From IMG/VR virus record IMGVR_UViG_3300031963_000325, positions 1 to 42,303 of that record: DNA of 42,303 bases, one strand, 5' to 3'. Made by a program: the position numbers and the translations under genes. Source of the stretch: a virus. A model generated the notes under the pieces. That model did not search any database, had not been told where the DNA came from, and saw nothing but the letters and a program-made list of their open reading frames with translations. Below are positions 1 through 42,303 of the stretch, piece by piece (position 1 is the first letter of the stretch; every line of letters begins with the position of its first letter).

Positions 1-707
1 ATAATGGAGCAGGTACAAGCGTTTTATCTTTAACATACTCCACAGGAGCGGCTACCTTTTCAAATAAAGTTGGTGTAGGAGGTGCATCTGCAACTTATTC
101 ATTAACTGCTTATAACTCAAGTAATGGTACTACTGCTGCTTTTGGTGGAACTGCTAGAGGAATAAGAATTGATAACGATGGAACATTTAGTTCAGGTAGG
201 TCTACTATTTTTGGAGTAGATAGTTCATTTTATGGTAGTTACCAACCAATGAGTATTGAAGCTTCTTCACTTTCTTTACAGGCGGTAACAGGCGGCAATG
301 TTGGAATTGGGACGACTTCGCCTTCCTATAAACTCGATGTAAATGGAAATATTAGAGGTCTTGAGTCTTTATATTTAGCATTACCATTTGGTCTAAATAA
401 TTTTAATGCCTATAGATTGTGGGCTGACCCAATTACTGAGGACTTTGTTATTACTAATACGTTTACTAATTCAGATAACTTTAGGATATCGTATGCTGGC
501 AACGTTTTGATTGGAACGACAACTGATGTCGGAGCGAGGTTATATGTTAATGGAGCATTTAGAACAGGAACACTTACAGCAGGTACACAGACAGCAGCGG
601 TTGATTGGAGATTAGGAAACGCTAGAGGTGGTGCTGCTACAAACAATGCACTTGTTAGAGTTGAAATAAATGGAGTATTAGTAGACTTATTAGGTAATTA
701 CGTATAA
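1..707 (+). CDS. Tail fibre / receptor-binding protein, 3' part only
   Basis: The reading frame is open from the first complete codon at position 3 and ends at 707, so the N-terminal part lies outside the window. About 235 residues are visible. The protein is rich in Gly, Ser, Thr and Asn and has beta-structure-like repeats. A GNVGIGTTSPSYKLDVNG unit is followed about 70 residues later by a degenerate copy (NVLIGTTTDVGARLYVNG). This repeat is well known from tail fibres and surface proteins of Bacteroidota phages and hosts, where it lies before the C-terminal end. An internal ATG at 249 is not needed as a start, since coding continues upstream. Its place at the end of a tail module and its composition suggest a host-contacting fibre; the exact receptor cannot be told. 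Confidence 0.75.
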   Translation, partial: NGAGTSVLSLTYSTGAATFSNKVGVGGASATYSLTAYNSSNGTTAAFGGTARGIRIDNDGTFSSGRSTIFGVDSSFYGSYQPMSIEASSLSLQAVTGGNVGIGTTSPSYKLDVNGNIRGLESLYLALPFGLNNFNAYRLWADPITEDFVITNTFTNSDNFRISYAGNVLIGTTTDVGARLYVNGAFRTGTLTAGTQTAAVDWRLGNARGGAATNNALVRVEINGVLVDLLGNYV

Positions 708-718
708 ACAAAAACAAT

Positions 719-1048
719 ATGAAAACAATTGAACCAGTATCCATTTGGGACAATGGAACAGTACAAGAAGCGAAGATTTTAAATGCTTACGCTATTAATG
801 TAACACTAGGAACATCTGCAACATTCTACTATCAGCTATTTGCTGAGACTGTAGACCTAGCGGTTGGTCCTCAGTTAGCACAAGGTAATCTAAGTATGAC
901 AGGTGATGCTTATGCACAATGGACAATCGATAGTTATGCCTGGGATTGGGTTGCAGAGCAACTGAACCTAACCATCACAGGTGATTATGTACCACCTGTA
1001 CCTCCGCAACCTGAACCAACTCCTGAACCACCTATAACCGCTGAATAA
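719..1048 (+). CDS. Small structural-type protein with Pro/Glu-rich tail, unknown
   Basis: A 109-residue protein that I cannot assign to a named family. It starts 11 bases after the fibre stop, behind an A-rich leader (ACAAAAACAAT) with no Shine-Dalgarno. The first 90 residues look like a mixed beta domain with many aromatic residues. The last 18 or so are a low-complexity proline and glutamate tail with PEPTPEPP. Its place directly after the fibre gene and directly before another small tail-like protein suggests an accessory of the tail fibre or a small virion protein. This is inferred from context only. Confidence 0.6.
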   Translation: MKTIEPVSIWDNGTVQEAKILNAYAINVTLGTSATFYYQLFAETVDLAVGPQLAQGNLSMTGDAYAQWTIDSYAWDWVAEQLNLTITGDYVPPVPPQPEPTPEPPITAE

Positions 1049-1049
1049 T

Positions 1050-1286
1050 ATGGCAACTATAAACTCATACGCTACAGATAATAGCGTTTCATACAACGAC
1101 AAGCTGATTGGTACTGATGCTGAGGACAGCAACAAGACTAAGAACTTTACTATTGGAAGTATCCTATCCCTTCCACTACCATCAGTGCCTGTGTATGCCA
1201 ACAATGCTGCTGCATTAGCTGCTGGTTTAGTAGCTGGTAACGTATATAGAATTACAGGAACAGACTATCTGGGAGTGGTACATTAA
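1050..1286 (+). CDS. Small fibre-associated protein, unknown
   Basis: A 78-residue protein starting two bases after the previous stop. Its N-terminus (INSYATDNSVSYNDKLIGTD) and a following segment rich in Ser and Leu resemble the linker that many Bacteroidota phage fibre proteins carry before their variable region. The C-terminus (AALAAGLVAGNVYRITGTD) resembles the short module seen at the ends of such fibres. It may be a detached fibre domain or a small capping protein. A short hairpin overlaps its stop codon. The function is inferred from similarity of style and from its neighbours. Confidence 0.6.
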   Translation: MATINSYATDNSVSYNDKLIGTDAEDSNKTKNFTIGSILSLPLPSVPVYANNAAALAAGLVAGNVYRITGTDYLGVVH

Positions 1287-1297
1287 TAGCCACTCTC
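1271..1297 (+). terminator. Weak hairpin over the end of the 78-residue gene
   Basis: GGGAGTGG at 1271-1278 can pair with CCACTCTC at 1290-1297 (eight pairs, one G-U) around an 11-base loop holding the stop codon. The following bases are A/T-rich but there is no pure T run, so this is at best a weak terminator or a 3'-end stabiliser. Confidence 0.3.
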
Positions 1298-1313
1298 ATT
1301 AAAATTTAATTAA

Positions 1314-1541
1314 ATGGATATTAGAAAAATTTCAATTGGACCTGACTACAAGGGAAGCTCAATGCACTACATTGTTGGTCAGAAGGTGTTAAACGACACA
1401 CATGAGATACATTTAATAAGGTTTGATAACGATAAAGGATCTGTACAGATTTATATAGTTAACGAGAAGAACGAGGTAATGATGTGGAAAGAATTTAACC
1501 ACACCATGCCAGTTGCTATTGAATATAATATAAGTTATTGA
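1314..1541 (+). CDS. Hypothetical protein, 75 residues
   Basis: I do not recognise this protein. It is predicted soluble, with alternating hydrophobic positions that suggest a small beta sheet (for example SVQIYIVNEKNEVMMWKEF). It begins with ATG after an A/T-rich leader without Shine-Dalgarno. Its TGA stop overlaps the ATG of the next gene by one base (TGATG), so the two are probably translationally coupled. It sits at the head of the packaging module. Confidence 0.6.
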   Translation: MDIRKISIGPDYKGSSMHYIVGQKVLNDTHEIHLIRFDNDKGSVQIYIVNEKNEVMMWKEFNHTMPVAIEYNISY

Positions 1542-2104
1542 TGCAGTCTCCATTTGATTTTATCGTAAGACCTTTAAATGGTGAGCGATACAATAACACC
1601 AAGGATATTGGTGGCATACAACTTATTGTCAATACTTCAGAGGAGGATCATAAATTTTCAAACAGATATGCTGAAGTCATTGAGGTGCCTTATAAGTATA
1701 CTGGTCCTATACAAGTGGGGGATACTCTTCTAGTACATCACAATGCATTTAAGTTCTATAATGACATTAAAGGAAGAAGGAAGAGTGGGAGATCATTTTT
1801 TAGAGATGATTTGTTTTTTATAGATCAAGACCAGTTCTTCCTATATCGTAGAGGGGGGACTTGGTATACATACGATAGGTACTGCTTTGTAAAACCTATA
1901 CCAGCAACTGAGTCATATATCAAGAAACCATTTTCCCATGAACCCCTCATGGGAACTATGATTTACCCGAACGCTTATCTCATATCGCAAGGTGTGAATG
2001 CAGGAGACAAGGTTTGCTTCAAGCCAGACAGTGAGTATGAGTTTGATGTAGATGGAGAGAAGCTATATAGAATGTACGATCATCAAATAACTATACTGCT
2101 ATGA
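1541..2104 (+). CDS. GroES-like co-chaperonin with two tandem barrels
   Basis: A 187-residue protein. I chose the ATG at 1541 rather than the TTG one codon upstream, because it overlaps the previous stop as TGATG. Residues 9-70 follow the GroES pattern: IVRPL first strand, a GGI-containing loop where the mobile loop lies, AEVIEV strand, then VGDTLLVHHNAF. Residues 90-102 (DLFFIDQDQFFLY) match the final GroES strand. From about residue 114 the pattern recurs: CFVKPI, GTMIYPN, AGDKVCF, then DVDGEKLYRMYDHQITIL, very close to the classical GroES C-terminus. So it looks like a duplicated GroES fold. By analogy to T4 gp31 it would cap host GroEL for folding of the phage capsid protein. The partner is inferred. 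Confidence 0.7.
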   Translation: MQSPFDFIVRPLNGERYNNTKDIGGIQLIVNTSEEDHKFSNRYAEVIEVPYKYTGPIQVGDTLLVHHNAFKFYNDIKGRRKSGRSFFRDDLFFIDQDQFFLYRRGGTWYTYDRYCFVKPIPATESYIKKPFSHEPLMGTMIYPNAYLISQGVNAGDKVCFKPDSEYEFDVDGEKLYRMYDHQITILL

Positions 2105-2394
2105 GAGATCCAAAAGAAATAAAACTTAAGATTATTGAGGCTGGTCATCAGGCTGTTGAGCAGCTGATTAAAGTAGCAAAGGAGGCAATTATTAAACCCG
2201 AGGATGAGAGTGAGCTATCTGCTGACAGATTAAAGAATGCAGCAGCTACAAAGAAGCTTGCCATATTTGATGCCTTTGAGATTTTAAATAGAATAGAGTC
2301 TGAGCGTGAAGCTCTTGAGATGTTGGATAAGGGAGTAAGTAGGACAGATACAAAACAAGGATTTGCAGAGCGAAGATCTATATCGAATCGTTAA
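2101..2394 (+). CDS. Candidate terminase small subunit
   Basis: A 97-residue, highly charged, almost wholly helical protein. Its ATGA start overlaps the previous stop, and its end overlaps the large terminase start by 32 bases. Small terminase subunits are usually small helical proteins encoded just before TerL, which is the main reason for the call. Residues 1-70 contain two amphipathic helices with the ADRLKNAAATKKLAIFDAF segment. There is no convincing helix-turn-helix, so the assignment rests on position, size and composition rather than on a family match. Confidence 0.45.
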   Translation: MRDPKEIKLKIIEAGHQAVEQLIKVAKEAIIKPEDESELSADRLKNAAATKKLAIFDAFEILNRIESEREALEMLDKGVSRTDTKQGFAERRSISNR

Positions 2395-5300
2395 GGACCA
2401 CGTTCCTCAGAATGCTATAAGCAAGAAGAACAGCGGTAGGTCATGGCAGTACGGCTACAACGAGCAGTACGACATGGTTGTTATTTCTAAGACTGGACAG
2501 ATAGGAGAGATTATAAGCATACAAGGATTGACTATTGCGTTGCCTGCTGTACCTAAGGAGGTATACAAAAGGTCTGAAAAGATTTCACAGCAGTACTGGG
2601 AGAGAGAAGAACTACCAAAAGAGCTTTATAGGGTACAGTCAATCTTCCATTGGAACGAGATGCCTGCTGAGTTTAAAGACAGATGGGTAGACTACATCGA
2701 GCAAGAGTTTGATAGAAGAGAAGAGGGTTTATGGTTCATGAACAATGGTAAGCCTACGTATATTACTGGTGCCCATTACATGTACCTACAGTGGTCTAGT
2801 ATTGACGTTGGGTATGCAGACTACCGTGAAGCAAATAGGATATTCTTTATATTCTGGGAAGCATGCAAGGCTGATCCAAGATCATTTGGTATGATCTACT
2901 TGAAGATTAGACGTTCAGGGTTCTCATTCATGTCATCATCTGAGTGCGTTAACATAGCCACACTTGCTAGAGACTCTCGTGTAGGTATACTATCTAAGAC
3001 TGGTGCTGATGCTAAGAAGATGTTTACTGATAAGGTGGTACCAATAAATAGCAGGCTACCATTCTTCTTCAGACCTATCATGGATGGTATGGACAAGCCA
3101 AAGACTGAGCTTGCCTATCGGGTGCCAGCATCTAAGATTACAAAGAAGAACATGGCTACTTTAGGAGACGACAGTGTCATTGGTTTGGATACGACTATAG
3201 ACTGGAAGAACACTGAAGAGAACTCATACGATGGTGAGAAGCTATTATTCTTAGCTCACGATGAGTGCTATGCTCCTGATACTAAGTTGTTAATGGCTGA
3301 CTTTACTTTTAGGTCAATAAAAGATATTAATGTTGGTGATAAAGTGATGGTTGAGGGGGGGAAGATAAAGACTGTGATGAAGCGAGTAGATGGTATAACA
3401 GACCGATACTTAGTGAGACAGCCTTATGGAGAAGATTATGTCGTTACAAAAAACCATAGACTTGTATTTAATCGATACTTTTTCAATCCTAAAAACAGGA
3501 GACATGAAGAAGTGATAATGACTCCTGAAGAGTACATATCTAAGTCGAAGTTTGTGAAGCAACATCTAACAAGAGTTACATCAAAAGGTGTTGAGATGGC
3601 GGACAACTACGATGGTATACCCCCATATCTATTAGGTTTATGGCTTGGTGATGGTCGTCAGCAGGAGTTTACTATACTTGTAAATAAGGAAGAGGAGCCT
3701 GAAATATTACAGTACCTTGGGAGGATTGCTGAGATGAAGGGAATTGACTTTGACTTTAAAAAGAGTACAAGTAAAAAGATAGTGGAGTTTAGGTTTAAAG
3801 GTATAAATTCAGAGCTTAGAAAGATTGGGGTATATAAAAATAAGCACATACCTGATCAGTATATGAAGTCGTCCATAGAGTCTAGGTTACAACTTCTAGC
3901 TGGGTTGATTGAATCAGATGGTCACTCTGACAAGAAGAAGAATGTAATTAGTATAGGAATGAATAAGCTAGGGTTAATCGAACAGATTAGAACTCTTGCG
4001 CTTTCATGCGGCATAAGCTGTAGTAATATTTCTCATAGCACATCTAATTTTAATACTGATGTATACAAAATAAGTCTATCTGGAGATCTTTCTAGGATAC
4101 CTTTGATAACCGAAAAGAAATCATTTGAAGGTTATAATCCTACTTCTACAGGCAGAAGAAATAAGGTATCTGTTGAGTATCTTGATAGAGGTGAGTATGT
4201 TGGTATACAAGTAGATGCAGAGAATGATGATGAGCGCAAGCTTATTCTATCTGATTTTACTATCAGTATGAACAGTGCAAAATGGACTAAGCCTAATAAT
4301 ATCCTAAACAACTGGAGGGTAACTAAGACCTGTCTTAGGGTAGGTAGTAAGATTATTGGCAAGTGTATGATGGGATCTACATCCAATGCATTGAGTAAGG
4401 GTGGAGACAACTATAAGAAACTATACGAGGACTCTAACGTACATAACAGAAATGCTAATGGTCAAACAAAGAGTGGGCTATATGCTTTGTTTATACCTAT
4501 GGAGTGGAACATGGAAGGTTTCATCGATAGGTATGGAATGCCAGTAGTTAGAAAGCCTAGTGAGCCTGTTCTTGGTGTTGATGGTCAAATGATAAAGAAT
4601 GGTGCTATTGACTACTGGGAGGCTGAGGTTGATTCATTAAAGAACGATGCTGATGCATTGAATGAGTTTTATCGTCAGTTCCCACGCACGGAGTCACATG
4701 CATTCAGAGATGAGAGCAAGTCATCTATATTTAATTTGACAAAGATTTATCATCAGATAGACTATAATGATTCAAACATAGAGGCACATCTTGTTACACG
4801 TGGTTCATTCCACTGGAAGGATGGGGTAAAGGACAGCAAGGTTGTATGGACTCCAGATCAAAGGGGTAGATTCTTAATCAGCTGGGTACCTCCACTAAAT
4901 ATGCAGAACAATGTAGCTACAAGAAATGGGTTGAAGTATCCTGGCAACGAGCATCTTGGATCATTTGGTTGTGACCCATACGATATATCAGCAGTAGTTG
5001 GAGGAAGGGGTTCAAATGGATCACTACATGGGATGACAAAGTACCATATGGATGATGCTCCTGCTAATCAGTTCTTTCTAGAGTACATAGCAAGACCACA
5101 GACAGCAGAGATATTCTTTGAAGAAGTATTAATGGCTTGCGTATTTTATGGTATGCCTATGCTTGCAGAAAACAATAAAGCTCGTATATTATATCACTTT
5201 AAGAATAGAGGGTATAGAGCATTCTCTATGAACAGGCCAGATAGACCATTAAATAAGCTTACAAAAACTGAGCGTGAGTTAGGTGGTATACCAAATACTT

Positions 5301-5608
5301 CTGAAGAAGTAAAGCAGTCACATGCTTCAGCGATTGAGTCCTACATTGAGAAGTTTATTGGATTCGATGTGACAGGAACCTATAGATCTCCAGATGAGAT
5401 AGGTACAATGCCGTTCACAAGAACACTTGAGGACTGGGCAAAATTCGATATTAATGACCGTACCAAGCATGATGCTTCAATTAGTTCTGGGCTTGCTATT
5501 ATGGCAAATCAAAAACACGTATATTTACCAGAGAAAAAAGAATCGAAAATTAGTGTTAATTTCGCAAGGTACACAAACACAGGTGCTATAAGTCAAATTA
5601 TTAAATGA
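2363..5608 (+). CDS. terL: Terminase large subunit (TerL) precursor with intein
   Basis: The DNA-packaging motor, ATPase plus headful nuclease. The precursor has 1081 residues. Removing the intein (residues 302-637) leaves about 745, within the range of large Bacteroidota-phage TerL proteins. Walker A is a deviant form, KIRRSGFS at residues 181-188, with the lysine at the front, as in lambda gpA (KSARVGYS). After splicing, Walker B reads LLFLAHDE followed by SAKW, the usual DE-S-x-K catalytic element. The C-terminal half has RNase H-like nuclease acidic positions (GCDPYD, LAENN, and a late DAS near the end). The start is a TTG at 2363, since no ATG occurs in frame before residue 38. It overlaps the preceding gene, so the start is uncertain by a few codons. 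The stop overlaps the portal start as ATGA. Confidence 0.9.
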   Translation: MQSEDLYRIVKDHVPQNAISKKNSGRSWQYGYNEQYDMVVISKTGQIGEIISIQGLTIALPAVPKEVYKRSEKISQQYWEREELPKELYRVQSIFHWNEMPAEFKDRWVDYIEQEFDRREEGLWFMNNGKPTYITGAHYMYLQWSSIDVGYADYREANRIFFIFWEACKADPRSFGMIYLKIRRSGFSFMSSSECVNIATLARDSRVGILSKTGADAKKMFTDKVVPINSRLPFFFRPIMDGMDKPKTELAYRVPASKITKKNMATLGDDSVIGLDTTIDWKNTEENSYDGEKLLFLAHDECYAPDTKLLMADFTFRSIKDINVGDKVMVEGGKIKTVMKRVDGITDRYLVRQPYGEDYVVTKNHRLVFNRYFFNPKNRRHEEVIMTPEEYISKSKFVKQHLTRVTSKGVEMADNYDGIPPYLLGLWLGDGRQQEFTILVNKEEEPEILQYLGRIAEMKGIDFDFKKSTSKKIVEFRFKGINSELRKIGVYKNKHIPDQYMKSSIESRLQLLAGLIESDGHSDKKKNVISIGMNKLGLIEQIRTLALSCGISCSNISHSTSNFNTDVYKISLSGDLSRIPLITEKKSFEGYNPTSTGRRNKVSVEYLDRGEYVGIQVDAENDDERKLILSDFTISMNSAKWTKPNNILNNWRVTKTCLRVGSKIIGKCMMGSTSNALSKGGDNYKKLYEDSNVHNRNANGQTKSGLYALFIPMEWNMEGFIDRYGMPVVRKPSEPVLGVDGQMIKNGAIDYWEAEVDSLKNDADALNEFYRQFPRTESHAFRDESKSSIFNLTKIYHQIDYNDSNIEAHLVTRGSFHWKDGVKDSKVVWTPDQRGRFLISWVPPLNMQNNVATRNGLKYPGNEHLGSFGCDPYDISAVVGGRGSNGSLHGMTKYHMDDAPANQFFLEYIARPQTAEIFFEEVLMACVFYGMPMLAENNKARILYHFKNRGYRAFSMNRPDRPLNKLTKTERELGGIPNTSEEVKQSHASAIESYIEKFIGFDVTGTYRSPDEIGTMPFTRTLEDWAKFDINDRTKHDASISSGLAIMANQKHVYLPEKKESKISVNFARYTNTGAISQIIK
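3266..4273 (+). mobile_element. Intein with LAGLIDADG homing endonuclease, inside TerL
   Basis: An in-frame insert of 336 residues from Cys302 to Asn637 of the TerL precursor, with Ser as the +1 extein residue. Block A is CYAPDTKLL. Block B is the TKNH motif in VVTKNHRLVF. The endonuclease motifs are LLGLWLGDG (residues 423-431) and LLAGLIESDG (511-520). The C-terminal block is LILSDFTISMN before the splice Ser. The penultimate residue is Met where most inteins have His; some active inteins tolerate this. The insertion point lies exactly after the Walker B Asp-Glu pair, a highly conserved site of the kind inteins favour. The endonuclease core looks intact, so it may still be mobile. Confidence 0.92.
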
Positions 5609-8040
5609 AAGACGTAGTAGTTAATATATCTGCAACAGCTTTTCCAAGTCAGTTTGTATCTGATGCAGAGAAGGAAACTATGGAATATGGTCTTCAAGTA
5701 GGTCAGGCTATTCAATACGAATGGTTCCGAAAAGATGGCAACCAATGCAGATATTATAATCAGTGGGGAGATTTTCACAGACTACGTCTTTATGCAAGAG
5801 GCGAGCAATCAGTTCAGAAATATAAGAATGAACTTGCAATAGATGGTGACCTGTCTTACTTGAACCTTGATTGGACTCCAGTTCCTATCCTTCCAAAGTT
5901 TGTTGACATAGTAGTCAATGGTATGTCTGATAGACTTTTCAAAGTTAAGGCATATGCACAGGATGCTATGTCTCAGGCCAAGAGAAGTAAGTATCAGGAC
6001 ATGATAGAAAGCCAAATGTTGGCTAAGGATGTATTGTTAAAGATACAGGATGCAACAGGTGCTAATCCATTTGTAACTAATCCTGATGAACTCCCTGAGA
6101 CTGACGAGGAGCTATCACTATACATGCAGCTTAATTATAAGCCAGCAATTGAGATAGCAGAGGAGGAGGCGATTAATACCATATTTGATGAGAACCACTA
6201 CCAAGATACACGAAAGCGTATAGATTATGACTTAGCTGTAATTGGTATAGGTGTTGCAAAGCATGAATTTCTGCCTGGTGCAGGTGTACAGGTTTCTTAT
6301 GTAGACCCTGCCAACGTGGTTTACAGCTATACTGAAGACCCATATTTTCAGGATTGTTTCTATTGGGGAGAGATTAAGACTCTTCCAATGACTGAGCTTT
6401 TAAAGATTGACCCAACTCTTACAAATGAGCAGTTGGATGAGATATCTAAATATTCTCAAAGTTGGTATGACTACTACAACGTAGCTAGATTCTATGAGAA
6501 CAGTCTATTTTCTAGAGACACCTGTACCTTACTTTACTTTAACTACAAGACCACCAAGAAGATAGTATACAAGAAGAAGATACTTGAGGGTGGTGGGTCT
6601 AGAGTTATAGAGAAAAATGATCAGTTTAATCCTCCTGTAGAGATGATGGAGGAAGGTCGTTTTGAGAAGATTGAGAAGACCATTGACGTATGGTATGATG
6701 GTGTAATGGTAATGGGCACTAACATTATGTTGAAGTGGGAACTTTCCCAGAACATGGTTAGACCAAAGTCTACATCTCAACATGCGTTGCCAAATTATGT
6801 TGCAGTAGCACCTAGAATGTATAAGGGAGTAATTGAGTCATTGGTAAGAAGGATGGTTCCTTTTGCTGATTTGATTCAGCTTACTCACTTAAAGCTACAG
6901 CAAGTAATTGCACGTACAGTTCCTGATGGTGTATTCATTGATGCAGATGGATTGAATGAGGTTGACTTGGGAACAGGTGCTGCATACAATCCTGAGGATG
7001 CATTGAGGCTATACTTCCAGACAGGTAGTGTTATTGGTCGTAGCTATACTCAAGATGGTGAGTTTAATAATGCTAGAGTTCCTATTCAGCAACTCACATC
7101 AAATTCAGGGGCATCTAAGACACAGATGCTCATAGCTAATTATAACCATTACCTAGATATGATTAGGTCAGTTACTGGTCTTAATGAAGCTAGGGATGGT
7201 TCTAATCCAGATCCAAATGCTTTGGTAGGGGTTCAGAAGCTTGCTGCTTTAAATTCCAATACAGCCACACGTCATATACTTGAAGGTGGATTATTTGTGT
7301 ACAGATCACTAGCTGAGGCCCTTACCTACCGTGTTGCAGACATATTGCAGTACGCTGACTTTAAGGATGACTTTGCAAATAAGATTGGTAAGTATAATGT
7401 ATCCATACTAGATGATATTAAAGATTTGTATATTTATGACTTTGGTATCTTCATTGAGATATCTCCTGATGAGGAGCAGAAGGCTCAACTAGAACAGAAC
7501 ATTCAGATTGCTTTGTCTAAGGGAGATATTAATCTTGAGGATGCAATTGACATCAGAGAGATAAAGAACCTTAAACTTGCAAACCAGCTACTTAAACTTA
7601 AGAGAGTTAAGAAGCAGGATCGTGAAGAGAAGATGGCAATGCAGAACCAAGCCATGATGGCTCAACAGCAGTTACAATCTCAGCAGATGGCAGCTCAGGC
7701 GGCTATGCAACAGATACAGCTAGAGACTCAGGCAAAGATGCAGATGAAACAAGCTGAGGTAGCATTTGAGATAGAGAAGCTTAGAGAAGAAGCTAATCTA
7801 AAGAGGATGTTGATGGGTGAGGAGTTTAGATACCAAATGCAATTAGGTGGCATCAAAGAGAATGCTTTAGCTAGTAGGGATATGATGAAGGAGAAGGAGA
7901 AGGCAAAAAGAATAAGCCAACAGAATACTGAGCAATCAAAATTGATAAATCAGAGAAAGAATAACTTGCCTCCATTAAATTTTGAATCTAATGAGGATAC
8001 ACTAGATGGATTCGATTTAGCAGAGTTTGAACCGAGGTAA
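5605..8040 (+). CDS. Portal protein
   Basis: The ring at the capsid vertex through which DNA is packaged and ejected. It has 811 residues, typical of the large portals of crAss-like and related Bacteroidota podoviruses. Residues 60-110 contain the segment RLYARGEQSVQKYKNELA and a LNLDWTPVPILPKFVDIVVN segment that I recognise as characteristic of that portal family. The last 170 residues form a long Gln/Met/Ala/Glu-rich coiled coil (roughly residues 670-780), fitting the crown or barrel helix of a portal. The ATGA overlap with TerL indicates coupled translation. The position between TerL and the scaffold/capsid genes agrees with the call. Confidence 0.85.
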   Translation: MKDVVVNISATAFPSQFVSDAEKETMEYGLQVGQAIQYEWFRKDGNQCRYYNQWGDFHRLRLYARGEQSVQKYKNELAIDGDLSYLNLDWTPVPILPKFVDIVVNGMSDRLFKVKAYAQDAMSQAKRSKYQDMIESQMLAKDVLLKIQDATGANPFVTNPDELPETDEELSLYMQLNYKPAIEIAEEEAINTIFDENHYQDTRKRIDYDLAVIGIGVAKHEFLPGAGVQVSYVDPANVVYSYTEDPYFQDCFYWGEIKTLPMTELLKIDPTLTNEQLDEISKYSQSWYDYYNVARFYENSLFSRDTCTLLYFNYKTTKKIVYKKKILEGGGSRVIEKNDQFNPPVEMMEEGRFEKIEKTIDVWYDGVMVMGTNIMLKWELSQNMVRPKSTSQHALPNYVAVAPRMYKGVIESLVRRMVPFADLIQLTHLKLQQVIARTVPDGVFIDADGLNEVDLGTGAAYNPEDALRLYFQTGSVIGRSYTQDGEFNNARVPIQQLTSNSGASKTQMLIANYNHYLDMIRSVTGLNEARDGSNPDPNALVGVQKLAALNSNTATRHILEGGLFVYRSLAEALTYRVADILQYADFKDDFANKIGKYNVSILDDIKDLYIYDFGIFIEISPDEEQKAQLEQNIQIALSKGDINLEDAIDIREIKNLKLANQLLKLKRVKKQDREEKMAMQNQAMMAQQQLQSQQMAAQAAMQQIQLETQAKMQMKQAEVAFEIEKLREEANLKRMLMGEEFRYQMQLGGIKENALASRDMMKEKEKAKRISQQNTEQSKLINQRKNNLPPLNFESNEDTLDGFDLAEFEPR

Positions 8041-8059
8041 TAAAAAATAATTAAATTTG
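8027..8059 (+). promoter_or_regulatory. Bacteroidota-type promoter for scaffold and capsid genes
   Basis: TAAATTTG at 8052-8059 fits the Bacteroidota -7 consensus TAnnTTTG exactly. A TTG at 8027-8029 lies 22 bases upstream, within the 17-23 spacing known for the -33 element. Transcription would begin near 8065, shortly before the ATG at 8080. It would raise expression of the scaffold and major capsid genes above the packaging genes. Predicted from pattern only. Confidence 0.5.
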
Positions 8060-8079
8060 TCAAAATAAAATTAAATAAA

Positions 8080-9180
8080 ATGGAAATTAAAGTAAGAGCC
8101 TTAGATGGCATAGAAGAAAAAAGTGTTCAGCAAGTAGAAGAGGAATTGCTTAAGAAGCATGAAGAGGAGCTGAACAATGGAGTAATTGACGAAGTAAAAA
8201 TTGATACTTCTCACCTTGAACCTCAGGTACCTGAAGTACAAGAAGAAGAGGAATTATCAGAAGAAAAAGTTCTTTCATATATTGGTAAAAGATACAATAA
8301 GCAGATCAATTCATTTGATGAGTTGATGGACCAGAGACAGAGCAATGAACAGTTGCCTGAGGATGTTGCTGCTTATTTGCAATTTAAGAAGGATACAGGA
8401 CGTGGGTTTGATGACTTTATTAAAGTTAATAAAGACTACAGCTCTATGGACCCTGATAAACTTCTTAGAGAATATCTTGCAAGTACACAAGATGGTCTTG
8501 ATGATGAAGATATTAATGTTCTCATGGAGGAGTACACCTACGATGAGGATATGGATGAAGAGTCAAGAATTAAGAAAGTAAAGATTGCAAGAAAGAAAGC
8601 TATTGCAGAAGCTAAGAACTACTTTAATTCTCAGAAAGAGAAATACAAGCTCCCTCTTGAGTCAAGGGATATGGGCTTATCTCAGGAAGAGAAAGAAGAG
8701 TTTGAGGCTTATCGTCAATATACAAAGCAGGCGAAGACTATACAGGAAGAGACAGATCGGAAGCGTAAATGGTTCGACCAAAAAACAGATGAAGTCTTTA
8801 GTAAAGATTTCAAAGGATTTGAGTTCGACATTAATGATAAGAAGATTTCGTTTAGTCCTTCATCGGCTGATGAATTAAAAAAGATACAGTCAACACCAAT
8901 GAATTTTATTAATAAGTTCTTGGATGACAGTGGATTAATTAAGGATGCAGCAGGATACCATAGATCATTAGCCATAGCAATGAATCCTGAAAAGTTTGCC
9001 AGGTTCTTTTATGAGCAGGGGCAAGCGGATGCAACTGATGATGTTTTACGCAAGACTAAAAATATAAACATGACTGAGCGTAGGGCACCAGAGGTAGTAA
9101 CTAAAGGAGGATTTCAGGTGAAGGCGGTTGCACCAGATTCTGGAAAGGGTCTAAAAATCCGCAGTATTAAAAAAATCTAA
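8080..9180 (+). CDS. Probable scaffolding / capsid assembly protein
   Basis: A 366-residue, very acidic and largely helical protein between portal and major capsid protein, the usual position of scaffold genes. Residues 20-80 are rich in Glu (QEEEELSEEKVLSYIGKRY). The middle has DEDINVLMEEYTYDEDMDEE and long charged helices up to about residue 240. The C-terminus is short and basic (KGLKIRSIKKI), as expected of a scaffold tail that binds the capsid shell. There are no transmembrane or enzymatic motifs. Preceded by a predicted promoter and an A-rich leader. The role is inferred from position and composition. Confidence 0.6.
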   Translation: MEIKVRALDGIEEKSVQQVEEELLKKHEEELNNGVIDEVKIDTSHLEPQVPEVQEEEELSEEKVLSYIGKRYNKQINSFDELMDQRQSNEQLPEDVAAYLQFKKDTGRGFDDFIKVNKDYSSMDPDKLLREYLASTQDGLDDEDINVLMEEYTYDEDMDEESRIKKVKIARKKAIAEAKNYFNSQKEKYKLPLESRDMGLSQEEKEEFEAYRQYTKQAKTIQEETDRKRKWFDQKTDEVFSKDFKGFEFDINDKKISFSPSSADELKKIQSTPMNFINKFLDDSGLIKDAAGYHRSLAIAMNPEKFARFFYEQGQADATDDVLRKTKNINMTERRAPEVVTKGGFQVKAVAPDSGKGLKIRSIKKI

Positions 9181-9201
9181 CAACTAAACTAAAGAAAAAA
9201 A

Positions 9202-10623
9202 ATGGCAGTATTACCAAGCCCAGGGTATCAGCTCCAGCCAAGTGCAGAGCAAGTCCCTTTATCGACTAACTATATTACCAACTTCAACTTCTTGAACCAG
9301 TATCTTCCTGATACTTACGAGAAAGAATTTGAGCGTTATGGTAATCGTACCGTAGCATCTTTCCTTCGTATGGTAGGTGCTGAAATGCCTTCTAACTCTG
9401 ACATGATTAAGTGGGCAGAACAAGGTCGTTTGCATACTAAGTATGTAGATTGTATTTCTTCTGGTGTTGCAGGCGATGATGATGCAACTATTACTGTTAA
9501 CGATGCTAACGTATCTGGAATTGCTGTTCGTCCTGGACAGACTGTATTCATTTCTGACAATGCTACAGGTCTTTCTAACAAGGGTCTAGTTACATCTGTT
9601 AACGTAACCAATGGAACGTTTGACGTAGTTTACTACGAAGGTGGTGGACAAACTTTCGGTGACACTGAGATTTTGTCTGTATGGATCTATGGATCTGAAT
9701 TTAAGAAGGGTACTGTTGGAATGGTTGGTTCTTTGGAAGCAGAAGATGAGATCTTCTCTAACTCTCCAATCATCATCAAAGACAAGTACGCTGTAAGTGG
9801 TTCTGACATGGCTCAGATTGGATGGGTAGAAGTAACTACTGAGAATGGTGCAACTGGATACCTTTGGTATTTGAAGTCTGAGCACGAGACTCGTCTTCGT
9901 TTCGAAGATTATCTTGAGACTGCAATGATTGAAGCTGTTCCTGCTGAGACTGGATCAGGTGTTGCTAACTCTGCATTGAACCCTAACTTTGGTAACAAAG
10001 GTTCTGAGGGTATCTTCTACGTTGTAAACGATAGAGGTAACGTATGGGGTGGTGGTAACCCAACTACTCTTTCTGACTTCGATGCTATTATCTCTCGTCT
10101 TGATAAGCAGGGATCTATCGAAGAGAACGTATTGTTTGTGAACAGAGCTTTCAGCTTTGACATTGACGATATGTTAGCAGAGCAGAACAGCTACGGAGCT
10201 GGAGGTACTTCTTATGGTCTATTTGACAATGATAAGGACATGGCCTTGAATCTTGGTTTCACTGGATTCAGAAGAGGTTATGACTTCTACAAGTCTGACT
10301 GGAAGTATTTGAATGATCCTACCATGCGTGGTGGATTGCCTACTGGAGCTCAAGCCTCTGGAACTGTAACTGGTTTGTTGGTTCCTGCTGGATCTACTAC
10401 AGTATATGACCAGATCCTTGGTAAGAACGCTAAGAGACCATTCTTGCACGTTCGTTACAGAGCTTCTGAGACTGAAGATCGTAGATACAAGACTTGGATC
10501 ACTGGTTCTGCTGGTGGTGCACAGACTAGCGATCTTGATGCAATGGAGGTTAACTTCCTTTCTGAGCGTTGTGTTTGTACCTTGGGTGCTAACAACTTCG
10601 TATTGTTCAGATACGGATCTTAA
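9202..10623 (+). CDS. Major capsid protein
   Basis: A 473-residue protein following the scaffold, preceded by an unusually A-rich leader (AAAGAAAAAAA) and followed by a strong hairpin. The N-terminus (LPSPGYQLQPSAEQVPLSTN) and the segment YEKEFERYGNRTVASFLRMV resemble major capsid proteins of Bacteroidota podoviruses as I know them. An inserted beta-rich region of about residues 85-160 with VSGIAVRPGQTVFISDN may be an Ig-like or surface domain. Codon choice here is visibly more biased than in neighbouring genes, with frequent TCT, GGT, AAC and CGT, which suits very high expression. HK97-fold membership is inferred. Confidence 0.8.
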   Translation: MAVLPSPGYQLQPSAEQVPLSTNYITNFNFLNQYLPDTYEKEFERYGNRTVASFLRMVGAEMPSNSDMIKWAEQGRLHTKYVDCISSGVAGDDDATITVNDANVSGIAVRPGQTVFISDNATGLSNKGLVTSVNVTNGTFDVVYYEGGGQTFGDTEILSVWIYGSEFKKGTVGMVGSLEAEDEIFSNSPIIIKDKYAVSGSDMAQIGWVEVTTENGATGYLWYLKSEHETRLRFEDYLETAMIEAVPAETGSGVANSALNPNFGNKGSEGIFYVVNDRGNVWGGGNPTTLSDFDAIISRLDKQGSIEENVLFVNRAFSFDIDDMLAEQNSYGAGGTSYGLFDNDKDMALNLGFTGFRRGYDFYKSDWKYLNDPTMRGGLPTGAQASGTVTGLLVPAGSTTVYDQILGKNAKRPFLHVRYRASETEDRRYKTWITGSAGGAQTSDLDAMEVNFLSERCVCTLGANNFVLFRYGS

Positions 10624-10634
10624 TTCTAAATTAT

Positions 10635-10656
10635 GGAGGGGCCAATTGGCTCCTCC
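10635..10656 (+). terminator. GC-rich hairpin after the capsid gene
   Basis: A near-perfect inverted repeat with arms GGAGGGGCC and GGCTCCTCC around an AATT loop, one G-U pair. It begins 12 bases after the capsid stop. Only TTTAACCTTT follows, so it is probably a leaky terminator or an mRNA 3'-end stabiliser that sets the capsid transcript apart from the downstream genes. Confidence 0.55.
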
Positions 10657-10681
10657 TTTAACCTTTAAAACAAATAAGACA

Positions 10682-10966
10682 ATGGCAAAGAAGAAAATTG
10701 ACCCACCTTCAAAAAAGGGAACTGCTGCTAAAGACAGTATTTCTTATGCAAATAGAAGAGCACCATTAATGAATGTTGATCTTGGTAAAGGAAGAAAAAT
10801 GTCTATAGATACTACTAGCATGAAGAATCCTGATCCAAAAACATTTTCATTTGTTATTACTGCTCCTGATGGATCTGTAGTAAGAAAAGGAAAATTGACT
10901 GAAGGAGGATTTGGTGCAGCTAATGCTAAAGAGATAATAAAAAAATGGTCTAAAGGGCTAAAGTAA
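10682..10966 (+). CDS. Small basic head protein, unknown
   Basis: A 94-residue basic protein. I chose ATG 10682 because it follows the post-capsid hairpin and an A-rich leader; the open frame further upstream overlaps the capsid gene and is not coding. The N-terminus is Lys/Pro-rich (MAKKKIDPPSKKG). The rest holds a short beta-like domain (TFSFVITAPDGSVVRKGKL) and a helical end. Located directly after the major capsid gene, it may be a minor capsid, cement or DNA-binding head protein. No family recognised. Confidence 0.6.
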   Translation: MAKKKIDPPSKKGTAAKDSISYANRRAPLMNVDLGKGRKMSIDTTSMKNPDPKTFSFVITAPDGSVVRKGKLTEGGFGAANAKEIIKKWSKGLK

Positions 10967-10994
10967 TTAGTTCAACATTTAAACAAATAAAGCA

Positions 10995-11408
10995 ATGGCA
11001 ATCATGTTTGGTCCTGGTAAAGGAAAAAAGAAAGAGGCTTCAAAACCATTAAAAGTTTTATCTAAAGCAGGGCAAATGACTGCTGCGCCTGGATACAAGT
11101 TGGGTTTACTTAGAAATGCGGAGCATACTAAGAACCCAACAAAAACGGTTACAATGGGGACTGGTCCTGTAGCACCAAGTTATACTCGACAACAGGGTAT
11201 TATTGGGCCTGTTCCTGTAGGAAAGGATGTAAAAGCAGCAGCAGCTCCAGCAAAGAAGAAAGGTCCTTCTGCTGTTGGTAAAGCAATAGCTAAAACTAAA
11301 ACTTCTATTGAAATGGCTTCTAGAAAAAGAATAGCTAATTCTTCATATAGAGGTATGGGCAGAGGCTCTAGAGGTGGTGGAGGTAAAAGCTGCGCTGCTT
11401 ACAGGTAA
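10995..11408 (+). CDS. Very basic, Gly/Lys-rich small head protein
   Basis: A 137-residue protein rich in Lys, Ala, Gly and Arg, probably disordered for much of its length. It starts MAIMFGPGKGKKKEASK and ends with a Gly/Arg/Ser patch (GRGSRGGGGKSCAAYR). The leader ACAAATAAAGCAATG resembles that of the preceding gene. Such basic, low-complexity proteins next to capsid genes are often packaged in the head and may contact DNA. The function is inferred from composition and location. Confidence 0.6.
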   Translation: MAIMFGPGKGKKKEASKPLKVLSKAGQMTAAPGYKLGLLRNAEHTKNPTKTVTMGTGPVAPSYTRQQGIIGPVPVGKDVKAAAAPAKKKGPSAVGKAIAKTKTSIEMASRKRIANSSYRGMGRGSRGGGGKSCAAYR

Positions 11409-11425
11409 TAATAGTAATTAATTAA

Positions 11426-11447
11426 AGGGAGTCGGTTTTGGCTCCCT
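11426..11447 (+). terminator. Intergenic hairpin
   Basis: AGGGAGTC at 11426-11433 pairs with GGCTCCCT at 11440-11447 (eight pairs including one G-U, six-base loop). An A/T-rich but not pure-T stretch follows. It separates the basic head gene from the 249-residue gene and may be a weak terminator or an RNA processing/stability element. Confidence 0.4.
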
Positions 11448-11466
11448 ACATTTTAAATTTAATCAA

Positions 11467-12216
11467 ATGAAAAAGACATCAACAAATTCCGACAAAGTTT
11501 ATAAGTTAAAAGGAGAGTCTGCTCCTTTATCTTTCACACTACCATCAAGAAATACAAGAAGATATGCTCTTCTTTATTTTGATGAAGAAAAAAATGTTAA
11601 CAGACCATTGAGGTATGCTATCAATCAAAAGTCTCCATTCGAAGACGAACAAGATGGCAATGCAATTTTAGAACCAATCATTTTTGAGAATGGGTTCTTA
11701 AGAGTTCCAAAGAACAATCCAGTACTACAGCAGTTTCTTCACTACCATCCATTAAATGGTAAATCATTTATTGAGGTAGACCATGAGAAGGATGCCAATA
11801 AGGAAGTAGAAAGACTTACTTCTGAAGTGGATGCACTAGTAGAAGCACGTAAGCTTTCAATAGATCAACTAGAGACATTATCAAGAGTTATCTTCGGTAA
11901 GGACCCTAATAGATTTACTACTGCTGAGTTGAAGCGTGATATGTTGATTTATGCAAAGAGAGATCCAAAAGGATTTATGAATGCTCTTTCTGATCCATCA
12001 CTTAGACTTCAGTCAGATGTGTACGTATTCTTTGAACAAAAATTACTTTCATTTAGAAATGGACAGAAAGAAGTTTGGTTGAACCTACCTTCCACTAAGC
12101 GTAAATTGCTTACTATTCCATTTGGACAAGACCCATACTTTACTGTTGCTGAATTTTTCAAGACAGATGATGGAGTTGAAGTTTTGAAAGTATTAGAAAA
12201 TAACTTAGATTTGTAA
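11467..12216 (+). CDS. Conserved virion-associated protein
   Basis: A 249-residue soluble protein. The N-terminal half has RPLRYAINQKSPFEDEQDG and LRVPKNNPVLQQFLHYHPLN, a pattern I associate with a conserved protein found beside capsid genes in marine and Bacteroidota phages; its role is not established to my knowledge. Residues 105-200 are helical, and the C-terminus has a FGQDPYFTVAEFFKTDDG segment. It is the last gene before a strong terminator, so it closes the head-gene transcription unit. It could be a head accessory or assembly factor. Confidence 0.6.
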   Translation: MKKTSTNSDKVYKLKGESAPLSFTLPSRNTRRYALLYFDEEKNVNRPLRYAINQKSPFEDEQDGNAILEPIIFENGFLRVPKNNPVLQQFLHYHPLNGKSFIEVDHEKDANKEVERLTSEVDALVEARKLSIDQLETLSRVIFGKDPNRFTTAELKRDMLIYAKRDPKGFMNALSDPSLRLQSDVYVFFEQKLLSFRNGQKEVWLNLPSTKRKLLTIPFGQDPYFTVAEFFKTDDGVEVLKVLENNLDL

Positions 12217-12252
12217 TGTTATTTGACTTTTCATAGATAGATGATTAAAAAT

Positions 12253-12280
12253 GGGGGTGTAATAACACCCTCTTTTTTTT
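12253..12280 (+). terminator. Strong intrinsic terminator
   Basis: GGGGGTGT at 12253-12260 pairs with ACACCCTC at 12265-12272 (eight pairs, one G-U) around an AATA loop. Eight T residues follow directly (12273-12280). This is a textbook Rho-independent terminator and ends the head-gene transcript before the connector and tail genes. Confidence 0.88.
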
Positions 12281-12283
12281 GTT

Positions 12284-12291
12284 TATATTTG
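12284..12291 (+). promoter_or_regulatory. Bacteroidota -7 element restarting tail-gene transcription
   Basis: TATATTTG matches TAnnTTTG exactly and lies four bases beyond the terminator T run. Start of transcription would be near 12297, giving a leader of about nine bases before ATG 12306. No TTG is found at the -33 spacing, so it is an incomplete promoter by consensus. Confidence 0.45.
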
Positions 12292-12305
12292 TAAAAAGAC
12301 TTACA

Positions 12306-13046
12306 ATGATAAACTCCGTAAGAAATACCGTATTGGCAATTCTCAACAAGAACAATTACGGATACATCTCTCCTTCTGATTTCAACCTGTTTGCCAAGCA
12401 GGCGCAGCTAGAGATATTTGAAGAGTATTTCTCACAGTATAATAACCTAGTAAATAAAGAGAATGCTCGTATATCTGGTACAGATTATGCTGATTTAAAG
12501 AAGGCTACAGAAGAGGCGATGGAAGTATTTTCTATTACATCTACTCTTACTCAGGTAGCTCCTGGAGCAAATAGATTTTATTTACCATCACTTGCAACAA
12601 CTGGGTATGACTTTTTTATGATTGTTAAAGTACTCTGTTATAATGCATCAGTATCTCCAAGAGTATTTAAAGGAGAGGCAGAGAAGGTTACACACAGTAG
12701 GATTACTATGTTAGCAAATTCTAATCTAACTGCCCCTACCGAAACATACCCTGCTTATACTCAAGATGGAAATATTTTGACTGTGTATCCATCAACTATA
12801 AATTTAGCTAATGAGGTGGATGCCAATTACTTTAGGTATCCTCTTGATCCAAAGTGGACTTATGTTACACTAACAAATGGAGAGCCTGTATTTGATCAGT
12901 CACAACCTGATTATCAGGACTTTGAAGTACCAATTGAAGATGAGTACAAACTAGTATCAAAGATTTTACAGTATGCAGGTGTGTCTATTCGTGAAATTCA
13001 AGTTGCTCAGTTTGCTGCTGCTGAAGAACAAAAACAATCTGAATAA
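12306..13046 (+). CDS. Head-tail connector / ring protein 1
   Basis: A 246-residue protein. I use ATG 12306; the frame can be read from a TTG at 12279, but that lies in the terminator. The N-terminus (INSVRNTVLAILNKNNYGY, SDFNLFAKQAQLEIFEEYF) is a segment I recognise from head-tail connector proteins of Bacteroidota podoviruses. The rest is mixed, with a beta-rich C-terminal half. It is followed by a second ring-like protein and the large nozzle protein, the order seen in crAss-like tail modules. It would sit under the portal and extend the DNA channel. No similarity search was possible. Confidence 0.6.
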   Translation: MINSVRNTVLAILNKNNYGYISPSDFNLFAKQAQLEIFEEYFSQYNNLVNKENARISGTDYADLKKATEEAMEVFSITSTLTQVAPGANRFYLPSLATTGYDFFMIVKVLCYNASVSPRVFKGEAEKVTHSRITMLANSNLTAPTETYPAYTQDGNILTVYPSTINLANEVDANYFRYPLDPKWTYVTLTNGEPVFDQSQPDYQDFEVPIEDEYKLVSKILQYAGVSIREIQVAQFAAAEEQKQSE

Positions 13047-13048
13047 TC

Positions 13049-13975
13049 ATGGCATATATCAGTCAGTATCAGTACTATGAAAATGGAGGCAATCAGCCTG
13101 CAAATGCTAACTGGGGATCTTACCAGTATGTAAGTCTTCAGGATATTGTGAATAACTTTATCCTTATGTATTCAGGTAACCATTCTTTGGTTAACAATGA
13201 GGAGAGGTATAAGATTCTATTCCATGCAAAGAGAGCTATTCAGGAATTGAACTACGATGCATTTAAAGAGATAAAGGTATTAGAACTAACTGTGGATGAT
13301 ACACTTAGATTTATATTGCCATCTGATTACGTTAACTGGGTTAGAGTAAACCTTTATAAGGATGGTTACTTGAGACCACTAACTGAGAACATACAGGTGT
13401 TATCTTCTCTTGCATACTTGCAGGACCAGACAGGAAAGATTTTATTTGATCAGAATGGTAATGCATTATCTCCAGAGTTTTCCCAGATTGATTTGCAGAG
13501 ACTTGAAGGAACAAAGAAGAGTATATATCTAAACCCAGATAGCCGTTACAATGGTGAATATGGATGGGACTTGGGTGATGGGAACTGGTACTTTGAGTAT
13601 GGATTAGGTGAGCGTTATGGTTTAAATACTGAGACTGCTAACTTCAATCCAACATTTAATATTGACAAGAAGTCTGGTGTAATTAACTTTAACTCAGACA
13701 TGTACGGTCAGTCAGTTATACTTGAGTACATATCAGATGGTATGGAAAATGGGGATGACTCAAAAGTAAGTGTCAATAAATTATTTGAAAAGTATATTTA
13801 TGCGTACATTCAATACGAAATACTGAATGCCAAGTTGGGTGTACAGGAATACATTGTTGCTAGAGCTAGAAGAGAGAAGTCTGCTCTGTTAAGAAATGCT
13901 AAGATAAGAATCAGTAACATTCACCCAGGCAGGTTGCTCATGAACCTTCGTGGCATGGACAAGTGGTTGAAGTAA
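13049..13975 (+). CDS. Tail ring / adaptor protein 2
   Basis: A 308-residue protein starting two bases after the previous gene. The region YKILFHAKRAIQELNYDAFK, followed by FILPSDYVNWVRVNLYKDG, matches the style of tail tubular/adaptor proteins of podoviruses (T7 gp11-like role) in Bacteroidota phages. Those have a helical part followed by a beta sandwich that contacts the nozzle. The C-terminus is Arg/Lys-rich and helical. It is probably part of the ring stack between portal and nozzle. The assignment is a family-style inference, strengthened by the two neighbours. Confidence 0.6.
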   Translation: MAYISQYQYYENGGNQPANANWGSYQYVSLQDIVNNFILMYSGNHSLVNNEERYKILFHAKRAIQELNYDAFKEIKVLELTVDDTLRFILPSDYVNWVRVNLYKDGYLRPLTENIQVLSSLAYLQDQTGKILFDQNGNALSPEFSQIDLQRLEGTKKSIYLNPDSRYNGEYGWDLGDGNWYFEYGLGERYGLNTETANFNPTFNIDKKSGVINFNSDMYGQSVILEYISDGMENGDDSKVSVNKLFEKYIYAYIQYEILNAKLGVQEYIVARARREKSALLRNAKIRISNIHPGRLLMNLRGMDKWLK

Positions 13976-13976
13976 T

Positions 13977-16900
13977 ATGGCTAATATAACTAGGAATTTC
14001 ATATCTGGAAGAATGAATAAAGTCGTTGATGAACGACTTATTCCTGACGGAGAGTATGTTGATGCTCTTAACGTCCGTATGGGTTCTACTGAAAATGCTG
14101 AGATTGGTGTAATAGAGAACAGTAAAGGTAACTCAAAGATTACTGAGTTAAAGTATATCAATGGGACTGCTCTTAGTTCATCTGCCAAATGCATAGGTAC
14201 AATTACGGATAGTATGAATGAAACCATCTATTGGTTTGTTCATGACCCAAACTTTGCTGTAGGTGCAACAGGTAAGCTTGATATGATTGTATCATTCAAT
14301 GTTTACACAAATATCCTTACCTATCATGTTGTAAGTATTAATGACGGAGGTGGTGTAGATACCACATTAAACTTTGATCCTAAGTATCTTATTACTGGTG
14401 TAGACATCATAGACAATTTTCTTTTTTTCACTGATGATTATAATCCACCTAGAGTAATAGATAGATTTAAAAGCTATGCTGTTCCTGTTAGTAACATTGA
14501 TCAGTTTAGTGCTGAGTCTTTGCTTGTTATAAAGAAGCCACCAGTAGAGGCACCAACTGTTCAGTTGTTAAATACTGGACAGCAAGAGAACTTTCTTGAG
14601 GATCGTTTTATTTGCTTTGCTTATAGATACCAGTATGAGGGTGGGGAGTACTCCGCAATATCTCAATGGTCAGCTCCAGCATTCCAACCAAATCCTTTTG
14701 ACTTTAGCATCAATAGCTACCTTAATGAGGGAATGGTTAACCTTTACAATACGGCTGAAATAACATACAATACTGGTGGGCCATTGGTAAAAGGGATTGA
14801 CTTGTTGTTCAAAGAGACAACTTCAAATGTTATTAAAGTTATTGAGAAGCTAAACAAGGCTGACCTTGGAATAGTTGACAACACATACAGGACTTACACA
14901 TTTACAAATAGTAAAATATTTACAATACTACCTGAGTCAGAACTACTTAGGCTATATGACAATGTCCCTCTACTTGCAAAAGCACAAACCATTATGGGCA
15001 ATAGACTCATGTATGGCAACTATGTTGAGGGATATGACATGGTTGATAGTAATGGTAGACCAGTTGATTTAAGTTACTCTGCTGATTTAATTTCTGAAAG
15101 CATTGGTGTTGAACAATTACCATATACTCTTGGTCAGGGAACTTATACTTTTGGATTTTCTCAAACTATTAATGACTCAGTTGCATACATTGATTTATTG
15201 TCTGTTGAGTTAATTGAAGGGGCTTCTATTACTGTTGAGCTTAGGTTTGATCATGATTCTTTTGATGGAGATACTCCATTCCCTACAGAAACAACTGATA
15301 ATATTTCAATTACGTTTTCATTTACTTTACCTACAAGTTATAACTCCGTATACGAGCTTGCAACTAGCGTAGAGTTTCAAAATGCAGTAGGTGATATAGG
15401 CAATATACAGCCAGTAGCTACCTCATGTAATGGCACAACACTTACTGATCAATCTAACTGTGCTCTTCCAAATAACTTGGATGCACTTATTAAGTACCAA
15501 AGTGGTATCAGTACATATGGTCAAGGTATAGGAATAATTACATCTCCTGCTAGTTCATCAATTGGTTTTCAGTTGTTGACAATGAGATATGTGGACAACA
15601 CAACTACTCCTACATTTAATGTGTACGAGTATTATGGTATATCTTATGTTGAAGCTTTCTATCAGAAGTCAAACACTTCACGAAGCTTGCATAGTAATCG
15701 TGGATACGAGATTGGTATTGTGTATATGGATGACTTTAATAGATCAACAACTGCGTTGGTTAGTCCAAACAATACTGTAAATGTTCCTTGTTCAGCATCT
15801 GATACAAAGAACTCAATACAAGTAACAATACCTATTACTCAGAGACCACCATACTGGGCTACAAGATATAAGTTTGTAATTAAGCCAGATGAGGAGAACT
15901 ACGATACGATTTATAGCAGCATATACTTCAACGATCCTCTAACTAACAATTCATACTTTCTTTTAGAAGGAGAGAATGCTAGAAAGGTAGAACAAGGAGA
16001 TAGACTTATTGTAAAGGCAGATACTAGTGGGCCAACAAATACTTGTACATATGCTACTGTACTTGAGAAGGAAGCAAAGGCTTCTGACTTTATTCAGATA
16101 CCAAGTGAACTAGATCCTAACGTTGACATCCCTGTTCCTTCAGGTGTTTACATGAAGATTAATCCTAACAACTTTTCAGTTGTTGTGGATGAGCTTGCTT
16201 TGATTGCTCCTGGTACTATTGAGGTTGAAGAGAATAACCCTGGAGATTACCCTGTATTACAGTATCCAATGAATAGATATGATTCAGTATCTTCTTCATG
16301 GGTAGATTATGATGTCCCTGCTGGTAGCCGTATCAGGATGAAGATTGAGTTTGAAAGGCTTGGAGCTGGTCAAGGTAATGGTGATAACTGTGGAAGACGT
16401 ATATATACTTTTGAGAAAGAATTCATTGCATCTGAATCATATAACAATATGAAGGATTGGTGGGATGGAGACAATGTAGCTCAAGTATTAGATGATGGTA
16501 CATCTGAGTTAGGAGCAGGTCAGCCTCCTATTGAAAACGTTTATGATGATTCGCTTGCAACTGGATCTATATCTACCGCTATACCATCTATTGATAATGA
16601 AACTAAAAACTATTATAGATTCTATCAATACCCAAGTACTCCTGGGCCAAACAAAGACAAGGTTGTTCTTTTAATATCTGGAACAATTAGATGTAGTGGT
16701 GTCACACAAAAGAAGAAAAGAAGATCAACTGTTACTGCAACGTTTGAAGTATTCAGAGCGGATACAACATTGATATTTGAAACTGAACCATCAAATGCAT
16801 TACCAGATGTATTCTTCGAGAATGAATTATCATTCCCTATAGTTAATGGTTTCCATACTGGTAACGTTCAAAACCAAACAGCAGGTCAACCAGCAATAAT

Positions 16901-18386
16901 AGATACTAACTTCTTTAACTGCTTCTGCTTTGGCAATGGAGCTGAGAGTTATAAGATACGTGATTCAATTGTAGGGAGAACATTTAATTTAGGTACAAGA
17001 GTCACCTCAGTATCTGCTCAAGACTACAAGAGAGTTAGAAGGTTTGCCGACATCACTTACAGTGGTGTGTATAACTTTGAGACCAATGTTAATAAGCTAA
17101 ATGAATTTAACCTTGGCTTAGTTAACTATAAGTACCTAGAGGTTTCTTTTGGACCAATCTACATACTTGATGGTAGGGAGACAGACATCTTAGTACTACA
17201 GGAAGACAAGATATCCTATGTGCTTGCTAGTAAGAATCTAATTTCTGATTCAGCAGGAGGGGGTGCGATAGCTTCTGTACCTGAGATACTTGGTACACAG
17301 ATAGCTAGACTAGAAGAGTTTGGAATTAGCTTTAATCCAGAGAGTTACGTTAAGTGGGGATACGATAGGTTCTTTACTGATGTAAAGCGTGGTGCTGTTC
17401 TACAATTGAAAGGAGACCAACTTATAGTCATCTCAGAGATGGGTATGAGAACATGGTTTAGAGATACGTTTATAGACTTATTTAATACTCAAAAGCTAGG
17501 TGGATATGATCCTTACCTTAATGAGTATGTTCTATCAATAAATGATGATCCGCTTCCTCAAGAAGCTGATTGCATTAACTGTGGTATACAGCAAACATTT
17601 ACCATAGCTGCTGGGAACAGTGTTTCTTATTGTGTTGACTTGAATCAGCCAGTAGGCAATGCTACTGTTCTATATAGCGTACCTCCTTCATCTACTGCTA
17701 ACTTTGAGGTAGAGGTGACATATAATGCAGTCACTGTTTCATCTGGTGTTGTATCAACATCTGGATCACTTGTATTTAACAAGAGCTCAAATTCTGTTAA
17801 TGTTGCTACAGTTACAATAACAGCTACTAACAATGTAGTTATCACTGTGAATCCTAAGTGTCCTACAACATCTAACCTTACTGTTGTAAGAGTTACGTTG
17901 ACTAGTGTAGTGGATGCTGGTAAGTTTATTCACAATGAATACAGATACACTGATGGACCATTTATTTCACCAGTACAATCTACTTTAGTTACGTTCGCTA
18001 CAGGAGCATCTAGCCCAATAGTATCTCAGTTTACATCAGTTACTGGTGCTGAAGGAACTTCTGGTATACCTACATCTGGATCATCTGTTCAAATGAGATA
18101 CAACAAAATTGGATTTGATAATTTTAATTTTGATATATCATCAGATAAATTCAGATATTTACGTAGTAATACGGTGTATGGAAATAACCCAGTTGATATA
18201 GCAGCACTTGTTGCGGCTTCAACTAACGTTACTCCTGTGACTGGTTCAGGATCATTCTACTCTGGAGCGTTTACTGTTCCAAGTGGTGGTCAATACCTTT
18301 ACTTAATTTGGGATTATAGAAACTCACTTCCACTTCAGCTTTGCTATTCAAACATAAATGAATTCGATGCTTGCTGTGAATGTTAA
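13977..18386 (+). CDS. Tail nozzle / stabilisation protein (large)
   Basis: A 1469-residue, beta-rich protein. The N-terminal segment NFISGRMNKVVDERLIPDG, then YVDALNVRMGSTENAEIGV, is the hallmark start of the tail tubular (nozzle or stabilisation) proteins of Bacteroidota podoviruses, functionally comparable to T7 gp12 or P22 gp10. The middle alternates beta domains typical of propeller-like nozzles. From about residue 1200 the protein becomes Thr/Ser/Val-rich and adhesin-like, and it ends in a Cys cluster (DACCEC). The end is close in style to the next gene, suggesting a shared decoration domain. It follows the ring proteins by one base, which implies co-expression. Confidence 0.7.
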   Translation: MANITRNFISGRMNKVVDERLIPDGEYVDALNVRMGSTENAEIGVIENSKGNSKITELKYINGTALSSSAKCIGTITDSMNETIYWFVHDPNFAVGATGKLDMIVSFNVYTNILTYHVVSINDGGGVDTTLNFDPKYLITGVDIIDNFLFFTDDYNPPRVIDRFKSYAVPVSNIDQFSAESLLVIKKPPVEAPTVQLLNTGQQENFLEDRFICFAYRYQYEGGEYSAISQWSAPAFQPNPFDFSINSYLNEGMVNLYNTAEITYNTGGPLVKGIDLLFKETTSNVIKVIEKLNKADLGIVDNTYRTYTFTNSKIFTILPESELLRLYDNVPLLAKAQTIMGNRLMYGNYVEGYDMVDSNGRPVDLSYSADLISESIGVEQLPYTLGQGTYTFGFSQTINDSVAYIDLLSVELIEGASITVELRFDHDSFDGDTPFPTETTDNISITFSFTLPTSYNSVYELATSVEFQNAVGDIGNIQPVATSCNGTTLTDQSNCALPNNLDALIKYQSGISTYGQGIGIITSPASSSIGFQLLTMRYVDNTTTPTFNVYEYYGISYVEAFYQKSNTSRSLHSNRGYEIGIVYMDDFNRSTTALVSPNNTVNVPCSASDTKNSIQVTIPITQRPPYWATRYKFVIKPDEENYDTIYSSIYFNDPLTNNSYFLLEGENARKVEQGDRLIVKADTSGPTNTCTYATVLEKEAKASDFIQIPSELDPNVDIPVPSGVYMKINPNNFSVVVDELALIAPGTIEVEENNPGDYPVLQYPMNRYDSVSSSWVDYDVPAGSRIRMKIEFERLGAGQGNGDNCGRRIYTFEKEFIASESYNNMKDWWDGDNVAQVLDDGTSELGAGQPPIENVYDDSLATGSISTAIPSIDNETKNYYRFYQYPSTPGPNKDKVVLLISGTIRCSGVTQKKKRRSTVTATFEVFRADTTLIFETEPSNALPDVFFENELSFPIVNGFHTGNVQNQTAGQPAIIDTNFFNCFCFGNGAESYKIRDSIVGRTFNLGTRVTSVSAQDYKRVRRFADITYSGVYNFETNVNKLNEFNLGLVNYKYLEVSFGPIYILDGRETDILVLQEDKISYVLASKNLISDSAGGGAIASVPEILGTQIARLEEFGISFNPESYVKWGYDRFFTDVKRGAVLQLKGDQLIVISEMGMRTWFRDTFIDLFNTQKLGGYDPYLNEYVLSINDDPLPQEADCINCGIQQTFTIAAGNSVSYCVDLNQPVGNATVLYSVPPSSTANFEVEVTYNAVTVSSGVVSTSGSLVFNKSSNSVNVATVTITATNNVVITVNPKCPTTSNLTVVRVTLTSVVDAGKFIHNEYRYTDGPFISPVQSTLVTFATGASSPIVSQFTSVTGAEGTSGIPTSGSSVQMRYNKIGFDNFNFDISSDKFRYLRSNTVYGNNPVDIAALVAASTNVTPVTGSGSFYSGAFTVPSGGQYLYLIWDYRNSLPLQLCYSNINEFDACCEC

Positions 18387-18392
18387 TTAACT

Positions 18393-19601
18393 ATGGCTAC
18401 ACAAGCTACATATTATCTAGATGCACCATCACTTGGCTCTGCTACTGTGGTGTATTCTAATTCAACGCTTACTACCGTTGCCCCAAATGGATACTATTCA
18501 GATGGAGTAATAGTAAGAGAGCAGGTGTCTGGGGTATTATTACCTCAAGTTATTTGCCCATCATGCTCAGTTAGTTGCAATGCTACTATATCTGAAAGTG
18601 GTGCCCAAGGTATATACTATTTGAGTGTGAACTTGGGGAATGCCACTGGAGCTGTTGTTGTTGAATTTAATCCACAAAGTGTACCAGATGGTATAGTAGC
18701 TGTGTTCAATAGCGTAACATATAATGGTGTATCATCGCCATCATTTGGATGGCTACAAGGTACAGCTGGGTTGCCTACATACATAGGGAACTCTGCTAAT
18801 GATTGTGGTATAGTTTCAGGATCACCATATACGCTTAATGAATTTGGTTATGATGGAACGGACTTCTATAGTTTTGGTACAACTCAATCAGTAAGTGTTG
18901 CAGCAGGACAGATGGATTTAACTGCTGGAAATCCAGGGGCATGTGTAATGGTAATACCAAAGACTACTGCTTCTCCATCAGTATTAAACATTTCAATTAT
19001 TGGTGCATGCGTATCAACTATTTTTGATTTGAATTTATCTTGTCCAGCTCCTTTAACTTCATTTAGTTCAAGTACTGTAAATGCAAGTAGCTCTGCTGCT
19101 TGTTCAGATACCATAGACCAGACCTATTATGTGGCTCATGTAAATGGATCAGGTGGCACGCTTGGTCTATATGATTTGGTGTTTAGTGATGCAAATGGAC
19201 AATTCAAACTTGCTGCTGGATTCTATCAAACAAACGATGCAGGAACAGATGAGTGGTATGAAGTTGATGCTAATGGTGTAATTGTATCATTTGGTGATTG
19301 CTTGTATAATCAATTCACAGTTTACTTTGATATAACAACAGCTCCTAATACATACGGATGGGCTAGTTCACTAGCTGCTTGTGCAGGTACAGGAACTCCA
19401 TTGACCGTATATATCGTAGGAACGGAAGCATCATTATACGATGTGTTCCTTGCAGGAAAAGTGCTATATACAGACGCAGGACTTACTACACCACTAGATG
19501 GAAATAACACATGGTTTAAAACTGTATCTGCTCCAGCATTAGGAGAATCATTCCTATTAGATGGAGTAGGTGTAATATCAAACTGGGGAGGACCTTGTTA
19601 A
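18393..19601 (+). CDS. Tail adhesin-like protein with degenerate repeats
   Basis: A 402-residue protein, rich in Ser, Thr, Gly, Ala and Cys. At least three degenerate units are visible. One is around residues 8-50 (YYLDAPSLGSATVVYSNS, then GYYSDGVIVREQ, ending in CPSC). Another is around 260-305 (LVFSDANGQFKLAAGFYQTN, ending GVIVSFGDC). A third is at 355-402 (LAGKVLYTDAGLTTPLDGN, ending GVISNWGGPC). Such units recur in tail-associated adhesins of Bacteroidota phages. Each unit ends in Cys, which might form disulphides or bind metal. It is adjacent to the nozzle gene, whose C-terminus has a similar Cys-rich end, so it probably decorates the tail tip. Confidence 0.6.
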   Translation: MATQATYYLDAPSLGSATVVYSNSTLTTVAPNGYYSDGVIVREQVSGVLLPQVICPSCSVSCNATISESGAQGIYYLSVNLGNATGAVVVEFNPQSVPDGIVAVFNSVTYNGVSSPSFGWLQGTAGLPTYIGNSANDCGIVSGSPYTLNEFGYDGTDFYSFGTTQSVSVAAGQMDLTAGNPGACVMVIPKTTASPSVLNISIIGACVSTIFDLNLSCPAPLTSFSSSTVNASSSAACSDTIDQTYYVAHVNGSGGTLGLYDLVFSDANGQFKLAAGFYQTNDAGTDEWYEVDANGVIVSFGDCLYNQFTVYFDITTAPNTYGWASSLAACAGTGTPLTVYIVGTEASLYDVFLAGKVLYTDAGLTTPLDGNNTWFKTVSAPALGESFLLDGVGVISNWGGPC

Positions 19602-19604
19602 CAT

Positions 19605-20408
19605 ATGGACTACACATTATCATATAGCGAATCGAGTCAAGGATGGCCATCATTCTACTCTTTCATTCCTGAGTACATGATAGGAATGAACAACTATTTC
19701 TACAGTTTTAAGGGTGGAAATCTTTACAGACACAATGTGAATAACACTAGGAATAATTTCTATGGAGTTCAGTATACATCTAGAATAATTAGTGTATTCA
19801 ATGATGGTCCATTAGAAAACAAGTTGTTCAAGACTTTGAATCTAGAAGGAGATGCATCTTGGTCTGCTTTAATGGAGACAGATATACAGACATCTGGATT
19901 TATAAATGCGGCATGGTTTGAGAAAAAGGAAGCCTCATGGTTCGCATTTGTTCGCAATTCGGGAACTGTACCTGCCTCTCCATCTGAGTATGCGTTAAGG
20001 TCAGTAAATGGTATAGGAAGAAGTGCAACAGTTACAGGATCTGGATCAGCAGTAAATGTTAACTTTGCAATTAGTCCAACACCAATAAGCATAGGAAGTA
20101 TAGTAAGTATTGGTGATTATCTATATTACTCATTACCACCAAGTTACAATTCACCAGTGCTTTGTGGTAGAATTACAAACATTGTGGTTGACTATCCATT
20201 AGGAGTAAATAGACTTGTGGTGGATACAACAATAACTGGAGGTGGTGTACCACCAATAGGCACACCATACTTTATGTATATTAAGGGGTCAGTAGCAGAA
20301 TCTCATGGTGTTCTAGGTCACTATTGTTTGTTTACACTAGAGAACAACAGCACATCTAAGGTTGAGCTATTTGCAGTTGAGTCAGAAGTAATGAAAAGTT
20401 ATCCTTAA
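19605..20408 (+). CDS. Conserved tail protein
   Basis: A 267-residue beta-rich protein. The N-terminus (DYTLSYSESSQGWPSFYSFI, then MIGMNNYFYSFKGGNLYRHN) is a segment I recognise as recurrent in tail modules of Bacteroidota podoviruses, where the protein is virion-associated but without a settled role. Gly/Asn-rich loops and aromatic strands suggest a propeller or fibre-attachment domain. Placed between an adhesin-like protein and the first internal virion protein. No enzymatic motif is seen. Confidence 0.6.
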   Translation: MDYTLSYSESSQGWPSFYSFIPEYMIGMNNYFYSFKGGNLYRHNVNNTRNNFYGVQYTSRIISVFNDGPLENKLFKTLNLEGDASWSALMETDIQTSGFINAAWFEKKEASWFAFVRNSGTVPASPSEYALRSVNGIGRSATVTGSGSAVNVNFAISPTPISIGSIVSIGDYLYYSLPPSYNSPVLCGRITNIVVDYPLGVNRLVVDTTITGGGVPPIGTPYFMYIKGSVAESHGVLGHYCLFTLENNSTSKVELFAVESEVMKSYP

Positions 20409-20430
20409 ATTCGTATAAAAATATTTTGAT

Positions 20431-21399
20431 ATGGTACTAGAAACAGCAGCTACAGTAGTAGGAATATTAAGTTCTCTTGGTAGCGCAGGAGCATCATTTA
20501 CTCAGGCTGGCAAACAGGCAAGAATGGCTAAAAAAGCAAAGGCAGAAGCAGAACGTGCGTTTGCTGAGGCAAAGAAAAATCTTCAAGTAAATTTCTATGA
20601 GCAACTTGGTATACAAAGAGAAGCTTATGAACTGGAGCGTGAAGCAATGTTGTCTGCTGGGGCACAAGCTATTCAAGCTGGAGTAGAGAGTGAGAGAGGA
20701 GCAGCAGCTACAGCAGGAAGAGTTCAACTTGCACAACAGCAGGGACAAAGAGAAATTGCTGGAGCTATGGCCAAAGAACTTTTTGGTCTTGAAGCAGCTA
20801 CTGCTGAAGAGGAATCAAGGCTTGCAACTCAGAGAGCATCCCTTGATTTAGCACAAGCTGAGGGATCTCAAAATGCACAGGCAATAGCACAGGCAGCACA
20901 GGCAGCAGGTATATCTGGTGGATTTCAGGGACTAACTAGTGCGGCTCAACAATTTATTCAAGGCGCACAATTATATAAATCAGCAGAAGGTAAGAAAGAA
21001 TTGGATAGATTGAAAAAAGAATATGAAAGAGCTGCGTCAGATAATATTTTAGGTAGTAAATTTAAAGATCCTACTACAGGTCAAGCACTTCCATTTGATG
21101 TTGCTATATCAAGATTATCAGGATATGGAGGTGACTTATCTAAGATATCTGCAATGGATGCCCTTAGACGTGAGGAATATTTAGTTGATAGACCAGAGTT
21201 GTTAAGGTCAATAAGAGAAGGTGCATTTACAGCAGGGGGGACTGGGTTCAGAGAAGATATTACTGCTTCTAACCCAGCCTCTAGACAGAGCTTAAATCAG
21301 TTGAAGAATTTCCAAATGCAATCATTCGCTCCAAAATTTACTCCTCTGGATCAAATAAATTATTTTAGTCTTAATCCTTTTACAGTTTCAGGAAAATAA
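20431..21399 (+). CDS. Internal virion protein, T7 gp14-like role
   Basis: A 322-residue protein. The N-terminus is hydrophobic and Gly/Ala/Ser-rich (TAATVVGILSSLGSAGASFT) and could insert into a membrane. It is followed by about 150 residues of Ala/Gln/Glu-rich coiled coil (AKKAKAEAERAFAEAKK onward). The C-terminus is less regular. This layout is that of T7 gp14-type internal proteins, ejected first to form a channel in the outer membrane. It is the first of three successive genes for probable ejection proteins of growing size. Confidence 0.6.
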   Translation: MVLETAATVVGILSSLGSAGASFTQAGKQARMAKKAKAEAERAFAEAKKNLQVNFYEQLGIQREAYELEREAMLSAGAQAIQAGVESERGAAATAGRVQLAQQQGQREIAGAMAKELFGLEAATAEEESRLATQRASLDLAQAEGSQNAQAIAQAAQAAGISGGFQGLTSAAQQFIQGAQLYKSAEGKKELDRLKKEYERAASDNILGSKFKDPTTGQALPFDVAISRLSGYGGDLSKISAMDALRREEYLVDRPELLRSIREGAFTAGGTGFREDITASNPASRQSLNQLKNFQMQSFAPKFTPLDQINYFSLNPFTVSGK

Positions 21400-21402
21400 A
21401 GA

Positions 21403-22842
21403 ATGGAGACTTACTACAAATACGCTGAAAGGCAAGCAGATAGTTTTGTTAACTGGGCAGAGATTGGTAAGAATCTTACTGACATGCTTCAGAAAGAATT
21501 CCAAATTCGTGAACAGAAGAAGGCTGCCATTGATCAAGCTACTAGAGAAAGCTTAAAGGAATTATCTAATCAACCAACTGGACAGCATGAAGGTCTAAAT
21601 GCATGGTCTTTAAAGTATGCTGACGAAGCAAGAGAAGCTATCCTTTTGCAAGATAGATTATTGAAGAAAGGAATTCTAAAGCTAAAAGATTATACCATAA
21701 TGAGACAGAATCTCAATGATGGTACAGATGAGTTGTATTCAGCTATAAAAGGATATCAAGAGATATTTAAAACTAAAATGGATCGACTTAGAAGTAATGA
21801 TCCTGCAAATAAATCTCAACAAATTGAAGTAGACTTGATGTCTATGATAGAGGGATTTTCAGATTTCTCTAAGTCAAAAGTTTTAATTGACCCAACAAAC
21901 TTCACTGTAAGTATTGGTATCATGGAGCCCGATCCTAATAATCAAGGAGTAATGAGAGTAAGTAAGAATGTTGCTACCACAAGTTTCCTTAAAAAGATTC
22001 AGGATACAAAGTTTGATTACTTTGATTCATTCGCAAGAGCAAAAGATATTGCTAAAAATGTAGGTACTTATTTAACTACTGTGGTTCAAGAGAGCACTGG
22101 TTTAGAAGGTAAAACACTTACTATTGAAGACGCATTAGCAAAGCCAGCCACACAAAATTTTATTCGTCAAAAAATAAAGGCTGATTTAAGTAACCCATAT
22201 AATGTAACATCAATTTTGACTGAAGATCTTGTGGAAGATAAAGCTTATAATCCATATGTATCAAATATATCAGGATTGAAAGGTAATGTTATTGAGTGGG
22301 TATTTGATGGTCAATCAAATTTACCAATAGCTAATGTAACTGATGAGCAAATGAAGGCTGCTGAAGATTATATGTATGGGATGATTGTTGCTCAACTTCC
22401 TTATAAGGAAATACAGGCTAGATATAATAAACCTCAACCTAGCTCAGATGGAGGAGGAGGTGATCGTAGTTCAGGAAATACAATTCAACAGATTTATTCA
22501 GACTATTCATCAGCTCTTAATAGAATAGGATTGAGTAATTATACTTTTAGTAACAAAATGTCCACAACAATAGATAATATTAGGAATATTCTTTCACAAG
22601 TACCTGGAGGTTTTGATTTATCTGTTGAACCAGGGACTGAGGATGGAATAGTAAATATAAAAAAGGGTGATGCAATTGTTAAAACATTTAATGTAAAAGG
22701 AATTGATTCAGCAACACAGGGGAAATATGTTAATGAGTTTAAAGGAATACTTAGTAACTTAGCTGAACCATCTGAATTAGCAATTTGGACAAAAAGATCT
22801 GGTTCAGGTGGAACAGGAGGAATTAACTACTCAGACCTTTAA
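21403..22842 (+). CDS. Internal virion (cargo/ejection) protein, T7 gp15-like position
   Basis: A 479-residue mostly helical, charged protein between a gp14-like protein and the giant internal protein. This matches the order gp14, gp15, gp16 of T7 and the cargo proteins of crAss-like phages. Helical N-terminal half (AEIGKNLTDMLQKEFQIREQ, then KKAAIDQATRESLKEL), a Gly/Ser-rich linker at about residue 350 (SSDGGGGDRSSGN) and a short C-terminal domain. No enzymatic signature. It starts three bases after the previous stop. The role is inferred from gene order. Confidence 0.5.
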   Translation: METYYKYAERQADSFVNWAEIGKNLTDMLQKEFQIREQKKAAIDQATRESLKELSNQPTGQHEGLNAWSLKYADEAREAILLQDRLLKKGILKLKDYTIMRQNLNDGTDELYSAIKGYQEIFKTKMDRLRSNDPANKSQQIEVDLMSMIEGFSDFSKSKVLIDPTNFTVSIGIMEPDPNNQGVMRVSKNVATTSFLKKIQDTKFDYFDSFARAKDIAKNVGTYLTTVVQESTGLEGKTLTIEDALAKPATQNFIRQKIKADLSNPYNVTSILTEDLVEDKAYNPYVSNISGLKGNVIEWVFDGQSNLPIANVTDEQMKAAEDYMYGMIVAQLPYKEIQARYNKPQPSSDGGGGDRSSGNTIQQIYSDYSSALNRIGLSNYTFSNKMSTTIDNIRNILSQVPGGFDLSVEPGTEDGIVNIKKGDAIVKTFNVKGIDSATQGKYVNEFKGILSNLAEPSELAIWTKRSGSGGTGGINYSDL

Positions 22843-22845
22843 AAG

Positions 22846-25800
22846 ATGAACGAAGAAGTAATAAACGACCTATACAACAACGCAGTATCAAAGGGTTACA
22901 AGAAAAGTAGAGAAGAATTCATTTCATTGCTTCAATCAAATGATGCAGTTATGAATGATATGTATACTTATGTTCAATCAAAGGGATACAAGAAAGGAGT
23001 AGATGATTTCAAAGATTTGATTGGTGCCACCATAGAAAAGCCTGTGGCTGTAGAATCAAAAAAAAAAGAAGATACTACGGGATTACCTTCTGGGGTTGGT
23101 TCTTCGGCTTCGTCCGTATCAGCTCCTAACGATGAGATAAAAGCTTTATTTAAAAGGTATGCAGAAGAGGCTCCTTTAAGGAAGACTTTTGCGGATAGAA
23201 TTATACCACCTTCTCCTGCAACAACTCCTGAGTTTAAAAAAGAACTAAAGGAAGTTTCAATCAGAAAGGAAAAGGAAGATGCAGAATTATACTTAGCAAA
23301 ATTGAGGGCTGAAAATGAATTTGATAAGCTAGGAGAAAAGCCAAGGGTAGAGCAAAGTAAATATCTTAATGAGCAGTTAACACAAATTAATAAAGACCTT
23401 ATTGGAAAAGGTGAAGAATTTGTTGTGCCCGAAATGCAATACCGTTTTGGTAATCTAGGATTTAAATTTGAAGAAGCTGAAGGGGGTCGTGACTATATGA
23501 ATGTTACGGCATCAAATGGTAAGACTACTCAGATATCACTAGACAATTTTTTAGAATCTACATCTGCATCAGAAGCATTTAGACTTCAAAAATTTATTCA
23601 AGACAACACACCTGTCAAAGGGCTATTTGCTTTTGAAAAAACTTTGAGAGATCAAGATAAAGTTTTCAATAATCAAAAGGAAATTGATGAGTCTCTAGCT
23701 AGTATTAATTCTGAACAAGCTAATATTATGGCTAGAAAATATGAGTTTGTTAAAATTCAGAGTAGTCTAGAAGCAGAAAAAGCTAATTTAGAAAGTGTAC
23801 CTGAAAAACAAAGAAACACCCCACAGTACATTGCAAAAGTAAATGATTTCATATCAAAAGCCGACAAGTTTAGTAGTGATTTACAAGCGTTTGAAAAGGA
23901 TATTGAAAGTTTAAAAAATAAAGAACAGCAATTAAATGAGTCTATAGGTAAATATACTGAGATGAAATCTCAGCAAGGGACATGGTATGGTTCTGCTCTT
24001 AATGCTTTTGCAAATAAGTCTTATTATGATATGGCTAAGGGGTTAACTGGTGTCACTATTGATTTTATAGGAGAGGTAATTTCAGCTACTGGATTACCAA
24101 TAATGAGTCAAGAAAATTACGAGAAAAATTTTATAGAGCAAGCTAAGAAAGAAGGTGTAAATATTACTGAAGGAGAAGATTTTATATCAATAACTAGTAG
24201 ACTAAGTCCTGAAACTCTTGCTAATATAGAGAACAGAGTAAAAGATGTAGGAAAGAAAAGTGTAAAAGGAGAAGTAATAGGAGACTTAGATAAAACTTCA
24301 AAGATGATTATGGAATCATCAGGAGTTTCTCCTGAATATTACCAATCAGTTGAAGAAACATTTGTAGGAGGAGCATTACTTGGTGCATTAACATCCATAC
24401 CAGCTATGGCTGGTGGGCCATTAACTAGAACAGTATTGATGGGGTCACAAGTATTATCAGGGTTGGATGCTGAGATGTCTAATGACCCTGCATTTGCGGA
24501 TATATCAGAGAATGAAAAATATCTTGTTAAGGGACCCATTGCAGTAGCGGTTGCTACGTTAGAAAGCATAGGACTAAGCAACTTAATAAACCAAAAGGGG
24601 TTCTTAAATGGGTTAGTTCTAAAAGCACTTGGTAAAGTTGGAAAAGGAGCAAGCTATAAAACTTTTGGTGAAGCCGTAAAGAATGAAATTGATAGTGCTG
24701 TAGCAAGAGGGGCTTTGACTTTAGGTGCTGGTTTTTTAGCTGAGGCTGAAACAGGTGCTCTTCAAGAGGTTGCTGATATTACTATTAAGGAAATTTATAA
24801 TATGGCTAAGGAGAAGGAGATGTTTGATACTCCTGATTCTGTAGTTCAGTTTATTGAAAGAGTAGGGAAAGCTAGTATACAGGAGGGTATTGGAGCAGGA
24901 GTAATTTCTATACCTGCATCCGTATCTGCTGCCTACTCTGGTAAGGGATTCCTAGAAATGGATGATAATCAATTTATGCTATTTGAAAAGATAGCGAATG
25001 ATTCAAACATTAAAAAAGGATTTATTGCTACACTTAAGTCTAGAATTAATAGTGGAGAAATTACTGCTGCTGAAGGTAAAGATATATTAAATAATTACAC
25101 AAATTCTGTTGGTATATTAAACTCGCTACCTAATAACCTTGATATTCAAGGAAAAAAGCAGGCAATGAATTTACTAAAAGAGAGACGTGAATTAGAACTT
25201 CAAATTTCTGGTAAAGACCAAGCTTTGACTGTACCTCAACGCAATAGAATAACACAAATAAATGAACAACTAACTAAACTATCAGAAGATGCCGTTCAAA
25301 AGCAAGCAGCAGGTCAAGTACCTGTACAGCCAGAAGCCAGAGTTGGCCAAGAGGTGGCGCAAGGAGAACCCCAAGTAGAACCTCAAGTCGTTACCCAAGA
25401 AGGTCAAAAAGAAATAGCTGATGAGAATGTAATCCTAAGTGGATTACGTGATGGATTTAAGGCGGTTACTCGAAACTCTTTTGACATAAGATCTGATGCA
25501 GATGTTATGCAGAATATAGAGAACAGAAAATCTTTTACTACTTCAGTAACTAAGAATGGTAAAAAATATCTAGTAGTAGGATTAAAGCTAAAAGATGTTG
25601 AAGCAACTACCTCAGGAAGAGATGGGTATTCATTTGCTGCAATAGAAGACGATGGGAACCTACCTAGTAATGCTGTCGATGTTCTTACTCAGAAAGCTGT
25701 GTCTAATGTCTCATCTGTTTATCCTAATATAAAGACACCTACTATTGATATGTTTGCCCCAGTAGAGGGTAAGCAAGAAGTAATCCCTGCAAGCATTCAG

Positions 25801-28800
25801 TCGGATGTAGATAAGATTAATGAGGCGAGGAAGAAGGAACTTGATGATTTCAAGGGCCCACTTAATCAGCCTTATTTCATAGGTGATGAGACTGGTCCAA
25901 CTGTAGAAGAGTTCATCAACCAGAAGTACGACACACAGATAGAAGAACTTAAGGCTAAGGCAGTACCTCAGGTGCAGGTAGTACCTACCAAACCTATAGA
26001 TGTAGAAGGAGAAGTATCATTGCTTGAGCAATTTCTTATTGATGAAGGTCTAATTCCTGAAACGGAAGAAGCACCAAAAGCAAGACTAAGTACTGGTGTT
26101 GAGAAAGTTGATACCAGAACAAGTGAGGAAGCTGTTATAGCAGAGATGAATAAACTTGCTGAACAGTATCCAGAAGAAGCCAAGTTTGGACAAGTTGAGC
26201 CAGTAGGGAAGTCTGATGTTGGGGAAGCAGTAGCTCAGAATCCAACACCACCAGAAAAGAAAGCCCCATTCTTAAAAAGAGTTCTTGACAAACTAGGTCT
26301 TACTGATGAGAAACAATTGTACAGAACCATTGAGTCTTTTGCTGATATGCCTATGATGATTGGTATATCTGACACACTTGGAAGTGGTACGTATAAGGAT
26401 GCAGCAGGTGGAGACCTTGAAATTGATGGTGGTATTCTATTTAACTTCTTTAGAAACACTGGTCTTGCATGGGCTAGTGTAAGCCAGAAACTAGCTGAGA
26501 ATCAAGTAAAGCAAGCTAAACAGGTTTATGAATCCAATAAGGAGTTGTTCGATAGACTTTGGAAAGAAGGAGCTTTACCAGAGGGCCACATACCATATGC
26601 TATTGTTAGAATGGGTGATGATGCTTTGTATTCAAACGAAGCTATATTTAGATACCTATCACCTTTTATCAAGACCCTTCCTTTAGAGAATAGAAAAGCT
26701 GCATTGGAGGTTTACAAGAAGCAACTTATTGATGTAGCTAAAAATCAAACAGCAAGCTCTTTCATATTTGATCTTCAAGAAAAAATAGATGATGGTAGCA
26801 TAAGCACGTTTGAAGACATTATAGGTTATTTGAATGACTTAACAAAATCTGGAGTAACTGAGTCGGCAGCTAAGAGTATACAATCTTTGAGGAATAGACT
26901 TAAAGATTTGAAAAAAGGAGATGATCTTTTCTCAAGAGCTGTAAATAGTATAGAAGATGTTCTTTCAAGAAAAGCACCTATACGAATACTTGAGTTTATA
27001 GATAAAAACAACATCACTACTATGGATCAATTTTTTGATTCCATAGTTAAAGACTCTATAAGTAGAGCAAATGGGGAGCCTAGTTCACTTAGCTTACCAA
27101 TCAGAGCTATAATATCAAGTAAAATATTCTCATTAAATGAATTGAAATCTAGAAAGCCTAGTAGCCCAATTCATAAAGCGTTGCTAGGAGAAACTAGAAA
27201 CCCTCTATGGGATCATATTGATAAGCTAACACTTCCATTTATCAGAGACCAAATCAGTGAACCTGCTATGCTTAAGGCAAGACAGGGTGACATAGTAGCT
27301 GTGATGGGTATAGATGTACGTGAAGGATCTGCGGGTGTAGAGAAGGCTAAACATAACAATTATGGTTATAGCCCCAAGGGGACACTTATATCATATATCA
27401 AGAACCCAACTAGAGCATTTGATGTATTCTCTGAACTTCAGGCAAAAGCACCTAAACTTATAAAACCTAACAAAAGTGGTAACTATCCATCGCCAGAATC
27501 TGTAGTAAGACAGGCAGGCGGTACTGCTTATATTGACGTAGCGTTTAGAGGAGCTAAACTTAAGTCAACAGGACAGACAGATTTAGATATAATTATAGGT
27601 AAACTGAGAACTGCATTCCCAGATGTATCTGTATTCACTACCAAGGAAGAGTTCGAAAACTTCCTTAAGCAAGAAGGAATAAGATCAAGGACTGACAAAA
27701 ATGGTAATGTGATTTATGGTATCACAAAGGATGGTAAAGTATTCTTAAATCCTGATAATGTATCGTTAAGAACACCTATACACGAGTTTGGTCACATATG
27801 GATTGATTACCTTAAATCAAAAGCATCTGGTAAAAAAGGTGACGATTTGCTTAATCGTGGCCTTGAGCTTGTTGATGGAACACCAGAGTACAAAGAAGCC
27901 CTTATTAAGTATGGCAATAGAGAACTTGCTCTTGAAGAAGCGTTGGTTGAATTGATGGCCACCAAGGGTGACACCATAATCAGTGCATCTAAAAAGAATG
28001 AGTTTAAGAACTGGTTGAATGCGTTATTCAAGTATATCAAAGAAAAGTTTGTAACAACAAAGGAGCTTTTCAAGGATAAAGAATTTCAAACTAAGATAGA
28101 TAAGATGACTCTTGATGAGTTCATCAATACATCTCTTGCAGATTTATTTGGTATGTCTCAGGTAAGCTCAAAATTCAAAGCATCTGAGGCAAAGGCTGCA
28201 TCAAGAGCCAGGCTTGATTTTAATATTGATTCTATAATAAGGTCTGCTAGAGCACAAGGATACTCTGAAGCGGCTATTAAAAATGTACTCACCAGAAGCG
28301 GTGTGGATCCAGATACTATTGATGCTGCATTGGCTAAGGCTGAACCTGCTGCTAAGAAGGTTGAGGTAACTGAGGAGTTTGCGCCTGGATACAACAGAGT
28401 GCTTAATGAAATCTTCGGTAAAGATGGTATAGTAGATAAGTCAAGAAGACGTGGTCGCTCTGAGGAAGACACACTGAAAAATGCTATTGACTACTTGCGT
28501 GGCACCAAGGTATACGAGAATGCTACTGACGTGCAGCGTGAGGCTATGGAACGCAATGTTAACAAGGAACTAGGTAAGCGTGAGAAGGCTGCGCCTAGTG
28601 CTAAGAGAGTATTGGGCCAGAAGAAAGATGTAGTTACTATAGAAGTTGACTTAGCAAAGGAGAGAGATAGAATAATTAAGGAGCAAATAAAACTAGCCAA
28701 GGAAATTACTGGTGACATTAATAAGAAAAGAGCAGCATTGGCTGAAAATATAAAGCCACTGATAAAGAGGGGGATAATAACTGCTGCTCAAGCAAGAACA

Positions 28801-31800
28801 ATCATAAATAGAATTAGCAAAGTTAATCTGAACAATCCTATCATGGTAGATAGGTTAGTTGAATACCTTGATAAGGTGTTTGATAATGCCAACTATGCCG
28901 CTGAAATGGATGAGATAAGAAAGTTACAGAAGCAGGCTAAGTCTAGAAACCATACCTCAATGACTAGTTTGGTAAATGAATTTACATCTATCAACCCTGA
29001 GGATATCCCACTTGTTGACAAGGAGACTGGAGAGCCATTAAATAAAATAATGGAATACAAAGAGGCACTTGACTTATTGAATACAAGAACTCCATTCTAC
29101 GGAAAGATGAATGAGGTATTAGATGAGATGGTAAAATATAAGAAGGTTGAAAAGTTTGATGCTGTTAAGACAAAGGATGCGCTTATAGATAAGTACAATA
29201 GCATCATGGATAAGTATGTAGGGAAGGATAAAAATGGTAAGGATAAGTTGAAGACTGTGGAAGACTATGTGGATCTAATTAAAGACCTAAATGCATTTAA
29301 AAGAAAAGCATTCCAGCTCCTACAGAACGAAGCTATTAAACAAGATGAGTATGAAGATTTAATTAATGGTGCTGGGAAAACTCAAGCAGTTGTAGATAGG
29401 AAGTTTGCAGAACAAATTGATAAGATAAAGAAGGGAATGATTGCCGATATAAAGAATCAGCGACCAAAGCCTAACCCTAATTTTACTAATGAGCAGAATG
29501 ATTTAATTAGAGAATACCTACAGCTAAATGATTCTGATATTGATAAACTATCTCCTGAGGACTTATTTATATTAAATGATTTGCTAGATAATATTAGCAA
29601 TGGAGAAATTGACTACTACAGATTGAGCGACATAGTATCAAGGGCAGCTGGAAAACAGGAAGGTGCTGCGGTTGGCAAGCAATTAAAAGGATCTAAGCTA
29701 AGCCTTGGATCAGCAAAGCTTAGAGAAGAAATGGCTAAGTTTGAAAGCTCATTCTGGGAAGGGCTTCTTGGTTTAGGTAGAGCTACATCTGGTCCACTAC
29801 AGAAGTTTATTATCTCTCCATTCAACAGAGCAATTGGGTCTTACGAGAAATTTAATAGAGATGGATTCAATTATTTCTTAAAGCTTAAGGGCAAGTATAG
29901 TATCAAGAAGGATCAGATGAACAAGATAGGTATGCTAACCACGTACCTACAGGAATACATGGCTCAGTTTGATCCTAAGAATAAAGATATTAAGGATATA
30001 GGTAAGCGTGACTGGTTCAAGGAAATCTTGTCTGATGAAAACATGAGAGATGATTACTCTCCTGAAGAGCTTAAGATTATTGAAAAAATCTATAAGAGTC
30101 TACCAAAAGATAAGGATGGGAATGTGGATCCTAAAGCGGTATACGATAGCTATGAGGCTAACGATGGAAAGTTCTTTACTAAAAATGAGAAGGCTTTCTT
30201 TGACTCAATCATGGAGTGGAAGAAGCAGAACTCAACAGGAAAGCAGAAGGCTGCTAATGAGATGAGTGGTAATGCATTTAAGGAGATTCCTTTCCATATG
30301 CTTAGATCAAGATATGGAAGCATGTCTTCTCAAATTACACCAACTGTGTCTGGTGATAATGGCATGGTTAGAATAAATGCTGGAACAGGTAAGGAGAGAG
30401 TTAGTGAAGCAGTTGGGGCAATCAATACAGACTTTGAGAAGTTATTCATAAAAGGACTAGAGCAGACTGGGCGTGATTTCTTCTTGACTAAAGCACTTAA
30501 GGATATCAACAATGTATTGGCATCTGCCAAGAAAGAACTTGATGGTGATAAGGACCCTTTGCTCAAGGCAATATCTTATACGCTATCAGATGCATTGTCT
30601 TATGAATTTAGCAATACTGCTAGTCAGAACATATTAAAGAGATTGGTTCAGGCTAGAGTTGCGATGACATTGTTAGACCCGATAAGAACAGGAATAGAAT
30701 TTACATCTACCCTTCTTTCATTTGGCCTGAGAGCAAGAACACTATCTGGATATAAGAACTTATTCGGTAGTCAAGGTGATATGAAGAATCTTCTTGAGTT
30801 TACGAATAGCCCCCTGAGATTACGTCAGAATATTAACAATGCTATTGATATCAACGATGGGAAGATTGAAAAGCAGAGCATGCTTACCAAGTGGACAACA
30901 TTCCTTTCTGGTCTACCAGAACGGACAATGATGGTTACTTCATGGATGCCAACATTCACTAGTGAGTTTCAAAGAATTACAGGTGAGAAGTTTAACATGA
31001 AGAAGTTCAATGATAGCGAAGCATATAGAGAGAAATATGGTAGGGCAATAAAAGAATCTTCTGCTGTAGCTGATGCTCAGACTGAAAAGATTATTGGACC
31101 AACAACCAAGGCAGGGCAGAGAAGGGAAATTATAATATTCCCAGGTAAGACTGTTGGTAGAGACACTGTGGCTGGTCAAACCCTTGGATTCTTTAGCAAC
31201 TATCCATTTAGAGAATCTACAGAATTTATAAATGGATTTAGAGAAGCATACGAGATATTAAAGAAAGGTGATTCAGTAGAATCAATACTTCAGTTACAGA
31301 AGCCGCTGGGGATTGCATTGAACGTAGCAGCCTACGGATTCTTGTCATCAGTAGCATATGCTTCTAGATTAATTCTTCTTGGAGATGATGACGAAGAGGA
31401 AAGAGGTAGTAAGATGCTTGAGGAATTGATGACTGCAAAAGGATTTATTGAGGAGGTATCAGCAAATGGAGTGGCATTAGCAGCAAGTAAGTATGCTGGA
31501 GGAGGTAGAGCAATACTTCAAGTATTAGGTACACTAGGTATTGCTCTTACTGATGGTGAGGAAACAAAGGCTACAATTAAAAAGATGCTAAAGGGAAGTG
31601 TCTATGTAGATCCTCTACCAACCCAAAAGTTAACTGGCTATGGCACTGCTGATAAAGTGAATACAGCAATAATAAAATATATTCCTGAGTTCGTAGTTCT
31701 TAGCAACACAATTATAGATGCTATAGGTGGATTAAATGAAGTAAAAGCAATATACGATAAGGTAGAAAGCAAAGGAGTAGATGCACTAACAAAAGACGAG

Positions 31801-32166
31801 GAGCTAAGAGTCCTAGCATTGAGTGTTGTGTTTACTGGTACTCAATTGTTATTAAACTATAGAGGAACATCTTTACCATCTTACAATAACTTGAAGGCAG
31901 GAATGAAGGCAGTGAAGGAAGAGGCTGGTGTGGCTGATATAGCTGCTGGAAATGTGCCTACTAAGAAGTCATCCAGAGGTGGCGGAGGAGGTGGCGCCAA
32001 GACGATGAACAAGACTGATATGAAAAAGTATTTCCCTGATATGTACAATGAATTGTATGGCCCTGGGTCTGCTACTTATGAGGTAGATCAGGAAATAAAA
32101 GCTTTAGAAAAACAACAGAGGAAGATGGAGGAGCAAATTAAAAAAGAAATATACGGAGGACGTTAA
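22846..32166 (+). CDS. Giant internal virion protein with embedded zinc-metalloprotease motif
   Basis: A 3106-residue protein, the largest here, comparable in position to T7 gp16 and to the giant cargo proteins of crAss-like phages. N-terminal residues 5-61 are two copies of a short unit (DLYNNAVSKGYKK and DMYTYVQSKGYKK). Coiled coil follows at about 270-375, and a Gly/Ala hydrophobic stretch at about 505-540. A gluzincin-like motif HEFGH lies at residues 1646-1650, with EEALVE (Glu 1698 or 1702) about 50 residues later as possible third ligand. Residues 1800-2400 are mainly helical. A hydrophobic segment near 2820-2850 could cross a membrane. A Gly tract precedes a basic helical C-terminus. 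I see no RNA polymerase DxDGD motif. It is probably ejected with the DNA; the peptidase may process virion proteins or host targets. Confidence 0.7.
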   Translation: MNEEVINDLYNNAVSKGYKKSREEFISLLQSNDAVMNDMYTYVQSKGYKKGVDDFKDLIGATIEKPVAVESKKKEDTTGLPSGVGSSASSVSAPNDEIKALFKRYAEEAPLRKTFADRIIPPSPATTPEFKKELKEVSIRKEKEDAELYLAKLRAENEFDKLGEKPRVEQSKYLNEQLTQINKDLIGKGEEFVVPEMQYRFGNLGFKFEEAEGGRDYMNVTASNGKTTQISLDNFLESTSASEAFRLQKFIQDNTPVKGLFAFEKTLRDQDKVFNNQKEIDESLASINSEQANIMARKYEFVKIQSSLEAEKANLESVPEKQRNTPQYIAKVNDFISKADKFSSDLQAFEKDIESLKNKEQQLNESIGKYTEMKSQQGTWYGSALNAFANKSYYDMAKGLTGVTIDFIGEVISATGLPIMSQENYEKNFIEQAKKEGVNITEGEDFISITSRLSPETLANIENRVKDVGKKSVKGEVIGDLDKTSKMIMESSGVSPEYYQSVEETFVGGALLGALTSIPAMAGGPLTRTVLMGSQVLSGLDAEMSNDPAFADISENEKYLVKGPIAVAVATLESIGLSNLINQKGFLNGLVLKALGKVGKGASYKTFGEAVKNEIDSAVARGALTLGAGFLAEAETGALQEVADITIKEIYNMAKEKEMFDTPDSVVQFIERVGKASIQEGIGAGVISIPASVSAAYSGKGFLEMDDNQFMLFEKIANDSNIKKGFIATLKSRINSGEITAAEGKDILNNYTNSVGILNSLPNNLDIQGKKQAMNLLKERRELELQISGKDQALTVPQRNRITQINEQLTKLSEDAVQKQAAGQVPVQPEARVGQEVAQGEPQVEPQVVTQEGQKEIADENVILSGLRDGFKAVTRNSFDIRSDADVMQNIENRKSFTTSVTKNGKKYLVVGLKLKDVEATTSGRDGYSFAAIEDDGNLPSNAVDVLTQKAVSNVSSVYPNIKTPTIDMFAPVEGKQEVIPASIQSDVDKINEARKKELDDFKGPLNQPYFIGDETGPTVEEFINQKYDTQIEELKAKAVPQVQVVPTKPIDVEGEVSLLEQFLIDEGLIPETEEAPKARLSTGVEKVDTRTSEEAVIAEMNKLAEQYPEEAKFGQVEPVGKSDVGEAVAQNPTPPEKKAPFLKRVLDKLGLTDEKQLYRTIESFADMPMMIGISDTLGSGTYKDAAGGDLEIDGGILFNFFRNTGLAWASVSQKLAENQVKQAKQVYESNKELFDRLWKEGALPEGHIPYAIVRMGDDALYSNEAIFRYLSPFIKTLPLENRKAALEVYKKQLIDVAKNQTASSFIFDLQEKIDDGSISTFEDIIGYLNDLTKSGVTESAAKSIQSLRNRLKDLKKGDDLFSRAVNSIEDVLSRKAPIRILEFIDKNNITTMDQFFDSIVKDSISRANGEPSSLSLPIRAIISSKIFSLNELKSRKPSSPIHKALLGETRNPLWDHIDKLTLPFIRDQISEPAMLKARQGDIVAVMGIDVREGSAGVEKAKHNNYGYSPKGTLISYIKNPTRAFDVFSELQAKAPKLIKPNKSGNYPSPESVVRQAGGTAYIDVAFRGAKLKSTGQTDLDIIIGKLRTAFPDVSVFTTKEEFENFLKQEGIRSRTDKNGNVIYGITKDGKVFLNPDNVSLRTPIHEFGHIWIDYLKSKASGKKGDDLLNRGLELVDGTPEYKEALIKYGNRELALEEALVELMATKGDTIISASKKNEFKNWLNALFKYIKEKFVTTKELFKDKEFQTKIDKMTLDEFINTSLADLFGMSQVSSKFKASEAKAASRARLDFNIDSIIRSARAQGYSEAAIKNVLTRSGVDPDTIDAALAKAEPAAKKVEVTEEFAPGYNRVLNEIFGKDGIVDKSRRRGRSEEDTLKNAIDYLRGTKVYENATDVQREAMERNVNKELGKREKAAPSAKRVLGQKKDVVTIEVDLAKERDRIIKEQIKLAKEITGDINKKRAALAENIKPLIKRGIITAAQARTIINRISKVNLNNPIMVDRLVEYLDKVFDNANYAAEMDEIRKLQKQAKSRNHTSMTSLVNEFTSINPEDIPLVDKETGEPLNKIMEYKEALDLLNTRTPFYGKMNEVLDEMVKYKKVEKFDAVKTKDALIDKYNSIMDKYVGKDKNGKDKLKTVEDYVDLIKDLNAFKRKAFQLLQNEAIKQDEYEDLINGAGKTQAVVDRKFAEQIDKIKKGMIADIKNQRPKPNPNFTNEQNDLIREYLQLNDSDIDKLSPEDLFILNDLLDNISNGEIDYYRLSDIVSRAAGKQEGAAVGKQLKGSKLSLGSAKLREEMAKFESSFWEGLLGLGRATSGPLQKFIISPFNRAIGSYEKFNRDGFNYFLKLKGKYSIKKDQMNKIGMLTTYLQEYMAQFDPKNKDIKDIGKRDWFKEILSDENMRDDYSPEELKIIEKIYKSLPKDKDGNVDPKAVYDSYEANDGKFFTKNEKAFFDSIMEWKKQNSTGKQKAANEMSGNAFKEIPFHMLRSRYGSMSSQITPTVSGDNGMVRINAGTGKERVSEAVGAINTDFEKLFIKGLEQTGRDFFLTKALKDINNVLASAKKELDGDKDPLLKAISYTLSDALSYEFSNTASQNILKRLVQARVAMTLLDPIRTGIEFTSTLLSFGLRARTLSGYKNLFGSQGDMKNLLEFTNSPLRLRQNINNAIDINDGKIEKQSMLTKWTTFLSGLPERTMMVTSWMPTFTSEFQRITGEKFNMKKFNDSEAYREKYGRAIKESSAVADAQTEKIIGPTTKAGQRREIIIFPGKTVGRDTVAGQTLGFFSNYPFRESTEFINGFREAYEILKKGDSVESILQLQKPLGIALNVAAYGFLSSVAYASRLILLGDDDEEERGSKMLEELMTAKGFIEEVSANGVALAASKYAGGGRAILQVLGTLGIALTDGEETKATIKKMLKGSVYVDPLPTQKLTGYGTADKVNTAIIKYIPEFVVLSNTIIDAIGGLNEVKAIYDKVESKGVDALTKDEELRVLALSVVFTGTQLLLNYRGTSLPSYNNLKAGMKAVKEEAGVADIAAGNVPTKKSSRGGGGGGAKTMNKTDMKKYFPDMYNELYGPGSATYEVDQEIKALEKQQRKMEEQIKKEIYGGR

Positions 32167-32561
32167 GTATATCTAATGTATTTCAATCCCTTTTGGATAT
32201 CGTAGTAAACCATTAGATCTCCTGTTGCTGGTTTACTCACGCTTCCATTGAGGTTATCTGCTATTGCATATATTACTCCATCATCACAGGACCAGATTAA
32301 TAATGGGTTGAGTCTCTTTTGAATTAGCTTAGATAACTTTATGAGTGATACAGGAAGAGGGTAGGCTGTCTTCATTGTCTTTAATCTACCAACAACCTCA
32401 GCGTAGGCTATGAGATTATTATCTTTATCAAAGATCTTGTAGTCTATATCTCTTGGATCAAGCTTCTGAAAGCTTCCACCAAACACATTGACAAAAGTTG
32501 TAATAGCTTTTTTCTCTCTTCTGATATCCTCTTCGGTTTCAAAAGTCTTCATCATATTCAA
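32163..32561 (-). CDS. PD-(D/E)XK-like putative nuclease
   Basis: A 132-residue protein. DIDYKIFDKD at about residues 38-47, then IAYAEVVGRLKTM at 51-63, then a helix YPLPVSLIKLSKLIQKRLNP, make the order of a small PD-(D/E)XK nuclease family that I have seen in phages. In that family the usual EVKGR is the catalytic E-x-K. Here it reads EVVGR, so the usual catalytic Lys is missing and the enzyme may be inactive or may use Lys61. Met3 and Met4 are alternative starts. Its stop shares bases with the stop of the convergent giant virion gene. It is the last gene of the early operon. Confidence 0.55.
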   Translation of the reverse strand: MNMMKTFETEEDIRREKKAITTFVNVFGGSFQKLDPRDIDYKIFDKDNNLIAYAEVVGRLKTMKTAYPLPVSLIKLSKLIQKRLNPLLIWSCDDGVIYAIADNLNGSVSKPATGDLMVYYDIQKGLKYIRYT

Positions 32562-32736
32562 TTGTTTTTATGATATCTCTCAAGTCTTTTATAAAAGATT
32601 TGATGTCATCTTTTACAGACTCATACTCCCTATCCACAAGCTTCTCGTAGATGGTAGTCACGCTAACATGGAATCCCTCAGTAGTGAAGGCTATCCTAGC
32701 TGCCCTGTCTCTTTCTTGTTGGACTCTATCATCCAT
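32539..32736 (-). CDS. Small acidic helical protein, unknown
   Basis: A 65-residue protein overlapping both neighbours: 46 bases with the upstream DnaA-C-like gene and 23 bases with the downstream nuclease-like gene. It has a basic first third and a strongly acidic end (KTIEYDEDF). No family recognised. The nested, ordered overlaps are typical of compact early phage operons and argue that it is translated, but the evidence is modest. Confidence 0.5.
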   Translation of the reverse strand: MDDRVQQERDRAARIAFTTEGFHVSVTTIYEKLVDREYESVKDDIKSFIKDLRDIIKTIEYDEDF

Positions 32737-33176
32737 TCTTTTTCTGTTATAAAGTTATATACTGGCTTCATTTTCTCTTTTAGTAATCTAAGTTCCTTCT
32801 TAAGTGCTTCATTCTCTTGCACTAATCTACCAACAATATTATAAGAATTAACAGTTTCGTCTCTAAATTTATTCATGACCACCATTTCTTTACATTTTAA
32901 ATACAGTCTTCTAAAATTTGAATCTACTTCTAGTAGTTCATTTAATCTTTTTAGATAGTATTCAGCAGAGTACCTACTCTTCTTCATGTTGTATGCAATA
33001 CTTTCAACATGCATTCCTGTATCCTTGAGTAGTGATGCAAATATCATTCGTGCTTCTACCTCTCCTCGATACCTTGTTACTGACAGGATCCTCTCACCTG
33101 TCACCATCTCAACGATGTTGCGTAGATTATCAATCTTCTTTCTGTCCTCCGTAAAAGAGTTCTGCTTTGATTCCAT
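32691..33176 (-). CDS. Orphan DnaA domain IV-like DNA-binding protein with coiled coil
   Basis: 161 residues. Residues 13-95 match the layout of the DnaA C-terminal DNA-binding domain (Bac_DnaA_C): helix KKIDNLRNIVEMVTG, then R-Y-R-x-x-V-E-A-R-M, then FASLLKDTGMHVESIAYNM, the helix-turn-helix around SRYSAEYYLKRLNELLEV. No AAA+ ATPase part precedes it. Residues 113-137 form a coiled coil (VGRLVQENEALKKELRLL). The long form starting at 33176 is preferred to Met24, because the extra residues form the first helix of the domain; this gives a 47-base overlap with the preceding nuclease gene. Likely role: binding of specific DNA sites, as an origin factor or regulator. Confidence 0.65.
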   Translation of the reverse strand: MESKQNSFTEDRKKIDNLRNIVEMVTGERILSVTRYRGEVEARMIFASLLKDTGMHVESIAYNMKKSRYSAEYYLKRLNELLEVDSNFRRLYLKCKEMVVMNKFRDETVNSYNIVGRLVQENEALKKELRLLKEKMKPVYNFITEKEWMIESNKKETGQLG

Positions 33177-33384
33177 GATTTTGTAGTTCTTTGATTCTAT
33201 ATTCCTGTAGTTTAGTTGGCTTGCCTGTAGGTCTCTTGACTTCGTAGAACTCTACGTCTGATCCCTTAGGGATGGCGATAAGGTCAGGGATGCCATTCTT
33301 GTTGGTCTTAATCAACTTAATCACGTAGTATCCCTGATCCTCAAGGTCTTTCATTAACTTACTTTGTATCTGCTGCTCGGTCAC
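33130..33384 (-). CDS. VRR-NUC domain nuclease
   Basis: An 84-residue small PD-(D/E)XK enzyme. GIPDLIAI (Asp34), FYEVKRPTG (Glu48, Lys50) and KLQEYRIKELQ (Gln60) are the motifs of the VRR-NUC family, found in phage and prophage nucleases and thought to act on branched or structured DNA. It starts with GTG at 33384, downstream of the three-repeat element. It may resolve replication or packaging intermediates. The residues needed for catalysis are all present. Confidence 0.85.
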   Translation of the reverse strand: MTEQQIQSKLMKDLEDQGYYVIKLIKTNKNGIPDLIAIPKGSDVEFYEVKRPTGKPTKLQEYRIKELQNHGIKAELFYGGQKED

Positions 33385-33404
33385 TTGATTGTCTTGATTT
33401 TTCT

Positions 33405-33441
33405 ATACCCTAAACATACCCTATTTATACCCTAAGGGTAT
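33405..33441. repeat. Three 11-base-spaced repeats ending in a palindrome
   Basis: ATACCCTA occurs at 33405, 33416 and 33427, exactly 11 bases apart, so all copies lie on the same helix face. The third copy forms the near-palindrome ATACCCTAAGGGTAT (33427-33441). It fills the short gap between the 69-residue gene and the VRR-NUC gene. It looks like an operator or a small iteron array for a DNA-binding protein. Confidence 0.7.
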
Positions 33442-33641
33442 GTTTTGTATGGCCTGAAGTTCTTCTTCGCAATCTGTAATGCCTCTGCTTCGCTATCAGC
33501 GAACCCTGTGTCATATACCCAGCCAGAGCAGTACCAATATAGCCACTCTCCTTTGTGAGATTGAAACACACCTATTGTATCTATAGGAATATCCCTACCA
33601 TAATACAATCTCTTTGCTTGGTCTCCTAGATAGATATTCAT
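33432..33641 (-). CDS. Hypothetical protein, aromatic-rich
   Basis: 69 residues, with many Tyr and Trp residues (GEWLYWYCSGWVYDTGFADS). It has an alternating pattern that could be a small beta sheet followed by a helix EAEALQIAKKNF. No family assigned. Its ATG overlaps the preceding gene stop as ATGA, so it is translated by coupling. The stop codon lies within the ATACCCTA repeat. Confidence 0.6.
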   Translation of the reverse strand: MNIYLGDQAKRLYYGRDIPIDTIGVFQSHKGEWLYWYCSGWVYDTGFADSEAEALQIAKKNFRPYKTYP

Positions 33642-33880
33642 TCGTAGGTTTCTTTATAGTACCGTCTAGCATTTTCATAAGAATCACTAACATCCTTTTC
33701 TTTAATACTTAATGCTTCAAATGAATTATTTCCAGACCCAGTAAAGTGAGCCTCCCTAATTTGTTCTTGCTCCAAGAGCTTGGCTTCTTCAAACCATTCT
33801 AGAAAGTCATGCATCTCCTTTGGGCTGATGTTTAAAGTCATGACCTTTGATGCGAACCATTGTACTGCTGTCTGTTTCAT
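33638..33880 (-). CDS. Conserved small phage protein, unknown
   Basis: An 80-residue helical, acidic protein. MKQTAVQWFASKV and EAKLLEQEQIREAHFTGSGN resemble a small protein family common in Bacteroidota phages and prophages, usually beginning MKQTAVEW and having an EKEQI motif. No function is known to me. ATGA overlaps link it to the genes on both sides. Confidence 0.65.
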   Translation of the reverse strand: MKQTAVQWFASKVMTLNISPKEMHDFLEWFEEAKLLEQEQIREAHFTGSGNNSFEALSIKEKDVSDSYENARRYYKETYE

Positions 33881-34107
33881 AGTCCTATATCAATTTTAGC
33901 ATTAGGTGGTAAAAAACCTATTCTTACGTTACCAGAAGAGGAAATTCTCATCCTTTCTACTCCTAAACTTTTATAGTCAGCATCAGAAGTTGAGTCAATT
34001 GTTATTTTTTTGGTTGCAACTTGCGACTGCTCTGCTAGTATTTTAGGACTGACCACCGCTGTAGTGGTTAGTAACCCTAATCGCTTTAGAAAATCTTTTC
34101 TGTTCAT
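33877..34107 (-). CDS. Small protein with Tat-like signal and tail-fibre-like repeat
   Basis: A 76-residue protein of unusual make-up. Residues 1-25 (MNRKDFLKRLGLLTTTAVVS and onward) look like a twin-arginine-type export signal, with RK in place of RR, a hydrophobic stretch and a possible cleavage after ILA. Residues 48-76 (LGVERMRISSSGNVRIG, then PPNAKIDIG) copy the repeat of tail fibres, comparable to GNVGIGTTSPSYKLDVNG in the fibre at the left edge. It is coupled by ATGA overlaps to genes on both sides of the early cluster, far from the virion genes. The function is unknown; an exported fibre-fragment mimic is one possibility. Confidence 0.65.
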   Translation of the reverse strand: MNRKDFLKRLGLLTTTAVVSPKILAEQSQVATKKITIDSTSDADYKSLGVERMRISSSGNVRIGFLPPNAKIDIGL

Positions 34108-34295
34108 TTCACTATCTCTTTTAGTTGATTATAAATATTGATTTGATTCTCTCCCCAGTACATGTCGCACTTGCCATCCTTGATAGGTGGATTTGTGAAG
34201 TATGCCTGCCTGTACTCATTAGGTTTTGCCGTGAACCTATAACAGGATTCTTTGTGGGGACAATTTGTCCCATTGCACATCGTGATGTCAGCCAT
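34104..34295 (-). CDS. Small cysteine-containing protein, possible zinc knuckle
   Basis: 63 residues with Cys7, Cys12, Cys18 and Cys43 (MCNGTNCPHKESCYR, then GKCDMYWG), a plausible four-Cys metal site. Similar small Cys proteins starting MADITMC are common in Bacteroidota phages, without known function. It starts inside the end of the preceding gene (eight-base overlap) and ends at an ATGA junction. Confidence 0.65.
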   Translation of the reverse strand: MADITMCNGTNCPHKESCYRFTAKPNEYRQAYFTNPPIKDGKCDMYWGENQINIYNQLKEIVK

Positions 34296-34656
34296 GACTT
34301 ATAATATATTTAAGACATTCCAACTCTGCTTCATCGTAATTATCGTATGAGTACTCCGATATGATCATAGCACCAAAGGAGTTTACAATGCGATAACGAA
34401 ACTTAATATGAGTAGTAGTATCTACCTGTATCTCATGGTACATATCGTGCTTCCTGAACCACCTGAATGCCTGCTGGTATAATGGAGCAGCGACCATCTC
34501 GCTGTTGCTGTTTGTCTGCGTAGTTCCTAGCGTAACCTTAGTTGCATTAGGTCTCAATACTGACCCACCAATCTCATACCATGCCAAGCATGGTTCATCA
34601 AAGCCCTGCACTCTAAGTGCTAGGGCTTGATCATAGGGAATGAACTCATTTTCCAT
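34288..34656 (-). CDS. Conserved early protein, unknown
   Basis: 122 residues. The segments FIPYDQALALRVQGFDEPCL and PLYQQAFRWFRKHDMYHEIQ, with a closing YDEAELECLKYII helix, belong to a recurrent family in Bacteroidota phages whose role is unknown to me. It is soluble with no catalytic motif visible. It overlaps both neighbours by 8-11 bases within the tightly packed cluster. Confidence 0.65.
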   Translation of the reverse strand: MENEFIPYDQALALRVQGFDEPCLAWYEIGGSVLRPNATKVTLGTTQTNSNSEMVAAPLYQQAFRWFRKHDMYHEIQVDTTTHIKFRYRIVNSFGAMIISEYSYDNYDEAELECLKYIISHG

Positions 34657-34834
34657 TCTTAAACATCTTCAGTTTATGAACCGCAATCTCTGCCATCCTT
34701 TCTGAATCTCTCCTCACTCTATCATGATAGTCTGAGTTATCACTGAATGGGGATTCGAACTTTGTGTTACCCACTTGGTCATAGGTCAAGTAGGTGTAAA
34801 AGTTTTCTGCTAGTACTTCTTTTAAATTTTCCAT
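34646..34834 (-). CDS. Hypothetical protein, first gene of the small-gene cluster
   Basis: A 62-residue charged helical protein (HDRVRRDSERMAEIAVHKLK). It begins 12 bases after the helicase gene stop behind the leader ACAAACAAACAAATG, an A-rich start site without Shine-Dalgarno. No family recognised. The following genes all overlap, so this start may drive translation of the whole cluster. Confidence 0.6.
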   Translation of the reverse strand: MENLKEVLAENFYTYLTYDQVGNTKFESPFSDNSDYHDRVRRDSERMAEIAVHKLKMFKNGK

Positions 34835-34846
34835 TTGTTTGTTTGT

Positions 34847-36235
34847 TTAGTTGTTAAAGAAATCTTTTTTAAAGTGATTAATAGTATAGTCCTTCTTTTT
34901 AATTACTGCCTTGTAGATGTCATGCTCAATACCACCCTTGCTGAATACCCAGTACACGTGGTTGAATGACCGCTCCTTGGTTGTCATCCTGTCCCTGCTC
35001 TGCCAGTAACTGGTAGCACTGAAGTCAATGTTGTAGTACACCAACGCTACTGCATTGCGTAGGCTGATGCCTTCCCTACCGCTGACAATCTGCAAGGCGA
35101 TGCTCTTATCAGTCTGGTCGAATACAGCTAGGTCAGTGGTAAGTTCATCCCCAAATACTTCCTTCAAAGCAGATAGCTCTTCTTTAAATTTATAGAATAT
35201 GCCTACCTTACTTCCTCGAAATTTTTGTTTAATGAACTCAGCTTTCGTTGTATCTAGCACCATACTGTTGCCACTCTCAAACTTAATTGTACCACTGCAT
35301 AGCTGGTGTACTTTCGTCATCAACTTGACTGGAGTATCAGCAAGGATTATCTCCTCCTTCCCCTCCACTACAAGATCTCTCTCTAGTCTACGTATCAGGT
35401 TCTTAACTGAGTCTTTGATATCTACCTCCAGAATCTCTTCAGTAACTGAGGATATGAACCCTGCCTCCTTCTGAGAGAAGCTAATCATGTATGGCTTCAT
35501 TGCTTCGATGATGCTATCAAGACCATGACTATAGTCATTGATGTATAGGCCATTGATGTTCTTCTGCTTTACCTTCACATGCACATCTGCAAATCTGTAG
35601 AAGTTAGAGAACTCTCTGAACGGATTGTTAGGTATTCCATACACCTGATGGTACATCTGAGAGTAGCTCTCTGGTGTCGGTGTGCCTGATAGTAGTATCA
35701 CCTTAGCCTTATACTTAGAGATAGCGTATCGAATCATTATAGCCCGATTGCTGGGCTTTGGGAATGCACCTATACTGTGAGACTCATCGATAATAATTAA
35801 GTCAAATTTGAGGCTGTCTACCACGTGGTGGAGGCTCTCATAGTTGACCACCTTTATACTGAAGCTAGGATTAAGTATCTCGTAATCATTTTCAATACTC
35901 CCGATAGCCTTCTTCTTGGTAACGAACAGCACTGACTTGGCACCACACTCCTTGGCAATGCCTAGACTTGTCAGCGTTTTTCCTGTACGTACCTCCATAG
36001 CTAGGAACACGAACCCATGCTCATTTAGGATCCTAGATCCCTGATTAATTATGTCCTGCTGGTATGGTCTGTATTCCATTGATGCTGATCCGTAGTGTAT
36101 AAGACTTTTTTTTATTTTATCTAGCACCTCATCATCAGGTTTATTGCTCTTCGAAACTACATCGTAAAGATTACTGCAATACTCCAACATCATCTTGTCG
36201 GAGTATGCAGGTATCCTTTCAATCATCTTGCTCAT
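34847..36235 (-). CDS. SNF2-like superfamily 2 helicase
   Basis: 462 residues. Walker A MEVRTGKT at 80-87, Walker B DESH at 150-153, motif III SGTPTPES at 183-190, motif V GREGISLRNA and motif VI QSRDRM in the C-terminal lobe. The order and spacing fit a phage SNF2-type DNA translocase/helicase. A Q-motif-like element YRPYQQDII lies at 55-63. Such proteins commonly accompany phage replication genes and may unwind forks or remodel joint molecules. It overlaps the primase gene end by 17 bases; Met4 is an alternative start. Confidence 0.85.
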   Translation of the reverse strand: MSKMIERIPAYSDKMMLEYCSNLYDVVSKSNKPDDEVLDKIKKSLIHYGSASMEYRPYQQDIINQGSRILNEHGFVFLAMEVRTGKTLTSLGIAKECGAKSVLFVTKKKAIGSIENDYEILNPSFSIKVVNYESLHHVVDSLKFDLIIIDESHSIGAFPKPSNRAIMIRYAISKYKAKVILLSGTPTPESYSQMYHQVYGIPNNPFREFSNFYRFADVHVKVKQKNINGLYINDYSHGLDSIIEAMKPYMISFSQKEAGFISSVTEEILEVDIKDSVKNLIRRLERDLVVEGKEEIILADTPVKLMTKVHQLCSGTIKFESGNSMVLDTTKAEFIKQKFRGSKVGIFYKFKEELSALKEVFGDELTTDLAVFDQTDKSIALQIVSGREGISLRNAVALVYYNIDFSATSYWQSRDRMTTKERSFNHVYWVFSKGGIEHDIYKAVIKKKDYTINHFKKDFFNN

Positions 36236-38618
36236 TTGAATGAATTATAATCCATCTTCCCATCATATCACGACCCTCCTCAGGTACAAGTCCATACTTG
36301 AATAGGCCATATGCAACCAACCACTTGTAGAACTTTGTCCTGCTTATGGTCATCTTAGACTTTGGTCCATAGTCAGGGTACTCATTTACAAAGTCATTGT
36401 ATAGCTCATTCTTGTACAGCCTAATCCCTGCCTCAAGCGTGTTGTTCTTTGGCTGACCCTCAACCAGTCCACACCACTCGATAAAGTCATGAGATGTCTC
36501 AGCAGATAGCTGTCTGATCTTAAGGTTGACAAACTTACTTCTCACTAGTCCAGTATGTAGGTATCTACTCAAGCAACCAATCATGTAGTTGTCAAACTCA
36601 CACCATTCATCATCGTTCCAGTCACCAAACATTAGCTTGCCAAACTCATCCAAAGGAGTGAATGATTTGCTGTAGTACTGGTGTAGCTCCAGTTCCCATT
36701 TTCGTCTAGCAAAGCTATTGCCCGATCCCTTGATAGCATAGTTGGTAGTGATTGCAATCTTGGGAGACTTACTGAATGGTATCTTGATAGCATCCTTGTT
36801 CTTCTTCTCTAGCGTTAAACCCTCAGTGACTACACTGAAGAGTCGCTCGAAGTCAAAGTACTTTTTTACATCATCAAATACTAGGATCTGAGTGTCGGCA
36901 GATACAAGCTGATAAGCAAAGCTTCTCTCAAATGCAAAGGACTTTCCATCTATAGTTACCACCTTCTTCATCTTAGATAGTGCGTTCATAAATAGACCCT
37001 TGCCTGTACCTCCCTCAGGATTGTCGCTGATTACCTCATCGTTTAAGATAACGGCTGGGCAGAAGCTAAGATTCTTATAACCATGCAATAAGAATCCAAT
37101 GGTACTCTCCATTGCTTCCACCCTGCCATCATCATCCCCACAAATATTACGAATGAACTTCTTGTAGTTACACCCAGATGTTACCTCGCACATGCTAAAG
37201 TTACGATCAATCACGTGATCCTTCCAAACGTATCCACCAAGGTCAAGGTAGTCAATTGGTTTCACTTCATCCTTTGTTACCTGAACAGCGCAGTTCCTGT
37301 AGTACAGGTACGATGAATGCTTTGTGTCCTCAATAAATAATATGTCGATGGTAGAAAGCATAGACAAGAACTCCTCCTTGAAGAACCTAGTATTGTCTGC
37401 AAAGTAGTTGTATACTGCAATGTCATCTAGCTCCAAAAGATGAGCAAGTACAAAGTCCTTAATCTCCTTCTCTGATGTATGGTCTATCAGGTTATTTGTA
37501 ACCTTAACAAACACATAGTTCTTACCACCCTCTGGGCAGTACTTGTAGAAGCCATTGTCCTCAAGGAACTGCTTGAATTGGATGTGGATAATACGAATGA
37601 CTCCCTTATCATTTTTGTTCCAAAATGTTTGCTTAGAGTTCTCCTCCTCCACCTTGTTCAAAACTGCTTCGATAGTCTCCGTATCCAAGTTGGAGTCCTG
37701 TAGCTGGATACGTATTTCTTTTTTTGATACTCCCCTTCTTAGCTTCGCTTTGATGGAGCTGATCCTCTCCTCATCCTCGTAGTACTTGGTACCAAAGCTT
37801 GAAGTATTCCTGTACGCTGAGTCTATGGTGGTAGCAATCTCCTTCTCCGTGAAGTCAGTTGTTGCGTACTGGTTCAGCACGTAGGATGCTAGGCTCTTGT
37901 TGATCCCAAAGTCATTGAATGCCATAGCAAGGATGTACACGTTGTGATTGCGTTGACCCTCAATCATGGGATACTTCTTTGTCCACCACTTTATTAGGAT
38001 CTCAATTACCTTGTTCTCATCCGTGATTGGTATCGTAGGCTGGTCCCTATACTTGCTTACCTCCGTGTACTCAATCTCCTCAATTACATCCCACACAGAG
38101 GAGTTCTCGTTGATGTGTAGCAACGGATCATAAGACTCGTAGCATACCCTAGATATGTTCTTGCTAGTCTTGTCAAAGTATGGGCTGTTGAAGTACTTCT
38201 CTAGGCTGTTGAAGTAGTTGATGTGGTTGTCCTGATCGGCAGGAATCTTTACCAATACCTTTAGGCCGTTGCCAGATGGAGATACAAAAACAGAGTACAC
38301 ATACTTGTTCTTAGACAAGTTCTCCTTGTCCTGTAGCAACTCCTTCTGCTTCTGATACCCATCAAAGTCTAGGCATATCAAACCACTATGTTCTATTATA
38401 GCGTTGTCTGCCCTCTTGGTAAACGTACCGCTGAAGCAAATTGCTGGTAGTTGTTTCTTTAATTCATTACGCTCAGGCTTTCTCTTCTCTGCCCTGATCT
38501 TCTTGACCAACTCCTTTGTTGCTCCCGACTTTATTCTCTCAAGGATTACCCCTACATTCCTGTGGAACGGAGTGCTTGTGTCCTTGATACTCTGAAATAT
38601 GGTGACCTGATATGTCAT
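36219..38618 (-). CDS. Primase-helicase: BT4734/VirE prim-pol, PriCT-like and SF3 helicase
   Basis: About 799 residues from ATG 38618, which I prefer to the TTG at 38627. The N-terminal domain has LICLDFDG with the catalytic D-x-D, followed by YSVFVSPSGNGLKVLVKI, the pattern of the BT4734-like/VirE N-terminal prim-pol family of Bacteroidota elements. Residues 205-275 are PriCT-like. The C-terminal part has the SF3/D5-type helicase with Walker A NPEGGTGKG near residue 535, Walker B ILVFDDV near 580 and motif C IAITTNY. It would lay primers and unwind DNA at the phage origin. GACAT iterons lie right at and upstream of its start. Confidence 0.88.
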   Translation of the reverse strand: MTYQVTIFQSIKDTSTPFHRNVGVILERIKSGATKELVKKIRAEKRKPERNELKKQLPAICFSGTFTKRADNAIIEHSGLICLDFDGYQKQKELLQDKENLSKNKYVYSVFVSPSGNGLKVLVKIPADQDNHINYFNSLEKYFNSPYFDKTSKNISRVCYESYDPLLHINENSSVWDVIEEIEYTEVSKYRDQPTIPITDENKVIEILIKWWTKKYPMIEGQRNHNVYILAMAFNDFGINKSLASYVLNQYATTDFTEKEIATTIDSAYRNTSSFGTKYYEDEERISSIKAKLRRGVSKKEIRIQLQDSNLDTETIEAVLNKVEEENSKQTFWNKNDKGVIRIIHIQFKQFLEDNGFYKYCPEGGKNYVFVKVTNNLIDHTSEKEIKDFVLAHLLELDDIAVYNYFADNTRFFKEEFLSMLSTIDILFIEDTKHSSYLYYRNCAVQVTKDEVKPIDYLDLGGYVWKDHVIDRNFSMCEVTSGCNYKKFIRNICGDDDGRVEAMESTIGFLLHGYKNLSFCPAVILNDEVISDNPEGGTGKGLFMNALSKMKKVVTIDGKSFAFERSFAYQLVSADTQILVFDDVKKYFDFERLFSVVTEGLTLEKKNKDAIKIPFSKSPKIAITTNYAIKGSGNSFARRKWELELHQYYSKSFTPLDEFGKLMFGDWNDDEWCEFDNYMIGCLSRYLHTGLVRSKFVNLKIRQLSAETSHDFIEWCGLVEGQPKNNTLEAGIRLYKNELYNDFVNEYPDYGPKSKMTISRTKFYKWLVAYGLFKYGLVPEEGRDMMGRWIIIHSNEQDD

Positions 38619-38686
38619 AAATGTCAATTGTATGTCGTTATTATGTCGTGTAACTTGCTGACTATTAGCTTTATGTCAATTATGTC
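38612..38686. repeat. GACAT iterons, candidate origin or operator
   Basis: ATGTC (GACAT on the coding strand of the primase) occurs at 38612, 38621, 38632, 38643, 38673 and 38682. Steps are 9, 11, 11, 30 and 9 bases, close to helical turns. Flanks are also similar (TTATGTCRAT type). The first copy overlaps the primase start codon. They lie next to an A/T-only tract, as in iteron origins, but could equally be autoregulatory operators. Confidence 0.6.
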
Positions 38687-38723
38687 GATTTTTAATTTGA
38701 TTTCTAGTCAAAGAAAAAAGAAG

Positions 38724-38750
38724 AATATATATAATATATATATAAATATA
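38724..38750. other. 27-base A/T-only tract, possible unwinding element
   Basis: A run of only A and T (mostly alternating TATA) sits about 40 bases from the last GACAT iteron and between the terminator and the primase gene. Such tracts serve as duplex-unwinding elements in replication origins. It may also hold a promoter for the primase operon, although no TAnnTTTG was found on the minus strand here. Confidence 0.4.
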
Positions 38751-38780
38751 GGAGACAATAAAATCGTCATAGTCTGGAGA

Positions 38781-38806
38781 AAAAAAAGAGGGGAGACCCC
38801 CTCTCC
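38781..38806 (-). terminator. Intrinsic terminator ending the recombination operon
   Basis: On the minus strand AGAGGGG/CCCCTCT forms a seven-pair stem with a four-base loop (arms 38798-38804 and 38787-38793), then a run of T (A run at 38781-38787). It starts a few bases after the stop of the 86-residue gene, so transcription of the operon ends here and the primase must be served by another promoter or by read-through. Confidence 0.8.
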
Positions 38807-38808
38807 TT

Positions 38809-39069
38809 TTAATATAGTAACTCGTCTGGCTCTGCAACCTTAGGTTTGCTTACTGCTTTCCTTGGTTCAAAGGTGTCGAGTTCAACGTATAGGTTCCCAG
38901 ATCTACCTCTCTTCACATCGAGGTTTACCCATCCATTCTTGCTATGCTTTTTGATAAAAGCAATGATCTCCTCCTCCTTTAGTGATAGGTTGCATATTAG
39001 GAAGTCCTTTGCATCGTCTCTTCTTTTTGCAATAATTCCATCTGCGAAAATTTTCTCTTTCTTTTCCAT
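38809..39069 (-). CDS. Small acidic-tailed protein, possible ssDNA-binding protein
   Basis: 86 residues. Central part DFLICNLSLKEEEIIAFIKK and NGWVNLDVKRGRSGNLYVEL resembles a widespread small protein of Bacteroidota phages and prophages, encoded near recombination genes, function not settled. It ends in an acidic, hydrophobic tail (EPDELLY), a style seen in ssDNA-binding proteins. It is last in the annealing protein/exonuclease operon and has a long leader with a potential pseudoknot, followed by an A-rich start ACAAACAAACAAAATG. An ssDNA-binding role is a guess from tail, context and leader. Confidence 0.6.
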   Translation of the reverse strand: MEKKEKIFADGIIAKRRDDAKDFLICNLSLKEEEIIAFIKKHSKNGWVNLDVKRGRSGNLYVELDTFEPRKAVSKPKVAEPDELLY

Positions 39070-39100
39070 TTTGTTTGTTTGTTTTGGTTTTTAATATAGT

Positions 39101-39170
39101 TAAAGGGAGACTACCTGCTAACAACTCACACCCCAATTGCAGGTAGGTGGGGTCACTTAGCCTCCCTTAG
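39101..39170 (-). promoter_or_regulatory. Predicted H-type pseudoknot inside an outer stem, mRNA leader
   Basis: On the minus strand an outer stem AAGGGAG/CTCCCTT (39162-39168 with 39103-39109) encloses two interleaved stems: ACCCCA with TGGGGT (39148-39153 with 39130-39135), and CTACCTGC with GCAGGTAG (39139-39146 with 39111-39118). The order a-b-a'-b' is a classical H-type pseudoknot with loops of 1, 3 and 11 bases, feasible for the minus-strand RNA but not for the plus strand. It lies 33 bases before the start codon of the 86-residue gene. It may act as a translational operator or ligand-sensing element. Confidence 0.6.
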
Positions 39171-39430
39171 TTAAATTGATTTCTCATTGAAAGCAAACAA
39201 TCATACATTGGTTTTTTACTTTCGAGCCTGTTACAAATAACCATAATCCTATTCTCACTATTCTTATCAATTGAAAATACTTCGTATGTTCCGTATTCAT
39301 GTTCAAATTTTGTCCCAACTGGAATTAAAAAATGAAAATATTTAGGGACAAATCCGAAGTCATCCATCAATATATATTCGACAAGATATTTATCATCTAA
39401 TTCGAAATCTTCAAAATCATTCATAGTCAT
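39167..39430 (-). CDS. Hypothetical acidic protein
   Basis: 87 residues, acidic N-terminus (NDFEDFELDDKYLVEYIL), then beta-like strands (FHFLIPVGTKFEHEYGTYEV, RIMVICNRLE). Possibly a small SH3-like barrel; no family recognised. Starts five bases after the exonuclease stop; Met3 is an alternative start. Its stop codon falls within the outer stem of the pseudoknot element. Confidence 0.6.
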   Translation of the reverse strand: MTMNDFEDFELDDKYLVEYILMDDFGFVPKYFHFLIPVGTKFEHEYGTYEVFSIDKNSENRIMVICNRLESKKPMYDCLLSMRNQFN

Positions 39431-39435
39431 TTTAA

Positions 39436-40167
39436 TTAAAGGGTTTCGTTTATAAAATAGTTTTCAATATCGTCCGTTGGATTTGGTCCAAAGAACTTGT
39501 AGTATACTTCCATTGCTCGTTCAACCTTAGCCTCACCGCCTCTGACGAACTCCTCAGATGGTCTAAACAGACCCAGCTGTTTTGTTTCCTTGTCAATAAC
39601 GTAGAAATACAACGGCTTTCCAAATAACTCCTGATAAATGTAGCACTGGGAGTCATAGTTGTAAGACTTAGCAGACCATTTAAACTTGTTGATATCTGAT
39701 GTGGTCTTCAGGTCAATGATGAACTCCTGTGATACGATGTCAGCCTTAGCTTTCCAGTCCAGTCCCTTGATGGATCCTATGATTGGTTCCTCATAAAGGT
39801 TGCCCTCCCTGTAGATGTCCTCATAGAACAAGATGTTGGACTTCATAACACCAGCGAGATCGTGTATCTCGATGTATTCTTTAGTCAAAAGAGCGAACTC
39901 AAGACCACTTTCTTCCAAGAACTTTTTATACTCCTTTGTATTACGTGTGCTAACATCCACGTGTGGCACGTTTAGAGCCTTCTCAGGCTCGAGAATTAGC
40001 TGGTGGAATAGTCTACCCTCATGAAAGTGTTTTGAGTCCTCTGAGCGGGCTCTAAATAGCTTAGGATTGGTAAGCAATGAATAGATGTCGGAGTTGGATA
40101 GGTAGTACTTACCTTTTCCGTTGTAATACTCCTCATCATTTCTTAGTTCTTCGATTACTGACTGCAT
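39436..40167 (-). CDS. RecE-like PD-(D/E)XK exonuclease
   Basis: 243 residues. GRLFHQLILEP at 51-61, DWKAKADIV with Asp143, EFIIDLKTT with Asp152 and Lys154, and YDSQCYIYQE with Gln174 are the conserved motifs of phage RecE/exonuclease VIII-type PDDEXK nucleases (DUF3799-like). It would resect dsDNA ends to give 3' overhangs for the annealing protein, whose gene ends 13 bases inside this one. The pair forms a two-gene homologous recombination system. Catalytic residues are all present. Confidence 0.85.
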   Translation of the reverse strand: MQSVIEELRNDEEYYNGKGKYYLSNSDIYSLLTNPKLFRARSEDSKHFHEGRLFHQLILEPEKALNVPHVDVSTRNTKEYKKFLEESGLEFALLTKEYIEIHDLAGVMKSNILFYEDIYREGNLYEEPIIGSIKGLDWKAKADIVSQEFIIDLKTTSDINKFKWSAKSYNYDSQCYIYQELFGKPLYFYVIDKETKQLGLFRPSEEFVRGGEAKVERAMEVYYKFFGPNPTDDIENYFINETL

Positions 40168-40778
40168 AAATTTACAATCTCCTTTTTGAGGTCAGTTGAT
40201 ATCACATACTTTGCATTAAGCTTCTTGCCTATAGACTCTATACCCTGATCCTTGTTAGCTTTTACAAAAGCTACCACCTTGTTCCAGTTATCTGATCCCT
40301 TGACAAGAACAACTGGCTCATCCTTCTTTAGTGGCTCGGGTGCTTTTACTGGTTCTGAGTCAGGCAGATCTTCACCTGCGTAGATGTAGATACCTAGACC
40401 AAACATGGCTAGGTTCTTAACTAAGCAACGCATGATTGTCTTGTTGATGTCGAATGTGGTGGCTGCCTCCACCTGCTTGTCTCCGTACTTGGTAGAGTAT
40501 GTGTACGGCTTCTTCTTCATGGACTTGTTCTTACCATCCATCACTGGCAACCACATCTCTAGGGTCTGACCTTCGATAGTTACCGATGTATGGCACATGA
40601 ATCCTAGATCCTCATCATAGTCTGTAGGCATGATGGTGTAGGATGCATCTGGACATTCCTTCTTTACTACAGACCATGCCCATGCCCACGATAGGTAGGT
40701 AAGTCCATCCTTCTTTTCAACGTACTCGTTTACGTTGATTGCTGATAGTCTTTCGAATACTGATTTTGTTTGTGTCAT
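40155..40778 (-). CDS. Single-strand annealing protein, Sak3 / DUF1071 family
   Basis: 207 residues. TYLSWAWAWSVVKKECPDAS near residue 27, and FDINKTIMRCLVKNLAMFGL followed by GIYIYAGEDLP near 120-150, are hallmarks of the DUF1071 (Sak3-like) annealing proteins, which promote strand annealing in phage recombination and replication. A Pro/Glu/Lys linker at 150-165 leads to a small helical C-terminal domain. The stop overlaps the exonuclease start, and the ATGA overlap at its own start links it to the DnaA-C-like gene. Confidence 0.85.
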   Translation of the reverse strand: MTQTKSVFERLSAINVNEYVEKKDGLTYLSWAWAWSVVKKECPDASYTIMPTDYDEDLGFMCHTSVTIEGQTLEMWLPVMDGKNKSMKKKPYTYSTKYGDKQVEAATTFDINKTIMRCLVKNLAMFGLGIYIYAGEDLPDSEPVKAPEPLKKDEPVVLVKGSDNWNKVVAFVKANKDQGIESIGKKLNAKYVISTDLKKEIVNLCSQ

Positions 40779-41062
40779 TTTATTTTATTGATTATTTGTT
40801 TGTAGTCTGAATCGTTTGCAATTTTTTCTTCCATTACTTTGATGCCATGTAGAATTGTAGATATCCCTATCTCGAATCCTTCCTCAATCAAGTACCTCTT
40901 TATCTGAGTGTGAGAGATGTTCCTCCTGTTACACAGGTAGTATAACATCTGCCTAGCATCCACCACATCAGTACGCTTGATCTTTGAAAACATTTCCTCT
41001 CTTGGGATTTTATACAGGTCAACTATCTTTTCTGCATAGTCGTTAAAGATTTCATTTTTCAT
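40775..41062 (-). CDS. Orphan DnaA domain IV-like protein (short)
   Basis: A 95-residue protein consisting of little else than a DnaA C-terminal DNA-binding domain: helix YAEKIVDLYKI, then R30-TDVVDARQMLYYLC (compare R-x-x-x-V-x-A-R-Q in DnaA), then SHTQIKRYLIEEG, then IGISTILHGIKVMEEKI as recognition-type helix, ending NDSDYKQIINKI. The usual DnaA-box loop (DHST) is replaced by GIST. No ATPase domain. It stands first in the annealing/exonuclease operon, which suggests a regulator or origin-site binder. Confidence 0.75.
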   Translation of the reverse strand: MKNEIFNDYAEKIVDLYKIPREEMFSKIKRTDVVDARQMLYYLCNRRNISHTQIKRYLIEEGFEIGISTILHGIKVMEEKIANDSDYKQIINKIK

Positions 41063-41063
41063 T

Positions 41064-41255
41064 TTAAATGTTGCTTATAATTATCATATAAATAAAGAAT
41101 AGTAGCACTACTATACCTAGGCTCATCACATCCATCATGATTTTATCATTCTTGGATGCATCATCGTAGCTTTTCCTGAATAGGAATCTGTTTATCAGTA
41201 TATTGACTGATACAACTATGATAGAAATTAAGAAAATTAGTAGCATTTCGTTCAC
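41064..41255 (-). CDS. Small membrane protein with two transmembrane helices
   Basis: 63 residues. Hydrophobic segments at about 4-21 (MLLIFLISIIVVSVNILI) and 43-62 (LGIVVLLFFIYMIIIS) flank a charged middle (FRKSYDDASKNDKIMMD). Starts at an overlap with the preceding gene and ends one base before the DnaA-like start. In an early operon it is more likely an exclusion or host-membrane factor than a holin, but a holin cannot be ruled out since no lysis gene is found elsewhere in the window. Confidence 0.6.
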   Translation of the reverse strand: MNEMLLIFLISIIVVSVNILINRFLFRKSYDDASKNDKIMMDVMSLGIVVLLFFIYMIIISNI

Positions 41256-41527
41256 AGCTTATCGATTATTGCCTCAATGAGTGCTGACTCGATGTATCCA
41301 GTCATGTCCCAGTCAATGGATCTTCCGCTCTCATCATCGTACTTGATCAATCGAATAGTGCCTAGAATGTTGATAGTTGTTTCACTATCCCCTGGGTAGT
41401 CCCAGTCCGATTCTTCTCCGTGAGTTTCTACCTCGTAGCTACCCACCCAAAAATAGTCCTCATCCCCAATGCTAAACTCAACTTCCTCATTAATGAAGAC
41501 TTCGCTGTCATTGAATTGTTTTCCCAT
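41252..41527 (-). CDS. Hypothetical strongly acidic protein
   Basis: 91 residues, very rich in Asp and Glu, beta-like strands alternating with acidic loops (FWVGSYEVETHGEESDWDYP). Strong negative charge and small size recall DNA-mimic anti-defence proteins, but there is no sequence family to back this. An A/T-rich leader of about 40 bases precedes it, and its stop overlaps the start of the membrane protein (ATGA). Confidence 0.55.
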   Translation of the reverse strand: MGKQFNDSEVFINEEVEFSIGDEDYFWVGSYEVETHGEESDWDYPGDSETTINILGTIRLIKYDDESGRSIDWDMTGYIESALIEAIIDKL

Positions 41528-41569
41528 ATTGAATTAGATTTTAAATAAAATTAATAAACTTTTTAAACA

Positions 41570-41719
41570 TTAACAATACTTTTTTGCAAATAATTTTTTT
41601 CTATCTGCACCATCTAGCCTACTGAATACCCTCTCCATTGCCTCCCACTTACTCGATGCTAGGACTATACCGCAGAAATCCCCTCCGTGATACACCTTGA
41701 AAGTATACTTACTCTCCAT
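41570..41719 (-). CDS. Tiny hypothetical protein, 49 residues
   Basis: A 49-residue protein from ATG 41719 to the stop at 41570. The frame stays open upstream to 41863, but that part is antisense-like noise overlapping the 60-residue gene; the Met at 41719 gives an 11-base overlap with that gene, as usual in this operon. Sequence FKVYHGGDFCGIVLASSKWE followed by a helix with REAMERVF-like character (EAMERVFSRLDG). No family recognised. Confidence 0.5.
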   Translation of the reverse strand: MESKYTFKVYHGGDFCGIVLASSKWEAMERVFSRLDGADRKKLFAKKYC

Positions 41720-41891
41720 GACTAAGCGTAGCTTTAGTTCCGTACCGAACTTCCCTTGGGCATGGATAGGTTTCATATAACTTCTCAAGTGCCTTGACAA
41801 ATTTAGCCTTGTCATTCTCAGCAAGGTACAGGACTCTATCGTTGAGTCCATGCACCAAGTCAAACATCTTTAATCTTTCCTCTAGTGTCAT
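41709..41891 (-). CDS. Small helical hypothetical protein
   Basis: 60 residues (LKMFDLVHGLNDRVLYLAEN, then KFVKALEKLYETYP), helical and soluble. Its ATG overlaps the stop of the preceding 129-residue gene as ATGA, and its end overlaps the following 49-residue gene, so the three are translated in series. No family recognised. Confidence 0.55.
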   Translation of the reverse strand: MTLEERLKMFDLVHGLNDRVLYLAENDKAKFVKALEKLYETYPCPREVRYGTKATLSHGE

Positions 41892-42277
41892 TGTAGTTTT
41901 AGATTTAGGAATTCAATTATCGTATCAATCCAGTCCCCTTCCCATGCCCTGTTCTCGTGGATGTTACAGAACTCATGAGTCAAGTCGATGCCCAAGTCAT
42001 AGAGTCCACCAAATCCCTCCTTCTCTAGGATCCGCTCTAGTCTATGGGGCATAGTATCGTTGTCAATCATTGCGTGCATAGTGCATACAATCTCATGATG
42101 GGTCTCTGCCCACTCCCTGAACCCAGTCTTGAAGACCTTAGTCTCTGCCAACTGGTTGAGGATACTGGATACCAGTAGTACCTCTTGCTTACTTACATTG
42201 TCAGCGTTGTATAACGCATCCATTACTGCTTGGTAGGTATGATCTAAGTCCATACCCTCTAGGTTTTTTAGTTTCAT
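41888..42277 (-). CDS. Hypothetical protein, first early gene in the window
   Basis: 129 residues, helical, with His and acidic residues (HTYQAVMDALYNADNVSKQE; DLTHEFCNIHENRAWEGDW). No known family. The HEF in THEFCNIHEN is not a HExxH motif. The leader CAAACAACTATACAACTATG is A/C-rich with no Shine-Dalgarno. Only 26 bases remain before the window edge and no promoter is seen in them, so the operon start may lie outside. Confidence 0.55.
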   Translation of the reverse strand: MKLKNLEGMDLDHTYQAVMDALYNADNVSKQEVLLVSSILNQLAETKVFKTGFREWAETHHEIVCTMHAMIDNDTMPHRLERILEKEGFGGLYDLGIDLTHEFCNIHENRAWEGDWIDTIIEFLNLKLQ

Positions 42278-42303
42278 AGTTGTATAGTTGTTTGGTCACT
42301 AAA

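Follow-up and report, generated by a model that had tools for sequence, protein, structure and literature searches.

Element D, a 66-nt element in the leader of the gene for an 86-aa SSB-like protein, is a genuine folded RNA, beyond what chance pairing accounts for. It was found in a viral window of 42,303 nt, by which we mean the whole stretch of DNA that was analysed. Relatives of the gene keep leader pseudoknots of the same layout despite differing letters, and the leader therefore looks like an uncatalogued control element. From these comparisons, its most likely action would be translational control of the operator type via the pseudoknot, to which we assign a probability of roughly 40%. 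A wider and tentative reading is that two undescribed phage RNA classes are present here: a widespread, covarying pseudoknot in the leaders of SSB-like genes, which would parallel the T4 gene 32 operator independently, and a mobile 66-nt pseudoknot with a near-invariant core, which passes between the flanks of tRNAs and the leaders of genes and might bind a ligand, act as a catalyst or recruit a protein.

Element D and its gene neighbourhood

In the minus-strand RNA element D consists of an outer stem around an H-type pseudoknot (Table 1). The sequence-only reading of this DNA had described stems of 7, 6 and 8 perfect pairs and loops of 1, 3 and 11 nt in that RNA, and all of them were found where it had placed them. 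A strict Watson-Crick H-type pseudoknot with stems of 6 and 8 bp occurs once in the 42-kb window (both strands). Shuffling the window 60 times yielded 13 such pseudoknots (0.22 per window), none of which lay within a 7-bp outer stem. For the leader alone, the stacking score was reached by none of 100 shuffles. The ordinary minimum free energy fold of the same leader was not significant (z -0.84), because nested folding cannot contain pseudoknots.

The outer stem can also form in an alternative register of 11 pairs (39168-39158 with 39113-39103), which takes the last three pairs of S2. Three bases are common to the outer stem and S2, so that S2 has competing forms of 8 and 5 bp; the comparison of these forms rests on six D sequences, too few to decide between them. 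An extra pair adjoining the 7-bp outer stem is G-U, A-U or G-C among homologues, compatible with an outer stem of 8 bp as well as 11 bp. On the minus strand of 39119-39168 a Shine-Dalgarno-like GGGAGG is followed by CTAA GTG, giving a 12-codon frame that crosses the pseudoknot and is probably a chance feature.

Table 1. Positions of element D, its parts and the neighbouring genes in the window
Feature	Position	Strand	Basis
Sak-like ssDNA annealing protein gene	40155..40778	-	phrog_659
Exonuclease VIII-like gene	39436..40167	-	phrog_412
87-aa ORF directly upstream of element D	39167..39430	-	ORF; homologue before class A pseudoknot in L182
Element D, whole folded unit (outer stem around H-type pseudoknot)	39103..39168	-	pairing, BLAST edges
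Outer stem, 5' strand AAGGGAG, 7 perfect pairs	39168-39162	-	pairing, compensatory changes
Outer stem, 5' strand including 11-pair alternative register	39158..39168	-	pairing, comparison
Outer stem, 3' strand CTCCCTT	39109-39103; 39103..39113 in 11-pair register	-	pairing, comparison
S1, 5' strand ACCCCA, 6 pairs	39148..39153	-	pairing, shuffles, covariation
S1, 3' strand TGGGGT	39130..39135	-	pairing, covariation
L1, C, 1 nt	39147	-	sequence
S2, 5' strand CTACCTGC, 8 pairs, inner 5 invariant	39139..39146	-	pairing, shuffles, comparison
S2, 3' strand GCAGGTAG	39111..39118	-	pairing, comparison
L2, AAT, 3 nt		-	sequence
L3, GTGAGTTGTTA, 11 nt, near-invariant between phages	39119..39129	-	comparison of copies
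A-rich, G-free initiation region from element D to AUG, without Shine-Dalgarno sequence	39070..39102	-	sequence
86-aa SSB-like gene	38809..39069	-	homologues; weak PHROG SSB matches for a few homologues
Intrinsic terminator-like site 3' of SSB-like gene, 8-T tail	38786..38806	-	terminator scan

The genes stand in the order Sak-like annealing protein, exonuclease VIII-like, 87-aa ORF, leader, 86-aa SSB-like, terminator-like site, primase/helicase-type and helicase. Among relatives the order annealing protein - exonuclease - SSB-like - primase is conserved, with the exonuclease gene upstream in 123 of 143 loci and the primase gene downstream in 129. The SSB-like gene had been said to follow the annealing protein and exonuclease genes; the operon order bears this out, except that the exonuclease gene and the leader are separated by the 87-aa ORF. 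The stop codon of this ORF overlaps the outer stem of element D, and its homologues also stand upstream of the SSB-like gene in two other loci (L218 and L234). From the pseudoknot to the AUG the window has 33-41 nt of A-rich sequence with one UUAAA-type motif. No tRNA was found in the window. In relatives a similar G-rich run and T run follow the SSB-like gene. Between the SSB-like and primase genes of the window (38610-38700) there are six GACATA/GACATT repeats beside a TATATA-rich tract; repeats of this type occur at the matching place in relatives and are possibly an iteron-like origin.

Most homologues of the 86-aa protein from viral contigs carry ..DDLPF at the C-terminus, an acidic tip of the SSB type, in agreement with the acidic tail noted earlier. 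This ending resembles the tip of bacterial SSBs. The window protein had no match in Pfam or PHROG; PHROG SSB families gave weak matches for a few homologues. NCBIfam, PDB sequences and Foldseek gave no convincing match for the SSB-like protein, and its predicted fold was of low confidence, with no reliable PDB match. The best VIA-align hit was SmpB, with a Z-score of 2.3, which is not meaningful. The acidic tip and the operon position make it a well-motivated inference that the 86-aa protein is probably an ssDNA-binding protein. The hosts are probably Bacteroidota, judging from distant primase relatives in Flavobacterium, Polaribacter and Cellulophaga phages, and initiation would therefore proceed without a Shine-Dalgarno sequence.

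Pseudoknots in the leaders of SSB-like genes

We compared 143 distinct leaders of SSB-like genes (<85% identical to one another). An H-type pseudoknot was called if its score was reached by no more than 2 of 200 dinucleotide shuffles, its end being allowed 8-50 nt before the AUG. Such a pseudoknot was found in 85 of the 143 leaders, and in 80 of these 85 its 3' end lay 15-27 nt (about 20 nt) before the AUG. Stacking sums of -28 or lower occurred in 40 of the 143 SSB-like leaders (28%) versus 3 of 1258 other leaders from the same loci (0.24%); distinct leaders are not fully independent, and therefore the counts overstate the number of evolutionary events. In the tree, few of whose branches were resolved, protein clades match leader classes. 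The strongest pseudoknot of the 1258 control leaders (stacking sum -35.5) precedes an ORF starting at 2686 (+) in L092, which is another gene. The GenBank phage MW202828 has an SSB-like gene, whose leader as read is without a pseudoknot of this kind.

The main class of leaders, class A, has an S1 of 6-16 bp with variable sequence, an L1 that is often a single A, an S2 of 7 bp and an L3 mostly ending in AAAYAGA. In a gapless alignment of 39 class A leaders 21 of 23 pairs had changes on both sides, and 88% of the cells were paired versus 28-50% in slid-register controls; these leaders had been selected partly on helix 2 and not on helix 1, yet 83% of the helix 1 cells were paired. In a test of S2 that was free of helix selection, a 7-bp S2 was present in 58 of 65 leaders chosen by the loop anchor alone, versus 8% with foreign 7-mers. 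S1 kept 131 G-U cells, whereas A-C cells numbered 11 versus 43 expected, a sign that the class A structure acts as RNA of the coding strand. The initiation region of class A (about 18 nt) is 61% A and 2% G.

Class A was confined to one gene. A pattern scan of 2.9 million viral contigs revealed 36 true copies; 35 of them stand directly before an SSB-like gene, and for the 36th the contig ends just after the start codon of the same gene. Another 17 pattern matches, without S1 and without the AAAYAGA loop, were rejected as chance. In 25 phage records the class A model found at most one strong copy per record. Class A stays by the SSB-like gene even with tRNAs or ORFs intervening and the exonuclease gene up to 1.9 kb away. 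In about 17 of the 143 leaders its S1 begins a few nucleotides after a tRNA-like 3' end, these ends being placed at about -75 to -80 relative to the AUG of the SSB-like gene.

Other leader features were seen besides class A. Class B leaders (L035, L051, L053, L080, L299) have S2 GTTCCAAT/ATTGGAGC and an L3 of ~40 nt, and overlap a short ORF. A short spacer hairpin, GTGTCTTTGAAGACAC / GTGTCTTCAAAGACAC, stands before the SSB-like gene in L001, L004, L014, L022, L032, L035, L059, L105, L171 and others, often directly after a stop codon; L079 has the variant CTGTTCGAACAG.

The nearest relatives of the window by exonuclease (L432-L447 and L493, 81-91% identity) mostly have neither leader nor pseudoknot: the stop codon of the exonuclease gene is followed 7 nt later by the AUG of the SSB-like gene. 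In a few, an additional short ORF separates the two genes. The leader of the window is therefore a lineage-specific insertion or replacement. In a few loci (L433 4237-4503, L445 4237-4500, L442 4418-4681) the same operon slot is occupied, without a leader pseudoknot, by a divergent SSB-like protein with KIYGGSSRV.. in its N-terminal half and WVNLKI..HYLEVDTWKP in its C-terminal half.

Element D in other phages

An unfiltered search of the window with a model built from the 39 class A leaders (R1) gave no match at element D. Because of this, and because near-identical D copies adjoin class A leaders, the window element does not belong to class A. A second covariance model (R2) was built from six D sequences, the window among them. 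Seven of about 150 records scanned carried D, one copy each. Five of these seven seem to be near relatives of each other (four have SSB-like proteins nearly identical to one another, the fifth was read in part), which leaves about three independent lineages. GenBank phages and plasmids contained no match to D.

Phages of one other lineage carry copies with 94-97% identity to D, although exonuclease identity is no more than about 63%. In BLAST searches the similarity to other phages was limited to query positions 7/8-74 and broke off at the edges of the outer stem. The core of D is preserved near letter-for-letter in phages that carry a class A leader too, where the usual order is stop codon, D, 3-5 nt, tRNA, class A pseudoknot, SSB-like gene. 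This spacing of 3-5 nt 5' of the tRNA was found in L517-L520; in L519 the first tRNA is separated from the SSB-like gene by an additional small ORF and another tRNA. In the copies read, D starts a few nucleotides after an upstream stop codon or tRNA-like end. The tRNA genes adjoining D (on its 3' side) or class A (on its 5' side) were Rfam matches, often missed by ARAGORN and some >100 nt long (L119 3851-3923, L176 2816-2924, L517 1425-1494 on the minus strand, L519 1575-1682, L520 1575-1682).

A diverged copy of D was found in the L441 phage, a close relative of the window by exonuclease. It lies downstream of a helicase gene, after a tRNA-like stretch and before a 53-aa ORF; here, as in the window, an A-rich leader of 19-33 nt separates D from the AUG. 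Ten of 44 stem columns of the diverged copy were changed versus none of 22 loop columns. Both-sided changes affected three pairs, two in the outer stem and one in S1 (C-G to U-A), and one further pair changed from G-U to G-C. Compensatory changes, proposed earlier as the check on homologous leaders, are thus strong for class A (21 of 23 pairs) and weak for the window element (3 pairs).

Element D is not specific to SSB-like genes, since elsewhere it stands before tRNA genes and before an unrelated ORF. A tie between this pseudoknot and the SSB-like gene, as would suit the autoregulatory circuit that the sequence-only reading put forward as possible, was not supported: D copies precede tRNAs and in one case another gene, and the closest relatives of the window are mostly leaderless.

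Possible action and known systems

On the operator reading, the SSB-like gene of the window phage would have element D as its cis-acting leader structure. Element D occupies the place where relatives carry their leader pseudoknot, with an unrelated sequence and the same topology, and ends just 5' of an unstructured A-rich ribosome-binding stretch. A protein may nucleate at the pseudoknot and spread along the A-rich stretch over the AUG; the simplest candidate is the SSB-like product, after free ssDNA has been saturated. This would amount to translational repression of the kind exerted by gp32 in T4. In Bacteroidota, as work on Flavobacterium johnsoniae shows, translation starts depend on upstream adenines and on low secondary structure near the start codon (PMC6847099), and protein spreading from the pseudoknot would therefore repress. 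Three steps of this model are inferred: the 86-aa protein would bind both ssDNA and RNA, would recognise this leader and would repress expression. For class A the fixed AUG distance, the A-rich and G-poor start region, the conserved loop and the restriction to one gene favour gene-specific translational control. T4-gene-32-like autocontrol is accordingly plausible there, as position and gene specificity fit; the argument has less force for D, since D also occurs away from the SSB gene. The gene 32 likeness proposed earlier is partly supported: the operon, the acidic tip and the fixed-distance, covarying pseudoknot of class A speak for it, and the placing of the window element outside the SSB-specific class speaks against it.

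Since D is not tied to the SSB-like gene, roles in mRNA boundaries or stability, or as an RNA with a conserved core, remain serious rivals. D and class A may cap RNA ends at tRNA-processing or cleavage sites, protecting or insulating the mRNA without binding the SSB-like protein, an explanation that we consider possible but doubtful. The starts of D just after stop codons or tRNA-like ends are consistent with it, and with D ending 3-5 nt 5' of a tRNA and class A S1 following a tRNA-like 3' end (about 17/143), the tRNA is often bracketed by two pseudoknots. A precedent is the very stable T4 gene 32 mRNA, in which RNase E cleaves at -71, immediately 5' of the pseudoknot (PMC3014915). The explanation leaves the fixed ~20-nt distance of class A from the AUG and its exclusive association with SSB-like genes unaccounted for, and a tRNA is missing next to most class A leaders and from the window. 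That D is an independent small RNA (ligand-binding, catalytic or trans-acting), moved between phages and standing before the SSB-like gene by chance, appears unlikely. The identity of 94-97% despite diverged exonucleases, the end of similarity at the outer stem, the unchanged loops of the diverged copy and the small number of records that carry D (7 of about 150) would all suit such an RNA. Against this, D had no Rfam match even at relaxed thresholds and is without a demonstrated promoter of its own, its gene context suggests no ligand, and with only three independent lineages the high identity may merely mean recent transfer.

The remaining explanations fit less of the evidence. An intrinsic terminator or attenuator, in which the outer stem precedes a short U tract and the pseudoknot is the competing fold, is improbable. 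The GGGAG/CTCCC stem is indeed followed by TTT(T), D follows stop codons, and the three bases shared by outer stem and S2 allow two competing folds; but there are only 3-4 U, and a scan that required a G+C-rich hairpin followed by at least 5 T in 8 passed over D while flagging the site after the SSB-like gene with its 8-T tail. Class A leaders, moreover, have no such outer stem. Chance pairing, or a hitch-hiking repeat without function, is very improbable: although each shuffled window should yield about 0.2 bare 6/8 pseudoknots and D is absent from the closest relatives, the outer stem appeared in none of 60 shuffled windows, and compensatory changes, conserved loops and the same layout in relatives would be left unexplained. 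Least credible of all is a readthrough signal for the 87-aa ORF, with the pseudoknot just downstream of its UAA. The frame in the window stays open for about 75 codons past this stop, but the homologous ORF in L182 is followed by UAG AAG UGA, which closes the frame, and class A pseudoknots stand at any distance from the upstream gene.

The operator reading invites comparison with known leader pseudoknots. Small riboswitches such as preQ1 and SAM-II have a compact H-type pseudoknot in the leader. This is shared by the leaders described here, and class A has an A-rich L3 with the conserved AAAYAGA; unlike these riboswitches, they had no Rfam riboswitch match and precede a gene that is not metabolic. 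The E. coli rpsO (S15) operator is autogenous and has a leader pseudoknot (PMC3014915), but the gene encodes a ribosomal protein; sequences were compared via Rfam only. The STAXI motif also lies near Ssb-type genes and comprises two to three tandem pseudoknot units, often with UUCG loops (Weinberg et al. 2010, PMC2864571), whereas a single unit without UUCG, and without Rfam match, is present here.

The closest parallel is the T4 gene 32 operator, in which a leader pseudoknot is followed by a less structured A/U-rich initiation region and bound by the SSB gp32 (PMC535899, PMC3014915). The leaders share with the operators of T4, T2 and RB69 an H-type pseudoknot, a probable ssDNA-binding gene and a replication-recombination operon, and may also share a less structured A/U-rich initiation region 3' of the pseudoknot. 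They differ in that no sequence or protein homology was found (the window protein showed no gp32 likeness by Pfam or PHROG and no convincing one by PDB sequences), in the host group, in the lack of a Shine-Dalgarno sequence, in the class A S1 of up to 16 bp and in the outer stem of D and its occurrence before tRNAs too; repression, moreover, is predicted here. If the inference holds, the leader would work like the gene 32 operator and, as far as tested, would not be a member by descent. Our search of the open-access literature found no description of a leader pseudoknot for SSB genes of non-T4 phages. Should repression be shown, the covarying pseudoknots that precede SSB-like genes in unrelated phages would provide a second, independent case, and the way such operators function where no Shine-Dalgarno sequence is present could then be compared directly.

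Element D is a compact, highly conserved RNA new to Rfam; neither D nor class A had a match at gathering or relaxed thresholds. The Rfam search returned only tRNAs, chance-level matches and a sub-threshold hammerhead, the last being a type III hammerhead ribozyme match in L117 (97-152, plus strand) of 32 bits versus a gathering threshold of 48.5 (E 0.006).
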